Of a DNA stretch of 64,000 bases, positions 1 to 64,000 are shown in pieces (the first letter of the stretch is position 1; each line of letters begins with the position of its first letter). The DNA is from Pseudoalteromonas luteoviolacea (GTDB lineage: Bacteria; Pseudomonadota; Gammaproteobacteria; Enterobacterales; Alteromonadaceae), in contig NZ_JAGJEH010000002.1 in the NCBI RefSeq assembly GCF_018100925.1, forward strand, positions 372,001 through 436,000, given 5' to 3'. The translations under genes and the position numbers were made by a program. A model generated the notes under the pieces. It was given only the letters and a program-made list of their open reading frames with translations. It was not told the origin of the DNA and searched no databases.

Positions 1-487
1 CCGTAATCTTTTTTAAAAGTTAATAATCTCATTGGGTGTGTGTATGGTTATTTTCCTAATGCCTGAGTATGGTTTTAAAGTTGATGGTGTTCTAGTTTTT
101 AAATGAAGGTTGAATAATATAAATTAATTAATAAGCTCGTAAGTTATCTAGCTTTTTTATACTGCGTCGTTAATAGTGAAAGGTAGTGCGAGTAAGTTAA
201 TCAATACATTCTTAAATAGTTATCCTTAGTAACATAACTCTGTATCAGGGGCGAGGAAGCAAGTAACATGAAAAAATTCGGTGGGCTTTTAAAGGAGATG
301 TTGTTCGTTGACCAGCGGCAAATTAAACCATATTGATATCTTACCAATTATCAAGCAGGTTATAAGGCTATTCTAGCTTTGATTTTTATGTATCATTCAA
401 ACAATATCAATCTTTGCATGTGTTGTGTTAAATTGAGTGAATTGAACATTTCCAATGAAAAGTTGGGTGAGTTTTAGAAGGGGAATA
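1..487. other. Intergenic region at left edge, no gene seen
   Basis: AT-rich sequence without a convincing reading frame. A 22-codon ATG frame starts at 268 with only a weak purine stretch before it and resembles nothing I know. The promoter of the DsbA-like gene presumably lies in the last 150 bases. Confidence 0.5.
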
Positions 488-1105
488 ATGCGATTTTTAT
501 ATGTTCTGGATCCGATGTGTGCTTGGTGTTATGGGTTTCAGCCTGAGTTGGAAGAGTTTTTGTCCAAACACCCTTCAGTAGAGGTTGATTGGGTTATGGG
601 AGGGCTCGCTCCTGATAATAAGCAGCCAATGGAACCAAGTTTAATGCAAACAATTGCTTCATACTGGCATCAAATAGAGCAGCGGACTCAGGTGACATTT
701 AATCATGACTATTGGGAACTAAACACGCCTTATCGATCTACTTACCATGCATGTCGTGCAGTCATCGCGGCACAGAGTTTAAAAGATAAATGTGCGCAAC
801 TTATGGTTAGGGCGATCCAATCTGCATACTATCAGCAAGCACAGAACCCTTCTCTAGAAGAAACGCTTGTGGCATGTGCAAACTCACTGGGACTTGAGAA
901 GTCTCAATTTTTGGCAGTATTGAATTCGAATGAAACCGAGTCCCAGCTGCAGCAGCACTTAGATATTACGCGTCAACTACAAGTGAGTGGCTTTCCTGCT
1001 TTATTTTATATCTCTGATGCTAATCAACTATTTCCCTTAGCATTGGGCTTTTGCCAAGCTGAAGATTTGGATGAACGTTTCAACAAGGTGATTGCGGGGA
1101 GCTAA
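488..1105 (+). CDS. DsbA-family cytoplasmic oxidoreductase with CxxC (COG3531-like)
   Basis: The protein of 205 residues opens with a beta strand followed directly by the motif PMCAWCYGF, the CxxC active site of thioredoxin-fold DsbA/FrnE-like proteins. A cis-proline region appears as SGFPALFY near residue 170, typical of the COG3531 'predicted protein-disulfide isomerase' group. There is no signal peptide, so it probably works in the cytoplasm as a thiol oxidoreductase; its substrate is unknown. I chose the ATG at 488 because AAGGGG precedes it at good spacing and it places the CxxC about ten residues in; the in-frame ATG at 455 would add 11 non-conserved residues. It appears monocistronic. 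Family assignment is firm, biological role is not. Confidence 0.82.
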   Translation: MRFLYVLDPMCAWCYGFQPELEEFLSKHPSVEVDWVMGGLAPDNKQPMEPSLMQTIASYWHQIEQRTQVTFNHDYWELNTPYRSTYHACRAVIAAQSLKDKCAQLMVRAIQSAYYQQAQNPSLEETLVACANSLGLEKSQFLAVLNSNETESQLQQHLDITRQLQVSGFPALFYISDANQLFPLALGFCQAEDLDERFNKVIAGS

Positions 1106-1373
1106 TCGTAAAAATCGTGCTAAGACGCAAAGAACTATTTGGCATATCTAGTTTGAAAAATAGCACCCATTAAGTGTTAAAACCTAACTTTTAAAATTTT
1201 TCTTTTAAATAGTTAATGCTTATTTTATTTTAATGTCAGATAACTATCTGATAAGAGTAATTAAGTTTTATTTCTTCTATTTTTATAAATGCTGTAATAA
1301 TGCTTTCATTTCAAAAGCTTAAATTAGGCTGTCGCTGGAAAGGCGATAAAACTGACAACTTAAGGAAAAAGAA

Positions 1374-1721
1374 ATGAAAAGCTATATTAAAGCTCTATCT
1401 GTTGCGGCAGTACTTTTTGCAGCTCAATCTCAAGCAGCTGTTGTATTTAATTGCTCAGGTTATGTAAAAAATGTTTTCTCAAAAGGAAATAACACTTATG
1501 AGGTTCGATACTCTCGCTATTCAGATGGTGGTTTCGAACTAGAGCCGGTTATTATCTACCCAGAGCAAACATATTTACTAGGGCCTGTTTTAGAAGCTGT
1601 GCGTCAATCTAAAGAAAACCAAGTTAAGTACACGCTAGTTGTAGAAAACCGCGACAGCGGTAGCCGCAAGTGCCATGATGGCGAAAGTGAAAACGCGCTA
1701 CTAGCTATCACTAAGTACTAA
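1374..1721 (+). CDS. Small secreted protein of unknown function
   Basis: This 115-residue product starts with a clear signal peptide (about residues 1-21, ending QSQA before AVVFNC). The mature part, about 94 residues, holds one cysteine shortly after cleavage and one near the C-terminus, which could form a disulfide. I do not recognise a domain; the pattern of aromatic and charged residues suggests a small beta-rich periplasmic or extracellular protein. AAGGAAAAAGAA precedes the ATG. A strong hairpin terminator follows directly, so it is transcribed alone. It does not share the GLIT/YYPVID core of the secreted family at 18.5-23.6 kb. Confidence 0.75.
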   Translation: MKSYIKALSVAAVLFAAQSQAAVVFNCSGYVKNVFSKGNNTYEVRYSRYSDGGFELEPVIIYPEQTYLLGPVLEAVRQSKENQVKYTLVVENRDSGSRKCHDGESENALLAITKY

Positions 1722-1733
1722 TATTGAATATTT

Positions 1734-1760
1734 AAAAGGTGCGTGATGATGCACCTTTTT
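1734..1760 (+). terminator. Rho-independent terminator of the small secreted protein gene
   Basis: AAAAGGTGC and GCACCTTTTT form a stem around a short loop and end in a run of five T, 12 bases after the stop codon of the upstream gene. Confidence 0.85.
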
Positions 1761-1815
1761 GTATTAAAAGCAGTAAACTTGTTGCTGCGGCCCCAATCAC
1801 TAATTCAAGCGTGTT

Positions 1816-2619
1816 TTATTTTGATAAAGCCCTAGGCATTTTTATGGCCTTAATATACAACCATTGCATTGTATGCTGGTAATCATCGGGGAGTGCCTTC
1901 ATCGCGAGGTGTAGAGTTCTTTGCGCGTCGGTGAGAGTTAGGTGGGGGAGGCTTTTGTTCGCAATAGCTGGGATTTTATAAAACTCTATCCAGTCAGTTT
2001 TAGTGACGATTACCCGCTTAGTGAGCACTTCTGGTACGCTAAAACCATGGCTTTTGATAATATCAATAAGCTTGTTTTGGCAGTACTTTTTCGCAGTACC
2101 TCGGTGGACTTTATTTGAAAAGCCACCAAGTGCTAGTTGTTGATCTATCAACTGGTACCTTAATTTATCTTGCGTACCATCTTGTAGATCCCATTCTGAA
2201 AAGTTCACAAGCAACCCGCCATTACATTTCAATTGAGCTCGAATGCGTGAAAGCGTGTCTTCAAAATCAAACATCCAAAATGCAGAGTTGGCCAAAAAGC
2301 AGCACTGCGAATTTGGCTCGAATTGAATATGTTCAGAGTTAACAGCCAGGTACTTTGCATTTGGATAGATGTTATGGCGTTTTGCGACCTCTATCATACC
2401 TGTGGCGGCATCCGTGCAAGTTAGTTGTCTATGCGGTTTTCCCCTTAAAAGGGCATTTGCAATTAAATTAGAGGAGCCACAGCCTAAATCTACAAAGTTT
2501 TTATAATCATACTTGTCCAAGATTTCAGCGCTGAACTTGGCCGTATCTCGATAAAAGCTAATTTTAGGGGCCGATTTGGCATATTGCGCTGCGCTTTTAC
2601 TCCAAATACATTGACTCAT
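1816..2619 (-). CDS. Class I SAM-dependent methyltransferase
   Basis: Protein of 267 residues with a Rossmann-type methyltransferase core. The glycine-rich SAM-binding motif I appears as FVDLGCGSSN near residue 45, followed by an acidic strand end (LTCTDAA) and a motif IV-like strand (CCFLANSAFWMFDF). The substrate cannot be told from sequence. The start was placed at the eighth codon of the longer frame because AAGGAG lies six bases upstream of that ATG, while the first ATG has no ribosome site. It lies downstream of, and on the same strand as, the MerR-methyltransferase fusion, separated by about 350 bases, so co-transcription is possible but not shown. Confidence 0.82.
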   Translation of the reverse strand: MSQCIWSKSAAQYAKSAPKISFYRDTAKFSAEILDKYDYKNFVDLGCGSSNLIANALLRGKPHRQLTCTDAATGMIEVAKRHNIYPNAKYLAVNSEHIQFEPNSQCCFLANSAFWMFDFEDTLSRIRAQLKCNGGLLVNFSEWDLQDGTQDKLRYQLIDQQLALGGFSNKVHRGTAKKYCQNKLIDIIKSHGFSVPEVLTKRVIVTKTDWIEFYKIPAIANKSLPHLTLTDAQRTLHLAMKALPDDYQHTMQWLYIKAIKMPRALSK

Positions 2620-2970
2620 TAAATTCTCCTTTTCTAACATGGTATTTGTTTTATTAAGTGATAAAAGATGAGTTGATTTGGGATGTTAATTCGGACAAAG
2701 AAGGTGCTAATTGATTCTAATCACTTAGGATGATGTAATTTATATTTTTCTATTTTATAAGCTGGTTTGTACAAAAGTATGGACACGCTTATTTGAGCAT
2801 CTTAGTAAAAGAGCTGTTATCAAAAACTTTGTGAGTGTGAACATTGTACTTCATGCTTTAAAAGTTCTAGTTTGTCGAAGTCTAGCGGTAACTGTTTGTT
2901 TTAAATGGTTTTATAAAGGCGTTCTTTAACGCAAAGCCAATAACCTAAGCTACCTTAGTTAGGTAAGCAT
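2620..2970. other. Intergenic region between two methyltransferase genes
   Basis: About 350 bases without a gene. A short inverted repeat (CTAAG, loop CTAC, CTTAG, at 2945-2958) lies just past the stop of the MerR fusion gene on the minus strand and could help end its transcription, but there is no T-tract. Confidence 0.4.
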
Positions 2971-4161
2971 CTAAATTTTCAAAATAAACACGTGATAACC
3001 AAATTCATTGGCGTATTGAGTGCATAAATTCACTTCTTCATCTATATCGCGAAGCGCAGCTGAGTTGGGCAGATCTTTTTTAAGTGTGGAGACACGGCTT
3101 TGTAAGGGGGCGTAATAGTTCTCCCAAGCTTGATTGCTTTGCTCAAAGTGTGTTGTAAGTTTATATCCTGCTTTGCTAATTTGCGCTAACCGCGTTTCAA
3201 CATTCTGCATATCAGGGTAAGCTTTTGACCAATATTCCAATGCGTCACGACTTGGTGTATCAACTTTCCAAACTAAATCACTGAATACCAAAGCGCCGTG
3301 CTGAGCAATAAATGGTTTCCACTGTTTTAACGCGTTCTCAACGCCCATAATATACGCGCTGCCTTCGGACCAAATTAAATCAATACTCTCGGTCGCAAAC
3401 TTGAGTTCTGTCATGCTAATACACTGGGTTTGTAATCTATGGGTAAAGCCTTGATGCTTAATACGCTGTGATAATGTGTTGAGGGCGGACTGCTCATTGT
3501 CGACAGCGATAACTTGTGCTTGCGTATGTTTTATTAATAGTTCAGTTGCATACCCTGTTCCACAACCAATGTCTAGGATAGTGCTGAGCTCGGAGGGGAC
3601 AAAAGATAAAGCTTTGAGTGTATCTTCATCACTGCCAGGAGCCCAGCGAGAGAGACCTGAAAATACAGTCGTAAAATCAGCCATATATACGTCATGTTCA
3701 TTCATATCTTTTGATAACCATTTTAGTCTGAGTGCTTCTTTTTCACTGAAACCTTGATTTATGAGCCAGCTGAGGTGGGCATCTGGCGCGATAGCGCTCA
3801 ATTCTTCATGCCAACCTTGTTGTGGAGTATCACCTAATATAGCGAGGAGTAAGTCATGAGCTTGTTGCTTTTGCTGTATCTCGCTTTGTAAAGTCGCTAA
3901 TCGGTCTCGTAATAATTGGCTGTTAATTTTGGCATCAAGGCAAGCTTTACACTCTTTGATCGTTAAACCGCCTGCGAGTAGTTTTTGAATTAACCGCACC
4001 CGTTGGACATCTTTGTCAGAATAAACTCGATAGCCGTTGCTAAGTCGTTTTGCACAGAGCAGTTGCTGCTTTTCATAGTAAAGTATTGCAGTGCGAGATA
4101 GCCCCACGGACTTTGCGAGTTCTGAAATCTTATACACGTATGCTTGCCTATCTATATTCAA
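2971..4161 (-). CDS. MerR-family regulator fused to a SAM-dependent methyltransferase
   Basis: The 396-residue protein has two parts. Residues about 9-80 form a MerR winged helix-turn-helix (YKISELAKSVGLSRTAILYYE, then RLSNGYRVYSDKDVQRV), followed by a coiled-coil stretch to about residue 125. Residues about 185-330 form a class I methyltransferase with motif I LDIGCGTGYATELL and acidic strand VIAVDNEQS. In MerR proteins the C-terminal region normally senses the ligand; here an enzyme-like domain replaces it, so the regulator may bind SAM or modify its inducer. The fusion is in one uninterrupted frame. It is separated from the upstream chemoreceptor by a terminator, so it has its own promoter. 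Confidence 0.88.
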   Translation of the reverse strand: MNIDRQAYVYKISELAKSVGLSRTAILYYEKQQLLCAKRLSNGYRVYSDKDVQRVRLIQKLLAGGLTIKECKACLDAKINSQLLRDRLATLQSEIQQKQQAHDLLLAILGDTPQQGWHEELSAIAPDAHLSWLINQGFSEKEALRLKWLSKDMNEHDVYMADFTTVFSGLSRWAPGSDEDTLKALSFVPSELSTILDIGCGTGYATELLIKHTQAQVIAVDNEQSALNTLSQRIKHQGFTHRLQTQCISMTELKFATESIDLIWSEGSAYIMGVENALKQWKPFIAQHGALVFSDLVWKVDTPSRDALEYWSKAYPDMQNVETRLAQISKAGYKLTTHFEQSNQAWENYYAPLQSRVSTLKKDLPNSAALRDIDEEVNLCTQYANEFGYHVFILKI

Positions 4162-4250
4162 CTGCGCTTAGTTTAAAGTATAAAGCGATAGACAGGTCAA
4201 TTGGCAAATAATATGTTTGAATGATGTTTGGTGAAAATGTCAAAAATAAA

Positions 4251-4270
4251 AAGGGGCTTAATTGCCCCTT
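4251..4270 (-). terminator. Rho-independent terminator of the chemoreceptor gene
   Basis: AAGGGGC and GCCCCTT form a stem; on the minus strand it is followed by TTTTTATTTTTG. It lies 17 bases past the stop codon of the large chemoreceptor gene. Confidence 0.88.
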
Positions 4271-4286
4271 ATATTTGTTTATGCGT

Positions 4287-7200
4287 TTAAGAAGCTAAGG
4301 TTTTTAGGCCTGTGCCGCTTTGTTCAATATTAAAAAAGTCCATTGTGCCATTCATGCTATTGGCTTGGTCTGCCATCGATTGACCGGCAGCGGTTGCTTG
4401 TTCAACCAGCGCCGCATTTTGTTGAGTCATTTCATCCATCTGTGTGATCGCACTATTGACCTGAACTATACCTTCAGATTGTTGTTTTGATGATTCGGTT
4501 AAATCTTGCATCATAGCGCGCACTTTTGAAGTCGCTTCAACAATTTCTAGCAGGGTTTCACCCGATTTATTGACCAATGAAGTACCTTCTTCAACTTTGG
4601 TTTGGCTGTCTCTGATCAAATCCTTGATCTCTTTTGCCGCTTCAGAAGAGCGCTGTGCAAGGTTTCTAACTTCCCCTGCAACCACTGCAAAACCTCGGCC
4701 CTGTTCACCAGCTCTTGCGGCTTCTACCGCGGCGTTCAGCGCCAATAGATTTGTTTGGAAAGCAATTTCATCTATCACACCAATAATTTCAGAGATCTCT
4801 TTACTAGAGTCATTAATTTCCTTCATTGCCGTTACAGCCATATTGACGACTTGACCGCCTTGCTCAGCTCGGCGCTCGGCATCAAGGGAGAGCTCATTGG
4901 CGTTTTCTGCCCGTTTACTGCTTTGTTTCACACTGTCGGTCATGGCTTCCATACTGGATGAAGTTTCTTCAAGACTTGAGGCCTGTTCTTCGGTACGTTG
5001 GCTTAAGTCCATATTACCTTGTGCAATCTCATTGGCGCTCTGAGAAATACTACCAGCGGACGAGCGAATACTAGATATAATTTCTGTGAGCTTGTCTGCA
5101 GTGGTGTTAGTATCTTCTTTGAGTTTGCCAAATTTACCTTGATACTGATTGGTGATACGTTTACTTAAATCGCCATGGGCAAGGGCGCCGAGCATGTGCA
5201 TGACATCGTCCAAAGCCACCTCTACCGTGCCGAGTAGGTCGTTAAGCCCCTGACTTAAGTTACCAAAGAAACCCGATTTACCTGTTGGATCAATTTTTTT
5301 ACTTAAATCCCCCTGAGATGCAGCTTGCACGATCTCATCTATTTCTTTTTCAATATTTACCTCGGCGGTGCGGTCAACCCACTCCAGTACTGTCCCGATG
5401 CGTTTGCCATCTACTGAGATAGGGTTTGCTGTAAGGGCAAAGACTTTATCGCCGATATGCTCAACACTGCGATGTGTATCTTGCAGGTTTTCAAAAACTA
5501 GGCGTTGCTGTTCTGGCTCTAGGTAAAAGTCATGGATTGCAAAACCGATTAGATTGTTCGCCTCAAATACACCCACGTGCTGTTTAATATCTCGTTCAGA
5601 TTCTGACATCATATTTTGCAGTGCGTTGTTGGCATATATGATATTGAGTTCTGGATCTGCGATCATGACGTTGCCAGAAACGCTATCGAGTGCATATTTG
5701 ACCCGAGCGTTTTCGGAGGCAATCCGAGACTTTTCGCGCTCAAGAGCTAACCACTGGGTTTTATCTTGCCACTCGATAACGGTACCGACACGTTCTCCCT
5801 CAACTTTTACTGGGCTGGCGACAATGCTGAAGGTACGTCCTGCGATAACAAACTTGCTTTGGTGGCTAGTGGTCAAGTTGTCAAATTCAGCCAATAAATT
5901 TGTAAAGTGTGCAAAGTAATGGTCTATTGGGTTGTGTTTTATGGACTCAGGATCAAAGCCAACGAGTTCGCTTTCAATGTCTTTTTCAGCAGCTCTAAAC
6001 ATTTGTTCTAAAGAACTATTTAAGTAAATTACTTGATATGTATCGTCAGTTATCATCACTTGGCCTGACGAGCCATCGAGGGCGTATTTTACACGCGCAT
6101 TTTCTGACGCGATTTGAGCTTTTTCTTTTTCGTTGGCAAGCCACTTAGTTTTGTCTTCCCACTCGTATACAAGGCCTACGACGTTACCATCCACGATTAC
6201 AGGACTTGCTACAATGTCGAATGTTCTGCCTGCGATATTCAATTCAGCGTTGTAGCTATCGCTTAGGTGCTGTACAGCGTCTTCTACCTCAGAGAAGTCA
6301 GGCAAAGATTGACTGAGCGGGTGGTTAAGCAGCAACTTACTGTCAAATTGTGCATGAACAGAACAAATATCGGTACAGGCAACATCAAACATGGCGTAAA
6401 TGGCATCATTTAAATAGATCACCTGATTGTTTGTATCGGTTATCATTACACAGGCACTGGCATTGTCTAGCGCGCTTTTGATACGGGCATTTGTACTCGC
6501 AATTCGTTTTTCTTCACGTTCTTTTTCTCGTATTTGGCGCAGGCTCTCTCGCATTGCCATCATAGATTTGAAAACACCTTTTGGCGTGCGTCCATCGTAT
6601 TGTTCATCAAGGTCACCGCGAGAAATGGCGAGTGCCACTTTTTCAAGCTCACTCGGGTCCTTGCCCAGCTGAGCCATGACATTTCGTGTTAGTACAAACA
6701 CAATGCATCCACTCAGCACCAATGCAATCACAAAGGTAACGAGGATATTGCCAACAGCGGACTCGTTTTCATCTTTAAGTCTAGGCCCAAGTTGGTCTTG
6801 ATCTGTCTTCACCGAGAGTTTTAGATCATCAACCAACTTAGCAAACTTAGGACCGAGCATATCTAAGGTATTGGTTACCTTATCGTTGCGATCTACAATG
6901 ATATCGTGAACACTCAAATATGCTTCTTTGTATTGTGCTTCTAAACCTCTCACTCGGTCGATTATGTCACGATTGGCTGCCGTATTTGTAAGCTGCTCTA
7001 TCAAATCCATTTGTTGCTCAAAAGCGCTAAATTCTTGTTTAACCCGTTGATCAGCGCTCTCATCGTTGCTCTCGAGATATTTAATGACATATAGCCTCCC
7101 CAGCAGTAAATTCCGCATGGCGACGCCGGTTAAGTAGGCTAGCTGGGTGTTATTGCTTTCCGATGCACTAAACATTAACTTGGTCAGTTCCCTTTCCATT

Positions 7201-7658
7201 TGCGGACCAATTACGTTCAACTTATTGAATACCAAATCATTACGTTGTACTCGATAAGATTTAATTAAATCGAACGTTTCGTTATACACCGCGATTTTGG
7301 CGATGAGCTCGCGTACCATCTGAGCGCGTTCAGGTTTGTTGATTTCTCGTGTTGCATCATTAAGTAGGCTCTCTACTTGATTAAAATATTCGTCATATTG
7401 TTGTATGTCTTTTTCGCTACCAGTGAGCAAAAAGTCTTTCACATTCATGCGAACCATCAGCATGTTAGATTGCAAAATACCTGCAAGATTGCTGTCTCGA
7501 GCAAGCTCTCGATAATCTTTAAAACCATCGGATGCTATTTTGAGAGCAAAGTAGGAAATAAAGCCAATCACGGCTAACGTGATCATTAAGGCTGAAAAAG
7601 CAGCTATTAGCTTCGCGCGCAGTGTAGATATGATATTGAAATGTATGGAATTAGCCAT
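4287..7658 (-). CDS. Methyl-accepting chemotaxis protein with periplasmic helical domain and three PAS domains
   Basis: An unusually long receptor of 1,123 residues. TM1 lies at about residues 14-38, a mostly helical periplasmic domain of about 265 residues follows, then TM2 at about 304-326. The periplasmic part (motif MVRMNVKDFLLTGSEKD) resembles helical bimodular (HBM) sensors. The cytoplasmic part has a HAMP-like linker, three tandem PAS repeats, each opening with NAR(V/I)K.ALD and VMI.D and ending in W.D(K/R)T, a second HAMP region, and the signalling hairpin (IDEIAFQTNLLALNAAVEAA, then GRGFAVVAGEVR). It would pass ligand or redox signals to CheA/CheW, which are not in this window. The C-terminus has no CheR-tether pentapeptide that I can see. 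A terminator follows it. Confidence 0.93.
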   Translation of the reverse strand: MANSIHFNIISTLRAKLIAAFSALMITLAVIGFISYFALKIASDGFKDYRELARDSNLAGILQSNMLMVRMNVKDFLLTGSEKDIQQYDEYFNQVESLLNDATREINKPERAQMVRELIAKIAVYNETFDLIKSYRVQRNDLVFNKLNVIGPQMERELTKLMFSASESNNTQLAYLTGVAMRNLLLGRLYVIKYLESNDESADQRVKQEFSAFEQQMDLIEQLTNTAANRDIIDRVRGLEAQYKEAYLSVHDIIVDRNDKVTNTLDMLGPKFAKLVDDLKLSVKTDQDQLGPRLKDENESAVGNILVTFVIALVLSGCIVFVLTRNVMAQLGKDPSELEKVALAISRGDLDEQYDGRTPKGVFKSMMAMRESLRQIREKEREEKRIASTNARIKSALDNASACVMITDTNNQVIYLNDAIYAMFDVACTDICSVHAQFDSKLLLNHPLSQSLPDFSEVEDAVQHLSDSYNAELNIAGRTFDIVASPVIVDGNVVGLVYEWEDKTKWLANEKEKAQIASENARVKYALDGSSGQVMITDDTYQVIYLNSSLEQMFRAAEKDIESELVGFDPESIKHNPIDHYFAHFTNLLAEFDNLTTSHQSKFVIAGRTFSIVASPVKVEGERVGTVIEWQDKTQWLALEREKSRIASENARVKYALDSVSGNVMIADPELNIIYANNALQNMMSESERDIKQHVGVFEANNLIGFAIHDFYLEPEQQRLVFENLQDTHRSVEHIGDKVFALTANPISVDGKRIGTVLEWVDRTAEVNIEKEIDEIVQAASQGDLSKKIDPTGKSGFFGNLSQGLNDLLGTVEVALDDVMHMLGALAHGDLSKRITNQYQGKFGKLKEDTNTTADKLTEIISSIRSSAGSISQSANEIAQGNMDLSQRTEEQASSLEETSSSMEAMTDSVKQSSKRAENANELSLDAERRAEQGGQVVNMAVTAMKEINDSSKEISEIIGVIDEIAFQTNLLALNAAVEAARAGEQGRGFAVVAGEVRNLAQRSSEAAKEIKDLIRDSQTKVEEGTSLVNKSGETLLEIVEATSKVRAMMQDLTESSKQQSEGIVQVNSAITQMDEMTQQNAALVEQATAAGQSMADQANSMNGTMDFFNIEQSGTGLKTLAS

Positions 7659-8040
7659 ATTAAAATTCCCTTATACCGCAGGAGTTGCGTGAAATAAAAA
7701 AGTCCTGAACTCAAGTATAGAAGCTAAATCGCAATGCGTTTTATTATTGACAATAGAAGTGACCAGTTGGCTGGGATATAGCCCAGAATAGAGTGCTCAA
7801 AGGATTGAAATTTCTAAATAAGAATTTGATTTTATTGAAGAAACTTGTTAAGTTGAGAGAGTTGGCAGTTTAAGTCTAGATTAGCATTAAGTGGTGACAC
7901 TGAGCTTAGCAACTTCGTATTTTTGATAGGAAGAAGAAATTAAGATGCAGTGTAATAGGCTGTTACCTTGAATTTCTGGTATTTAAATTACGCGTATGAT
8001 ATCAAATCGTATATGTATTTGTTTTAGGAGCAAACACGCT
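7659..8040. other. Divergent promoter region between chemoreceptor and GNAT gene
   Basis: AT-rich spacer between two divergently transcribed genes. No regulatory motif can be named with confidence. AGGAG at 8026-8030 is the likely ribosome site of the GTG-started GNAT gene. Confidence 0.4.
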
Positions 8041-8493
8041 GTGAGTAGTATAGTGACAATTAGGCTGGCAAAGGACGACGAAATCCACTGGGTAAATGAT
8101 CAATATCAACGAGTCGGGTTTAAATTATCCAGTATCGACAGCGATGTTATTGCAATCGCGCTTATTGAAGGTCAAAAAGTAGGAGTTGGGCGAGTTCAAC
8201 AAATTACAGAGCATGCTGCGGAATTAGGGGGGATGTATGTAAATCCAGACTTTAGAGGTGTGGGGGTGGCTGCTAAGTTGGTGGCATTTTTGGTCGACAA
8301 TGCTTCACAATATGCCAGTGTGTATTGTTTACCATTTGCCCATCTTGCTAAATTTTATGGAAAATTTGGGTTTATACCTGTAGAGGCTGGTGAACAACAA
8401 GTGCCTGATATCGTATTAAGTAAACACCATTGGTGCAATGAAATATACGAGCACGAGACACTATTGTTCGTCAAAAACAGTGAAAATTCATAA
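8041..8493 (+). CDS. GNAT-family N-acetyltransferase
   Basis: Protein of about 150 residues with the acetyl-CoA-binding core GGMYVNPDFRGVGVAAKLV, matching the Q/R-x-x-G-x-G/A motif A of the GNAT fold, and a downstream FYGKFGFIPV strand typical of motif B. The acceptor substrate is unknown. The start chosen is the GTG at 8041, ten bases after AGGAG; an ATG at 7996 in frame lacks a ribosome site and adds a cysteine-rich extension foreign to the family. It lies 11 bases before the Crp-like regulator gene, so the two are probably co-transcribed. Confidence 0.8.
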   Translation: MSSIVTIRLAKDDEIHWVNDQYQRVGFKLSSIDSDVIAIALIEGQKVGVGRVQQITEHAAELGGMYVNPDFRGVGVAAKLVAFLVDNASQYASVYCLPFAHLAKFYGKFGFIPVEAGEQQVPDIVLSKHHWCNEIYEHETLLFVKNSENS

Positions 8494-8504
8494 ATGGCGC
8501 TCTT

Positions 8505-9098
8505 ATGGATGAGCAAGAAATTAGGCTGTTGTTAACGCAGCTATTAATGCCAATCGTTCAGTTTAATGAGTATGAAATAGAATTGGCACTTGATTTGTTT
8601 TCATTTAAAACGTTTGAGTCAGAGGCGCACGTCTTTGTTAGTCAGGATATTGTAACAGAAGTGCATTTTGTATTATCTGGTCTTGGCCGTTATTACTACT
8701 TAGACCGTGACGGAAAGGAGTTCAATAAGTCTTTAGTGAAGCAAGGTGGAGCATTCACTAGCATTGGGTCGCTTGTAGATAGTAGCCCGAGTCCATTTTA
8801 TGCCCAGGCGCTAACTCAATGTAAAATAGCATCAATACGATACGACGAACTCGTAGCCCTTGCAGAAGATAATCCCAACTGGGGTCGATTTGTACGAAGG
8901 CTTTACGAGCGATTAGCGCTTAAGAAAGAGCGTCGTGAAGCCAGTTTTCTGTTATTGGATGCGCAGCAACGATACGAACAATTCCTAATGGGTTTTGGCA
9001 GCGAAAGCGAAAATATTGCGCTCAATCAAGTTGCTATGTACCTTGGTATTACGGATGTGAGCTTGTCTCGAATTAGAAAAAAGATGGGCTTAACTTAA
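8505..9098 (+). CDS. Crp/Fnr-family transcriptional regulator
   Basis: The 197-residue protein has an N-terminal cyclic-nucleotide-binding-type beta barrel (about residues 20-125, with EVHFVLSGLGRYYYLDRDGKE) and a C-terminal helix-turn-helix (about 165-195, VAMYLGITDVSLSRIRKK). The classical cAMP phosphate-binding R-x-S pair is not evident, and there are no Fnr-type cysteines, so the ligand is unknown. Such short Crp-like proteins usually regulate a few neighbouring genes. It starts 11 bases after the GNAT gene and is followed by an ICMT-like membrane methyltransferase and another GNAT on the same strand, suggesting a small operon. Confidence 0.85.
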   Translation: MDEQEIRLLLTQLLMPIVQFNEYEIELALDLFSFKTFESEAHVFVSQDIVTEVHFVLSGLGRYYYLDRDGKEFNKSLVKQGGAFTSIGSLVDSSPSPFYAQALTQCKIASIRYDELVALAEDNPNWGRFVRRLYERLALKKERREASFLLLDAQQRYEQFLMGFGSESENIALNQVAMYLGITDVSLSRIRKKMGLT

Positions 9099-9158
9099 GT
9101 TAAGGCAATATGTGGGGCAACAAATTATTGTTGTGCTTTTATCGACAGGAAGCATGAC

Positions 9159-9605
9159 ATGCGAAAACTACTGCCACCGCACTTATATCTTATTACTCTA
9201 GCAGCGATGGGAATGACCAGCTGGTTGTTTTCTTCTGCGCCTTTAGTATCTTATCCATACAATTTAATTGGCTTACCTATTGCTGTTTTAGGCATTGTAT
9301 TGTCCAGCCTAGCGAAAAAAACCTTTTCTCAGTTGAAGGCGAATGTACTGACTTTTAACGAACCAAACCAGCTTGTCACACACGGCGCATTTCAATACTC
9401 TAGAAACCCTATGTATTTAGGGTTTGCAGTATCTTTGCTGGGTTTTAATATTTTGATGGGAGCCAGTTTATTATTGCAGCTCCCATTACTTTTATTTGTT
9501 GTGATCACAGATTGTTGGTATATCCGCTTTGAGGAGCATGCTATGCATAAGAAGTTTGATAAAGAGTACGTACTATACTGCGCTCAAGTAAGGCGTTGGC
9601 TGTAA
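9159..9605 (+). CDS. Isoprenylcysteine carboxyl methyltransferase-like membrane protein
   Basis: A 148-residue integral membrane protein with about four transmembrane segments. The conserved C-terminal block, GAFQYSRNPMYLGF followed by a hydrophobic hairpin and then FEEHAMHKKFDKEYVLYC, is the signature of the ICMT/PEMT methyltransferase family (RNPMY and E-E-x-x-L/M motifs, SAM binding). The bacterial members methylate unknown lipids or proteins. AGGAAGC precedes the ATG. It lies 60 bases past the Crp-like gene and 64 before the RimL-like gene. Confidence 0.85.
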   Translation: MRKLLPPHLYLITLAAMGMTSWLFSSAPLVSYPYNLIGLPIAVLGIVLSSLAKKTFSQLKANVLTFNEPNQLVTHGAFQYSRNPMYLGFAVSLLGFNILMGASLLLQLPLLLFVVITDCWYIRFEEHAMHKKFDKEYVLYCAQVRRWL

Positions 9606-9669
9606 AAATATAATCGGAAATTATGAGGGAGTAGGGTGGTCACTGTGAAGTGACAGCTCAATAAGGGTA

Positions 9670-10194
9670 ATGAAGCACGTAGTAACATTGAGAAAATTAA
9701 AAAAGACAGACCAAATATACTTGGTACGCCACCTGAATGACGCACAGGTGATACAATATTTATCAGATAGGATCCCGCAACCTTATACGCAGCAAGACGC
9801 TAGCTGGTGGTTGGAAGTAGGGTGCGAGCAAAATGCAATAAACCGGGCAATAGAGGTTGATGGCCAGTTCTGTGGCGTAATTGGGGTGTATCTTCCTGAA
9901 GGTGATATGCTGCGAGCTAGTGCAGAGATTGGATATTGGGTTGGCCATGAATTCTGGGGAATGGGGATAGCAACACAGGCGGTAGTGATGTTTTCAACCA
10001 TAGTATTTAACGAATCGGACGTAGTTGAATTAAGTAATCCCGTTTCTGCCCCTAACAAAGCATCCATCCGCGTTATGGAAAAAGCGGGGTTTAAGTTAAA
10101 GCAGGTGAGCAAGAAAACGGCCAAACATCAGCAGTGCTTTTTTGATGAGCATGTGTATTCGCTCAACCGCTCTGCTTTCCTCGGAACAGTCTGA
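9670..10194 (+). CDS. GNAT N-acetyltransferase, RimJ/RimL type
   Basis: Protein of 174 residues. The N-terminal TLRKLKKTDQIYLVRHLND stretch, the EIGYWVGHEFWGMGIATQA core (motif A, acetyl-CoA binding) and NKASIRVMEKAGF near residue 135 identify the RimJ/RimL branch, whose members acetylate protein N-termini or small amines. The specific substrate cannot be predicted. It is the last gene of the same-strand run starting at 8041 and is followed by a bidirectional terminator. Confidence 0.85.
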   Translation: MKHVVTLRKLKKTDQIYLVRHLNDAQVIQYLSDRIPQPYTQQDASWWLEVGCEQNAINRAIEVDGQFCGVIGVYLPEGDMLRASAEIGYWVGHEFWGMGIATQAVVMFSTIVFNESDVVELSNPVSAPNKASIRVMEKAGFKLKQVSKKTAKHQQCFFDEHVYSLNRSAFLGTV

Positions 10195-10206
10195 AAGGAG
10201 TGAACA

Positions 10207-10234
10207 AAGCGACCTTGAGCTCAACAGGTCGCTT
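10207..10234. terminator. Bidirectional hairpin terminator
   Basis: AAGCGACCT and AGGTCGCTT form a perfect 9-bp stem. The plus-strand side continues GTTTATT, and the minus-strand side has TTTGTT. It sits between the convergent RimL-like gene and the RiPP-like precursor gene. Confidence 0.7.
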
Positions 10235-10259
10235 GTTTATTACTTAATTGATCATCGCA

Positions 10260-10427
10260 CTATTGCGGTATACAAGCTTGCGGATGAGTACATGCCCAAA
10301 TAGAGCGACATGCAGCGCGTGTTTCTACTTGAGGCTTTCCGCCAGCAACATTAGGTGTAAGGTCTTTGTCCAAAGGACGGTTATTAGAAAGGTTTTTTAA
10401 TGCGTTTTTTTTCATTGTTAATTTCAT
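10260..10427 (-). CDS. Short RiPP (lanthipeptide-like) precursor peptide
   Basis: A 55-codon frame with a good ribosome site (CAAGGAG, then six bases, then ATG). The product starts MKLTMKKNALKNLSNN, a basic leader, then has LTPNVAGG at residues 23-30, which looks like a double-glycine processing site. The 25-residue tail carries three cysteines (40, 46, 52) together with Ser and Thr residues. The leader (K-L-x-x-KK...NLS...TPxVAxG) matches in layout the 62-residue peptide at 54.0 kb and resembles leaders annotated as class I lanthipeptide in Pseudoalteromonas-like bacteria. No LanB, LanC, radical SAM or peptidase exporter lies nearby, so it is an orphan precursor in this window. The opposite-strand frame here is a shadow. 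Confidence 0.7.
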   Translation of the reverse strand: MKLTMKKNALKNLSNNRPLDKDLTPNVAGGKPQVETRAACRSIWACTHPQACIPQ

Positions 10428-10815
10428 TTGTATCTCCTTGATTTGTACTAAATTGTACCTTTACAAAGCTAACGAATACTTAAGCTTGATTCAATGCAAA
10501 TACATGAACTGTTACATTCATTGGGTATTTGGGGAGCGAATAATCTATTTGAAGTCATCTGTAAAAATATGTGTATTTGCTGATTTTTTTATGGACGCTC
10601 TTAATGAATTGTTTTATATACTTTCTTTTTATTGAACAATTGATTGTATTGATTAGCGGCAATTGATGAGAAGTTATTTTCCTAATTGTTACAGTTTATT
10701 TCCATATAGGCATAATTGAAATATTTCATCCGACTGACACGATATAGCGCTCGTGATACAATCGCCCGTCAAATTTATTGGTAGTATTTCTGCCGTTTGT
10801 AGAGAGTTAAATAGT
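10428..10815. other. Divergent intergenic region
   Basis: AT-rich spacer between the minus-strand RiPP precursor and the plus-strand RNA methyltransferase. It should hold the promoter of the precursor. No named motif was found; the open frame running through it on the plus strand begins inside the precursor gene and has no ribosome site or recognisable domain. Confidence 0.45.
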
Positions 10816-11319
10816 ATGAGTGAGTCGTTTGCAGCGATTGGATTAGTAAACCCTAAATCGCCTACCAATGTTGGAGGAGTGCTGCGTGCCGCAGGGTGTT
10901 ATGATGCAAATGCTGTATATTTTAATGGTAACCGATACGCAAAAGCTGCCAAGTACCATACGGATACGAAAAATATTGCCGACAATATCCCAATCCAACA
11001 AGTAGACGATCTTACAAGCTTAAAAATAGCAGGCAGAGCACTTGTGTGTGTCGAGCTAGTTGAAGGCGCGACGCCATTACCTCAATTTATCCACCCTGAA
11101 AACGCGCTTTATGTATTCGGCCCTGAGGATGGCAGCTTGCCACAAAATATTGTTGATGCAGCAGATGCAGTCGTTTATGTACCTACAACGGGGTGTATGA
11201 ATTTGGCAGCAACTGTTAATGTCTTGTTGTATGATCGTATGGCGAAGCGCTCGACAAACTTTGATAAAAACCAGATTTTAGCAAGCCGAGATACCAATAA
11301 CCGCCTAACGGTAGGGTAA
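10816..11319 (+). CDS. SpoU/TrmH-family RNA 2'-O-methyltransferase
   Basis: Protein of 167 residues from the ATG at 10816. The three SPOUT motifs are visible: NPKSPTNVGGVLRAAGCY (motif 1, conserved N and R), LYVFGPEDGSLP (motif 2) and LAATVNVLLYDR (motif 3), which together form the trefoil knot binding SAM. It has no N-terminal RNA-binding extension, so it is a minimal TrmL/YibK-size enzyme, probably acting as a dimer on tRNA or rRNA. The in-frame upstream start at 10753 would add 21 residues before the conserved region without improving the match. Confidence 0.88.
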   Translation: MSESFAAIGLVNPKSPTNVGGVLRAAGCYDANAVYFNGNRYAKAAKYHTDTKNIADNIPIQQVDDLTSLKIAGRALVCVELVEGATPLPQFIHPENALYVFGPEDGSLPQNIVDAADAVVYVPTTGCMNLAATVNVLLYDRMAKRSTNFDKNQILASRDTNNRLTVG

Positions 11320-11404
11320 TTCCGAATGTGAAGGGCGTTATTGAGCAGATAAATTGAGTGTCGTATGTTTGTTTGCTGCAATGATAGTTAATAGGCAGCA
11401 GTAA

Positions 11405-11426
11405 AAGCCGCGCAATGACGCGGCTT
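11405..11426 (-). terminator. Hairpin terminator of katG
   Basis: AAGCCGCG and CGCGGCTT form a perfect 8-bp stem; on the minus strand TTTTAC follows. It lies 8 bases past the katG stop and may also stop transcription coming from the RNA methyltransferase side. Confidence 0.8.
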
Positions 11427-11434
11427 GTGTATAT

Positions 11435-13648
11435 TTATCCGAGGTCAAACCTGTCTAAGCGCATAACTTTAACCCAAACTTTGACAAAGTCATTGGCGAA
11501 TTTTTGTTTGGCATCGTCAGATGCGTATACCTCAGCGATGGCTCTTAATTCAGAGTTAGAACCAAAAATTAAATCAACAGAACTCGCCTGCCATTGTTGC
11601 TTACCCGTTTTTCTATCAAAACCCAGATAAATCCCCGGTTGTGATTTAGATTTCTGCCACTTGGTACGCATATCTAACAAGTTTACGAAAAATGCATTGT
11701 CTAAGCTGCCAGGGGTGGCGGTAAGCACACCTGTTTTAGAGTTGTCGGTGTTTGTTTCAAGTACACGCATGCCACCTAAAAGTACAGTCATCTCCGGGAC
11801 TGACAAACCTAGCATATTGGCTTTATCGACGAGCATTTTTGTTGGCGACATATATGCATCGCTGTGATAGTAGTTCCTGAATGCATCGGCTTTTGGCTCT
11901 AAATAATTGAACGACTCTATGTCTGTTTGGCGCTGTGTTGCATCGGTTCTGCCGGGAATAAATGGCACGGATACAGACAGCCCCGCTTTGTTAAGTGCAT
12001 TTTCAAGCCCAGTCGCGCCAGCAAGGACAATCACATCAGCTAGAGAGACTTGGCGGCTTACACGTTTGTTAAATTGAGTTTTGACTTGCTTTAATTTTGC
12101 GAGCACCTTTTTCAGTTGTAGAGGGTTGTTGACGGCCCAGTGATTTTGTGGCGCAAGTTGGATCCGTGCGCCATTAGCTCCGCCTCGCATATCTGTTATT
12201 CGATGGCTCGACGCTGCTGCCCAAGCGGTTTCTATTAGATCCGAGTTGGGTAATCCGGTTCGTTTGATGGCGGTTTTCAAGGCCTCAATATCTTTTGGCG
12301 TGATAATGTCTCCTTCATGAGGGGGGATTGGGTCTTGCCACGTAAGAGCAACTTGAGGAATTTCGCTGCCCAAATAGCGAGCTCTTGGTCCCATATCTCG
12401 GTGTGTGAGCTTAAACCACGCCTTAGCAAAGGCCAGTTCATACTCTTTAGGATCAGTACGGAATTTTTCGATAATTTGACGAAATGCAGGATCTTCTTTC
12501 AAGGCGAGATCTGTGGTAAACATTATCGGTGCGCTGCGTTTATTTTTGATATGTGCATCAGGTACTAGGTTGGCAGCTGCTGGGTTGTCAGGGATCCACT
12601 GAATTGCACCAGCAGGGCTGGTTGTTTGCACCCAGTTAAAATTCATGAGGTTGTCCAAATAATTGGTTGACCACTGTGTAGGAGTGACTGTCCATGCACC
12701 TTCAAAGCCGCTGGTACTGGTATCAGCACCTTTACCGGAACCACATTTATTTTTCCAACCGAACCCTTGTTGCTCTGTTGGGGCGGCGGCCGGCTCTTTA
12801 CCAATACAATCGTTAGGTTTTTTGGCCCCATGGGCCTTGCCAAAGGTATGGCCTCCGGCAATCAATGCGACAATCTCTTCATCGTTCATCGCCATGCGGC
12901 CAAACGATAGACGAATATCTGCGGCAGCTAACAGAGGGTCGGGTTTGCCATGTGGGCCTTGTGGATTCACGTAAATCAACCCCATTTCGACGGCTGCCAG
13001 TGGACCTTTGAGTTTGCCTTTTTTGTCGCGCCGCTCATCCACTAAGAACGTGGTTTCTGGACCCCAGTAAACTAGATCAGGTTCCCAATCATCGCTTCGT
13101 CCGCCAGCAAACCCGATAGTTTTAAAACCCATAGATTCGAGCGCAACATTACCGGACAGGACCATTAAATCAGCCCATGAAAGCTGTTTTCCATACTTTT
13201 GTTTAACAGGCCAGAGTAAGCGCCTTGCTTTGTCTAAGTTGGCATTATCAGGCCAACTATTAAGTGGGTTAAAACGTTGCTGTCCGCCAGCAGCTCCGCC
13301 ACGACCATCATGCACGCGGTACACACCAGCACTGTGCCAAGCCATACGGATCATTAAAGGGCCATAGTGTCCCCAGTCTGCTGGCCACCAATCTTGCGAG
13401 TCAGTTAGGGTTGCTTTGATATCGGCTTTCACCTGCGTTAGGTCGAGCTTGATAAATTCCTTTCTGTAATCATAGTTTGCACCATACGGGTTGGATTTGA
13501 TGCCATGTTGTCGAAGTGGGCTGAGGTCCAACTGCTCAGGCCACCAGAACTGATTTGTTTTTATTTGAGTTGCAGCAGAGGAGGCGGTGGCTGTGTTTGC
13601 AATTGCCATCGCGATACCTGTTGCAAGTGTGATCAATTGAGTACGCAT
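11435..13648 (-). CDS. katG: Catalase-peroxidase KatG, exported form
   Basis: A complete 737-residue catalase-peroxidase that breaks down hydrogen peroxide with heme b. Distal-site residues R101, W104 and H105 sit in [20 protein letters not shown]. The catalytic Trp-Tyr-Met adduct can be formed by W104, Y226 ([14 protein letters not shown]) and M252. The proximal heme ligand is H267 in [11 protein letters not shown]. The N-terminus is a signal peptide (about residues 1-23, ATAS), so this enzyme is probably periplasmic, unlike the cytoplasmic E. coli KatG. It is divergent from oxyR with about 300 bases between them, the usual arrangement for peroxide-induced katG. Confidence 0.97.
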
Positions 13649-13899
13649 AAATTAAGCTCCAAAAGGGTTATTTAGACCCGCCAAACGGTTCTAAGTGGTG
13701 ACCTTTTAGAGCCTAAGTGGACAGCTAACAATTGAAAAATTGAATAACTTAAAGATAGTTATCAGTTTTTTAGAATGTTTAAAGAGTGTTCAATAGAATG
13801 TATTTATCTCTTTGAATCTTATGATTTTATTTTTTATACATCGTTTTGTCTTTATAGTTTTGATTGAAAAGTGTTCATTTTGGCGGGTGCATATATGAA

Positions 13900-13933
13900 T
13901 TTATTGATTAAACTAGTCAAAATAATCAATAAA
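13900..13933. promoter_or_regulatory. Inverted repeat in the katG-oxyR intergenic region, probable regulator site
   Basis: TTTATTGATT and AATCAATAAA form perfect 10-bp arms around a 14-base spacer, ending 13 bases before the oxyR start codon. LysR-type regulators bind such dyads and often repress their own gene while activating the divergent one. It does not match the classical ATAG-N7-CTAT OxyR site well, so its binding protein is inferred from position. Confidence 0.55.
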
Positions 13934-13946
13934 AAAGAACGTAATA

Positions 13947-14867
13947 ATGGTTTCTATAAAACAAATTGTCTATGCACTGGCTGTTGAGAAAACACTGCAT
14001 TTTAAAAAAGCAGCTGATGCATGCCACGTTTCACAGTCTACGCTCAGTACTGCGATCCATGAACTGGAAAAACAATTGGGCACAGTGATTTTTGAGCGCA
14101 ATAATAAACATGTTTTCGTGACACAGCAGGGGCAACTGCTCTTAGATAAAGCGCGTAAAATAAAGCTCGAAGTAGACGAGTTTATGATGTTATCGCAATT
14201 GAATAATTCACCGTTGTCTCGGTCCATGAAAATAGGTGTGATCCCAACAATTGGACCTTTTTTACTACCAAAAGTCCTCCCAGAAGTTCGGCGACAATAC
14301 CCTGAATTTAAGTTGAAAATCATAGAAGAACAGTCCCATGTATTAACTGATATGTTACGTCAGGGTGAGTTGGATGCGGCTATTCTCGCTTTGCCATACC
14401 AGATTGACGGGTTAATGGCTTTTAACTTTTGGCAAGAAGATTTTTATTGGGTGAGCCACAAAGATGAAAGTGGCGCAAGGCTGCAAGAGATCACCAGTGA
14501 GCAATTCGATATCGCAAAATTGATGTTGCTCAAAGATGGGCACTGTTTAAAAGACCATGCGTTGAGCGCGTGCAATTTACCGCAAGATCAGAAAGATACC
14601 TCATTTGATAGTACAAGCTTACATACGCTCATTCAGATGGTTGCAGGCAAGATTGGCACGACTTTAGTGCCTCAAATGGCACTAGACCAGCTAGTCAAAG
14701 GAGAGTCAGAGCTAGTTGCACTGCATCTCAATGAGCCTGGGCCACATCGCACGATTGCGATGGTTGTGAGGCCTAACTATGTTCGAACAAACGATATCAC
14801 GATACTTCAAAAGCTGTTTGAAAAGGAACTTAGCAAGCATTGTGTAATGAGCTATTGCGGTATATAA
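13947..14867 (+). CDS. oxyR: OxyR, LysR-type hydrogen peroxide sensor
   Basis: LysR-type protein of 306 residues. The helix-turn-helix covers about residues 15-45 (HFKKAADACHVSQSTLSTAI). The regulatory domain keeps the OxyR redox switch: C200 and C209 in GHCLKDHALSAC, the same eight-residue separation as C199 and C208 of E. coli OxyR, which form a disulfide on peroxide exposure. Divergent katG is the expected target. No strong Shine-Dalgarno precedes the ATG; only AAAAAAGAA is visible. The pair forms a self-contained peroxide response unit. Confidence 0.95.
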   Translation: MVSIKQIVYALAVEKTLHFKKAADACHVSQSTLSTAIHELEKQLGTVIFERNNKHVFVTQQGQLLLDKARKIKLEVDEFMMLSQLNNSPLSRSMKIGVIPTIGPFLLPKVLPEVRRQYPEFKLKIIEEQSHVLTDMLRQGELDAAILALPYQIDGLMAFNFWQEDFYWVSHKDESGARLQEITSEQFDIAKLMLLKDGHCLKDHALSACNLPQDQKDTSFDSTSLHTLIQMVAGKIGTTLVPQMALDQLVKGESELVALHLNEPGPHRTIAMVVRPNYVRTNDITILQKLFEKELSKHCVMSYCGI

Positions 14868-15079
14868 AACCTGTTGTTTAGGCTTCGTTTTAGTCGTTGC
14901 CCCCGAATTTGTGTGATGCGCTGATGAAATGATTCTTGTTGTGTACTAACTGGTTGTTACGCATTTAGCTTATTGGTAACGCCTAGCTACATCAAAGTAT
15001 GGAAAAGTAACACTCAATAACAACTCGCTTGGATTGTTGCCAATATACTCTGACTCAAAGCCTATTGGAGGAGAGTATA

Positions 15080-15796
15080 GTGAAGTTAATCAACAGTTTA
15101 GTACTATCAATTGCAGTATCGGTTTTAGCCGGGTGTAGTAATGATGATACCTACACCGCCGATGTAAGTGCGATCAATTTGGTCAATAGTGAAATCGATG
15201 TTTATTGGCAGTTTGATAAAGAGCGAGATGAAATGTCTTTATCTAATGGCAATGGAATGTTGTTTGGCGATAAGTCGGCTGAAAAGCTCTTAATCCAGGA
15301 TAATACGGATGGAGACGTGTTTTCATTTTATGCAGTCAAAGGTAATTCAAAAGAGACTGCGATTGAATCTACGCGGTTCCGTTTTTCTAAACATGGTGAC
15401 TATGTTGTATACAGCTATGGTCGCTTGGATAACGACTCGGCACAGGCTGCGCAGTTAGATGCAGTTAAAATCTATGATGGAGAAATAGCGACGAGTAAAT
15501 ACCGCGTCATTGTTGTTCATACTTATGTGGCTGATATGGGCAAGGTTGATGTGTATATGGGAGACCAAAAACTCGTGGAAGATCTGGAGTATGGCGAGGC
15601 AACCGAGTTTGTAGATTTATCGATTGATTTAAATGAATTGATTGTCGTCAAAGCAGGCCAAGGTGCAAACACTGCTACACCAATAGCCAAAATAAGACTG
15701 TCTCCACAAGCTGGAGATATTCATTTAGCTTATATTACAACGACTTCTGAGAATGAAGGTAATATTAAATCGTTCAACGTAACCCCTGCAAAATAG
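15080..15796 (+). CDS. Lipoprotein, possibly DUF4397-like
   Basis: A 238-residue lipoprotein with a lipobox LAGC at about residues 18-21 after a short hydrophobic signal. The GTG at 15080 is preceded by GGAGGAG at good spacing, which decides the start over the upstream ATG at 15029. The mature part contains VDVYMGDQKLVEDLEYGEATEFVDL-type beta repeats reminiscent of DUF4397 domains (VDVYxxG), a weak similarity. The residue after the lipid cysteine is Ser, so outer-membrane localisation is likely. A terminator follows. Function unknown. Confidence 0.75.
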   Translation: MKLINSLVLSIAVSVLAGCSNDDTYTADVSAINLVNSEIDVYWQFDKERDEMSLSNGNGMLFGDKSAEKLLIQDNTDGDVFSFYAVKGNSKETAIESTRFRFSKHGDYVVYSYGRLDNDSAQAAQLDAVKIYDGEIATSKYRVIVVHTYVADMGKVDVYMGDQKLVEDLEYGEATEFVDLSIDLNELIVVKAGQGANTATPIAKIRLSPQAGDIHLAYITTTSENEGNIKSFNVTPAK

Positions 15797-15846
15797 CACT
15801 ATCGCCTGCGTCTCGATACCCCGCACTTCAAAAGTGATTACCTAAC

Positions 15847-15869
15847 AAAGCGGCTTGTGCCGCTTTTTT
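15847..15869 (+). terminator. Rho-independent terminator of the lipoprotein gene
   Basis: AAAGCGGC, loop TTGT, GCCGCTTT, followed by further T residues. Confidence 0.88.
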
Positions 15870-16009
15870 GCGCACCTTTAGATTAAATTCTCAAAAATAG
15901 AATGTTTAACTCTAATATGGCTAATTTCATTCCTAAAAAAAGATAGTAAACTTGTTTGCAAGTAAGGCAGTTATGCCAGATGAAAAAATTTAAGCTTAGG
16001 AGCAATACA

Positions 16010-16429
16010 ATGAATTTAGTGAATATCATTTCAAACAACGATAGTTTATCCAATACCGCCAGCTTATTAGGTCGCATTGGTTTATCAGTCATATTTATCT
16101 TAGCTGGCCTGAACAAAATCCAATACTTTGATGGCAACGCACAGTATCTTGCATCAGGTGGTTTGCCTGAGTTTTTACTTCCACTGGTGATTGTGTTTGA
16201 GTTGATTGGTGGTTTATTTATTCTAGCTGGAGCGCTAACACAACTGACAGCTTTAGCCTTTGCTGGGTTTTGTGTAGTGAGCGCGTTGCTATTTCATAAT
16301 AATCTCGCCGATCAAATGCAGTTTTTTATGTTTTTTAAAAATATTGCAATGGCTGGTGGCTTTCTAGCCTTGGCATCTGCTGGTGCTGGTCGTTTTAGTG
16401 TCGATTATAAGTTAGCAAACGCTAAATGA
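16010..16429 (+). CDS. DoxX-family membrane protein
   Basis: A 139-residue protein with four predicted transmembrane segments. The block LLGRIGLSVIFILAGLNKI followed by YDGNAQY-like residues and LVIVFELIGGLFILAG matches DoxX. AGGAG seven bases before the ATG at 16010 supports this start. The next gene is a glutathionyl-hydroquinone reductase. The same pairing (DoxX-like YqjF beside YqjG) is known in E. coli, suggesting a shared role in quinone or thiol detoxification, although a hairpin lies between the two genes. Confidence 0.88.
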   Translation: MNLVNIISNNDSLSNTASLLGRIGLSVIFILAGLNKIQYFDGNAQYLASGGLPEFLLPLVIVFELIGGLFILAGALTQLTALAFAGFCVVSALLFHNNLADQMQFFMFFKNIAMAGGFLALASAGAGRFSVDYKLANAK

Positions 16430-16436
16430 TACGAGT

Positions 16437-16456
16437 AGGGCCAACTCAATGGCCCT
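16437..16456 (+). terminator. Hairpin between DoxX and hydroquinone reductase genes
   Basis: AGGGCCA, loop ACTCAA, TGGCCCT form a 7-bp stem 8 bases past the DoxX stop. No strong T-tract follows, so it may only attenuate transcription. Confidence 0.5.
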
Positions 16457-16565
16457 TCATACTTAAGGTTATATTGGTAATTTAAATTTGTGAACGTGGC
16501 ATAGTATTTTTAGCAATATATGTAGATTACCAGTGGGTGTTGAAGAGTATATTAGGAGCAAAGCA

Positions 16566-17540
16566 ATGGGTTTATTAGTAAACGGACAATGGCATGATAA
16601 ATGGTATGACACAAAATCAAGTAATGGGGAGTTTAAGCGTGAAGCTGCACAGCTACGAAACTGGATTACACCTGATGGTGAACCCGGTCTAAGTGGCGAA
16701 GGTGGTTTCATGGCGCAAAAGGGCCGATACCATTTGTACGTTTCGTTGGCATGTCCTTGGGCGCATCGAACGTTAATTTTTAGGACTATTAAGGGCCTAG
16801 AAGAGTATATAGACGTGTCTATAGTGAGTCCTGACATGCTTGAGAATGGCTGGACTTTTGATAAAGCTGCAAGCAGCACAGGCGACGCGCTATACGATAG
16901 TGAATTTATGCACCAGTTATACTCAAAAAACAAAGCGGATTACACTGGTCGAGTGACTGTGCCTGTTCTTTGGGATAAGTACCAACAGCGTATTGTCAGT
17001 AACGAATCCTCTGAAATTATCCGTATGTTTAATGACGCTTTCAATCATTTAACGGGCAATGCGCTAGACTTTTATCCTCAGCATCTGCGAAATTCAATTG
17101 ATGAGATAAACGCCTTCATTTACGAAAATATTAACAATGGCGTCTATCGTACAGGTTTTGCAACCAGTCAAGAAGCGTATGAACAAGCCTTCGGTCAGTT
17201 GTTCAATGCACTTGATAAAGTGGAGCATTTATTAAGTGAAAACCAGTACCTAGTCGGCGATACATTAACAGAAGCAGATTGGCGCTTATTTACGACATTA
17301 ATTCGTTTTGATACGGTTTATGTTGGCCATTTTAAGTGCAACAAGCGCACAATTGAGAGCTACCCGAACTTGTCGAACTATATTAGAGCGCTTTTTCAAT
17401 ATTCGGGTGTGGCTAAGACAGTCGATTTCTATCACATCAAGCGTCACTACTATTTTAGCCATACAATGATCAACCCAACACAAGTAGTACCACAGGGACC
17501 CGATATTGATTACAGTACTAGGCACAACAGAGCGTCATAG
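16566..17540 (+). CDS. Glutathionyl-hydroquinone reductase (YqjG/ECM4 type glutathione transferase)
   Basis: The 324-residue Xi-class glutathione transferase reduces glutathionyl-hydroquinones using glutathione, releasing hydroquinone and GSSG. Catalytic C63 lies in LACPWAHRTL, the same residue number as Cys63 of E. coli YqjG. The N-terminal GLLVNGQWHDKWYDT and the thioredoxin-fold/helical two-domain layout fit the family. The ATG at 16566 has AGGAGCAAAGCA before it, favouring it over the in-frame ATG at 16533. It follows a DoxX gene, the conserved partner. Confidence 0.95.
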   Translation: MGLLVNGQWHDKWYDTKSSNGEFKREAAQLRNWITPDGEPGLSGEGGFMAQKGRYHLYVSLACPWAHRTLIFRTIKGLEEYIDVSIVSPDMLENGWTFDKAASSTGDALYDSEFMHQLYSKNKADYTGRVTVPVLWDKYQQRIVSNESSEIIRMFNDAFNHLTGNALDFYPQHLRNSIDEINAFIYENINNGVYRTGFATSQEAYEQAFGQLFNALDKVEHLLSENQYLVGDTLTEADWRLFTTLIRFDTVYVGHFKCNKRTIESYPNLSNYIRALFQYSGVAKTVDFYHIKRHYYFSHTMINPTQVVPQGPDIDYSTRHNRAS

Positions 17541-17577
17541 CGCCGCTGTTGCTTCAGAAAGTTAGTGATGCAAAGCT

Positions 17578-17600
17578 AAGGGCCAGTTCAGGCCCTTTTA
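17578..17600. terminator. Hairpin terminator between convergent genes
   Basis: AAGGGCC, loop AGTTCA, GGCCCTT, followed on the plus strand by TTAATTGTT. It overlaps by three bases the stop of the convergent NTF2-like gene. Confidence 0.8.
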
Positions 17601-17990
17601 ATTGTTGATATCCTTTTGAGCTAACAAGGTTGACTGTGCCGATATAACTTGCCATTTATCGCCGTGTTTTGCCCAAACCCGAGAAAATGCAAAGTGACCA
17701 TCTGCATTTTGACCGCTATACGTGCCTGTAATAGAGGCGAACGCGTGTACAACACATGTTTCTTGTTGAGTTATTAAATCAAGGTTATATAAATCGATAG
17801 AGTTTATATTCAGTAAACCAGATCGATGTAAATCTAAATCATCATTTTTTGACAGCCTCTGTCCAAGGTGGTTGGTAAAAATGAGTTGGTCGCTCAATAA
17901 ACTGTCCAGAGCGGCGATGTCTGATTTTTGCATAGCTATTTTTAATGCCTCTTCAGCCTGCAATATGTGTTGTACTAGATTATTGCCCAT
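17598..17990 (-). CDS. NTF2-like (DUF4440/SnoaL-type) protein
   Basis: Protein of 130 residues. The helix AEEALKIAMQKSDIAALDSLLSD, then LIFTNHLGQRLSKNDDLDLHRSG, then three beta strands ending AKHGDKWQVISAQSTLL, is the typical DUF4440 layout of the NTF2-like cone fold. No catalytic residues are known for this group; members bind small hydrophobic ligands or act as uncharacterised enzymes. It is followed about 55 bases upstream by another minus-strand gene, so both could share a transcript. Confidence 0.8.
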   Translation of the reverse strand: MGNNLVQHILQAEEALKIAMQKSDIAALDSLLSDQLIFTNHLGQRLSKNDDLDLHRSGLLNINSIDLYNLDLITQQETCVVHAFASITGTYSGQNADGHFAFSRVWAKHGDKWQVISAQSTLLAQKDINN

Positions 17991-18046
17991 AATAAGCCTA
18001 CGTGTTTGCTGTAAATTTTACATGTTATGGTGAAGGGGGCGCATGG

Positions 18047-18349
18047 TTATTCTAGTCCCAGGGCGAGCAGAAAGATAAAAACTCCCACGAAATACATGCT
18101 ATTTATAATCTTAATATTGACCAAGCCGTCTACGTTTCCTTTCCATGACTCTTTAAGTGGCGTAAAGAGTATTTTCGGTTGCAGAGCGAAACCGAGCAAA
18201 AGCACAAAGGCCCCACAAGATTTGAGCATTTCAAGAGGTTGACTTGCAACGATGATAAAATCGTAAATTCCACTCAAGAGAATAATGAGAGCAAATACCA
18301 ACCATACTAATGATGCAACTTTTTCTTTAACTGCTAAATTTCTTATCAT
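18047..18349 (-). CDS. Small integral membrane protein of unknown function
   Basis: A 100-residue protein with three predicted transmembrane segments at about residues 12-33, 43-60 and 78-98, with a basic N-terminus (MIRNLAVKEK). I recognise no family. It is upstream of, and on the same strand as, the NTF2-like gene. An inverted repeat lies 22 bases before its start codon. Confidence 0.65.
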   Translation of the reverse strand: MIRNLAVKEKVASLVWLVFALIILLSGIYDFIIVASQPLEMLKSCGAFVLLLGFALQPKILFTPLKESWKGNVDGLVNIKIINSMYFVGVFIFLLALGLE

Positions 18350-18370
18350 ATGTCGCTCGCTAATATGCCG

Positions 18371-18394
18371 TTTGATTTATTTGATTAAATCAAA
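18371..18394. promoter_or_regulatory. Inverted repeat upstream of the small membrane protein gene
   Basis: TTTGATTTA and TAAATCAAA form perfect 9-bp arms around six bases, 22 bases before the start codon. The size and position suit a dimeric regulator operator; the regulator is unknown. Confidence 0.45.
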
Positions 18395-18525
18395 AAATAT
18401 ACAGGGTTAGTAGTTTTATCAATCAGGAAGGGCTGTTTTATTCACCAGATTCTTATTTTTCTTGAGTAATTGTGCGCTTTATACGGCGTTATATTGGTGC
18501 ATTCTTGGGTTTATGGAGTCAGTTA

Positions 18526-18560
18526 ATAAGCCGCAAGTTAAAACTTTAGTTGCGGCTTAT
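18526..18560 (-). terminator. Hairpin at the end of the secreted-protein array
   Basis: ATAAGCCGCAA and TTGCGGCTTAT form a perfect 11-bp stem around 13 bases, 13 bases past the stop of the last array gene. The T-tract is poor on both strands. Confidence 0.6.
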
Positions 18561-18573
18561 CTTACAAATAGCT

Positions 18574-18849
18574 TTAAATTTTTTGACGACAAACCCCGTG
18601 TATTCTTCTATCCCAAAAACCGATCACAGGATAATAACCAGTTGCTCTAGCCCACCGAGCCGCGCTTGCTGTTATCAAACCATTTTGCTGCGCATAATTT
18701 ATTGCTAGCAAGTAGTTCGGATAGTCTACTACACAGCGCCCTGTCTCTGTATACGCACGATGTTGGTACTCGGCTAAGTCCATTACTGCCAGTGAGTTAA
18801 ATGACAATAAAGTGAGGCTGACTGCACATAGTACTTTTTTACTTATCAT
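18574..18849 (-). CDS. Array member 13: secreted GLIT/YYPVID-family protein
   Basis: Last gene of a 13-gene tandem array of one unrecognised family. The 91-residue product has a signal peptide (about residues 1-21, ending SLA), the N-terminal mature motif VMDLAEYQHRA, a first cysteine in TGRC, the core GLITASAARWARATGYYPVI and a second cysteine in HGVC. This is a divergent copy: the usual Asp after YYPVI is Gly. The mature protein of about 70 residues is probably held by one disulfide. Function unknown; export is inferred from the signal peptide. Confidence 0.8.
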   Translation of the reverse strand: MISKKVLCAVSLTLLSFNSLAVMDLAEYQHRAYTETGRCVVDYPNYLLAINYAQQNGLITASAARWARATGYYPVIGFWDRRIHGVCRQKI

Positions 18850-18889
18850 GATGGTGTCCTTATTCGTTTTGAGTTGTCAATTAGCTGGG

Positions 18890-19234
18890 TTAGGCCTTGC
18901 AAATACCCGAAATGATAAATACAAAGGCGTCAATCACAGGATAGTATCCGTTACTTGAGCCCCATTGCGCCGCGGCATCCGTGATGAGACCTCTGTCACG
19001 GGCAAAATTATTGCGGAATATGACCTCTGAAGGTCCAACAGGTGCGCCCGGTCTTCGCAGTTTACATTTTATAGCGTGAATTGAACTCGCATGCGCGATG
19101 TATTCATCCAATGTCATGGGAGTGGCAGAGGTAGCTGCTGGCATTGCGATGTATTCATCCAATGTCATGGGGGTGGTAGAAGCAGCCGCAGGCATCGCGA
19201 GTGATGCCACAAATAAAAGTGTTTTAAAGTACAT
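18890..19234 (-). CDS. Array member 12: secreted family protein with internal 17-residue duplication
   Basis: Member of the tandem family, 114 residues. Residues 14-30 and 31-47 are near-identical copies that contain the end of the signal peptide and the first mature segment (MTLDEYIA), so two possible signal-peptidase sites exist. The rest follows the family: cysteine at IKCKLRR, core GLITDAAAQWG then NGYYPVID, and last cysteine in SGICKA. AAGGAAATTCAA precedes the ATG, just past the stop of member 11. It is the longest intact copy. Confidence 0.78.
   Translation of the reverse strand: MYFKTLLFVASLAMPAAASTTPMTLDEYIAMPAATSATPMTLDEYIAHASSIHAIKCKLRRPGAPVGPSEVIFRNNFARDRGLITDAAAQWGSSNGYYPVIDAFVFIISGICKA
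19094..19195. repeat. 51-bp direct tandem duplication within array member 12
   Basis: Two copies of 51 bp (19094-19144 and 19145-19195) differ at a few positions and encode the duplicated 17 residues. The unit is a multiple of three, so the frame is kept. Confidence 0.9.
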
Positions 19235-19244
19235 TTGAATTTCC

Positions 19245-19559
19245 TTATTGAATTAACTTATTTTTTGAGAATGATTTGTATGTGCTAATTTTGTTTGTAT
19301 ACGAGTCAAGATTAATACTGAAAATGGCTGAAATTTGACCGGAAAAATAATCAATAACGGGGTAATAACCAAATGCTTTGCCCCAATATGATGCTCTTTC
19401 AGTGATCAAACCTTGCTGATATGCGTAATCGATATAAAACTTGACCCGCTCATGGCTTGGTGGTCTAGCGTAACAGCGAACCATACTATCTTGTTCGGCT
19501 CTTGCTCGATATTGTTCAAATGTCATTGCGGCAAGCACGCCACTTGATAACAAAGACAA
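19245..19559 (-). pseudogene. Array member 11: degenerate secreted family copy lacking ATG and last cysteine
   Basis: The core is intact (first cysteine in VRCYARPP, GLITERASYWGKAFGYYPVID), but both ends are damaged. Upstream, the signal-peptide coding (L-K-L-F-A-S-V-G-L-L-S-L-L-S) begins immediately after, and in frame with, the TAA of member 10, with no ATG and no ribosome site; only an internal TTG at 19559 could start it. At the 3' end the family's AIC is AIF (TGC to TTC) and the normal stop is lost, adding about 20 residues of tail. A deletion that removed the spacer and start codon best explains this. It might still be made by reinitiation from TTG. Confidence 0.65.
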
Positions 19560-19586
19560 TAACCCAACAGAGGCGAATAGTTTTAA

Positions 19587-19904
19587 TTAAATCGGTTTTG
19601 AGTGCGAGATATAACATATCAGGTGAATTCTATCTCGAGAGAAGAAATCGACTATTGGATAGAATCCATTTCTTATACCCCATTGAGAAGATTGCTCAGT
19701 GATTAGCCCTTGGTCACGAGCAAACTCATTACGCAATCTAATCTCTTCTATTTTTCGGGGTCTCATATAGCGAGCCTCCCAACATTGGTATCTTTCTTCA
19801 TATGAAGTTGCCCGCTCGATATATTCATCTAGCGACAATGCAGCAGCTGATTCAAATGTAAACAAAGAGAGTGCTCCTGCTAATGCGAGCGTCTTAAAAG
19901 TCAT
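19587..19904 (-). CDS. Array member 10: secreted family protein
   Basis: A 105-residue member. Signal peptide to about residue 22 (FESAAA), mature start LSLDEYIERA, first cysteine in YQCWEARY, core GLITEQSSQWG and NGFYPIVDFF, and last cysteine in HLICY. The C-terminus is extended (YISHSKPI) and ends exactly where member 11's coding begins, so its original end may have been lost in the same deletion. AAGGATTTATT precedes the ATG. Confidence 0.77.
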   Translation of the reverse strand: MTFKTLALAGALSLFTFESAAALSLDEYIERATSYEERYQCWEARYMRPRKIEEIRLRNEFARDQGLITEQSSQWGIRNGFYPIVDFFSRDRIHLICYISHSKPI

Positions 19905-20015
19905 AATAAATCCTTTATATTGTGTAGTGTATTTAACTTGTTATGGGATCCAAATTTAAATAGTAAGTGTTTAATTCCGCTTCAATTAGAATGCTATTGT
20001 CATGTAGCCTTGCTG

Positions 20016-20309
20016 CTAAGGTTTGCCAGCAGAGCAAACTGCGCGGACGTCTTGCCAAAACATATCGATGATAGGGTAAAAACCATTGGCCCTTCCCCAA
20101 TTGGCGGCACGTGTTGTAATAAGCCCTCGATACAGTGCTTCATCAATATATTGCTGCCAATTTGAGGGGGCTGGGAAGGTATTGCAGCGCGAGTGAGGCT
20201 GACTGCCTATAATGGCACGATACTGATATTCAGATATGTTCATTGATGCAAATGATTCAAATGAAAGTATAGAAAACACACTTGCAAAGGTGAGCTGTTT
20301 GATGTTCAT
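20016..20309 (-). CDS. Array member 9: secreted family protein
   Basis: The 97-residue product begins MNIKQLTFASVFSILSF; the ATG at 20309 with TAAGGAAATCACT before it is preferred over an upstream in-frame ATG inside the preceding spacer. Signal peptide to about residue 22, then MNISEYQYRA, first cysteine in SRCNTFPAP, core GLITTRAANWGRANGFYPIID and last cysteine in RAVCSAG. Among the members it has the longest loop before the first cysteine. Confidence 0.8.
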   Translation of the reverse strand: MNIKQLTFASVFSILSFESFASMNISEYQYRAIIGSQPHSRCNTFPAPSNWQQYIDEALYRGLITTRAANWGRANGFYPIIDMFWQDVRAVCSAGKP

Positions 20310-20368
20310 AGTGATTTCCTTATGTAGTTTAAGCGATCCAGAATAAATAAAAGCGCTGATATTTTTGA

Positions 20369-20659
20369 TTAGATGCCTCTGCAAATGGCGTTAATTCTGC
20401 CTGAGTTAGGGTCAATTAAAGGGTAGAAGCTGTAAGCCTTGCCCCAATAGGCTGCTCTTTCAGTAATTAAGCCCCTGTTATGTGCATCGTCAATTCGTCT
20501 CGCTAATTCTTGAAATGAAATAGGTCCTGCATAACACGTTCCTGGTGGACCGTTACCTTCAAGGGCAAAGGCGCGATATTGAGCTAACCCCATAGCAGCA
20601 GAAGCATCAAACGAAAGTAATGACAATAGCGCTGAGAAAGCGATAGTTCTATAAATCAA
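20369..20659 (-). CDS. Array member 8: secreted family protein
   Basis: The 96-residue member starts with TTG at 20659, preceded by AGAGGATAGAAA at suitable spacing; no ATG fits. Signal peptide ends near FDASA; mature start AMGLAQYRAFA; first cysteine in GTCYAGP, followed by the basic helix ARRIDDAHNRGLITERAA, then YWGKAYSFYPLID and last cysteine in AICRG. Confidence 0.78.
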   Translation of the reverse strand: MIYRTIAFSALLSLLSFDASAAMGLAQYRAFALEGNGPPGTCYAGPISFQELARRIDDAHNRGLITERAAYWGKAYSFYPLIDPNSGRINAICRGI

Positions 20660-20701
20660 ATTTCTATCCTCTTTTTAGCAATTTACGCTTGAGTCCTGAG
20701 C

Positions 20702-20989
20702 TTAACCACGGCATATTGCCAAAACTGACCGAGTATAAGTGTCCACAACAGGGTAGTAGCTATATGCTTTTGCCCAAAATGAAGCTCGTTGAGTAATAAG
20801 TCCCATCCCAAGTGCGAAATCTATTCGAGCTTTGACTTCAGTGTATGATGTAGGTTTTGAGGTACAGCGACCTGCAGCTTGTGCATCTCTTTGCGCCATA
20901 GCTTCATAGGCAGCCATGCTGATCGCCGCATTAGAGTCAAATGACAGTAAAGCGATAGCGCCTGCAAAGGTAAGTGATTTAAATGACAT
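20702..20989 (-). CDS. Array member 7: secreted family protein
   Basis: The 95-residue product starts at the ATG at 20989 (MSFKSLTFAGAIALLSF), six bases after GGGAG; a longer in-frame start at 21040 lies in the spacer. First cysteine in AAGRCTSKP, core GLITQRASFWAKAYSYYPVVD, last cysteine in AICRG. The Gly of the WGK motif is Ala here. Confidence 0.8.
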   Translation of the reverse strand: MSFKSLTFAGAIALLSFDSNAAISMAAYEAMAQRDAQAAGRCTSKPTSYTEVKARIDFALGMGLITQRASFWAKAYSYYPVVDTYTRSVLAICRG

Positions 20990-21076
20990 GGAACACTCCC
21001 ATTTAAGGTTTGATATTACCGCCTTAGTTTTATTTACCAAGGCGCATTCGATTAGAGGTAAAAATTGACTTCTGCC

Positions 21077-21376
21077 TTATCTACTGCCGCTTCCACTGCA
21101 AACTGCGCCTATAGTAAAGCTAAAAAAATCAATAACAGGGTAGTAGCTATAGGCCTTACCCCAATCCGCCGCTCTTCTGGTAATTAGCCCCCGATTAACT
21201 GCCCAATCAATGCGCCTTACCATTTCATGGTATGGGAGGGGGCTATATACACATCGCCCTGTTATTTCTGAGTCTATCTGAGCGCGACTCTGATAAGCTG
21301 CTAAGTCCATCATTGCGGCAGATTCGAATGACAGCAGGGACAATGCGCCTGCGAATGCAAGAGTTTTTATCATCAT
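21077..21376 (-). CDS. Array member 6: secreted family protein
   Basis: The 99-residue product starts at the first of two ATG codons after TAAGGAAGTTATC. Signal peptide KTLAFAGALSLLSFESAA, mature start MMDLAAYQSRAQID, cysteine in TGRCVYSP, core GLITRRAADWGKAYSYYPVID, last cysteine in GAVCSG. Very close to members 4 and 5, including homologous spacers, so these three arose by recent duplication. Confidence 0.82.
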   Translation of the reverse strand: MMIKTLAFAGALSLLSFESAAMMDLAAYQSRAQIDSEITGRCVYSPLPYHEMVRRIDWAVNRGLITRRAADWGKAYSYYPVIDFFSFTIGAVCSGSGSR

Positions 21377-21464
21377 GATAACTTCCTTATTTATTAACAT
21401 TTAGTAATTGGTGATTTTTTTAAATACTTATATAAGCACTTTTATAGGGCTATTAATTTAAGCC

Positions 21465-21755
21465 TTATCTTCCACTACAAATTGCGCCTATTTTAAAGTT
21501 AAAAATATCTATAACAGGATAATAGCCATACGCTTTGCCCCAATAAGCCGCTCTTTCGGTAATTAGTCCGCGGTTAAATGCCCAATCTATGCGCATTGCC
21601 AATTCTTGGAAAGGGATTGGCTTGTTGTTACATCGCCCTCCAATTCCTGAGTCAATTCGAGCGCGATGTTCATAAGCAGCCAAGTCCATGACTGCGACAG
21701 ATTCGAAGGACAGCAAGGATAATGCTCCTGCAAGTGCCAGTGTTTTTACCATCAT
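21465..21755 (-). CDS. Array member 5: secreted family protein
   Basis: A 96-residue product and one of the closest to the family consensus: signal peptide KTLALAGALSLLSFESVA, mature VMDLAAYEHRARIDSG, cysteine in GRCNNKP, then RIDWAFNRGLITERAA, YWGKAYGYYPVID and AICSGR. TAAGGAAATTATC precedes the double ATG. The last cysteine is three residues from the end. Confidence 0.84.
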   Translation of the reverse strand: MMVKTLALAGALSLLSFESVAVMDLAAYEHRARIDSGIGGRCNNKPIPFQELAMRIDWAFNRGLITERAAYWGKAYGYYPVIDIFNFKIGAICSGR

Positions 21756-21845
21756 GATAATTTCCTTATTTTTGGCTTTTAGTGCTGACCGATTAACTTT
21801 CAGGTACTTATGTGTGCACGTTTATAGGGGTCATTGATTTTGGCT

Positions 21846-22136
21846 TTATACACCTTTACAAATAGCCACTACAGTTCGGTCAAAAAAATCAACAACGGGA
21901 TAGTAGCCATAGGCCTTACCCCAATAAGCAGCTCTTTCGGTAATTAGCCCCTGATGAAATGCCCAATCAATGCGCATAATAAATTCTTGATAAGAGATAG
22001 GGCGAGTTGAACACCGACTAGCCAAATCAGAGTCAATACGGGCGCGATATTCGTAAGTTTCCAAGTCCATTGCTGCGAAAGATTCGAATGACAGCAGGGA
22101 TAATACTCCTGCTAATGCAAGTGTTTTTATCATCAT
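21846..22136 (-). CDS. Array member 4: secreted family protein
   Basis: A 96-residue near-consensus member: signal peptide KTLALAGVLSLLSFESFAA, mature MDLETYEYRARIDSD, first cysteine in ASRCSTRP, core GLITERAAYWGKAYGYYPVVD, last cysteine in AICKGV. The ribosome site is AAGGAATAATAATG. Unlike members 5 and 6, it is preceded by a 343-base spacer containing a long palindrome, so it may have its own promoter. Confidence 0.84.
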   Translation of the reverse strand: MMIKTLALAGVLSLLSFESFAAMDLETYEYRARIDSDLASRCSTRPISYQEFIMRIDWAFHQGLITERAAYWGKAYGYYPVVDFFDRTVVAICKGV

Positions 22137-22479
22137 TATTATTCCTTATCAGATTTAAACGCATTAAAAATACCGCTCTAACAGTGCGAAGGTTATGCAT
22201 TTGGTTATCAATATGTGTTCGAATACAAATTAACTCTATTCGGCATAGCGGCGGAATATCCCGATCAAAAGCAGCTCGATTTAGGTGCATCGACACACAT
22301 ATGGTGGCAGATTCAATTAAGCTAAATACGCAAGGAAAAAAGTGAAAACACCCACAAAATGGTTTTTTTCATTGTCTTTCCTATTTGACATTAGTTTATC
22401 GAGCATATGCAGCACGTCGCGACATGCTGCATAAATTCAGTTAAATACAGGATCGTTTTCTCAATATCATGTTGTTGAA
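22137..22479. other. Long spacer inside the array
   Basis: Spacers elsewhere in the array are 11-125 bases; this one is 343 bases. No decayed family copy could be read in either direction. It holds a 28-bp near-palindrome and is the best place for an internal promoter driving members 4 onward. Confidence 0.5.
22406..22433. promoter_or_regulatory. 28-bp near-perfect palindrome in the array spacer
   Basis: TATGCAGCA and TGCTGCATA arms flank GTCGCGAC, itself a palindrome; only one base pair (C opposite A) breaks the symmetry. There is no T-tract, so an operator or cruciform fits better than a terminator. It lies 46 bases past member 3 and 270 bases before member 4. Confidence 0.6.
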
Positions 22480-22773
22480 TTATGCGCCTCTACAAACAGC
22501 AACGACTCGGTCGGCAAAGAAGTCTACTACTGGATAGTAGCCATACGCTTTGCCCCAATAAGACGCTCTTTCTGTAATGAGCCCACGGCTGTAAGCCCAG
22601 TCAATGCGTTGTTTAAGCTCAGTATATGAGATAGGGTATCCTCGGGCACAACGTCCTGAGCTTCCATTGTCCTGATAGGCTCTCATTTCATATTCAGCAA
22701 TATCCATTGCGGCGAACGATTCAAATGAAAGTAGAGAAAGTACGCCAGCGAAAGCGAGGGTTTTAATGGCCAT
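22480..22773 (-). CDS. Array member 3: secreted family protein
   Basis: A 97-residue near-consensus member: signal peptide KTLAFAGVLSLLSFESFAA, mature MDIAEYEMRAYQDNGSSGRC with the first cysteine, then RIDWAYSRGLITERAS, YWGKAYGYYPVVD and last cysteine in AVCRGA. AAGGAAATCATT precedes the ATG. Confidence 0.84.
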   Translation of the reverse strand: MAIKTLAFAGVLSLLSFESFAAMDIAEYEMRAYQDNGSSGRCARGYPISYTELKQRIDWAYSRGLITERASYWGKAYGYYPVVDFFADRVVAVCRGA

Positions 22774-22896
22774 AATGATTTCCTTATATTTTGTAAAAGT
22801 AAATTAATCTTATTAATTGTGTTTATTCGGTATTTAACGCCTAGGCGACAAGTTTCGCCAACCTAAAATCCTGATTGAACAGTTGTCTCCCGACAT

Positions 22897-23199
22897 TTAA
22901 TCCAAAGAAGTAAAGGTCCTAAGATTGACTCGGCATACTCCCACAGCCTTGTATTCGTACATATCTATCACTGGGAAGTAGTAATTACTTTTGGCCTGTC
23001 GAGCGACATCGGGTGTAATAAGCCTGTCAGATACTGCCATTTGCAAATACTCTGAAAATGTCATCGGTACTCTATAGCTATAACAGGCATGGCTCCGTGC
23101 ATTAGGGTGTTGCGCACCTTCTATAAACTCAGGCAAGGTCATCATTGCGTGTGATTGGAAAGACAATATGCTTAAAATAGAGAGAGCTTTAAGATTCAT
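22897..23199 (-). CDS. Array member 2: most divergent secreted family protein
   Basis: A 100-residue product with a short signal peptide (to about residue 18, FQSHA) and mature start MMTLPEFIEGA. The core is changed to RLITPDVARQAKSNYYFPVID, with no WGK and no GLIT glycine, though LIT, PVID and both cysteines (SHACYS and GVCRV) are kept. The C-terminus has an extra RTFTSLD tail. It may be an older or functionally different copy. Confidence 0.76.
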   Translation of the reverse strand: MNLKALSILSILSFQSHAMMTLPEFIEGAQHPNARSHACYSYRVPMTFSEYLQMAVSDRLITPDVARQAKSNYYFPVIDMYEYKAVGVCRVNLRTFTSLD

Positions 23200-23250
23200 T
23201 TTATATCCTTATTAAATATTTCATAAATTCTAATAAAACTATTTATGTTT

Positions 23251-23562
23251 TTAGTATTGTTGTAGCTTTGGCCTAGCACCAAAGCTACACACTGCGACTA
23301 TCGTGTAATCAAATACATCAATGACTGGGTAGAAACCAGCTATACGGCCCCATGATGCAGCGCTAGAAGTAATAAGTCCGTGGCTCTGCGCGAAGTCTAT
23401 ACGGTGGTAATAATCGATAATATGAGGTGGGTTTACACAGCGTCCAGGAGTCTGCCGATCGATTAGAGCCTGTCTTTTGTAGCTTTGCAAGTCCATTGTT
23501 GCATATGAATCGAATGAAATAATACCAAGCAAGAATATGAAAAAAGAGGGCTTTATCATCAT
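23251..23562 (-). CDS. Array member 1: secreted family protein, first gene
   Basis: The 103-residue product of the first gene in transcription order. Signal peptide PSFFIFLLGIISFDSYA, mature TMDLQSYKRQALIDR, first cysteine in GRCVNPP, core GLITSSAASWGRIAGFYPVID, last cysteine in AVCSFG, plus a C-terminal tail ARPKLQQY. TAAGGAAATATATATG gives the ribosome site. Upstream is a long AT-rich region likely to hold the array promoter. Confidence 0.8.
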   Translation of the reverse strand: MMIKPSFFIFLLGIISFDSYATMDLQSYKRQALIDRQTPGRCVNPPHIIDYYHRIDFAQSHGLITSSAASWGRIAGFYPVIDVFDYTIVAVCSFGARPKLQQY

Positions 23563-23951
23563 ATATATTTCCTTATATAAATTAATTTAATTTGAAATTT
23601 CAGTATATTTATTTTTTGTATATTGCAATTTTTATTTAGTTTTGATCTGCGCATAGGTGCAAATACTATAATAGTAAAATTAAATGATGCTTCTACCGGT
23701 TACAATTTGTTATATGTTTTAACATTGATTTAATTTGTGATCAATAAGTAATCAGTTTTGGCTTTTGATTTTTACTCTTTAATCATAATTATTAAAGAGT
23801 TAGGTTTAAATCTATATGATGGAACGGAACTGAATATATAGATTATTATCTTTAATGTGGCGTTGAAATAGACTGGCTAAATTACAGTGTTTTTGTTTTT
23901 TAAATATTGTGGAACTTTGCATGTTGCGGTTGGTTGAATTTTACCTAATTT
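23563..23951. other. AT-rich region upstream of the array, probable promoter
   Basis: No gene. On the minus strand TTGCAA (23628-23623) and TATACT (23607-23602) could act as -35 and -10 boxes, but the 15-base spacing is short and in such AT-rich sequence the match is weak. Confidence 0.35.
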
Positions 23952-23987
23952 TCATGCTGTGGTGAGCTAGTACTCACCACAGCATGA
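23952..23987 (-). terminator. Strong 15-bp hairpin after the DUF819 gene
   Basis: TCATGCTGTGGTGAG and CTCACCACAGCATGA pair perfectly over 15 bp around a six-base loop (CTAGTA). It ends six bases before the stop codon of the minus-strand gene. Its T-tract is poor, so mRNA 3'-end protection or termination are both possible. Confidence 0.7.
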
Positions 23988-23993
23988 GAATAA

Positions 23994-25157
23994 TTACATG
24001 GCCTGTAGCAGTAAGGCAACGCCTATGCCTGCCCCTGTGCCAATGATGACGCCCATCAGCGCCATGAGTATTGCAACCGGTACTAGGGTTTGGCTATATG
24101 CTGCAGCAAGAACGGGTGAAGACGCAACGCCACCGATGTTTGCGAGTGATGCGATACCACAGGTAAATAGATCAAGTTTAAATATTTTGGCAATGGTCGT
24201 GAGGATCACTCCGTGAATAAGTAGGATGACAAAGCCAGCTAAGATGTATGCCGGTGCTTGAGTTAACTCTGCAAAGTTTGCGTTGGCCGCAATTAAGCCA
24301 ACAAGTGTATATAGCAAGACATTTGAAAGCTGAGGAGAGCCAGGAATTTTTCCAAGAGGCGTCATAGCGCAAATGACACCAGCTAAGGTCACTAACATAA
24401 TACTCCATGTTGTGCTCGTGAGCACTGCGTTATGTGGTAATAAACCTGATACGTAGATGGCCAGTGCAGACAAACCTAATGCACAGCCGAGCAGTAGCAT
24501 CATATCTGGAAAAGTAGTTTCTTTTCTAATCTTATCATTAGACAAGGTGAGCTTGTGTTGCAGTTCATTAAGCGTACTGGTATCAGCTTTTGTCCAAGCA
24601 TTAAATTTATGTGCAAAAGGCACCAATGCCAGTAAAAACATGATCCACATTGCGTAATCTATCGAGTCGATCAATAGGGTATATCCCATTCCGGCATCAT
24701 TCAGCCCCAAAGATTGCTGTACAGCAACCATATTTTGAGTTCCGCCTATCCAGCTGCCTGCCAGAGCGCCGAAAGTAAGCGCGGCATTGTCACTTAAATA
24801 GCTTTGGAATAGTGCAAAAGAAATAATGAAACCAAGTACAATGCTTAAAGTTGCAGCAAAGAAAGTACCCAATAGTTTAGGACCAAGTTTAACAATGTCG
24901 CGTAGGTCAGCCCTCAATAGCATTAAGAAAATCATTGCTGGCAATATAGCGGTTTTTACTTCTCCACGGGCTTGCTTGACTGAGTCTGTCATTTCCCATA
25001 CGCCCAGCGTTGACATCACCATCGCTGAAAAGTAGATGATAATGACAGCTGGAACATATTTGAAAAAAGGCCCACTTTTATATTTGTCCTCATACCAAAT
25101 CACAATACTCGACACAAACATTAAGAATGCGATGAACGAAAAACCATCTTGGATCAT
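23994..25157 (-). CDS. DUF819-family integral membrane protein
   Basis: A 387-residue protein with about ten transmembrane segments. TAILPAMIFLMLLRADLRDI and GSWIGGTQNMVAVQQSLG, plus the later ASLANIGGVASSPVLAA, are the conserved blocks of DUF819 (YjcL-like). The two half-repeats with Gly-rich broken helices resemble transporters of the sodium-symporter type, so a carrier is suspected, but no substrate is known. It is divergent from an XRE regulator gene 270 bases away. Start ATG at 25157 (MIQDGFSF). Confidence 0.9.
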   Translation of the reverse strand: MIQDGFSFIAFLMFVSSIVIWYEDKYKSGPFFKYVPAVIIIYFSAMVMSTLGVWEMTDSVKQARGEVKTAILPAMIFLMLLRADLRDIVKLGPKLLGTFFAATLSIVLGFIISFALFQSYLSDNAALTFGALAGSWIGGTQNMVAVQQSLGLNDAGMGYTLLIDSIDYAMWIMFLLALVPFAHKFNAWTKADTSTLNELQHKLTLSNDKIRKETTFPDMMLLLGCALGLSALAIYVSGLLPHNAVLTSTTWSIMLVTLAGVICAMTPLGKIPGSPQLSNVLLYTLVGLIAANANFAELTQAPAYILAGFVILLIHGVILTTIAKIFKLDLFTCGIASLANIGGVASSPVLAAAYSQTLVPVAILMALMGVIIGTGAGIGVALLLQAM

Positions 25158-25427
25158 ATGTCCCTCTATTTTAATTATTATAAATTGGCAGCTATGCTAG
25201 CGGAATTTGATGAGAAAAACGACGGTTAATAATCATGCTGGATCAAGTTTGATGTTTAGCCGCATATGCAAAGCCACTGAAAGGTATGCTATTTATTTTA
25301 AAAATGTGTTTTTTTAACACCTGTCATGTAAGAGTCGGGCTATTGTCGGGTGGTGTCGATACCATTTCGTGACCGACAGATGATAATATCAGTCACTCTC
25401 CAAGATGAGTAAGCAAGAGGTAAAACC

Positions 25428-25892
25428 GTGGTTCTAAAACAACTTAGATTAAGTCGCAGCCTTTCCCAGGAGCAATTAGCTCAAATGTCAGGTTTGAGTG
25501 TTCGTACTATTCAGCGAATTGAGGCTGGTGGAAACGCGAGTTTGGAATCGCAGAAATGCCTTGCTGCTGCACTCAATGTCAGTATCGAAATATTGAATCA
25601 GGAGGAAATGACAATGAATAGACGTTCGGAAAATTGGCAAGGTCTGCCAATTATTTTAAAAATTTGGTTCGCGCTCAACTTTTTACAGCTTAGACCAAAG
25701 CGAGAAACAGCAAAACGTATCATGTGGTTAGGGCATATGTCAGGTTTTATATTCTGTTGTATGGGGCTTGTGAGTGAAGCTGCATTGGTAGGTGGCTTGC
25801 TTATGTTAATGACAGCTTACTTGTTTGCTTTGTTAAAGTGGCAAGGGGACAAATACGATATTTGGGATGAACCTAAAGTAACAGAGCACTGA
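25428..25892 (+). CDS. XRE-family helix-turn-helix regulator with C-terminal membrane domain
   Basis: The 154-residue protein has a Cro/C1-type helix-turn-helix at about residues 4-55 (RLSRSLSQEQLAQMSGLSVR, then TIQRIEAGGNASLESQKCLA) and two hydrophobic segments at about 101-119 and 120-138. A linker with MTMNRRSENWQGLP joins the parts. It would be a membrane-bound DNA-binding protein that reports on the membrane or on a partner. The start is GTG at 25428 after AAGAGG. It faces the DUF819 gene, but no target is shown. Confidence 0.83.
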   Translation: MVLKQLRLSRSLSQEQLAQMSGLSVRTIQRIEAGGNASLESQKCLAAALNVSIEILNQEEMTMNRRSENWQGLPIILKIWFALNFLQLRPKRETAKRIMWLGHMSGFIFCCMGLVSEAALVGGLLMLMTAYLFALLKWQGDKYDIWDEPKVTEH

Positions 25893-26011
25893 GTAGGGCA
25901 TGATTGTGAGGGGATATGCCTCTTTGGTGAAGGTATAAATTTGGCGTAACGTGACGCCAAATTTATATCTTTAGTCCGAAACTCATCAGTGCATAGCACA
26001 TAAATTAAATA

Positions 26012-26515
26012 TCAATCAGATGAGAACTTAAATTTATCAAAAAAGGATTTTTGCACCGGGTGTTTAAGCGCTTTAGGCCTGAGTGTTTGTACTTGCTCAA
26101 TGATAGCTTGGTTATCGTATCCAAGACGTTTCATCAGCAGCCCAATGACCAGCCCAGTTCGACCAGAGCCACCTTTACAGTGGACCGCGACAGTGCCTTT
26201 TTGCTCTACAATGGATAAGATTGCATCGACATGTGTATTGAAAGCATCAGTAAAGTCTTGGTTAGGGGCGTCGTCATCTGGCAGAGGCATTTGAAACCAC
26301 TGCAGCGCGAACTTTTCACAGGCAAGTGGTAGTCCTTGTACACCGTTTTTTTCCATTTCACTGTCGTACATCAAAGTGACAATCGCTTGAACTGAAGCAG
26401 ACTTGAGCTGCTCGACAGCTTGGGTTAATGACACTTCTTTTGTGCCAGGGCATGGAGTGAAAACGAACGTCCCGCCGTTATTCAGGGTTAGTTTGTCAAA
26501 AGGGTGTGTTTGCAT
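26012..26515 (-). CDS. Dual-specificity/tyrosine phosphatase-like protein in the arsenic operon
   Basis: A 167-residue protein with the CX5R phosphatase loop VHCKGGSGRTGLVIG (C113, R119) and an upstream general-acid region with aspartates (PDDDAPNQDF). It resembles CDKN3-type dual-specificity phosphatases. It is the last gene of a three-gene minus-strand run with the ACR3 pump (18 bases upstream) and the ArsC-ArsR fusion, suggesting a link to arsenic metabolism, perhaps acting on an arsenylated metabolite; this is inferred from position. Confidence 0.82.
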   Translation of the reverse strand: MQTHPFDKLTLNNGGTFVFTPCPGTKEVSLTQAVEQLKSASVQAIVTLMYDSEMEKNGVQGLPLACEKFALQWFQMPLPDDDAPNQDFTDAFNTHVDAILSIVEQKGTVAVHCKGGSGRTGLVIGLLMKRLGYDNQAIIEQVQTLRPKALKHPVQKSFFDKFKFSSD

Positions 26516-26533
26516 AACAGTCTCTTCGTGAGT

Positions 26534-27556
26534 TTATGGGTTAAACCAATGCTTGGTTTTATTGACGATAGCAACGAGAGACAGCATTACAGGTACTTCT
26601 ACCAAAACGCCAACCACGGTTGCCAGTGCCGCGCCTGAATGCAATCCAAATAAAGAGATCGCGACAGCAACAGCGAGTTCAAAAAAGTTCGAGGTACCGA
26701 TCAGACAAGCTGGTGCAGCAATATTGTGTCTAAGTTTCAATTTTAAAGCGGCAAAATAGGCGATAAAAAATATCCCATAGGTTTGCAAAATGAGCGGAAT
26801 TGCAATCAGGACTATGTTCATCGGCTGTGAAATAATGGTATTCGCTTGAAATCCAAACAGCAGTACCACAGTTGCCAATAAGCCAATGACTGAATACGGC
26901 TTTAGCCTCGCCAAGAAGGAATCAATCGCAGCTTCATTTTTATTCGAGCCATTCAGTTTTTTCCGAGTCACAATACCAGCTACAAGCGGTAATAAGACAT
27001 AAAGTAAAACTGAGATAAGTAAGGTATCCCATGGAACATGAATATTCGACACGCCCAAAAGCAGACCTGCAATCGGCGCAAAGGCAAATATCATGATCAC
27101 ATCGTTGACTGAGACTTGCACTAAAGTGTAATTCGCATCACCTTTGGTCAGCTGAGACCAAACAAACACCATGGCAGTACAGGGAGCAACTCCCAGTAGT
27201 ATCATACCTGCAATATACTCTTGTGCAGTTTGTGGGCTGACATAGCTGGCAAAAATGCCTTCAAAAAATAACCATCCAAGGGCTGCCATGGTAAATGGTT
27301 TTATCAACCAATTTATCACGACAGTGAGTACCAGCCCTTTGGGGTTTTTACCGACTTCTTTGATGGTAGAGAAATCAATTTGCACCATCATGGGGTAGAT
27401 CATCACCCAAATTAGCACCGCGACTACTAAATTGACTTTAGCGAAGGTTAAAGCAGCGATAGATTCAAAAACTGTTGGGTAAACTAAGCCAAGCCCAACC
27501 CCTGTGGCGATGCTTACGGCGACCCAAATGGATAAATAGCGTTCAAAAATTCCCAC
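26534..27556 (-). CDS. acr3: ACR3-family arsenite efflux permease
   Basis: A 340-residue membrane protein with about ten transmembrane segments. [19 protein letters not shown] carries the conserved cysteine (C126) needed for As(III) transport in ACR3, and [17 protein letters not shown] and [14 protein letters not shown] are the other signature blocks. It exports arsenite, driven by the proton gradient. It lies 11 bases downstream of the ArsC-ArsR fusion gene. This is ACR3, not the unrelated ArsB. Confidence 0.95.
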
Positions 27557-27567
27557 TGTAATACCTT

Positions 27568-28329
27568 TTAACTACACAAGTTTGAGTAACGAGTAGGGCG
27601 GTCTCCCATAGTGTTTAGTCGTGCCAGTTCTTGCTCTATGAAATTTGGTTCATTGATAACTGTTGACGTGATCGTGTGTTTCATCCACTCGGGCAGTGTA
27701 GGGTTGAGAGAGTAAAACACCCATTGATGATATTTACGATCGGATAATATACCTACTTTTCGCAATTGAGCGAGGTGACGTGACACTTTAGGCTGGCTGG
27801 GTTCGTCCAGTGCGGTCATAAGTTCGCAGACACATGCTTCTTGCTCTACTGCAATGATAAGTAAAGCCTTAAGCCGAGTTTCGTCTGCAAGTGCCTTATA
27901 AAATGCCATGGGCTCTATGGTAGCTGGCTTTTCAGAGGAGTTATCTATGAGGAGAGATTGTATTTTTTCATTGATCTCTTGCAACGTTTTTTCAAATGGG
28001 TTGTCACATTGGCGAGTCTTTGGTTCATCTATATCCCATGCTAGGCAATTTACGCCATTGACTCTGCCTTCACACTCCTTGGTTGCACTGGCACATAGGG
28101 TTATCACGTAATCGAAATGCATGTTGGCATATTCGTCTATGTGTTGTGATTTAAGCCCTTGGCTTGTGAGCCCAAAATGCTCAAGAACAGCGAGAGTACG
28201 AGGGTCAGCACCACTTGGTTTTGTCCCAGCACTGTAAACCTCATATTTACCTTTCCCATGATGTTTTAGCAGAACTTCTGCCATCAGCGATCTCGCTGAG
28301 TTCTCGGTACATAAAAAGAGTACTTTCAT
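27568..28329 (-). CDS. ArsC-ArsR fusion: arsenate reductase joined to arsenic-responsive repressor
   Basis: A 253-residue fusion. Residues 1-130 are a low-molecular-weight-phosphatase-type arsenate reductase: the CX5R loop is C7-TENSA-R13, and C79 and C86 (LCASATKEC) keep the seven-residue spacing of the thioredoxin-coupled ArsC cysteine relay. Residues about 140-235 are an ArsR/SmtB winged helix: [14 protein letters not shown], As(III)-binding C166-V-C168 in [11 protein letters not shown], and recognition helix [17 protein letters not shown]. It heads the arsenic operon, so it probably reduces arsenate and represses its own operon in one polypeptide. Confidence 0.93.
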
Positions 28330-28352
28330 ATCAATGCTCGCTTTGAATATGA

Positions 28353-28372
28353 ATATAATTAATTTATTATAT
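28353..28372. promoter_or_regulatory. Candidate ArsR operator upstream of the arsenic operon
   Basis: ATATAAT and ATTATAT form 7-bp arms around six bases, 23 bases before the ArsC-ArsR start codon. The region is AT-rich, so chance is possible; position is the main support. Confidence 0.4.
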
Positions 28373-28512
28373 ACTATCTTTGTTATGTATTACTCGCAAG
28401 CAGTTTTAATTTGAAATTTTGAGAATGTACTGGTTTACTTTTCTTCTGATGGATAAGCAGCCTATGCCCAAAAGTTACTGGGCATAGGAAAACTTACAGC
28501 TTTTATGGGCAG

Positions 28513-30624
28513 TTAAAATGAGTAACTCAGCCCCACATAAGCCATTTGCGGGGCGCCAGGTTGGATTCGCTCTTTGCCATATCTGAGCTCAGCTTGTAAG
28601 GCATACTTTTTGTCTGTGACATTCGCCAATCGCGCGTGTAGCTTGAGTGCCTCAGTGACTTGATAGTTGGCCTTGAGGTTTGCAATTGTATAGCCATCAT
28701 ATTTTCGCGTGTTTTCAGAGTTCATCCAGTAGTCTCCAATACTCTTAATCTCAGCTGTGATATTGAGGCCTGACACGAATTGACTTGCGTAATTTAAGCG
28801 TAGGTTAGCAATGTACTCTGGGGCCATGACTAAACTATTACCAGATAAATCGACTTCTTTACTTTCTTTCGTTTTGAAATCGACTCTGCCTGCATCTTGT
28901 ACATAGTGTTGAAATTCATGATTGGATTGGCTATATGCCAGCGCCACCGACCACGCAGGTGAAAAGGTGTAAATCCCACCGATCTCGAACCCTTGATGCC
29001 TCACTTCAGAGGCATTGACGCGAAAGCTTGCGCCAAAGTCATCATAGGCTGTCACAATCGCGTCTTTAACATCCATAATATAATAAGCCAGTTCTATAGA
29101 GAGTTTGTTAAAGTTTGCTTTGTAGCCTAGTTCGTATGTATCGGATGTTTCCTCGCTGATTGAGTCCAATTGTGAACTGGTTTCTTTGGTCTTTAAATGG
29201 TAAATCTCAGAAGCCGTGGGGATCCGAATCGCATTGGCATAACGAACATAAACACTGGACTGTTCGCTGAGCAGGTAGTTTAAACTCGCTTTAGGGCTCA
29301 AGTGTTCAAAAGTATCACTGCGACTTGCGATTGAACGATTACCAAATCCATCATCATCGTAAGCAGACAAGGTATTGTCAAAGTCGTATTGGTTGTTGTC
29401 GTATCTTAACCCGATTGAATAATTTAGTTGTTCAGTGAGTTTACCTAGGTGTTGAATGTAAGGAGATACCCCTACAAAACGTGTGGAATCATTATAAAAA
29501 ACATGCCCTTGCGGATAGGTTGCAGCACCCCAACCAGTTGTAGTTCTGGTGGTTGGTTGATAGGAGTAAGCATCACCTTCTGAGCGTTCTAGGTCGATGC
29601 CTATCGTGGTTTCAAAATCCGGATTGTGTCTAAAGTTTGTTAAGGCCAACAGACCGACCGTTCTAACACTTGATTCGATCTTCGGCATATTCGGTTGCCA
29701 AGTCGCAATATAATCGTTACTACGATAGCGTAAATAAGGAATCACCGACGCGTAAAAGTCGTGATCTTCATATTTATATTCTGAGCTCAATCGAACGTAA
29801 TCGGTGGCACGGCTAGGATCAATGGCTAGTACTTCATCGGGCAAACCAGATTGTGATGGATCTAGGTTAAACTGCTCTTCGGTGAGTGCGTTTAGCATTT
29901 GTTGATCTAGCGTTGAAGTGATCAAGCTGGTTTTAAGGCTTTGTTTGTCATCTATCTCAAGCTCATGGAGGACATTAAACTCCGCTTTTTCAACACTGCT
30001 ATGCTCTCTCCAGCCTTCATTATTTAAGTAGGCACCACTGATCCGAATACCATTTGAGTTTGAGAGCTCGTGAGTAATGCTGCCGTTGACTCGCTGGTAG
30101 CCATGTTCGCCTAACGTGGAAGCTAATTCATTTTTACCTTCACCGATGGGTGCTGAAATAACATTAACGGTTGCTGCAACTGCACCGGAACCATACAGGC
30201 TGGTCCCGGCACCTTTAAGCACCTCTAAGCGAGATATTGACGAGTTGCTGCTTGCCCACCAAAGTGCATTGTGATTGTAAAATGCAGCGGATTGCAAAGG
30301 CACATTGTCTTGTAGGTATAGCGTGTAACCGCCATAGTTTATTGGCATCCGTATCGCGGCGTTATGTCCTTGTCCACCAGATAGCTGGTTGAGCAATACA
30401 CCTGAAATAGTTTCTAGAGACTCAGATACGTGTTGTGCATTGTCATTTTTTATAGTATCAGTGGATACACTGCCGACACTCAGTGCCAGATCCGTATTGG
30501 CTTTGGCTGTTCTACTTGCTGTGACGATGATCTGCTCGATATCCTCTGCCTGTTGCTGTGCGTACAGTAAATCTGCCTGCATTAGCGCTATGGCAATGAG
30601 TGAATAAGAAAAGCCAGATTTCAT
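28513..30624 (-). CDS. TonB-dependent outer-membrane receptor
   Basis: A 703-residue receptor with signal peptide (to about residue 22, LLYAQ), a TonB box-like segment IEQIIVTASRT, a plug domain (about 45-160, with RLEVLKGAGTSLYGSGAVAATVNVI) and a beta barrel ending in aromatic YVGLSYSF, as expected for an outer-membrane beta barrel. The ligand is not predictable from sequence; siderophore or heme are usual. Its ATG overlaps the stop of the PepSY gene by one base (TAATG), so the two are translationally coupled and probably serve the same uptake path. The long gap downstream ends the operon. Confidence 0.92.
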   Translation of the reverse strand: MKSGFSYSLIAIALMQADLLYAQQQAEDIEQIIVTASRTAKANTDLALSVGSVSTDTIKNDNAQHVSESLETISGVLLNQLSGGQGHNAAIRMPINYGGYTLYLQDNVPLQSAAFYNHNALWWASSNSSISRLEVLKGAGTSLYGSGAVAATVNVISAPIGEGKNELASTLGEHGYQRVNGSITHELSNSNGIRISGAYLNNEGWREHSSVEKAEFNVLHELEIDDKQSLKTSLITSTLDQQMLNALTEEQFNLDPSQSGLPDEVLAIDPSRATDYVRLSSEYKYEDHDFYASVIPYLRYRSNDYIATWQPNMPKIESSVRTVGLLALTNFRHNPDFETTIGIDLERSEGDAYSYQPTTRTTTGWGAATYPQGHVFYNDSTRFVGVSPYIQHLGKLTEQLNYSIGLRYDNNQYDFDNTLSAYDDDGFGNRSIASRSDTFEHLSPKASLNYLLSEQSSVYVRYANAIRIPTASEIYHLKTKETSSQLDSISEETSDTYELGYKANFNKLSIELAYYIMDVKDAIVTAYDDFGASFRVNASEVRHQGFEIGGIYTFSPAWSVALAYSQSNHEFQHYVQDAGRVDFKTKESKEVDLSGNSLVMAPEYIANLRLNYASQFVSGLNITAEIKSIGDYWMNSENTRKYDGYTIANLKANYQVTEALKLHARLANVTDKKYALQAELRYGKERIQPGAPQMAYVGLSYSF

Positions 30625-32075
30625 TATGCTTGTTCCTTAGTTATTTCTAATATTTCGTTATTTTGTATATTGCGATGTATTTTTGCCCGACGCTGGCGCA
30701 GCAGTTTCGAAAAGTACATTGAAGTACCTAATAAGGCAATAAATGCTAATCCGAGGCAGATCAGAGTAATGATGCTATCACGAATATCTTTACCCAAAGG
30801 GTTTAAAAAGTGGTACTTATGTAAATAGCCAAAATGCCAACTACGTGCGTTTTGCCACGTGTCGTCAACTGCGGCAATGTAACCGGTATGGAGTTCTATG
30901 CTATAGCGCACCTCTGGAGATTGTTCGAAACTCAGTTGTAGCACTGGTAGCCGCTTGTTAACAAAACCATATGTTGGGCCGAACTTATCAATTTTTTTGC
31001 TGTGTGTGAGCGTGCCCTTTATATTTAATTGATTGAGCAACGCACTCTGAGCGAAAGCTTTATCGTCATATTGAGTTTGGTTATTTTGCCAATATGTAAA
31101 GTGCATCGAATTATTTTTGTACGATACGATTTGGCTTAGGACTTGACCTGAAATAATGACCAACTGGAAATTATGGCCATTTGCTATTGCCAGCGTTTTG
31201 ACAGGATCATGATGGATGGCGTCTGTGGCAATTTGGTTGGTCGGTGAAAGATCTCTAAACTCTTGCAAAAAAAACTTATCAATTAAAATGTGCGTACTAC
31301 TACTCGCAAACCCGAGCATACACAAACTTAAAGCCAACCCTGAAGCCCTATGTAACGACCGTCTATTAAGTTGTTTTGTTTTAATTCGTGACCACAACAC
31401 ACTGTAAGAAAGCAGTCCAAAAATGGCCATAACCAATACCGCGATGCTGATTAGCAGCATGGGTATGATGCGCCATAGGCTGTGTCTATCACCAGCAAAC
31501 TGCCATGTATGTAACTGTTTGAACCAGAAAGACAGCGACTCTCTCAGTGGTGTATTGTGCGCGGTTATGCGTTTGCCTAATGTGTCTATATATATGTTGT
31601 TCCCGCTGTCCATGTGCAATCGATACACAGGCAATACCCGGTTTATTTCAGGGTAAGCAGAACTGAATTGTGTGACAAGTTCACTCTTTATAACGTTTTG
31701 ATTGGTCCATTGTGTTGCTAGGTAGCGTGCATAATCAACATCATTTAAGCTGACACTGGTTGCTGATAAAGGGAGGTAATGCACCGTTGTGCCGTCATCA
31801 ATTTGCTGTTGAACTTGATAGAAGTAGTTTCCTTTAAACTCTACCAAACTAGCATGGCTGAAGTGATGGACACCTTGCTGCTTTAATGCGTCTTTCAAAT
31901 GTATATAGTTTTGTAATCTATTTGATTCAACTTTGATTGGGTCAGGTTTTATGTGTGGCGCTTTTGCAAAATGAGACATTGCGGGGTGCAGTAGCCCTGA
32001 CAGCGTCCAAATTACAAATGGAAATACGCATAAAAGAGCCAGTCGTCGATGCCATGCGAGCAGTATTTTTAGCAT
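30624..32075 (-). CDS. PepSY-domain membrane protein, probable partner of the TonB receptor
   Basis: A 483-residue inner-membrane protein with four transmembrane segments (about residues 10-30, 205-228, 240-262, 440-462). The N-terminal helix (LLAWHRRLALLCVFPFVIWTL) and the LSFWFKQLHTWQF-type motifs match the PepSY_TM family, often encoded beside siderophore receptors (PiuB, FoxB) and linked to ferric-siderophore reduction or processing. It starts with its own ATG, 264 bases from the divergent YciI gene, and overlaps the receptor gene by one base. Confidence 0.85.
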   Translation of the reverse strand: MLKILLAWHRRLALLCVFPFVIWTLSGLLHPAMSHFAKAPHIKPDPIKVESNRLQNYIHLKDALKQQGVHHFSHASLVEFKGNYFYQVQQQIDDGTTVHYLPLSATSVSLNDVDYARYLATQWTNQNVIKSELVTQFSSAYPEINRVLPVYRLHMDSGNNIYIDTLGKRITAHNTPLRESLSFWFKQLHTWQFAGDRHSLWRIIPMLLISIAVLVMAIFGLLSYSVLWSRIKTKQLNRRSLHRASGLALSLCMLGFASSSTHILIDKFFLQEFRDLSPTNQIATDAIHHDPVKTLAIANGHNFQLVIISGQVLSQIVSYKNNSMHFTYWQNNQTQYDDKAFAQSALLNQLNIKGTLTHSKKIDKFGPTYGFVNKRLPVLQLSFEQSPEVRYSIELHTGYIAAVDDTWQNARSWHFGYLHKYHFLNPLGKDIRDSIITLICLGLAFIALLGTSMYFSKLLRQRRAKIHRNIQNNEILEITKEQA

Positions 32076-32339
32076 GAATTGTTATTTAATTGGGGATAAT
32101 GGTTGGATTATATGTAATAAACTAGCCTCAAGGGATGTGACAAATTGTCGCACAAGATTCTGATTAGTATCACGAATGTTAAAGCCCCATAAGTTGTAAG
32201 GAAATGTGAAGTGGCTCTATACAAGTTGTATTTCGGTTGATACATTAATCAGTGTTAAAATAGGTACTAACAATTGGATATTGGTGTTACTATTTTGGAT
32301 ACAAAAATTGTGCCTAATAAATAACAAAAGGAACTCGCC

Positions 32340-32624
32340 ATGTTTATCGTCACGCTTAATTATCTCGTTGGATTATCAGAAGTAGAGAAGTATTTACCGC
32401 TGCATATTGAGTATTTGGATCAGTGCTATGACGATGGTATTTTTTTAATGTCAGGCCCAACTGAACCTCGTACCGGCGGTGTCATTTTAGCTGCTTCCAC
32501 ATCTAAAGAATCATTGGAAGCAACTTTAAACGAAGATCCATTTTATAAAACAGGTATTGCTGACTATCAAATAACGGAATTTGTACCAACTAAGTCAATG
32601 AAAGAGCTAAACTATCTTCTATAG
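32340..32624 (+). CDS. YciI-like protein
   Basis: A 94-residue protein of the YciI/dimeric ferredoxin-like alpha-beta barrel family: MFIVTLNYLVGLSEVEKYLPLHIEYLD carries the conserved His of the group, and FLMSGPTEPRTGGVIL contains the S-G-P loop. Exact activity is unknown; related proteins are hydrolases or lyases. AAGGAACTCGCC precedes the ATG. It lies 47 bases ahead of an unknown protein. Confidence 0.88.
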   Translation: MFIVTLNYLVGLSEVEKYLPLHIEYLDQCYDDGIFLMSGPTEPRTGGVILAASTSKESLEATLNEDPFYKTGIADYQITEFVPTKSMKELNYLL

Positions 32625-32671
32625 TTGTTCAAGAGCCGATTGTGGTCCACTTGGTACAAGGAGGTAGCTAA

Positions 32672-33571
32672 GTGCATAAAAATCTACTAAACACACTGCG
32701 CTTACTGGTTAAGCAACCCACTCAATTAAAAGGCAATATAAATAAGCAGCTTACGCTATTTAAAGATTCGGTAGCGGGACTGCCTTTTTTAGCCTCGTGC
32801 CACAAATCGAAACTGTCAGACTATGACGAAAAGCATTACTTTGTCATCCCTTTTGAATTGGGGGAGCACAAAGTTGCCTTACATACTTTAAGAAACTTGC
32901 CGGACGGTGTACCAGAAGTAAATGCATTACCAAAACGCCGAGTATTTCACTTTGCCAATGAACATGCTGAAGCTTTATTAACAAATATTTTGTCAGAACA
33001 AGCTGAATCTTTAGTAAGAAAACAGCAGGAAGGGCAGGTAAGTCGGTTAGAGCTGCTAGCAAATGATATAGATAAGTTAGATACAAAACTCACTTACGGC
33101 ATGTTTCTCATAGGCGGACTCTCTGCCTTTGTGAATCCTGCCATTGGTGCGGCTATTGCTGCAAAAGCGGCACTGCCTAGTATTACGGGCTTATTAAACA
33201 AACATGGTGTTCGCCCACTAGGAGAAAAGTATACGCAAGTCGCGCTCAATCAGCATATTGAAGAGGCGCAAGATAAAGTGCTACAGGAATTTTCTGAGGC
33301 GGATACAGTAAAATTGATAAACCCGGTTTTGAGCCGATTATACCGTGCCCTTGAAACGTCTGAGCAACAGTATGATCCATTATTAGACGAATCATTTAAT
33401 GACGTGGGCTTTGGTGAACATGAAAAAGAAGAATGGTTAGAATTGACGGTTGAAGCATTGGCACATGTTTACGAAGACATCATTCATCAGCCTGAACTAC
33501 ACCAGCAAGCATGTTTATGTGAGGAAGATATACGCTGGTTAAATTATCTCTTTAAAGGGTATCTTGGTTGA
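32672..33571 (+). CDS. Hypothetical protein of 299 residues
   Basis: I do not recognise this protein. It has a hydrophobic stretch at about residues 142-170 (MFLIGGLSAFVNPAIGAAIAAKAA), which looks like a membrane hairpin or glycine-rich amphipathic helix, with mostly helical regions on either side and an acidic C-terminal half. No signal peptide is evident. The GTG start follows GGAGG seven bases upstream. It is 47 bases downstream of the YciI-like gene and 20 bases upstream of a secreted protein, so the three are likely co-transcribed. Confidence 0.7.
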   Translation: MHKNLLNTLRLLVKQPTQLKGNINKQLTLFKDSVAGLPFLASCHKSKLSDYDEKHYFVIPFELGEHKVALHTLRNLPDGVPEVNALPKRRVFHFANEHAEALLTNILSEQAESLVRKQQEGQVSRLELLANDIDKLDTKLTYGMFLIGGLSAFVNPAIGAAIAAKAALPSITGLLNKHGVRPLGEKYTQVALNQHIEEAQDKVLQEFSEADTVKLINPVLSRLYRALETSEQQYDPLLDESFNDVGFGEHEKEEWLELTVEALAHVYEDIIHQPELHQQACLCEEDIRWLNYLFKGYLG

Positions 33572-33591
33572 TTTACATAAGGAATCAATAA

Positions 33592-34572
33592 ATGGCGATG
33601 TGGAAGCAAGCTTGCCAATTTTTCGGTCTATTTTGGTTACTTTTTAGTTCAAATACCTTTGCAACTGTGGATATATATTCTCAGACAGTAGCGGACAAGT
33701 CATGGCAAGTTAGGCAAGCCGTGTCGTCACCAACAGGACAAAGGATCAAGCTCAAAGTTGACGTATTGGCTGAGGAGCAAGTGAGGTGGTTTCAAATCAT
33801 TCCTGATACCAGCCAATACTACAAAAACGCCAACCACCCATGGGAGGAAAACCCTTATAAGTGGGCCGGGTTTGGCAAAGTAAACTACTATAAAAAGCAT
33901 CTCAATCAGTTTGATAATTTGGCTGAAATAGAAGTATCAGGAACATGGTTAAGTAAGAATAATGTGTTTGATTCACCCTACTACCATGCCAATGTAGGTA
34001 GCTTTTGGTTCCAAGTTGAAGTGGTAGGCAAAGATGGCCGCCGCCGTAAAAGTATGGGGTTAGAAAATAACGATCATCGCGGTTTAGATAAACAGGTACT
34101 TCGAGTTTCATTCACTCAAGGCGAGGGATATTTGGGTGTGCTGAGTAGCTTTTTTAATGTGCCGGCCATTTTCGGGTCTATACCTTACCAAAGCCAGCAT
34201 TATTTAGGGGTTGATTGCGCAGATGTATTAATGGCTGCAAATGCGATAAAGGACAATGACAAAGTATTTGATCGTAATGTAGCTTGGTTGGTGACAAATT
34301 TAAAGCACAAAGCGAAGTTACATGGATTTACAGGTTCAGATACAAAGTTGAAGTGGGGTGATGACATTTTGCCAGGAGATTTTATTGCGGTTAGATACCG
34401 TCAAAATGGGCAGTTTGCACACATAGGCGCGCTCTATCAAGATAGCAATAACAATGGCGTACTCGATGGTGACGATTTGGTTATGCACGCCGGGCCTAAT
34501 GCGTTGAGTTATAGCACAGTAGCCAATGCGGGGTTTCTGGGTGAGGTTGTGGTCCTTGATAATCAAGATTAA
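33592..34572 (+). CDS. Secreted protein with a possible NlpC/P60-like or DUF1287-like C-terminal domain
   Basis: A 326-residue product with a signal peptide to about residue 24 (SSNTFA). A C-terminal region holds C209 in GVDCADVLMAA, H277 in AHIGALY and H299 in MHAGPNAL, in the order seen in cysteine peptidase or amidase folds such as NlpC/P60. Between them DSNNNGVLDGDDL (284-296) is a calcium-binding EF-hand-like loop. The first 200 residues are unrecognised. The catalytic assignment is an inference from residue order. AAGGAATCAATAA precedes the ATG. Confidence 0.72.
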   Translation: MAMWKQACQFFGLFWLLFSSNTFATVDIYSQTVADKSWQVRQAVSSPTGQRIKLKVDVLAEEQVRWFQIIPDTSQYYKNANHPWEENPYKWAGFGKVNYYKKHLNQFDNLAEIEVSGTWLSKNNVFDSPYYHANVGSFWFQVEVVGKDGRRRKSMGLENNDHRGLDKQVLRVSFTQGEGYLGVLSSFFNVPAIFGSIPYQSQHYLGVDCADVLMAANAIKDNDKVFDRNVAWLVTNLKHKAKLHGFTGSDTKLKWGDDILPGDFIAVRYRQNGQFAHIGALYQDSNNNGVLDGDDLVMHAGPNALSYSTVANAGFLGEVVVLDNQD

Positions 34573-34645
34573 GCCGAATGTAACTGCCGGGTACCTGAAA
34601 TTCAGAACCAAGTGACGTGAAAAATATTCAGCGCCTACATACATA

Positions 34646-35146
34646 ATGGATAACCTCATCACTATGATTAGAAAAGCTCAGCTTCAAGATATAAACAGTC
34701 TCGCTGCACTCGCGTTGCAGGTGTGGTTAACGACGTATACTCCAGATGGTATGCGTGACGAATATGCGCACTTTGCATTAACGACATTTACGCCCAAGTA
34801 CTTTAGCCAATTAATTAATAACCCTAAGTATAAAGTAATGATATATGAGCGAGATAATGCCATTGTCGGCTTTGCGGTAGTCAACTTCGAGTCTAATTAT
34901 CAGGGATGTGACTACGGATTTGAGATAGAAAAACTTTATGTTCACAATGCGTTTCAAGGACAGGGGATTGGAAAAAAACTATTGACTGAAATGAAACGTC
35001 ATTGGGGCGCTGAATTTTGGCTTTATACATGGGTGGAGAATACGTCGAATTTGTTTTACCAGCGACTTGGCCTTGAACACATTGGCACATTCAGTTTTGA
35101 TTTCTCAGGTACTCAAATAGTCAACAATGTATATCGTAGTAAATAA
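34646..35146 (+). CDS. GNAT-family N-acetyltransferase
   Basis: A protein of about 166 residues with the GNAT core EIEKLYVHNAFQGQGIGKKL (acetyl-CoA loop Q-G-x-G-I-G-K) and the motif B strand FYQRLGLEHIGTFSFD. The first ATG (34646) and a second ATG six codons later (34664, MIRKAQLQD) are both possible; neither has a good ribosome site, and the second starts nearer the usual family start. Substrate unknown. Confidence 0.83.
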   Translation: MDNLITMIRKAQLQDINSLAALALQVWLTTYTPDGMRDEYAHFALTTFTPKYFSQLINNPKYKVMIYERDNAIVGFAVVNFESNYQGCDYGFEIEKLYVHNAFQGQGIGKKLLTEMKRHWGAEFWLYTWVENTSNLFYQRLGLEHIGTFSFDFSGTQIVNNVYRSK

Positions 35147-35432
35147 GCTAGATTCTAAGTTTCATTTGCATTGCAAAACCTTTACACGCAACATGTCTAT
35201 ATCAAAATAAGTAGTCTAAATCTAAATGACAAAGTTGAATATTTCCACCTAACGGACAAAAGAAAACCCTATCACCTATAAATTATTTGAGATATGTCGA
35301 TTTGGGAGCCACACAAGTTGAGAGGGATGTACTCTATAACTACAATAGCGCATCTAGTGTCGTGAAAGGAAGCCGTCTTATTAGGTTCCTGCACCTAAAG
35401 TGGGGGCTTAGTCGTAGCGTGTTAACTCACAA

Positions 35433-38400
35433 CTAAGCCGATTGTTCTAACAATTGCGATATCACTTCTCTGGCTTGATCAAATTCAAAATCCTCAATGA
35501 GTTCCACAAGCTCAATGCAAGTAGACTCATCAATTTTATGGTTAGCTTTGAGCTCATAAACTTTTTCAACGGATTGAGTATCACAACTGAGCAATAGCTC
35601 TTCCAGCTCTAAGAAGTCTCCACGAGTGACTTTAAAACTCACAATATTTGACGTGCTGGGGGCAGAGGGGGTTGGTTTATCATCACTTTGTAGTTCACTT
35701 AGACTTTTATGCAGTCCTCTTAAGTATTCAGTAAGTACTTCAACGTCTTTTGTATCAACCTTTTGTTCATTGGCGATTGCTGCTTCGATGTCTGAAGCTT
35801 GCTTGGAAAGCTCATCAATGCATAAATTGGCACTGGCCCCTTTAAGAGAATGAGCAATACGCTCAGCGTGTTCCATATCGCCAATGACAAGGGCTTGATT
35901 GAGGTTAATGGTTTCTTCTATTTGATTTCGAGCAAACTTTTTAATAATGTTCCAAAAAGCTTTTTCATTGCCCCCCAACCGCTTTATTGCCCGTTCAATG
36001 TCAACTCCATCTAACTTGGTCTCTTGTTGCTTTGCACTAGTCTCTACTTCTGGCTGCTTGTCGTCAGGGCTCTCGACTACCTGATGCAGGCAGGTGTCCT
36101 CTTGGTTAGCCAATTTGTACAAATGTGCGTGTAAGGTCTCTGTCATTTGATTGAAATTAATGGGCTTACCAATATGATCATTCATGCCCGCAGCTTTACA
36201 TTTTTGTAAATCTTCTTTCATGACATTGGCTGTCATGGCGACAATTGGTAACCCATCGAACTGACTAAATTCACGTATTCTTTTGGTTGCTGAGTAACCG
36301 TCCATAACAGGCATTTGGATGTCCATGAGTACGATATCAAACGTGTTATTTTTGACCATATCAACGGCAATCTGGCCGTTATCTGCAATGGTTACGTCTA
36401 AATTTAGGGAACTAAGCATCTCATTGGCAATTTCTTGATTTGTCGTATTATCTTCAACAAGTAACACTTTTTGATTCTCGAATGAATGTCTCACGCTGCT
36501 GTCTTTGTTCGATACATCGCCGTTTCTAGGCTGACTTGCTAAGTTAAATGACTCCATAATGGCATCTAACAGAACCGACGCATTAACAGGTTTGAGAATT
36601 ATGGCATCAATTAAGTCGTGGATTTGTGAGTTCATACCAATGTCGGTGCCGTATGCTGTAACAAGTACATATTTGGGCTCAGGTGTTAATTCAAGTGAAC
36701 GAATGTGTTTGATGGCATCAATTCCGCTCATATTTGGCATTTTCCAATCCATGAAAACAATGTCAAACTTGCTGCCTTGTACCAGCTCAATTGCGCCTGA
36801 GCCACTTGCCGCGCAAGTGACCGTAAACTTCATTGCTTTGAGCAGATTGGTCAATATTGCACGTGCACTTTCATTATCATCAACGACCAATGCGTGTTTA
36901 CCGGCTAACTGGCTATCGGGACAAATGACATTGGTCAGTTTGGCCGACTGCAACCCGCAGCGAACTGTAAAGTAAAACTCAGAACCTTGGCCTTGCTCGC
37001 TGTTAACACCAATAGTGCCTCCCATTAATTCCACCAGCTTTTTAGAAATACTCAGTCCTAGCCCGGTTCCTCCATATTTTCGCGTAATGGAGCCATCTGC
37101 TTGTGAGAATGCATTGAATAACTTGCTTTGCTGCTCTTGAGACATACCAATACCAGTGTCTTTTACAGTAAACTTCAAGGTAGTTTGATCATCTTGCTGC
37201 TCAAGATTAGTGACCGAAATGGTAATTTCTCCACGGTCTGTGAATTTGATGGCATTGCCACATAAGTTAATTAGGACTTGGCCCAAACGAAGTGGATCAC
37301 CGACAAGGCTAATAGGTACGTCAGGCGCAATGTCCAACAGCATTTCTAAGCCTTTTTCTTGCATACGAATGACGTTAATATTAACAACATTATCCATTAC
37401 TTCTTGCAAAGAAAAGTCGATATCTTCAATTTCTAATTTGCCTGATTCTATTTTAGAAAAATCTAAAATGTCGTTAATTATACCGAGTAAACTCTTAGCT
37501 GCTTGGTCTATTTTATTGATATAACCGGATTGCTGGGTTGTTAACTCCGTGCGAAGCGCCAGATGGCTCATGCCAATAATTGCATTCATTGGCGTGCGAA
37601 TTTCATGGCTCATATTTGCCAAAAACTCTCCTTTGGCAGTGCTCATTTCATCCGCTTTATCTTTTGCCAGACGCAGCTCGAGTTCCATTTGCTTGCGCTC
37701 TGTTACATCAAGTAATAAACCAACTACACCAGCAAGTTCGTTTTCGGCATTGGTAAATACCGCTTCATAAACAATGAAGTTGCGGGGATCACCTTGCGCA
37801 TTATCAATTTTTATTTCGTAGTGTTGGTTTGACTTACCGTCTAGTAAATCTTGGTGTGATTGCTCAAAAACTTGGGCAATCTCATAGTTAAAAATATCTT
37901 CTGTAGTGGCGTCCAACACATCCGCATCGAAAGTCCCGAAATATTGATGAAAAACACTATTCACACCTAAATAATTGCCAGAGCTGTTTTTGTAATACAT
38001 TGGGCTTGGAATGGCATCGAGAATTTTTTTGTTAAGCTCAAGTTGCTCTACGATGCGTTTTTCGGCCTTGGACTGTAAGTCGATGTTTTGCGTAAGTTGT
38101 AGGCTCACTGCCAAATCGTTAATAACCGATTTCACCCACTTATAATCTTGATCAGTTAGCTCAACTAAGCTGCCCAGCTCTAATAAACCAATGCTGTCGT
38201 TGCTGACGACCAAGGGGAAATAGTATAACTCGCTTATCGAGAGCTTTTCTCCATTTAACTCAATGGCATACTGTTCCTTTTCAAACTTCATCGAGTAGGG
38301 CTTTTGAGTACTTAATACATGAAAGTGAATGGAGTCGTAGTTGCTATATGTTCTCGCGCAATTACAGCTGTAACCGGTGCCAGCAACACGCGTGAGTACT

Positions 38401-39455
38401 TTTTGCTCTTCAAAAACATACAGTCCTAATAGGGGAACTGATAGCCTTTGCTCTAAAAACTGCAACAGCTCTTCACCAAGCTCGTTGGGATTTTTTTTCC
38501 CCCTGAGTGCCAATCCAAAGTCTTTCATGATGGTGTTGAATTCAAGTTGTTCGGACAAGTCATTCAGGAGTTTGTTCATCGATTTTGAAAGGTCTGATAG
38601 GTCGCCTTTCACCGACTCATCAAGTACAAAGTTATAATTACCTTTTTCTACATTGCTCACTACTTGTTTTTGAATCGATGCAACTGGGTTTATATAGAGT
38701 TTCCAAAGTAGGTAAAAAGACAACGCGATATTAATAAGTAAAATTAAATTGAAAATATTTCTGAGCAAATAGGTGTTGTTTAAACTATTTTGATGACTCT
38801 CAAGTTCGGCATTGAGGCGGTTGGTGATAGCTCTGTGTGCCTCTCCAATAGCAGACATGATTTTTGATTTCTCAACTAGGTAGTTATCGCTGAAGAGTAT
38901 TTTTTGAGCGCTCACTAAGTCTGGTGCTGCGTCTTTAACCCAATTACCATATTCGTCTTTGTGTATGCCTTCTATGGCATTAAAGGCCCGGCGTTCAAGG
39001 CTAACCAGAGCATTGGAAGTAGAAAGCGCATTTTGCATTTGCAAAAGTTCAAAGTCCTGCGCACCCAACTGTTGAAACCGCTCAATTATATTATGTCCAT
39101 CGCTTACTCGGATCGTCTCAGGAACGCTGGAGTGAGGGGCTGCTAGGCTATCCCAATAGTCATAGGTGTTGGCATTGTCCGCTCGAACCTTTCCGTCTCG
39201 CACTAGCAAAGTGTAACTGAAAAGCTGCTGCCATTTATCATTGCCTGTTACTGCATAGGCTCTTGCAAAATTTGTCAGATTGTCTGAACTCAGCTTCAGT
39301 TCATGAGCAAGCTCTGTCAGCTTAAAAAGTTGGGTCTGTTTATCAGTCAAAGCACTGACTTCTGATTTGACGTAATAGGACATTAACCCAATCCCAATAC
39401 TGACCAGCAACATTATTGAGAATGTGATAAAGAAGCTGACTCTTAAACTTTTCAT
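35433..39455 (-). CDS. Hybrid sensor histidine kinase with two receivers and an HPt domain
   Basis: A 1,340-residue protein. Transmembrane segments lie at about residues 8-28 and 232-252, with a periplasmic helical sensor between. The cytoplasmic part has a GAF-like region (about 320-455, with a CNC motif), a PAS domain (about 480-590), the HisKA helix with phospho-accepting H617 ([12 protein letters not shown]), an ATPase domain with NAIKFTD and GTGLGLSI, two receivers (D903 in FMDWKMP, D1045 in LMDIQMP), and an HPt domain with H1202 ([11 protein letters not shown]). It can run a full internal phosphorelay. Divergent genes for an HD-GYP regulator and a receiver protein lie next to it as likely outputs. 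Confidence 0.94.
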
Positions 39456-39546
39456 CTAATCCAATCCATGCTTGGCGTTTCAGTAATAATAGACCTATAT
39501 TTTTGTGTGTGATGAATAATTGTCTAACAATTCAATAGAAGAGACT

Positions 39547-40626
39547 ATGGAACAGCTTAAAACGGTGTTGGTAGTAGATGACGTGAAGGAAAACTTGGCT
39601 TTCATGACGGAAATTATCAAAGATAAGTATCGTGTCTTAGCGGTAAAAAGTGGTGAAGCCGCTATCTCCGTGGTTGAGAAAAACAAGGTCGACATCATTC
39701 TCCTTGATGTCGTTATGCCACAGATGAACGGGTACGAGGTGATCAAGTACTTAAAGTCGCACGAGGTATATAGTGACATCCCGGTGATTTTTTTAACTGC
39801 AAAAACCAGTGTTGAAGATGAAGAAAAAGGTTTTTTGTTGGGTGCATGTGATTACATTAACAAGCCAATTAGTCCGCCAATACTGCTTGCTCGCCTAAAT
39901 ACACATTTATTGAACAAAGAATCCAAAGACATTCTAAAAAACAAAAACGATTATTTGGAAGAAGAAGTGCAAAAGCGCACGGAGCAAATGTCTCGCCTTC
40001 AAGATGTCACCATTCAGGCAATGGCCAGCCTAGCTGAAACACGAGATCAAGAGACCGGAAATCACATTCGCCGTACACAGCTCTACGTAAAATTGTTAGC
40101 AACTATTTTGTGCGAGAAGGAAAAATATAAAAAAGTACTCACTTTAGAGGTCATTAATAATTTTTATAAGTCTGCCCCATTACATGACATTGGCAAAGTA
40201 GGGATCCCAGACAATGTATTGCTCAAACCAGGTCGGCTTACAGCTGACGAGTTTGAAATCATGAAAAACCATACCGTATTTGGTCGCAACGCCATAGAGA
40301 CTGCCGAGTCTGCACTCGGTCAGGCCAATAGCTTCTTGAAAACTGCGAAGGAAATCTCGCACTATCATCACGAAAAGTGGGATGGCTCGGGCTATCCAGA
40401 AGGGTTGAAAGGAGAGGAGATCCCACTTAGCGCGCGGATGATGGCGATAGCAGATGTCTATGATGCATTAATTAGTAGGCGAGTTTATAAAGATGCGATG
40501 GAGCATGACAAAGCAATTGCGATCATGAGGGAAGGGCGGGGAAGTCATTTTGATCCTGAATTGCTGGATGAGTTTTTGGAAAAAGAAAATTTATTTTTTG
40601 ATATTTCTCAGCAGTATCGAGATTAG
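39547..40626 (+). CDS. Response regulator with HD-GYP cyclic-di-GMP phosphodiesterase domain
   Basis: The 359-residue protein has an N-terminal receiver (phospho-acceptor D54 in IILLDVVMP) and a C-terminal HD-GYP domain. HDIGKVGIPDNVLLKPG has the HD and downstream residues, and HHEKWDGSGYP is the GYP block, so the enzyme should hydrolyse c-di-GMP and lower its level in response to phosphorylation. The ATG at 39547 is preferred over the upstream TTG in frame at 39520, which precedes a short extra tail. It is divergent from the hybrid kinase, 92 bases away, and 17 bases before a second receiver protein. Confidence 0.93.
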   Translation: MEQLKTVLVVDDVKENLAFMTEIIKDKYRVLAVKSGEAAISVVEKNKVDIILLDVVMPQMNGYEVIKYLKSHEVYSDIPVIFLTAKTSVEDEEKGFLLGACDYINKPISPPILLARLNTHLLNKESKDILKNKNDYLEEEVQKRTEQMSRLQDVTIQAMASLAETRDQETGNHIRRTQLYVKLLATILCEKEKYKKVLTLEVINNFYKSAPLHDIGKVGIPDNVLLKPGRLTADEFEIMKNHTVFGRNAIETAESALGQANSFLKTAKEISHYHHEKWDGSGYPEGLKGEEIPLSARMMAIADVYDALISRRVYKDAMEHDKAIAIMREGRGSHFDPELLDEFLEKENLFFDISQQYRD

Positions 40627-40643
40627 AGTCTATTGGGGGGCGT

Positions 40644-41765
40644 ATGTCGTACTCAATTTTGTTAGTCGATGACGATGAAGTTAACCATGATATTGCAAAA
40701 ACAATGCTTGGTGAATCACATAACTACTACTCAGCGCATAACGGTGAGGAGGCATTGGCGTTATTTCATGAACGCAAATATGATGCGATTTTGCTGGATG
40801 TTGTGATGCCAGGTATGAATGGCTATGAGGTGTGCAAGGCGATCCGCAGTGACACTTCTAATTCCGACACCCCGATTTTATTTGTTTCCTCAAAAGATTG
40901 TATCGAAGACAAGCTTGAAGGGTTTAAAGCTGGCGGTGATGATTACATTACTAAACCGTTTGACGCAGATGAACTTAGTTTTAGGATTGATAGATTGGTC
41001 AAGTTCAGTAGCGAAATTGACACCTTAAAAGTAAATTGCGAGGCGGCTGAAGAAGTTACCTTAACAGCCATCACCAGCTGTAGTGAGCTGGGTTTATGTC
41101 TTGAGTTCATTGAAAATTCCTACCAATGTAACACCTTAGCTGATTTATCGAGCGCAATTTTAGCTGTTTGTCGAAATTTGGATTTAAACGCGTCTGTGCA
41201 GTTGGGATTATTGGGTGAGTTCAGAGATTTTTGTAACTTTGGCGTCATTAACCCGTTAGAAAGCGAGCTTCTTAAGAAAGGGCGAGAGAGTAAAACCGTC
41301 ATTAATATCGAAAAACGAAGCTTTTTCAATAGTGCATATTGCTCATTGTTAATAAAAAACATGCCCATTGATGACGATGAGAAATATGGGAGGTTTAATG
41401 ACATCTTGGCACTGGTGGTTAGAGGAGCTGATGCAAGGTTAAAAAGTTTAGAAACCAACATTCAGGCTATTCAGGCAAAGAATAAAGGGCTCAGAGAACT
41501 CAGTCAGGTAGCGAGTAAAGATTTAGAAGACATTGAACTTATTTTTAAAAACTATAATCAATCATGCCAAGAGCTTGTTGAAACGCTTATTTTTGACGTT
41601 GAAGATTCAATAGTCTCTTTTGGTATGAGTGAAGCGCAAGAGCAAACCCTACGAGAAACGCTAGACGGCGCGAAAGAAGATCTTCAGAAAATACAAGAGC
41701 ACTCAGAAGATATGTCCGCAACATTCAACGATTTTTTTATTAAATTGGATAAGTTAATAGATTAA
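40644..41765 (+). CDS. Response regulator with unknown helical C-terminal region
   Basis: A 373-residue protein with a receiver at residues 1-120 (SILLVDDDEVN, phospho-acceptor D52 in ILLDVVMPG, and KPFDADEL at the end). The remaining 250 residues carry no DNA-binding or catalytic domain I can name; residues about 285-373 look like a coiled coil (SLETNIQAIQAKNKGLREL). The middle part may be GAF-like (LADLSSAILAVCRNLDLNAS). It lies 17 bases downstream of the HD-GYP gene, so they form an operon driven by the neighbouring kinase. Confidence 0.86.
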   Translation: MSYSILLVDDDEVNHDIAKTMLGESHNYYSAHNGEEALALFHERKYDAILLDVVMPGMNGYEVCKAIRSDTSNSDTPILFVSSKDCIEDKLEGFKAGGDDYITKPFDADELSFRIDRLVKFSSEIDTLKVNCEAAEEVTLTAITSCSELGLCLEFIENSYQCNTLADLSSAILAVCRNLDLNASVQLGLLGEFRDFCNFGVINPLESELLKKGRESKTVINIEKRSFFNSAYCSLLIKNMPIDDDEKYGRFNDILALVVRGADARLKSLETNIQAIQAKNKGLRELSQVASKDLEDIELIFKNYNQSCQELVETLIFDVEDSIVSFGMSEAQEQTLRETLDGAKEDLQKIQEHSEDMSATFNDFFIKLDKLID

Positions 41766-42185
41766 TCGGATGTTTTTCTTTATTTAATATTTACGTTTGA
41801 GGATTCTTAGCTTCAAATATTGATTTTTTCATTATTTTAAATTTCATATTGTAATGGTTGAGGCCTTTTGTTAGCTTTGTTTATGATTATTTTTATTAGA
41901 AGAGTAAACATTAATATGCGAGCTTTGGGTTTTAATCAAGATTATTTGATGAGGACTCCTAGCTGTTTAAGCTGCTCTCATTGAATGGTTTAATTATTAT
42001 ATATTGAATCAAGTGGTACACAGCGTGTATTACTTAAGACCAAAGGCGCACTTCTAATTAAGAAAAAGGGTTGTTATTAAGGGATATCGAGTCAAAGCAG
42101 CGTGAACACATCTATGCGTTTTATTTTCCGGCTTGTACTTAACCCATAATTACTTATCTGGATGCTATTAATAAAGGAATTAAAA
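41766..42185. other. Gene-free AT-rich region after the signalling operon
   Basis: No supported gene. A minus-strand 18-codon frame starting MKFKIMKK was noticed but has no ribosome site and is too short. No clear terminator with a T-tract was seen after the regulator gene. Confidence 0.4.
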
Positions 42186-42461
42186 GTGTGCCCCAATTTT
42201 AAGTCTCTTGAAGCACAGTGGTTTTTTGAATTCCATATTACGTTATTTGCTGTCATGGCCTTTTTTGCCATGATCATATTGCCTGCGGTCAGGCTTCTTC
42301 TGCATTGCCATGCTAAAAAGGAAAGTTTACATTCATTTATAACACTATTTACGACACGAGTGGTCTCTAAAAGTAAACTCGAAGTTTTTGCTTTGTTAGT
42401 TTTATTTTTTCACATCCTATACTTCTTGAGTATGTTCGTTTTTAAATTTTGCATTCAGTGA
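42186..42461 (+). CDS. Small membrane protein of unknown function
   Basis: The 91-residue frame starts with GTG at 42186, six bases after AAGGAA. The product has two transmembrane segments, at about residues 15-36 (ITLFAVMAFFAMIILPAVRL) and 66-86 (EVFALLVLFFHILYFLSMFV), with an intervening basic loop. I recognise no family. The open frame alone is not strong evidence, but the ribosome site and the hydrophobic pattern make it plausible. Confidence 0.4.
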   Translation: MCPNFKSLEAQWFFEFHITLFAVMAFFAMIILPAVRLLLHCHAKKESLHSFITLFTTRVVSKSKLEVFALLVLFFHILYFLSMFVFKFCIQ

Positions 42462-42682
42462 TATAAGTTAATTGCAAATTGAAAGTGTTCGATGTTTGTA
42501 GAGTTATTTATGATGGTTTTGAAGGGGGGTTATAGCGGTGTTAATGTATCTCTATTTATTTTATTGGTTTTCATAAATTATTATATTATCGTTGTTGTAT
42601 AAATGGATTAGCGGCTTATTTGGCAAGGTGTAGACACACCTCTCAATTTTAAAGTCACTTCTAACGATTAGAGCTGGTTACA

Positions 42683-42712
42683 GGCAAAGCAGCCTGTTGA
42701 AGCTGCTTTGCC
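42683..42712 (-). terminator. Hairpin after the mosaic secreted protein gene
   Basis: GGCAAAGCAGC and GCTGCTTTGCC form a perfect 11-bp stem 7 bases past the stop on the minus strand. No T-tract follows. Confidence 0.65.
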
Positions 42713-42719
42713 ATAGTGT

Positions 42720-45347
42720 TTACTTAATAAAGTAAAGTAGTTTGTCTTGCTCTGTATGCGCATAAATTGTGCTATACGGCCAGATAGAAAAAGGCCTTTC
42801 AGGATTACCGTTAAATATTGCTGCCCCTGCGATATGGTATTGGTAATACCCCGTGTTGTCGGCTAGTTGTGCCATTGTGAACGTGCCGCTATCAACATAG
42901 TTGCATGCCACGCCTGTAGGCTCGGAACGGAATATGTTTAAACCTTCCATATGAGGCGTGCCGTCAAATGTTGCAGTTAGGTCAGCGGCCGTGTCATCAA
43001 GCAAACTCTGGCATCCATTACCAGTTGGATTGGTGACATTATGTGCTGAAATCATCGACACTCGCTGATGTTCGTCAATAAACATAAGCCCTTCTGTCAT
43101 TGTGGCTCTCAGCGCTTGCCAGCGGGCCGATTCCAAAACACCATATTGGTCAATTTTTACTGGGTCGCGCATGAGTTTGCGTTCAATGCCATCTGCGTGA
43201 TTTGCAAAGAGTGTCCAACCACCGCCAAGGGTGTCCATATCGCAATATACAGCAAAGGGGGATACGCCTTGATCTCCATCCGGGTCTATTTGGTAGTAAC
43301 CTGAAGACGCTCCTGGATTATTAATTTGAATATCTTTACAGTTTATTCCTTGTGAGGCGCCTGGTTCTAGTCCAAACTCGTCTACAAAAAAGCCATAGTA
43401 TTCCATCTCATCTATTTGACTATGTTTAACAGAACCATGAGTCGTCAAAATAAGTAACCTAAAGTAGGTGCCACTCGCAGCACGGTTTAACGTAACGGAA
43501 GCATGTCCTTTTTCCATGGTGATCTGTTCATGATCTATAAAATTAACGCCATCATTTGAGACTTGCAAAATCGCTTCTTTAGGTGTTCTTGGCGCGAATT
43601 CAGCATGGTGATTTGAAACACGCGTACTGAAGCCCGTAATTACTGCTTTTTTGGCGAAGCCAACCTGTAACCATTCATTGGTGTTTGTAGGGCCCAACCA
43701 GATACCGTGGGAAATTAAGTTACCTGCATCGGCATTTATTTTGTTGTTTGGATCTGTGTAATATAGATGACCGTCAAATGCGCCCGCTGGCGTAAATTGA
43801 TTTACGGTGGCGCTGGCCGAGTAACTTGCAGGCTGCAATGAGTTGGTGTAAACCAATGCGATATTGTCATTGTCCCCGGTCATTTGACCAAAAATGGCTT
43901 TACTAGATGCACTTGGGTTCTCCATATCGCAATAGTAGTATTCGCCTTCTTTTCCACCTGGCCCATCACTATCTATCAAGTAAGCGCCACTTGGCGAGTG
44001 TGGTTTGGCCGCCAAAATACTTGCGCAGCTTGAACCATCGCTGGGAAACACCTCTTTATTCAGTGTTGAAATCATCGCAAAGAGTTCTTCGTATTTTGCC
44101 GCAAGCATACGATCAGCTGAATCAGTGTAACCTTTGGTAACTAGGTGGTTAGGCTGGATAGGTGTATTTGCAATGGCGTTACCTATTACTTCTAGGGCGG
44201 CAGAGGGAGAAACGGTCCCGACACCGACTCTAACTGAAGTGGTAACTTGATTTGCACCATCAGTCCAGTGAGTGGTGCCCGGTACTCCTTGGATCCCTTG
44301 CGGACCTTGTGGACCAATCAAGCCCCTTTCCCCTTGAGGGCCGATCAGGCCTCTTTCGCCAGCAGGGCCTGTTTCTCCAACCAAGCCCTGCAATCCTTGA
44401 ATACCTTGAGGGCCTTGTGCGCCGGGCTCACCTTGTAGCCCCTTAAACTCGCTCCAAATAGCACCATCGCAAATAAATATTTGTTTATCAATACTGTTGT
44501 AGTACATCGAACCTTCGTGAGCCGCATCACACGATATTGGGCTGTTTGTTTGTGGCACAAGTCGTAACGCACCTGCGACTTCTGTATTACCCGCTAATTG
44601 TTGGGAAAATGTCGGGGGAGTGCTAGTTGGATCGCTGGGATCTGTGCCATTGCGAAACTCCAAGATATTGGTGGCGTTATCCAGATCGAGATCCGTACTT
44701 GCATCGCTTGGATCATTTGGATTTAATCCATATTGGATTTCCCAGTTGTCGTTCATACCATCTTGATCACTATCAACTAACGTTGGTGACACTGTTACTG
44801 AGACATCATCAAAATCGATAACGCTTTGTTGGGAGTCTGAGTTAATGAGCTCCAATATTAGAAAATCTGTGGATTCAACTAAAGAGCTATGGGTCTGAGT
44901 TGGTGTAAAGCTGATTTCAACCGGAGTAAACTGCCCTTTGGATAAAGATACTGAGGGTGTTAAATCTATAAATTGGCCATTGACTCTAAAACCAATTCTA
45001 AAATTGTATGCATCACTGTCATTTCTCCATCCGACTTTAGCTTTGACAACGTAGGTACTGTGCATATCTAACGGGACTTGTAAGTTTTGGCTCAACTTAC
45101 TGCCGGATTTTACAAAACCGATATTGTCGATTACATCATGATTTCCGTATTGTGCTAGGGTTGGGTTGAATATGCCGGCTTCGGTGGAGGGTGATGAGAG
45201 CCAGTACAGAGATTCTGAACTTTGCTGTGCTTCTTGCACGGTAAGAGCGTTAAAGTGGCCATCTTGAACAAGCTCTTGGCCAAGGGTAGGTAAACTGGCT
45301 ACACAAAGAGCAGCAGAGATGTAATGAGACAATTTAGTGTGTTTCAT
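42720..45347 (-). CDS. Mosaic secreted protein with TSP3, collagen-like, discoidin and fibrinogen-like modules
   Basis: An 875-residue exported protein (signal peptide about residues 1-23). In order: a beta-sandwich, carbohydrate-binding-like region (about 25-190); two thrombospondin type 3-like calcium repeats (about 191-240, [19 protein letters not shown]); a cysteine-bounded loop (about 273-300); 18 Gly-X-Y triplets (303-357); a tail-fibre-like segment (about 370-430, [18 protein letters not shown]); a short fibrinogen-like module (440-490); a discoidin (F5/8C) domain (about 495-655); and a second fibrinogen-like domain (about 668 to the end, [17 protein letters not shown]). Such modules bind carbohydrate or surfaces, suggesting an adhesin or matrix protein. 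TTAAGGAAATAA precedes the ATG. Confidence 0.88.
44277..44441. repeat. Collagen-like Gly-X-Y repeat coding region
   Basis: 165 bases on the minus strand encode about 18 Gly-X-Y triplets plus a final Gly, rich in G-P-Q and G-E-R triplets. Repeat units such as GERGLIGPQ occur twice in tandem, so the block probably grew by duplication. Confidence 0.85.
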
Positions 45348-45431
45348 TTATTTCCTTAAGGGTGAAGGTGTGGTGATTTAATGTACAAAATATATTGCGT
45401 AAATAACTCAACAATATGAATGAGAGTAGGG

Positions 45432-45638
45432 TTATTTATGAACTTGCTCTTTGGCTTGTTTTCTTACGGCACATCGCTCTAGTATCGCAGCTTTTTCCTG
45501 TGCACTTTTGCTACCCCAGCCGACAATTTCATCTATGCTTCGAAGGCAGCCAATACAAATATCATCGGCATCCAAACAGCAATTTCTCACGCAAGGGGAT
45601 TGCGTAGCACTTTGCTGTGGAGGTAACTTTTGGGCCAT
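45432..45638 (-). CDS. DUF1289-family small cysteine-rich protein
   Basis: A 68-residue protein containing SPCVRNCCLDADDICIGCLRSIDEI and a following GW motif, the signature of DUF1289 with its conserved cysteines, probably binding a metal. No signal peptide; cytoplasmic. Function is unknown. It is a lone small gene between the mosaic protein and the divergent MATE gene. Confidence 0.9.
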   Translation of the reverse strand: MAQKLPPQQSATQSPCVRNCCLDADDICIGCLRSIDEIVGWGSKSAQEKAAILERCAVRKQAKEQVHK

Positions 45639-45920
45639 GATGTATCGACTTTGGTGGTTGTTTTCAGCGACTATTATGACGGTTTTTCAAATAACAAAAA
45701 AGTCGTGCATTTGGCTGGTTTTTAGTTAATGAAATGGAGGTTAATCTCAATTCTGTGGGGGTTCATCGAGTTTCATGATTTGCTGGGAACTCTGCAGATT
45801 TTTGTTGGTCTTGATAGTTAGATGAATCAACTATTTGTGGTGTAATTTTGTTCAATTAAAGCAAATAGTGTCTGTCTAAATAAAAACTAAAACCAAATAG
45901 CAAGGAGTTGATCACACGCT

Positions 45921-47351
45921 ATGACATGCAATAGATCACAAGATTTGAGTTATTCACCTGTTCAAGCTTGTCGCAAGCAACGTGCAAGGGCTGTAAAAAA
46001 GCGCTGGATTTTAACCGGTTCTACCAGTGCGGTGTTGAGACAACTGACGGTACCTATGTTGTGGGCTATTTTGGCTTTGTTTAGCGCGGATTTAATTGAA
46101 CTTTACTTTGCATCTCGGTTAGGAGTCGAAGAGCTCACTGCAATGAGTTTTACGTTGCCAGTGCAGGCAACCTTGTTTGCGTTTGCCATAGGGCTTGGGA
46201 TTGTTGTTGCGACACGTTTAACTCAGGCGAGAGAAGTGGAGGAGCTTGCCGCTGTCAGCTTGATATTTACCATTTTGGTTGGTGCTACGGTAGCATTGGG
46301 TATTTGGTTTAACTTATTACCTATTTTGAACTTGCTTGGTTTTGCTGACTTCTCTGAACGTGAAAAAGTTTGGGAACCTCTCAATACTTATATGCAGTAC
46401 CGTCTTAGTGCTGTTATCTTCTTTTTCTTAATCATGGTGATTTTTGGGGTATTGCGCGCCTTTGGGAATATGCGATCGGCAGCGCTACTGCTGGTGGTGT
46501 TTGCTGGTATGCAGGTGCTCACCAGTGCGGTATTGTTTTCACCATGGGTCGGTTCTGAGCTTTCGAACAGTGGTTTAGAGAAGTTGGGAATTGCACATTT
46601 AGTTGCTGCAGTAACGGGCTGTATTTGGGCGCTTTATTTACTAGTAGTGAAAGAAAACATATCCATCAAAATTAATTTGCTCTCTACACAAAGTCGGCAA
46701 GGTTTTCGCTGTTTATTTCGTCTTTTGATCCCAATAGTGTCTATGCAGCTGCTTACACCGCTGGCGCAGTCCATATTGATGGCAATTGTTGCGACACAAG
46801 GCAGTGATGCCGTAGCTGCCTATGGAGTTGTAATGCGCCTAGAGCCACTAGCTTTGTTATTGCCTATGGTACTTACTACGTCATTACCTATCTTTGTCGG
46901 GCAAAATTGGGAGGCAAATAAAGCGCTAAGGGTTAGGCGTGGAATTAAGCTGTCGGTTTTAGCATGTATTGTTTGGCAATTGGCTGTCTCCTTGGTGCTG
47001 TTCTTTGGTGCAGATCTACTGGGGGTTGGCTTTTGTCAGAAAACTTTTGTCAGCAAATCTATTGAGTTAGCGTTAACCGTATTGCCACTGTCCTATATTG
47101 CTTTAGCTGCAACCATGTTGTATGTCAGCTGTTGCAATGCCACTGGACGCAGCATGATTGCATTAAATGTGAGTATCTTACGGCTATTTGGTTTGTCGAT
47201 CCCATTCGCATATTTTGGCGCTTATGTTGCTGGTTTTAGTGGTATTGTGTGGGGTCTCGCTCTAGCAAACGTCATACTTGGGTTGGGCTTGCTCGCGTAT
47301 TGTGTTTTACAGCGTGAACGTTTGATGTTATCAAAACAGGCTGCTATTTAG
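45921..47351 (+). CDS. MATE-family multidrug efflux transporter
   Basis: A 476-residue membrane protein with about twelve transmembrane segments. The N-terminal half has LTVPMLWAILALFSADLIEL and PVQATLFAFAIGLGI, and the second half repeats the same pattern (LLIPIVSMQLLTPLAQSIL), the two-bundle layout of MATE proteins, which exchange drugs or organic cations for Na+ or H+. The first about 35 residues are polar and basic. AAGGAG lies 13 bases before the ATG, rather far, so a later start is possible. Confidence 0.93.
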   Translation: MTCNRSQDLSYSPVQACRKQRARAVKKRWILTGSTSAVLRQLTVPMLWAILALFSADLIELYFASRLGVEELTAMSFTLPVQATLFAFAIGLGIVVATRLTQAREVEELAAVSLIFTILVGATVALGIWFNLLPILNLLGFADFSEREKVWEPLNTYMQYRLSAVIFFFLIMVIFGVLRAFGNMRSAALLLVVFAGMQVLTSAVLFSPWVGSELSNSGLEKLGIAHLVAAVTGCIWALYLLVVKENISIKINLLSTQSRQGFRCLFRLLIPIVSMQLLTPLAQSILMAIVATQGSDAVAAYGVVMRLEPLALLLPMVLTTSLPIFVGQNWEANKALRVRRGIKLSVLACIVWQLAVSLVLFFGADLLGVGFCQKTFVSKSIELALTVLPLSYIALAATMLYVSCCNATGRSMIALNVSILRLFGLSIPFAYFGAYVAGFSGIVWGLALANVILGLGLLAYCVLQRERLMLSKQAAI

Positions 47352-47424
47352 TTAGGCTGTATAAATTTTGTATTTATTGTTTAGTTATTCGTCATAGCTG
47401 CGAAGAATAACAAAAGGAATAAAT

Positions 47425-48768
47425 ATGAAACATATCGCTTTAAAATTGGGGAGCTTAGTGTCAATTGTGGTATTGAGTGGCTGTAACTCAGACCCGGATG
47501 TATTGTTGGGCTATAGCGCCAATCAACTGTGTTCAAGGCACTTTATATCACAAGAGCCCATAGACTTTATTAAACAGCGTGTTATTCCTGAGGCACTAGG
47601 CGCACTGCCAAGTACACCTGTGTTGACTGTTGATGAAGTTGCAAAACAGGTTTCAGTAGCGGCTCAGGTTGACGGCGCAACCCTGACGCGGACTTCAGTG
47701 TTTCGAGATGGCCTCGGTTGTACATTACTCCATGAATTGACCCCTTCCCAATTGCATGCGCAAACTCAAGGTGTGATGCTCTCTCAACAATTGCCAAGCA
47801 CCCCGATTGCAAAAGCACTGGATCCGACGTTATCGCTAGATTCATTTTTTGCCACAAATCATAAGGACTATACATGGAGCGACAATACATTTGCAGTTGC
47901 AGTAATGTATAAGGGACAGCTTGTCACAGAGCAATATGACCAGTTTCATGCAGGTGATACCAGAATGCTTAGTTGGTCAATGGCAAAAACCCTAACAGGG
48001 CTATTAACCGGCGTGTTGGTGGATAAAGGTAAGCTCAGCTTAGAGCAGTCACTGGCGTTTGGTCATCATGAAATGACGGTGAAGAACTTACTCAATATGA
48101 GCTCTGGCGTAAAATGGGCGGAATTGCCAGATATTCATGGATATGAAGATTTAGCGCCGATGTGGTATCACACGGGAGACTCGGTCAATTACGTAACTCG
48201 TCTGCCAAATGAGTACAAACCGGGCAGCAAGTTTGAGTATGCGACTGGCACAACTCAGCTACTGAGCAAGGCATTAATGGATGCGTCTGGCGGTGACTTA
48301 TCATCTATCAATAAGCTGTATCAACAAGACTTTTTTGCGCCGCTTGGGATCAACAATGCAATTGCTGAATTTGATGAAGCAGGTAACCTCAGAGGTGGTG
48401 CGAGAATGTTCTTGACTGTGCATGACTGGCTTAAAATAGGCCAGCTGTTTGTAAATAACGGCCGCTGGAATGGAGAACAAATTGTTTCAGAGACTTGGAT
48501 TAAAGAGGTAATGATGAGTAGGGGAGTTGATAAACACTATGGTGGGCAGCTGTGGTTGAATGATATGAGTTTTTGGCTACCCAAGTTGCCAAAAGACACG
48601 GTGTCGCTGCGTGGGCATAGAGGTCAGTACCTTGTAATTATCCCTTCTAAACAGCTGGTTGTTGCGCGTTTTGGTGCTTATGGCGCAGCAGTCAATCAAC
48701 ACATTGGGCTAGCAAACAAACGCTTGTTTAAATCTGTGCTCGATATTTTAGAACAACTAGAAAAGTAG
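47425..48768 (+). CDS. Serine hydrolase of the beta-lactamase/DD-peptidase family, lipoprotein
   Basis: A 447-residue lipoprotein (lipobox VLSGC near residue 20). The catalytic S-x-x-K is seen in LSWSMAKTLTGLL, the Y-x-T/N-type motif is the tyrosine of EYATGTTQL, and the third motif is GHRGQYLVI. This resembles class C beta-lactamase-like serine hydrolases (esterases or DD-peptidases); a true lactamase activity is not implied. AAAGGAATAAAT precedes the ATG. It ends at a convergent terminator. Confidence 0.9.
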   Translation: MKHIALKLGSLVSIVVLSGCNSDPDVLLGYSANQLCSRHFISQEPIDFIKQRVIPEALGALPSTPVLTVDEVAKQVSVAAQVDGATLTRTSVFRDGLGCTLLHELTPSQLHAQTQGVMLSQQLPSTPIAKALDPTLSLDSFFATNHKDYTWSDNTFAVAVMYKGQLVTEQYDQFHAGDTRMLSWSMAKTLTGLLTGVLVDKGKLSLEQSLAFGHHEMTVKNLLNMSSGVKWAELPDIHGYEDLAPMWYHTGDSVNYVTRLPNEYKPGSKFEYATGTTQLLSKALMDASGGDLSSINKLYQQDFFAPLGINNAIAEFDEAGNLRGGARMFLTVHDWLKIGQLFVNNGRWNGEQIVSETWIKEVMMSRGVDKHYGGQLWLNDMSFWLPKLPKDTVSLRGHRGQYLVIIPSKQLVVARFGAYGAAVNQHIGLANKRLFKSVLDILEQLEK

Positions 48769-48779
48769 TGGAAAAGAGT

Positions 48780-48804
48780 AGGGGCAAAATTTACGTCTGC
48801 CCCT
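48780..48804. terminator. Hairpin terminator between convergent genes
   Basis: AGGGGCA and TGCCCCT form a 7-bp stem around 11 bases, between the serine hydrolase and the convergent endonuclease-fold lipoprotein. Confidence 0.7.
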
Positions 48805-48816
48805 GTAATATTTGTT

Positions 48817-49755
48817 TTAGTTCAGATCAATGCTAAGGGCGCAGTGATCGCTGAGCATTTTCTTTGGCTCCATATTGTCAAAATAATGGAATTGAACGCT
48901 GCCTTTCACGTAGACGGGTTTCAAAGTATTTGACACCAATACGTGGTCAATAGGCGCAGGGTAGTATGGGTGACAACCTGTTAGCATTTGATTTGCATTA
49001 AAAAAAGTCGCCTTAGACAAATTGTTTGGTGCTTTATTTGCAAGTCCATCTGGGTAATACAGGTCGCGGCTGACGCGGTTATATGGTGCGGTCAGTCTGT
49101 GATTAAAGTCACCTAAAACGATAAAGTTGGCTTGCTCTGCGCTTTTCGATTCAACCCAGTAATCTAACAGAGGCACTTGCTTTGCCAGTAGTTGGCACGA
49201 TTTTTTGTCAGAGCGGCGGTAATCGTCCACAAAACAACCACTTTTTAGGTGTACATTAAGTAAGTCTAACGTTTTACCTGCATAGCCAATTTGAACTTCC
49301 AAGCCGCTTCTCAACCCAACTTGTATATCTGAAAACTGATTATGATGAATAACTTTTTCAACGTTTAAAGGCTTTTTAACAGCGAATGCAACTTTTTGTT
49401 GTGTTGATGTCAAACCATTGCCGCGGCAGGTGTAGCTTGGGCTGTCTTTACGATCAGATATGATCAGTTGCCATTGAGATTTGTCGAAAATGTTTTCAAG
49501 GGCTTTGATTGAGCCAACCTCTTGAAATGCAATAACGTCTGCTTCAAGAGAGCTTGCGTATTTCTTTAGCGCAGAAATTTCATTTTGTGTTCTCGGTTTA
49601 CACCCTTTGGTGTTATCTGCCGCTAAATGTTCGATATTCCAAGTTACGACTCGCAATCCTGTATCCGATTGAGTATCACTTGGATTGGTTGCGTTACAGG
49701 CACTTGTTAGTAAGGTACATAAGGCCAGTGCACTGAGTTTTACAGGGTGGTTCAT
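48817..49755 (-). CDS. Secreted endonuclease/exonuclease/phosphatase-fold lipoprotein
   Basis: A 312-residue product with a lipobox LTSAC near residue 20. The DNase I-like fold motifs are in order: VVTWNIEH, VIAFQEVG, LLNVHLKSGC, FIVLGDFNHRL, PIDHVLV and LSDHCALSIDL, giving catalytic Asn, Glu, His, Asp and His residues. It may be a nuclease or a lipid or sugar phosphatase attached to the envelope. The ATG at 49755 is chosen because it starts directly at the signal peptide. No strong ribosome site. Confidence 0.9.
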   Translation of the reverse strand: MNHPVKLSALALCTLLTSACNATNPSDTQSDTGLRVVTWNIEHLAADNTKGCKPRTQNEISALKKYASSLEADVIAFQEVGSIKALENIFDKSQWQLIISDRKDSPSYTCRGNGLTSTQQKVAFAVKKPLNVEKVIHHNQFSDIQVGLRSGLEVQIGYAGKTLDLLNVHLKSGCFVDDYRRSDKKSCQLLAKQVPLLDYWVESKSAEQANFIVLGDFNHRLTAPYNRVSRDLYYPDGLANKAPNNLSKATFFNANQMLTGCHPYYPAPIDHVLVSNTLKPVYVKGSVQFHYFDNMEPKKMLSDHCALSIDLN

Positions 49756-49933
49756 AATTCTAAGTACTTGAATATTTTTAATAGCGATATAGTGTATCAA
49801 AAATATTTCAAATAGATTATATAAAATTTTTAATTCATCGCGAATAATGTGACGTTTAACTCAGATGAGTTAGATGTTGTTTTGGGGCTGCAATATCAGA
49901 GGCTTAACTATCATAATATTGCAGCCACGGAGG

Positions 49934-51649
49934 TTATTTGTCTGTGTGTTCGTGCCAGTGTTTACACTTGCTTGTTTTACCGATGCCCGGATTGAATGAG
50001 TTGGTAGGATCAAGCTTTTTGTAGAAGGATTTCAGTGCATCTTTCGCAAAATATTCATGCCCGACATTGTGCTCAGCAGGGTATTCGGCGCCACGCTTAT
50101 CAAATGTCTCTAAGATTTTATTTTTAACTGCCTTGGCATCTACGCCCGGTTTCATAATGTAGTTTTGGTGCATGACGTGGCAGAACAAATGCCCATAGTA
50201 TAGTTTAACGGCGATCTGCTCATCTATTTCTGGAGGCAGTTGTTCGAACCAATCGGTTTCATTGCGCGGAAAGGCTACATCAATGGTCATGATGGCACCC
50301 ATTTCTTTGCTGTTCATAGTCTGCATTCGGCCTATCGCACCGCCTGCTACAAAGCGATGTAGTATGGCCTTTTCACCTTCGTCTTCAGTACACTCAAAGT
50401 AGTTGCCATCATTCGTTTTAAAGAATTCATCAAAGTATGCTTTTGCTTCTGCAACACCTGCATTGCTCATCTCTACAATCCAGTGGTGTTCATAGCGGTC
50501 ACGATACTCTTCCATACGTTTTGGCAAGTGGTTAGGCCATAAACAGCTTAGATATTGCATAATTCGATCAGAAAACTTGCTGGGTAAAAACTTAAAGTTG
50601 TCAGCAATACGATCAACAGTACGTTTGATGCCAAACATCTTTGGAATATATTTAGACCCTAGCTTATCTATTACTAAGAACGTATCTTTACCGTATTTCT
50701 TAGAGGCGTCATAACAATCCCTATGCAGATATTCACCAGAGACTGGCAAGTTTTCAAATTTAGATAGGATGTCGCGACGGATCTGAGCTAACACGGATGG
50801 GTCATTAGTACCGACATAAAAGACTTGGTGTTTTTCAGGTACCGGATAGGTGTCTAATCGAACAGCAAAAACAGCAAGTTTGCCAGCACAACCAGATGAT
50901 TCGTATAAGCGGCGTCCATCATTGTTAAAGCGCGAAGGTGTCTCTGCATCGACATCTCTAACACGTTCATGGTATTCATCATCAGATGCTCTAAGTTCTG
51001 GGAACTGAACATCAGCATCTGTGTAGTTTTGCGCTTGCAAATTAGTCAATATCTCTTCGGGTGTATCGCCCAAGTTAATGCCTAAATTATTGACTAGTGA
51101 CAAGTTACCCTGTTCGTCAATTTGCGCAAAAAGTGACAACTCAGTATAGGCTGGGCCACGCTGTACCAAAGCCCCCCCTGAGTTATTACAAATTCCGCCG
51201 ACAATTGATGCCCCAATACATGATGAGCCAATTACAGAATGCGGCTCTCGACCGTGAGGTGCAAGCGTGTCCTCTAGGCCAAACAAGGTGCTGCCAGCTA
51301 GTCCGACAATTTGCTTGGCATTATCTATTAGCTGAATACTGTCAATACGCATAGTGCTAATGATGATGATGGGGCGATCATAATCTTTGCCATCAGGTGT
51401 TGAACCACCAGTCAGGCCCGTATTGGCTGCTTGCATGATCACAATCACATCAGCTGCAACACATGCTTTTAACGCTTGCCAAATTTCCAAAAGAGTTGCT
51501 GGTCTGATAACAGCAAGGGCTTCACCTGAACCAAAACGAAATCCTTTGGTATATGGTTGCTTTTTGGTGTCATCAGTCAGTACAAAGCTGTTACCGACAA
51601 TAGACTTTAATTCTTGAATTAGTGAAGTATTTGGCGCGTTTTTGGTCAT
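49934..51649 (-). CDS. dld: Quinone-dependent D-lactate dehydrogenase Dld
   Basis: The 571-residue FAD enzyme oxidises D-lactate to pyruvate, passing electrons to quinone at the inner membrane. It has the same length as E. coli Dld when started at 51649 (MTKNAPNTS). The FAD-binding PCMH domain is seen at PATLLEIWQALKAC and NTGLTGGSTPDGKDYDRPII, and the Dld-specific C-terminal membrane-binding part includes YLHRDCYDASKKYGKDTF. The longer start at 51715 adds 22 residues without conservation. It is transcribed alone. Confidence 0.95.
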   Translation of the reverse strand: MTKNAPNTSLIQELKSIVGNSFVLTDDTKKQPYTKGFRFGSGEALAVIRPATLLEIWQALKACVAADVIVIMQAANTGLTGGSTPDGKDYDRPIIIISTMRIDSIQLIDNAKQIVGLAGSTLFGLEDTLAPHGREPHSVIGSSCIGASIVGGICNNSGGALVQRGPAYTELSLFAQIDEQGNLSLVNNLGINLGDTPEEILTNLQAQNYTDADVQFPELRASDDEYHERVRDVDAETPSRFNNDGRRLYESSGCAGKLAVFAVRLDTYPVPEKHQVFYVGTNDPSVLAQIRRDILSKFENLPVSGEYLHRDCYDASKKYGKDTFLVIDKLGSKYIPKMFGIKRTVDRIADNFKFLPSKFSDRIMQYLSCLWPNHLPKRMEEYRDRYEHHWIVEMSNAGVAEAKAYFDEFFKTNDGNYFECTEDEGEKAILHRFVAGGAIGRMQTMNSKEMGAIMTIDVAFPRNETDWFEQLPPEIDEQIAVKLYYGHLFCHVMHQNYIMKPGVDAKAVKNKILETFDKRGAEYPAEHNVGHEYFAKDALKSFYKKLDPTNSFNPGIGKTSKCKHWHEHTDK

Positions 51650-51866
51650 GCTGTTCTCGGAAATTGTATTTGCTTTCACATTTTTGACGAGGGATTGGGA
51701 ACTAGTATACAGCAAGGTTAAGATGGAGTGAAACCAATGATTTGCATGTTACACAAGTACCTTTTCAAGGGAAAGTTGGCGGAAATGAAGAAATTTAACG
51801 GCATGTTGTGGCCTAGCTTCTACAATAAAACTAAGTTCAGGAAGCGTGCAAGGGAGCAGAATATCT

Positions 51867-52271
51867 ATGCCAAGTTGGGTTCAATTAAACGCATTATCAA
51901 TTGTTACAACTTACGTTTTATTAAGTATGTTGCTAGCAGGATGTGAAGGAAAGCAAAATCAACAACCAGTCCAGGAGGAGTCAAGTCAAACCCCTAAATC
52001 TGATTCTCATGGTAAAGAAGTTCACAATGTAACTCAAGATGAAAATCAATACGTCTTGGGAGCGTGTGTTGAGCTGGGATATCCACTTTTGCAAACGGGC
52101 GAAAGGGAATCAAGCGCAGAAACGTTAGCATGCGAGCGAAATTTAACCCATAAGTTTGATGCTGGTACTAAGGCATCAGACACCAAACTAAAATGGCGGG
52201 TACGTGTAAAAGGCCAAATCATCCAGTGTCAGTGTGCAGGTTATGCAACTCAGATCGGCAAAGGAAATTGA
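51867..52271 (+). CDS. Lipoprotein of unknown function
   Basis: The 134-residue product has a lipobox LLAGCEG near residue 26, after a hydrophobic signal, followed by a Gln/Ser-rich linker, then a C-terminal region with four cysteines (GACVELGY, LACERN, IQCQCAG). AGGGAG lies ten bases before the ATG. I recognise no domain; the paired cysteines suggest a compact disulfide-linked domain. It ends before a hairpin. Confidence 0.68.
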   Translation: MPSWVQLNALSIVTTYVLLSMLLAGCEGKQNQQPVQEESSQTPKSDSHGKEVHNVTQDENQYVLGACVELGYPLLQTGERESSAETLACERNLTHKFDAGTKASDTKLKWRVRVKGQIIQCQCAGYATQIGKGN

Positions 52272-52300
52272 TTGAATTAATGTTAGTCACACAAAACCAT

Positions 52301-52327
52301 ACGGCCTTGCGATCACAGCAAGACCGT
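52301..52327. terminator. Hairpin between convergent genes
   Basis: ACGGCCTTGC and GCAAGACCGT pair with one mismatch around seven bases, between the lipoprotein and the convergent NAD-binding protein. Confidence 0.55.
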
Positions 52328-52392
52328 TGCTCTTTGCGTAAAATGCTTCATTGACACTAAATTGGTATTGTTGTCATAGCCTCGCAATGTCC

Positions 52393-53037
52393 CTAGCTCT
52401 TAAATATCTCATCAAGCCTATATGTTTCATAGGGAGGTGGCCCTGACATCGCGACAGAGACCATTTTTGTGGCGACTTGGACACCTGAAATAGGCCGATA
52501 CTTGTGTAACCCAGGTAGTTTGCAAATTAAGGGCAGCAAGTGATTACCTATGGTTTCAGCTATTCGAGTATCTGGTCTGTGACCAATGAGCAAGGAAGGT
52601 TGAAAAATACTGAGGTGCTTAAACCCGAGTTGTTTTATGTTTTGCTCCAGCTCGCCTTTCATTTTTAGGTAAGGGCTGACGCTATTTGCATTCGCGCCAC
52701 TCGATGAAACCAGTAAATAGTGCTCAACCTGATTGTATGCAGCGAGACTTGCTGCCTGATATTGGTAGTCGAAATCAACACGCCTTTGCTCGGCTATTGA
52801 ACCCGCCTGTTTGCGTGTTGTGCCCAGACATGAAAACAGCATATGTCCTTGGAAAATGTGCTGATAGTGATTTAGCTTTTCAAAGTTGACAACTTCATTG
52901 ACGATTTTTTCTGAGTCATACTGAATGGGTCGTCGCGTAACTGCAACAACTTTTTCAATGACTGGCTGCTGCGCCAAAATTTGGGTAACACTTTGGCCTA
53001 TAAGGCCTGTGGCGCCAAGTACTATTGCTGTTTTCAT
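52393..53037 (-). CDS. NAD(P)-binding oxidoreductase, TIP30/HTATIP2-like
   Basis: A 214-residue Rossmann-fold protein with the dinucleotide motif VLGATGLIGQSV at residues 6-17 and a short-chain-like pattern (LLVSSSGANANSVSPYLKMKG gives a Tyr-x-x-x-Lys equivalent). It matches atypical SDR/NmrA-like proteins such as TIP30, whose substrates are unknown. Possible role in redox sensing. Start at ATG 53037. Confidence 0.85.
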   Translation of the reverse strand: MKTAIVLGATGLIGQSVTQILAQQPVIEKVVAVTRRPIQYDSEKIVNEVVNFEKLNHYQHIFQGHMLFSCLGTTRKQAGSIAEQRRVDFDYQYQAASLAAYNQVEHYLLVSSSGANANSVSPYLKMKGELEQNIKQLGFKHLSIFQPSLLIGHRPDTRIAETIGNHLLPLICKLPGLHKYRPISGVQVATKMVSVAMSGPPPYETYRLDEIFKS

Positions 53038-53111
53038 ACTGGTGATTACTTATTTTGTATTGTTGCCTGTGTATTAGATACAGCGTATTTACCAATGGCA
53101 AGTCAATTTAC

Positions 53112-53582
53112 TCATTGTTGACCGTCGTCTAATACGAGCTGCATAAAAACTGAGCTAGGTTCTGCGTTATACTGGCCAAATGCACCACAATGCCTAAAAC
53201 CAAAAGACTCGTAGAGCTTGATGGCTGCGGTTTGTTGATCCCCGGTTTCTAATTTTATTTCGCGGACCTTTTTACGCTTAGTTTGCATAATCAGGTGTTC
53301 AAGTATGGCTTTCGCCATTCCTCTTCCACGTTGTGATGGCTTGACATAGATACGTTTTAACTCGGCATATACGCCAATATCCTCTTTTAAGACAAAACTG
53401 CCACACGCGACTAGTTCACCGTTATCATAGTGGCCTATGATATAGGTTTGTGGGCTGTCTATCTCACTTATTGGCACTAAATCATTGGCTTCAGCAGGGT
53501 ACAAACTATTCATTAAGAGATCTATTTCTTCGAATAGCTCTGCAAGACCCGCACTTTGGCTGTGTAACTGAACAAACTGCAT
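53112..53582 (-). CDS. GNAT-family N-acetyltransferase
   Basis: The 156-residue product contains the acetyl-CoA core AELKRIYVKPSQRGRGMAKA and motif B (LYESFGFRHCGAFG). The start was placed at the ATG at 53582, six bases after AAGGAG; the longer in-frame start at 53711 adds 43 residues of spacer sequence. Substrate unknown. Confidence 0.84.
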   Translation of the reverse strand: MQFVQLHSQSAGLAELFEEIDLLMNSLYPAEANDLVPISEIDSPQTYIIGHYDNGELVACGSFVLKEDIGVYAELKRIYVKPSQRGRGMAKAILEHLIMQTKRKKVREIKLETGDQQTAAIKLYESFGFRHCGAFGQYNAEPSSVFMQLVLDDGQQ

Positions 53583-53999
53583 CGACATCTCCTTGATATA
53601 AAAAGCCAATATATCAGTTTCATTATAGGGATGGTCAAGGTTTAGTTTAATAATAACTGGCTGATACATTGAGCTTTTTATTGTTGAGCTCGGTATATCT
53701 CGATGTGACATATTGCGTTAACTTGGAATCCCAGCGGCTGATTCACCTATGCGTGTTGCATATATTATCTGATTTAAAGACCTATTGTTATCAGGGCCAA
53801 AAACTACGCTCTTCAAATAAATAACTAAGCCATTTTATTAACTCCCAAATCGTTCAGCTCTGAATCAGTAACAAGTACCGGGTAATTTTTTCTATCCATT
53901 CGAAGATAAGATTAATTGAATATTGTATGCAATTTTTCTTTGCTGTTTAATTTAATAGCGTTAACCTAAATAAAACAAACTAAAAACAGGGTGTAAAAC
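53583..53999. other. Region between divergent GNAT and RiPP-like precursor
   Basis: No gene beyond the possible GNAT N-terminal extension. It is AT-rich near the precursor. It should contain promoters for both directions; none can be named. Confidence 0.4.
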
Positions 54000-54188
54000 A
54001 TGAAATTAAAACTAAACAAAAAGAAAGTCATAAATTTATCCCGCGACGCAAACGCCTTTCCCAATGAAATGACACCACAGGTTGCTGCTGGAGCTGGAAA
54101 CTGGTTTACACAATTTGCATGTGACGCTCCTACACTGTCATGTAGAAAGTGTGTAGGCTCGCGGGGGTGCACTGAGGGTCAACCATAA
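54000..54188 (+). CDS. RiPP (lanthipeptide-like) precursor peptide
   Basis: The 62-residue product begins with a basic leader MKLKLNKKKVINLSRDA and has MTPQVAAGAG near residues 24-33, resembling a double-glycine-type processing motif (AAG or GAG). The tail of about 30 residues has four cysteines (FACDAP, SCRKCVG, RGCTEG) plus several Ser and Thr. The leader pattern matches the 55-residue peptide at 10.3 kb and class I lanthipeptide-like leaders. AGGG lies eight bases before the ATG. No synthetase lies nearby. The next genes downstream (opposite strand) encode an ABC-2 exporter. Confidence 0.75.
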   Translation: MKLKLNKKKVINLSRDANAFPNEMTPQVAAGAGNWFTQFACDAPTLSCRKCVGSRGCTEGQP

Positions 54189-54526
54189 CTACACAGAAGC
54201 AATAATATCTGTCATATGAATTGCTGCAAATAACGGAGGTCTGCCTTTATTAATGTCTGGCTTGGCCTCTGTTCGCAACTTTATAAGACAACAGTAGGTA
54301 GTTTGACTACATAAACCATAAAAAACATATTATAAAAGCATGCTTTTAATAGGGGAGCAATTTTCCAGTTTATGAGAATCTTATGTCTAACTTCTCATAA
54401 AAGGGTTTGCATAAAAGTGCACATTGCCACTTTAGTTTAACGTAACAGACCAAACGTAAAGTTTCCATACTATCCCAAACAGGTTAAAAGAAACACATCA
54501 CGTGAGGTCTGTAATTGGGCCTTGCC
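54189..54526. other. Region between RiPP precursor and ABC transporter genes
   Basis: 338 bases with no supported gene; a 14-codon frame near 54255 lacks a domain and ribosome site. The genes on either side converge here, but no strong terminator was found. Confidence 0.4.
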
Positions 54527-55429
54527 TTAATCAACAAACAACTGATTCTCTAAAGTACGGCCGTTGACAAGCTGTTTGTATGTCCACTTATGCTCGTGAA
54601 TTAAAGCCAGTAAAGATAAGTCAAATGGTTGTGGCTGTTTTGTATATTCAATGACGAGTTCATCTGATTGAGTTTGTTTGATGTGACGCACACCCGCTAG
54701 GTTGGAGATTTTATCCTGCATATCTGCATCCAAGTTGAGCATTTGCAGGGTCACAAAGCTACCTTGCTCAGTTTTATGTAAATCGCTTTGGTGGCTGGAG
54801 AGTTGTCCTTGCTCCAAATAAAGCACTGTATCACAAAGGCGTTCCAGCTCACTGAGATCATGGGAGCTTAAAATGAACGTGATGTCACCTTGTAAGGATG
54901 CGATAAGGCTGCGAATGGCTTTTGCATTTTTCGGATCTAAACCTGCGGTTGCTTCATCTAGAAGCACTATTTCTGGACTCCCAAGCAATGCTTGTGCGAT
55001 ACATACGCGTTTACGCATGCCATGAGACAACTCGCTTGTTTTTGAGTTTGCAACATGTGCCAAATCTACCAATGTTAACACGCGCTTTGTATCTTCAAGC
55101 GCCGCTTTGCCCGACATGCCCTGTAGTTTGGCAAAAAAGGTGAGCTGCTGTAACACTGAAAACTTAGGGTCCAACTGTGCATCCTGTGGTAATGCTGAAA
55201 TTTTATCGAATAAGCTAGCATCTCCGGGCTGATGACCAAGGATATCTATCGTTCCGCTACTTGGTTTTAAGTACCCACACACAATACTAAATAGTGTTGT
55301 TTTTCCCGCTCCATTGGGACCAACGAGGGCGACTGTGCTGCCTTTTTCTATTTTGAATTCAACATTGTCTAAAGCCCGTTTTGTACCAAAAGTCTTGCTC
55401 AGTGACTTTACTTCAATAACTGTGCTCAT
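54527..55429 (-). CDS. ABC transporter ATP-binding protein
   Basis: A 300-residue ATPase with Walker A GPNGAGKTTLFSIV, the signature LSHGMRKRVCIAQAL, Walker B EIVLLDEATAGLD and the switch His in LSSHDLSELE. The C-terminal region after residue 225 is typical of ABC-2 type exporters (antibiotic or NosF-like). Its ATG overlaps the stop of the permease gene by four bases (ATGA), so the two are coupled. The start was chosen with AGGGAG upstream rather than the long upstream frame. Confidence 0.92.
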   Translation of the reverse strand: MSTVIEVKSLSKTFGTKRALDNVEFKIEKGSTVALVGPNGAGKTTLFSIVCGYLKPSSGTIDILGHQPGDASLFDKISALPQDAQLDPKFSVLQQLTFFAKLQGMSGKAALEDTKRVLTLVDLAHVANSKTSELSHGMRKRVCIAQALLGSPEIVLLDEATAGLDPKNAKAIRSLIASLQGDITFILSSHDLSELERLCDTVLYLEQGQLSSHQSDLHKTEQGSFVTLQMLNLDADMQDKISNLAGVRHIKQTQSDELVIEYTKQPQPFDLSLLALIHEHKWTYKQLVNGRTLENQLFVD

Positions 55430-56235
55430 AGATCTCTCCCTTTCAGTAAAACATGTGCTGCACCCAAGAGTATCGCTGTTTGACACGCCGGGAGCGCATA
55501 AGAGAATAACGGTGTGTTTTGCCAGCCAGTCAGCTCTGCAATTTGATGTCCCGGGATAATGTAGTTTAACCAACTTAATATCGGATATTGAGCGCCGACA
55601 TAACCGATCACAGAAGCGATTAAAGTAAAAAACAAAATAGCGAATACAATGCTCATTCGTGCCGAGTTATTAATTAAATTCAAGAGGCTCATAAGCGCAA
55701 TAAATGGCAGACAAGTAAGCAGTAACTTGCTCCAAATAGCGATCGACTTGGCAAATGCAGAAGTAAGTAAGCTGGCATCACGATAGAGTAGCATGATGAG
55801 CGTTGCTACTGTAACCAGTGCAATCAAGGCGGCTAAAATCATCACTTGGCCAATAAAGCGACCCAGTAGTATTTCCAACCGAGTACTTCGCATTGTCAAA
55901 AATCTGAGCGTGCCCCGGTTTCTATCCCCAACGGTCTGATCTGCGGTGACGAACACGGCAAACATTGGAAAAGTGAACAGGCCAATAATCCAAAACATTG
56001 CGAGTTCAGCTTCAGGCCAAGAAACGAGCGCAGACAACCCTATGGTGCCAGCTATTTGGCCAACAATATCAGAAAACTCATAGCTGTTAATGAAAGGGAC
56101 CGCATTATAAATTGGGTAACGTAATACCATGAGCCATACGAGAGAGAATGCGGCGATAGCCAACCAGCCTCGTTTTGTGGCAAATAGGCGGGTAAGTTCA
56201 AATTGGCCAAATAGCCAAGTGCGTTGTAGATTCAT
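55426..56235 (-). CDS. ABC-2 type permease
   Basis: A 269-residue membrane protein with about six transmembrane segments and no periplasmic substrate domain. The long first cytoplasmic region (DQTVGDRNRGTLRFLTMRSTRLEILLGRFIGQ) is typical of ABC-2 permeases such as NosY. Start ATG at 56235. With the ATPase gene, it makes a complete exporter. Substrate unknown; the nearby RiPP precursor raises a possible link, inferred only from position. Confidence 0.88.
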   Translation of the reverse strand: MNLQRTWLFGQFELTRLFATKRGWLAIAAFSLVWLMVLRYPIYNAVPFINSYEFSDIVGQIAGTIGLSALVSWPEAELAMFWIIGLFTFPMFAVFVTADQTVGDRNRGTLRFLTMRSTRLEILLGRFIGQVMILAALIALVTVATLIMLLYRDASLLTSAFAKSIAIWSKLLLTCLPFIALMSLLNLINNSARMSIVFAILFFTLIASVIGYVGAQYPILSWLNYIIPGHQIAELTGWQNTPLFSYALPACQTAILLGAAHVLLKGRDL

Positions 56236-56321
56236 ATAGTCTCCTCATTTAGATCAATACATTAGCTTGAATTTACCAGAGGAGAAAGGAAAAAGTGTTG
56301 CAGAATATAGCAACAGAAACA

Positions 56322-56348
56322 AAAAGCGCAGCAAAATGCTGCGCTTTT
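56322..56348 (-). terminator. Rho-independent terminator of the M2 peptidase gene
   Basis: AAAAGCGCAGCA and TGCTGCGCTTTT form a 12-bp stem with a 3-base loop; it is on the minus strand side 20 bases past the stop. Confidence 0.9.
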
Positions 56349-56368
56349 GTCATGACAGTAAAAAGTTG

Positions 56369-58180
56369 TTACCAACCACACTGACGATTTTTGTTTTGCT
56401 CATCTAGATATGCTTGAAGTGGCGCGAAGTAATCTAAGATGGCTGTTGCATCCATTTGCTTGTTACCAGTAACGGTTTCAAGTGCTTCTTGCCATGGGCG
56501 GCTGCTACCCATTTCCAACATAGTATTTAAACGCTCACCAGCTTCTTTCGAGTTGTATACTGAGCAACGGTGAATCGCTTCTTTGCTGCCAGCGATTTCA
56601 CACAGCGACTTGTGGAACTCAAATTGCAGGATGTGTGCTAGGAAGTAACGCGTATATGGTACATTACCAGGAACGTGATATTTAGCACCTGGGTCAAAAT
56701 CATTTTCGGTACGCGCTACAGGCGCTTGTACACCTTGGTACTTTTCACGTAGGTCCCACCACGCTTGGTTGTACTGTTCAGGGCTAATTTCACCGGAATA
56801 AACTTTCCAACGCCACTGGTCAACGAGCAAACCAAATGGGATAAATGCAATTTTATCCATTGCCATTTTCATAAGTAGACCAATGTCTTTAGACTCATCA
56901 GGTACTTGCTCTAGTAAACCAATTTCTTTCAAATAACCAGGCGTTACTGAAAGTGCAATCGTGTCGCCGATAGCTTCGTGGAAGCCGTCATTCGCACTCT
57001 CTTGGTAGTACAGTGGCAGTTTGTTGTAAGCGCGTTGATAGAAGTTGTGGCCTAACTCGTGGTGAATGACTGAGAACTCTTCACCTGTTTGCTGGATACA
57101 CATTTTGATTCGTAAATCGTCTTTGTTGTCCAAGTTCCATGCTGAAGCATGACACTGCACATCGCGATCTTTTGGCTTTAAGAACAATGAACGAGTCCAG
57201 AATGTCTCTGGTAATGGTTCAAAACCCATTGATGTAAAGAACTTTTCTGCGCCTTTAGTCATCTTAAGCGCATCGTAATCATGTTGCTTTAACAGCTCTG
57301 TTAGGTCGTAGCCAGGATCTGCATTTTGAGGTGCAACTAGGTCGTATACGTTACCCCAAGTTTGTGCCCACATGTTGCCAAGCAAGTGAGCTGGAATAGG
57401 CTGGTCTTGAGGAACTTTATCTTCACCGTATTTTTCGCCCAATTTAGCGCGAACGTGGCAGTGTAGAGAGTTGTATAGTGGCTTAACTTGGCCCCAAATA
57501 CGATCTAACTCTTTGGCAAAGTCATCCGCTGGCATGTCGTATTTGCTTCGCCACATTGCGCCTGTGTCTGCATAGCCAAGTTCATTAGCGCCTTCATTGG
57601 CCAATGACACAAGGTCGCTATACAGCGGTCTCATTGGTTTTGAAACTTCGCGCCAACCTTGCCAGATATCGAGGAGCTCTTCGTAGTTGCGGCTGGTTGC
57701 CATTTTAGCAGTCATGTCGCCAAGGCTCATACATTTACCGTCTTTGCAGTACTTGCCTTTACCATATAAACCATCAAGCTCAGCAGAGAGTTGTGCTAAT
57801 TCAGCCGTTTTTTGCGGATCTTTTGGTGCTGGAAGCGTTAAGTTCAGTTTTAACTTATCAAGCTTACGGCGGTTATCATAATTTAGTTCAAGGTCGTCAA
57901 ATTTAGCCGCTTCGTTGGCAAGCGCTACAAGTGCAGCAGTATACTCTCGGCTTACTTCAGCCGACAGTGCCGCGGTGTCTTCAGTAATAAAGTTGGCATA
58001 AATCCATGCAGCACGACTGCTTCTTACAGATAGGTCCTGTAATTGCTTTTCTGCTTCAGCAAGAAATACTTCTGCGTCTTTCTCTGTTAGTTTTTCACTT
58101 GTTGTTGAGTTACAGCCACTCAGTGAGAGTGCCCCAGCGACAAAAATAGCGCTTAGGCTGAGTTTAAATTTTGCTGACAT
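56369..58180 (-). CDS. M2-family peptidyl-dipeptidase (ACE-like), lipoprotein
   Basis: A 603-residue zinc metallopeptidase. The HExxH zinc motif is H374-E375-L-G-H378 (VIHHELGHNFYQ), and the third ligand is E402 in FHEAIGDTIAL, 24 residues on, as in angiotensin-converting enzyme. It removes dipeptides from the C-terminus of peptides. A lipobox LSGC near residue 23 anchors it in the envelope, probably for peptide feeding. It is followed by a strong terminator and divergent from fadE. Confidence 0.95.
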   Translation of the reverse strand: MSAKFKLSLSAIFVAGALSLSGCNSTTSEKLTEKDAEVFLAEAEKQLQDLSVRSSRAAWIYANFITEDTAALSAEVSREYTAALVALANEAAKFDDLELNYDNRRKLDKLKLNLTLPAPKDPQKTAELAQLSAELDGLYGKGKYCKDGKCMSLGDMTAKMATSRNYEELLDIWQGWREVSKPMRPLYSDLVSLANEGANELGYADTGAMWRSKYDMPADDFAKELDRIWGQVKPLYNSLHCHVRAKLGEKYGEDKVPQDQPIPAHLLGNMWAQTWGNVYDLVAPQNADPGYDLTELLKQHDYDALKMTKGAEKFFTSMGFEPLPETFWTRSLFLKPKDRDVQCHASAWNLDNKDDLRIKMCIQQTGEEFSVIHHELGHNFYQRAYNKLPLYYQESANDGFHEAIGDTIALSVTPGYLKEIGLLEQVPDESKDIGLLMKMAMDKIAFIPFGLLVDQWRWKVYSGEISPEQYNQAWWDLREKYQGVQAPVARTENDFDPGAKYHVPGNVPYTRYFLAHILQFEFHKSLCEIAGSKEAIHRCSVYNSKEAGERLNTMLEMGSSRPWQEALETVTGNKQMDATAILDYFAPLQAYLDEQNKNRQCGW

Positions 58181-58374
58181 ATGTTTTCACTTTTTGTTAT
58201 AGAGAGCGCTGATGATAACAGCCTCTTTACCGGTGCTCAATTAGCTCGTCTCAAAGTTCATACAAAATAGTGAATGGGCGCGTAATCAACGGGCTTATCA
58301 AAATTCGTGAATTATTGAGTTAGCCGATTTTTCATCCATACTTATCGTTAATACTCAGTTGGGGAACAACTCTT

Positions 58375-60642
58375 ATGTGGCTAATTTTATTATTGATTAT
58401 TGCAATATGGATTATATTTTCGGTCAAGGACATTCGAATTAAATGGATATCGACTCCCACATTTAATTATTTTAAACGTGCCTTGCCTGAATTATCTGAT
58501 ACAGAAAAAGAAGCGATGAAGGCAGGAGATACTTGGTGGGATGCAAGTTTATTTAGTGGCAAGCCGGATTGGAATATGTGGCTTAAATCAGGACGACCTC
58601 GATTATCTGATGAAGAAATCGCATTCGTAAATAATGAATTAAATACACTTATGGGTATGCTTGACGAGTCTGAAATTACAGCGCGAGGAGATCTGTCAGA
58701 AAACACATGGCAATTTTTAAAAGAAAAGGGCTTTTTCTCGTTGATCATTCCGAAAAGCTTTGGCGGTAAAGAGTTTAGTGCGCAAGCAAATTCTGTGATT
58801 GTATCTACTATTGCTACAAGGAGTTTATCTGCTGCTGTCACTGTGATGGTTCCTAACAGCTTGGGGCCTGCGGAACTGCTGTTACATTTTGGTACTCAAG
58901 AACAGCAGCAAAATTGGTTACCTAAACTGGCAAGTGGTGAGACGCTACCTTGCTTTGCTTTAACTTCTCTTCATGCAGGTTCTGATGCGGGTGGGATAAC
59001 GGATCACGCGACGGTATGTCACCAAGAGCTTGAAGGGAAAAGTGTACTAGGGTTAAGGGTAAGTTGGTCAAAACGTTATATTACGCTTGCGCCAGTGGCG
59101 GATGTGCTTGGATTAGCGTTTAAAGTTTATGACCCAGATAAATTACTGGGTGAGCAACTTGAATGTGGTATTACGTGTGCGTTGATCCCCACGTCTCACA
59201 CTGGCGTGAATTGCGGTGACCGCCATGACCCTATGGGCCTTGCATTTATGAATGGTACGACGTCAGGCCAAGATGTCTTTATACCTATCGACTGGGTGAT
59301 AGGTGGGCAAAGTGGTGTGGGCAAAGGCTGGCGCATGTTAGTTTCTTGCCTGAGCGCCGGACGGGGGATTTCTCTACCTGCGCTAAGCGCAGGAACTGCG
59401 CAGTTATGCGCAAAATCAACTTCCGCATATAGTCAGTTACGGTATCAGTTTAAACAACCGATAGGGCAGTTTGAAGGGGTTCAAAGCTCTGCTGCACGCA
59501 TTTATGGATTAGCCTATAGCATTGAAGCTGCAAGAGAAAACACCGCATTGGCGGTTGATCTAAAGAAAAAACCATCGGTGATCACAGCAATTGCTAAATA
59601 CCACCTAACTGAACAAGCGAGAGTGATCATTAATGATGCAATGGATATTCATGGCGGCAAAGCGATACAAAAAGGTCCGCTAAATTATCTGGCTTATCAT
59701 TATGCTGGCATGCCGATAAGCATCACAGTCGAAGGCGCTAATATTTTGACTCGCAACCTGATGATATTTGGCCAAGGGGCGAGTCGTTGCCATCCGTTTA
59801 TACTAAGGGAAATGGAAGCGGCACAAATGACAGATGTCGATCAGGGACTCAAATCATTTGATAAGTTGTTGATTTCGCATATTGTTCACTCTGGTAAAAA
59901 TGCGGTGAAAGCACTTTTAAATGGTATCACGGCCGCTCGCTTTGTTCGCAGCCCAGTGAGTGGAGAGGTGGCGCGATATTACCAAAAATTAACTTGGTAT
60001 AGCCAAGTGCTGTCTTCTTTAAGTGATATCGCCATGCTGAGATTAGGCGGCAAGCTGAAGTATCGAGAAATGCAATCTGCTCGCTTAGGTGACATGTTAA
60101 GTCATTTGTATTTGGCTTCATGTGTATTGAAAAAGTTTGAAGATGATGGTCACCAATGTGGTGATTTGCCGTTGCTGCACGCAGCAATGTCTTATCATTT
60201 ATCTGGTTATAGCACAGCGGTAAAAAGCTTTATTGATAACTTTTTGCCCAGAGGGTTGCGCACTATAGCCAAGCGTTTGTATTTCCCAATCGGTACAAGG
60301 GCGCTAGGGATCTCCGATGAGCAAGTAAAATCAGTATGTGCGAGTATCAATGAAAACCAGACAACGCGAATGCGAATAAGCGCATTTTGCCATTCCCAAA
60401 ACATGCCTGGCCTCGAGAAACTAGAACGTGCGTTAGCCCTGTCTAAAAAAACCGACAATGCTTATCATGACTTTTTAAGGTGGCAAAAAAAGCACAGCAT
60501 GACTTTGTATAATCAATCCATCGCAGATCAACTCTGCGCCGCATGCGAAGCTGGGGTTTTTTCCGAAGGTGACAAGCAAATGCTGGAAGAGTGGTTAACC
60601 GTTCGTGATGAAGCGCTGAGCGTTGATGCCACAAGCGCTTAA
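58375..60642 (+). CDS. fadE: Acyl-CoA dehydrogenase FadE
   Basis: The 755-residue protein has an N-terminal hydrophobic segment (LILLLIIAIWIIFSV) followed by an acyl-CoA dehydrogenase of the FadE type with its extra C-terminal domain. LPCFALTSLHAGSDAGGITDHA is the FAD/substrate region, and the dehydrogenase C-terminal core includes DAMDIHGGKAIQKGP and TVEGANILTRNLMIFGQGA. It catalyses the first step of fatty acid beta-oxidation. The E. coli enzyme has 814 residues, so this one is slightly shorter. ATG at 58375 follows GGGGAACAACTCTT. Confidence 0.94.
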   Translation: MWLILLLIIAIWIIFSVKDIRIKWISTPTFNYFKRALPELSDTEKEAMKAGDTWWDASLFSGKPDWNMWLKSGRPRLSDEEIAFVNNELNTLMGMLDESEITARGDLSENTWQFLKEKGFFSLIIPKSFGGKEFSAQANSVIVSTIATRSLSAAVTVMVPNSLGPAELLLHFGTQEQQQNWLPKLASGETLPCFALTSLHAGSDAGGITDHATVCHQELEGKSVLGLRVSWSKRYITLAPVADVLGLAFKVYDPDKLLGEQLECGITCALIPTSHTGVNCGDRHDPMGLAFMNGTTSGQDVFIPIDWVIGGQSGVGKGWRMLVSCLSAGRGISLPALSAGTAQLCAKSTSAYSQLRYQFKQPIGQFEGVQSSAARIYGLAYSIEAARENTALAVDLKKKPSVITAIAKYHLTEQARVIINDAMDIHGGKAIQKGPLNYLAYHYAGMPISITVEGANILTRNLMIFGQGASRCHPFILREMEAAQMTDVDQGLKSFDKLLISHIVHSGKNAVKALLNGITAARFVRSPVSGEVARYYQKLTWYSQVLSSLSDIAMLRLGGKLKYREMQSARLGDMLSHLYLASCVLKKFEDDGHQCGDLPLLHAAMSYHLSGYSTAVKSFIDNFLPRGLRTIAKRLYFPIGTRALGISDEQVKSVCASINENQTTRMRISAFCHSQNMPGLEKLERALALSKKTDNAYHDFLRWQKKHSMTLYNQSIADQLCAACEAGVFSEGDKQMLEEWLTVRDEALSVDATSA

Positions 60643-60653
60643 TCAAGTTAATA

Positions 60654-61091
60654 TTATCTAGCGTAAGGGTCTGGGTTTATTTTATCTACGTACCAGTCGC
60701 CCTTACGTTTTATCATTTGCACGCTGCGCATATCGTCAATTTGATTGCCATGCAGTTTGCCAGTGAATATGAGGTTTACTTTCGCATTTGTACCATATTG
60801 CTCACGAAGACTTTTGTTGGTCATGTCTAGTTCGATTGTGACATGGTCAAATTGCATATTGACTAAGTTTCTAGTGAATTGAGAAGGGGTACCATAAGAG
60901 CGCATGATACGTGCGAGTCTAGGTGTAGCTAATTTAAGCGCTGCATTCATGTCTTTGCGATTATAAAGGGCATCGAAGTACATGGTTGCAGTATATCCAG
61001 GTGTATCTTTGTCACCTCGGCCAGCATCTTCATTGCCACAACCGGTTAAAAAAAGAGTCATACACGCGAGGATTAAAGCGAATAATTTCAT
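60654..61091 (-). CDS. Small lipoprotein, DUF4878-like
   Basis: A 145-residue lipoprotein with lipobox LTGCGNED. The helix-rich start (TPGYTATMYFDALYNRKDMNAALKLATP) and the final strand (RKGDWYVDKINPDPYAR) resemble NTF2-like DUF4878 lipoproteins. No catalytic residues are known. It is convergent with fadE, with 11 bases between the stops. Confidence 0.78.
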   Translation of the reverse strand: MKLFALILACMTLFLTGCGNEDAGRGDKDTPGYTATMYFDALYNRKDMNAALKLATPRLARIMRSYGTPSQFTRNLVNMQFDHVTIELDMTNKSLREQYGTNAKVNLIFTGKLHGNQIDDMRSVQMIKRKGDWYVDKINPDPYAR

Positions 61092-61279
61092 AATACGAGA
61101 TAGTTGCGAGACACTAGCTCTAGTTTGTCTTCATTCACAGCGTTTGTAAAGAAAACTAGTTAAAATAACCTAATCTTTAAGTCTTAAATAGTATAAATAT
61201 ATTATCTTTATGATTGATTGTAATTAAGCTTTTATTTAGTGCTCACCTTTGAATTCACAAAGGTGAGCAGAGTAGGTTA

Positions 61280-63640
61280 TTAGTCGAGTGGACAGTTAGC
61301 GGAATATGCGCGTTTGGTTTTGTAGCATATCTTTTCATCCTTCATCAGCAATGTAGATACGAATCTACCTGCGCTTTCGAATACTTTCTCTTCTCCTTGA
61401 TAACAATGTATTTGGCCATCGCTGACGAGGCAGGTTTGATCATTGACACTCAAAATTTGGTGCACTTGGCCTGATTGCTTGATTAAGTCTTCAATTTTTG
61501 TGGCCTTGCTGCCCCAGCACTGCCAGCTTGTGTTTGCAAACTGCGCACATACAGTTTCTGTATCGACGGCATTGAGTCTCGCGACAGGTTCAAGGTTAGG
61601 TACTTCGAGAGCTGGGTTATCTTTGAAGCCATCACATTGAACTGTTCCATCATAGCCTAACAAGCAAACATAGCTGCCTCGAGTTACCACTTGCTTCAGT
61701 TGCTCTGGTGGAGTTGAAAAATGTACCTGTCCATTTTCACTCGTGCATTGTTGTAATACCCTGTCTTTTACTTTGCAGTCATAGACTTCGCCATTTAAAG
61801 TTAAATTCTCAACAAACTCGACAGCTAACTCGCTTTTTGTTTCGGTATTATTTTCATCCTGGCTGGATAGTATGAGTTTTACTCTTTCTGATTCAGGTCG
61901 GAAGATATCTCGCATTGTTGCTGTATTTATGGGGGATTGAGCATTTACAAATTCAAAACGCAGAGTATCTGAAGCCCAATTGGCAATGTAATCATTCTTA
62001 TTGTCAGCATGGAGCAATTGCCCAAAGACAGAAATACTTCTTCCAGCAATGAATACTTCATCTACACCTGAGTAGGCACGTAACAAAGAGTCGTAAGCCT
62101 GCGCAGTTATAGAAAACTCCTTTTCAGCGGCGCCGGCTTTGGTTAGCACTTTGAAAAATCGTGTCCCAGCTGATATAGGCTCGTTTTTAAGTACTGTTAT
62201 GGCTAAATTATCACCAGCCAGCTTTGCCTCAAGCTTATCGTAGGTATATGTGTCCCATGACGAGACAACGCGGACATCGTCTAAAGGCACGCTGCTTGTT
62301 AGTGTGTAGTTGGCTGTGACTTCTCTTTGTGGGTAAATTGAAAACTCTTGATATCTATCGGCAAGCTTAATATCGTTTTCAGCGGCTGATTTACTCAGAT
62401 AAACGAGCGGTATTTGCGATTCTTGCACAACGCCTGAATTATACTCAACGGTGTAAGAAACAGTATGATACTTTTTGACGTCATTCGTTGGTGGGATCTC
62501 TATGGTAAGTTGGTTATGCTCTTGAGCATACATGGCTTTATCAAAGCCATTATTAATATCCCAAGCTATAGACTTTACATCCGTGGTGTCTTCTAAATCA
62601 CTTTTTATGATCACTGTCTGGCCAACTGTTGCAATCTCATGTGAGCTGGTCAGTGTCAATGTGTTGTGAGCGGGTATTGACTTAACTTTTACCTGTGTCG
62701 TGGCTGATTGCTTTACATCTCCTTTCATTGTGACGTTTAATGACACGGTAAAGTCGGTGTCTTGCTCAACATTTGGCGCAATGAACTGATAAATCTTTTT
62801 GGTGGCAGTTGGATCTGTTGGTTGAGGGTTTGGTTCCCATAGCCACTGGTAAGAGGTTACCTCGTCAGAATTCGAAATGGTAGGCACAATACTTAACTGA
62901 CCTTTTGAGGATACGGATAAGTTTTGTGGCAGTGAAACCGTTAAAGAAGGACCATCCGCTGGAGAGACCTTAACGCGTGCAGTCTGATTGTGTACACCTT
63001 CTTTGGTTTTGATAGTGATCGTTAAATAAAACTCTAATACTTCGCTTACCGAAGGAAGTTGAAGCTTCAATGTTGAGTCTCCATGATCAGACGTTAGGCT
63101 ATTGATCACTTCCTGATGATCTGGTTCAAAGTTTTCTATACTCCAAGATACCTCTTCAATTTCTGAAGTTGTCTTAAAAGGTACATTGATACTGACTTCG
63201 CTCTCTCCTTTGAACTGATATTCGTCAAGCATTTCAATTTGGGCACCGATAGTCTCAGGGTATAGCGTCACGTTGAAATTCCTTGTGACAGTCGGGTTCA
63301 CGCCATCTGATACCTCACAAGTGATCACCACAGATTGCTTTTCGGTCACCGTAGGAAATGAAATAACGGTTTCAGCTAGAGAGTTTTGTTGGAATGTTAC
63401 GTCGGAAAGAGAACTTTTCCAGTTGACAGTTAAGGTATCTTGTTCCGGATCTCTAAATTGAGTTGTTAAGGTGATTGACTCTTTTGAAAGCGCGATGCTT
63501 TCTCCGGCTAAAGCAATTGTAGGTGCTTGATTTACATTGGTGTTAGGGCGGGATGGCTCACTATTGTTTGAACCTCCACCTCCGCCACCGCCGCATGCAC
63601 TGAGGATACCGATCAATGGAGCTATGAGTAATTTACGCAT
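61280..63640 (-). CDS. Large lipoprotein with Ig-like repeats and degenerate RCC1-like repeats
   Basis: A 786-residue lipoprotein: lipobox ILSAC followed by seven glycines and a Ser/Asn/Pro linker. Residues about 40-500 contain repeated beta-sandwich (Ig/PKD-like) domains with D-x-x motifs and LSVSSKG-type strands. Near the C-terminus, VCLLGYDGTVQCDG, VCAQFANTSWQCWG and TCLVSDGQIHCYQ fit the C-x(2)-x-DG-x-V-x-C-W-G pattern of bacterial RCC1-like repeats, each with two cysteines. It probably sits on the outer surface and may bind other proteins; function is unknown. Confidence 0.82.
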   Translation of the reverse strand: MRKLLIAPLIGILSACGGGGGGGSNNSEPSRPNTNVNQAPTIALAGESIALSKESITLTTQFRDPEQDTLTVNWKSSLSDVTFQQNSLAETVISFPTVTEKQSVVITCEVSDGVNPTVTRNFNVTLYPETIGAQIEMLDEYQFKGESEVSINVPFKTTSEIEEVSWSIENFEPDHQEVINSLTSDHGDSTLKLQLPSVSEVLEFYLTITIKTKEGVHNQTARVKVSPADGPSLTVSLPQNLSVSSKGQLSIVPTISNSDEVTSYQWLWEPNPQPTDPTATKKIYQFIAPNVEQDTDFTVSLNVTMKGDVKQSATTQVKVKSIPAHNTLTLTSSHEIATVGQTVIIKSDLEDTTDVKSIAWDINNGFDKAMYAQEHNQLTIEIPPTNDVKKYHTVSYTVEYNSGVVQESQIPLVYLSKSAAENDIKLADRYQEFSIYPQREVTANYTLTSSVPLDDVRVVSSWDTYTYDKLEAKLAGDNLAITVLKNEPISAGTRFFKVLTKAGAAEKEFSITAQAYDSLLRAYSGVDEVFIAGRSISVFGQLLHADNKNDYIANWASDTLRFEFVNAQSPINTATMRDIFRPESERVKLILSSQDENNTETKSELAVEFVENLTLNGEVYDCKVKDRVLQQCTSENGQVHFSTPPEQLKQVVTRGSYVCLLGYDGTVQCDGFKDNPALEVPNLEPVARLNAVDTETVCAQFANTSWQCWGSKATKIEDLIKQSGQVHQILSVNDQTCLVSDGQIHCYQGEEKVFESAGRFVSTLLMKDEKICYKTKRAYSANCPLD

Positions 63641-63778
63641 TTTTAATCCTTAATATATGCTGTTTTTATTTTAGGTAATACTATCTAAATATTAACCATG
63701 TGCAAGATAGAATTCGCGAATTGAATGAAAACTGAATAGTCGGGTTGAGAAGTGTTTAGAGATTGTAATTAAGTGTAA

Positions 63779-63801
63779 GAGCCGACCTTTCGGCCGGGCT
63801 C
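63779..63801 (-). terminator. Hairpin after the RND permease gene
   Basis: GAGCCCGGCC, loop GAAA, GGTCGGCTC on the minus strand, one bulge; TTACACTT follows. It lies 19 bases past the stop. Confidence 0.6.
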
Positions 63802-63820
63802 GTTCAGGAAGGGAAGGGGG

Positions 63821-64000
63821 TTAATTTACATTAGATTGTACTTGTGGTTGCTCTGTTTTAGCCTTACCCAAAACTCTGCGCACAAGTCGTTTAATGTCCT
63901 CTAGCATCACGTATTGGCAAGGAATTAACAATAAGGTAATGACAGTGGCAAACAACACACCAAATGCCAGTGATACCGCCATTGGAATAACAATTTGCGC
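63821..64000 (-). CDS. RND efflux pump permease, C-terminal end (partial)
   Basis: The last 59 residues of a gene cut by the window edge. [21 protein letters not shown] is the final transmembrane helix of RND inner-membrane permeases (AcrB/heavy-metal type), followed by [11 protein letters not shown] and a polar tail. Stop codon at 63821-63823. The substrate cannot be judged from this fragment. Confidence 0.85.

Follow-up and report, generated by a model that had tools for sequence, protein, structure and literature searches.

The closest described parallel to the genes analysed here is provided by the Hedgehog-related families of nematodes (warthog, groundhog, ground-like and quahog). According to the parts of the nematode survey drawn on here, C. 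elegans possesses ten genes with a Hog domain and dozens that encode the N-terminal domains only, with local clusters and pseudogenes, and the absence of Hog from the latter is regarded as a secondary loss (PMC1636047). Among bacteria, the relevant passages of Buerglin (2008) delineate a Hint subgroup with a Hint-like C-terminus, signal peptides in some members and an upstream region in which two cysteines are conserved in all members, which include proteins of Stigmatella aurantiaca and Myxococcus xanthus (PMC2362128). C-type BIL domains accompanied by PPS-1, the 'putative predator-specific domain 1', have been published as well (Dori-Bachash 2009, as excerpted in PMC9185962).

The system described here resembles the nematode set, as far as the excerpted account goes, in that secreted N-terminal domains are either fused to a Hint/Hog-type domain or, in many more genes, stand alone, in clusters with pseudogenes; it differs in being bacterial, in an extra pair of cysteines that is tied to the presence of Hint, and in an operon with two further proteins, denoted B and C, and often a subtilase. 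Because no array member produced a Pfam match to the Ground or Ground-like domain (E <= 1, all 13 members), the likeness to the nematode families is one of analogy only. As for the bacterial precedents, a protein of Stigmatella aurantiaca (P0045) also belongs to the present set and may differ from the one in the Buerglin subgroup; Hint-free copies, arrays, the second cysteine pair and the operon go unmentioned in the passages of PMC2362128 considered here. The C-type BIL proteins likewise belong to the Hint type, come from predatory bacteria and carry a conserved additional domain, PPS-1, which may or may not be the N-terminal domain treated here; the description in PMC9185962 mentions no Hint-free arrays. 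Given these two published groups, as partially represented here, the fused form is probably a known kind already.

The window, that is, the entire stretch of 64,000 nucleotides that was analysed, is part of the 6.5-Mb genome of a marine Pseudoalteromonas and contains 13 open reading frames in a row on the minus strand (18574-23562). All 13 were matched in a single-sequence search with one member as the query (E from 3.8e-62, the self match, to 4.8e-6), so the family is not a product of chance. The first-pass annotation had counted thirteen genes in tandem; the reading frames are all present, but only 12 of them are intact and one (19245-19586) is decayed. A start codon is found in 12 of the 13 (11 ATG, 1 TTG), and these same proportions apply to a purine-rich site 5' of the start (12/13; AAGGA in 10, AGAGGA or GGGAG in 2). 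In the order of transcription, the array consists of member 1 (23251-23562, 103 aa, a payload domain), the divergent payload domain of member 2 (22897-23199, 100 aa) and member 3 (22480-22773, 97 aa), followed by a spacer of 343 bases (22137-22479) whose matching interval in P. luteoviolacea NCIMB 1944 holds an additional copy (L048 10926-11222). Next come member 4 (21846-22136, 96 aa), member 5 (21465-21755, 96 aa), member 6 (21077-21376, 99 aa when counted from the ATG behind an AAGGA site, with the listed frame beginning at 21400), member 7 (20702-20989, 95 aa from the ATG, listed frame from 21040), member 8 (20369-20659, 96 aa, the TTG start), member 9 (20016-20309, 97 aa from the ATG, listed frame from 20384) and member 10 (19587-19904, 105 aa). 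The decayed member 11 is followed by member 12 (18890-19234, 114 aa, with TPMTLDEYIA repeated internally) and by the last transcribed gene, member 13 (18574-18849, 91 aa). The 5' end of member 11 adjoins the stop of the preceding gene and shows neither a start codon nor a ribosome-binding site; the C-terminus of this member is altered, and Phe replaces its second cysteine. Its orthologue in NCIMB 1944 (L048 7785-8135) retains both cysteines.

Among the spacers that were compared, clear homology was detected for a single pair, namely 21756-21845, between members 4 and 5, and 21377-21464, between members 5 and 6 (47 of 73 columns identical, z 8.0), as the first-pass annotation had pointed out. 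Its proposal of local tandem duplication likewise holds: in addition to the two homologous spacers, the same genomic site, with the same flanking genes, carries 14 copies in NCIMB 1944 against 13 in the window, and the site has 7 copies in each of three other genomes (MMG020, H33-S and B95). A profile search of related genomes, which had been suggested as a check, matched 12 of the 108 genomes of the genus, the source genome included. It had also been suggested that this is possibly a diversifying set; active diversification is not supported. All 13 genes have collinear, reciprocal-best orthologues in NCIMB 1944, and dN/dS over the domain part (Nei-Gojobori), a comparison that the annotation itself had recommended, lies between 0 and 0.31 in the 12 intact genes and reaches 0.38 in the decayed one, whereas the paralogues within the array are old (median identity 41%). 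On these grounds, we reject a recent, diversifying array; to judge from the sequence comparisons, it is an old set that is maintained between close strains. Against MMG020, only 5 of the 13 members have a reciprocal best hit (38 to 62% identity), and thus the array content of the two subclades differs to a large extent.

In the alignment of the array proteins, the conserved core is apparent, together with the two cysteines on which the first-pass annotation had remarked (the first in 13/13 members, the second in 12/13), but the core is more variable in places than had been stated; for instance, member 2 reads RLIT...YYFPVID. Export, which had been claimed as well, is likely given the hydrophobic N-terminal stretch in 12 of the 13 members, with signal peptides called by eye and by hydrophobicity rather than by a predictor. 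The 12 intact proteins (91-114 aa) terminate 2-11 residues past the second cysteine and accordingly contain no Hint domain. The fold of the mature part, the prediction of which had also been proposed, was obtained as an AlphaFold2 model of member 4 (me7bffd6c287a; mean pLDDT 85), in which three helices and a beta hairpin follow the signal region; this fold showed no convincing likeness to any structure in the PDB or in a library of viral models and so gives no pointer to function. Nor did the array proteins match any known inhibitor family. The family is nevertheless recognisable, contrary to the initial impression: its domain forms the N-terminal part of proteins listed as 'Hint domain-containing protein' in the source databases.

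Indeed, the same domain of about 75 residues, hereinafter the payload, is found both alone and fused to a predicted Hint (Hedgehog/intein) domain, and a fused protein in which Hint makes up the C-terminal half is encoded elsewhere in the genome from which the window was taken. This C-terminal half adopts the Hint fold in the predicted structure, and the Pfam and NCBIfam Hint/intein models match the fused protein below their cut-offs; the payload part and the junction are modelled with less certainty (blocks with pLDDT from 47 to 86, residues 83-91 under 50). In the alignment of 29 fused proteins, the first cysteine of Hint and the T and H of block B (TxxH) are each invariant (29/29), and the domain ends in Gly (28) or Ala (1), then Asp (29/29), then L, I, V or M. 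The hallmarks of splicing inteins and A-type BILs, the terminal His-Asn and a Cys, Ser or Thr at +1, are absent from all 29, and we therefore reject splicing, which is not expected here. Hint is followed by a tail of about 18 residues (in 23 proteins) that includes an invariant WQN, and, in contrast to polymorphic toxins with a pretoxin Hint, no toxin domain lies C-terminal of Hint. The Hog domain of Hedgehog (PDB 1at0) is alike in its fold, as predicted here, in the cysteine at the start, in TxxH and in the lack of a terminal Asn; the fused protein is not known to bind sterols, however, and only the short WQN-containing tail comes after its Hint domain. From the motifs and the predicted fold, the fused protein is predicted to cut itself, at VCKCG|C, three residues past the second cysteine of the payload. 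The 12 intact members of the window, with their short extensions past this cysteine, therefore resemble a payload that has already been cut.

Lone copies are present also in P. denitrificans, where two of the proteins bear a PPC domain, in an Oligoflexales MAG and in one genome (G903) from a search of the Corallococcus family, and all 10 genomes in which lone copies were found contain the fused gene, which in G050 is a profile match over positions 30-255 only. The payload-Hint combination is represented in myxobacteria and in Bdellovibrionota, the phylum of the Oligoflexales MAG, where the profile of the fused protein matches 31 of 58 genomes. The payload is recognisable in four loci of this phylum (L113-L116; E 9.7e-7 to 1.4e-9), with a WCSCGCFE junction, and in a fifth (L120; E 1.8e-6); the other loci have different N-terminal regions ahead of Hint.

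The link between the cysteines and Hint emerges from the comparison of 95 extracted payload domains (88 different), a table that, like the tree, leaves the Bdellovibrionota loci aside. All 28 Hint-fused payloads have four cysteines; of the 67 Hint-free ones, 66 possess the first pair alone, and the decayed member has a single cysteine. The second pair, whose cysteines lie at the start of helix 2 and two residues before the cut site, respectively, is thus present in 28/28 payloads with Hint and 0/67 without. An exception is a fused protein outside this table (P0036), in which Glu replaces C95, one cysteine of this pair; the five Bdellovibrionota payloads have a third pair in addition to the first two. 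On a tree constructed without the columns of the second pair (72 columns, 19 open forks, long branches, no root), the Hint state changes 7 times, and well-supported branches require at least 5 of these changes; in 5 of 5 independent pairs, the second cysteine pair comes and goes together with Hint (sign test p 0.0625, the lowest value possible with 5 pairs). We infer that the lone form arose through the loss of Hint, more than once; because the tree has no root, the direction, loss rather than gain, is itself part of this inference. We interpret the second pair as a disulfide with a role in the Hint reaction. According to the section of PMC7765530 consulted, an intein can be kept inactive by an engineered disulfide involving its first cysteine until that bond is reduced.

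The genomic context was checked with profiles in 32 loci, 21 of which contain the fused gene. Downstream of this gene and on the same strand, C is encoded in 21/21 loci and B in 20/21, and an S8 subtilase is encoded upstream on the same strand in 14/21, directly in 13 of these; in P. denitrificans, two payload-PPC genes sit between the subtilase and the fused gene. Both subtilases that were scanned contain an I9 prodomain and a PPC domain, and the B and C proteins that were scanned belong to no convincing Pfam family. C extends across Gammaproteobacteria, Myxococcota and the Oligoflexales MAG, B is found in Gammaproteobacteria and Myxococcota, and the subtilase in Gammaproteobacteria and Hyalangium. 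C proteins contain D-H-S motifs in the subtilase order (His and Ser in 14/14 rows, Asp in 13/14); the tests of C and D against S8 subtilases returned no Pfam S8 match, no PDB match and an hhalign probability of 0.5%, and so did not confirm them as subtilases. Two apparent 'S8' matches in P. denitrificans were also rejected, being payload-PPC proteins that match through the PPC domain. Lone payload genes lie beside C genes in two loci (L042 and L050); in the remaining lone-copy loci, those of the arrays included, the profile check found neither B nor C. The array of the window is located away from the payload-Hint operon, and nothing in the 64 kb matched the B, C or subtilase profiles. Several bacteria with the payload-Hint neighbourhood are predators. 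This neighbourhood, which Gammaproteobacteria have in common with myxobacteria and which is partly present in the Oligoflexales MAG, probably represents an extracellular system.

The hypothesis that appears to us quite probable is that the 12 intact genes and the decayed one encode Hint-free relatives of the fused protein's N-terminal domain and likely supply this domain, ready-cut, outside the cell, given that the small, likely exported proteins correspond to the N-terminal portion of a protein for which self-cutting is predicted. Under this scenario, the Hint cysteine of the fused protein would attack the preceding Gly, and the payload would be released from the resulting thioester, as in Hedgehog, with either water or some other molecule as the acceptor, with no splicing expected for lack of the terminal Asn and the +1 nucleophile. 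A disulfide between the cysteines of the second pair, tied to Hint, would hold the cut site or gate it, and lone copies would no longer need this bond. Once exported, the array proteins, each folded around a single disulfide, would function extracellularly as soluble binding proteins, probably as partners or competitors of the processed founder. A more ambitious version, which we put forward only tentatively, envisages a bacterial secretion system of the Hedgehog type: an operon of payload-Hint, B and C, often with a subtilase, in which a small extracellular ligand is either set free or covalently attached by Hint, the second cysteine pair makes the cut redox-gated, and dispersed Hint-free paralogues, up to 14 per array, signal, compete or bind in trans.

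Could the payload instead be a partner of the neighbouring subtilase, such as an inhibitor, a folding helper or a substrate, with the array providing additional inhibitors of this or other proteases? The recurrent subtilase upstream of the fused gene and the PPC domains that the two P. denitrificans payload proteins share with subtilases would fit, but the subtilase is missing in 7 of the 21 fused loci (one of which, L064, has only 1.3 kb of upstream sequence), unlike the near-constant C and B, there is none near the array, and the array proteins resemble no known inhibitors; we consider this explanation unlikely. A structural role in the cell surface or the biofilm matrix, with the copy number raised for dosage, seems similarly improbable: small, likely exported, disulfide-bearing proteins in many copies are in keeping with it, and nematode Hedgehog-related proteins have been proposed as components of the extracellular matrix (PMC1636047, in the part used here), but the extent of divergence among the copies argues against mere dosage and no anchoring feature was seen in them.

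It is somewhat less likely still that the Hint-fused protein is an antagonistic effector against which the lone copies act as protective decoys or immunity-like proteins, in many versions to counter many effector variants. The confinement of lone copies to genomes with the fused gene is compatible with this possibility, and strings of immunity paralogues are known for other bacterial toxins (PMC9484751, as partially consulted). However, the short tail after Hint leaves no toxin domain to release, close strains have retained the orthologous copies, and it is to the fused protein's own N-terminal domain that the lone copies are homologous. To our knowledge, homology of an immunity protein to a domain of its own toxin is not typical of toxin/immunity pairs. 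Finally, that the reading frames are relics, mostly unexpressed, is very improbable: one of the 13 is decayed, and promoter-like (8 versus a mean of 18.1) and terminator-like (1 versus 4.7) sites are fewer than in shuffled sequence, but the start codon and ribosome-binding site are kept in the 12 others, and their dN/dS against NCIMB 1944 is low.

Returning to the hypothesis of a ready-cut payload, bacterial arrays of Hint-free paralogues were not encountered among the titles of the literature searched, which by itself does not prove that none has been described; within the reach of these searches, what is new, as a variation on a probably known kind, is the array without Hint, the cysteine switch and the conserved neighbourhood. 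A so far orphan set of small proteins, likely exported, is hereby tied to predicted self-cutting Hint precursors, and the link between the second cysteine pair and Hint makes it possible to test directly if extracellular Hint cutting is gated by disulfides. The implied evolutionary route, from a Hint-bearing founder to what are likely its many Hint-free relatives, is a bacterial one, the described case being that of the nematodes. If the row indeed supplies a ready-cut payload, it would be the counterpart, in a bacterium, of the Hedgehog-related families that roundworms possess.

A single distant copy of the family lies apart from the array, namely a 123-codon frame in the window's own genome (locus L051, 7269-7637, contig C34) that matched the family with an E-value of 4e-5 in one search and 0.002 in another; a similar match is present in P. 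luteoviolacea NCIMB 1944 (contig C39). Within the array, member 12 contains an internal direct repeat (window 19095-19195; CCCATGACATTGGATGAATACATCGC twice) that yields one additional TPMTLDEYIA segment. Elsewhere in the window, 42720-45347 encodes an 875-residue protein that matches collagen-repeat, fibrinogen C-terminal and F5/8 type C domains, an unusual combination for a bacterium.

Among the Bdellovibrionota, in which a genome yields up to 8 matches, proteins with the predicted self-cutting Hint domain at L117-L131 bear N-terminal regions of other kinds, and several show a CxCGCF or CxCSCF junction (L117-L120, L124-L129). In the payload relatives of L113-L116 and L120, the sites corresponding to GLIT and YPVID each carry a cysteine (GCIT/GCIN/KCVT and YPxCD, respectively); this third pair possibly forms an additional disulfide.

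Outside the window, a conserved operon of the same genome (L036 7409-14576, contig C1) encompasses genes for an S8 subtilase (I9 and PPC domains), payload-Hint, a double payload, and proteins B (hydrophobic N-terminus), C and D (lipobox-like LITGC); no convincing Pfam family was found for B and C. In P. denitrificans (L041 8576-10128), two proteins combine the payload with a PPC domain resembling that of the adjoining subtilase, a likeness which suggests that these proteins and the protease share a common secretion.
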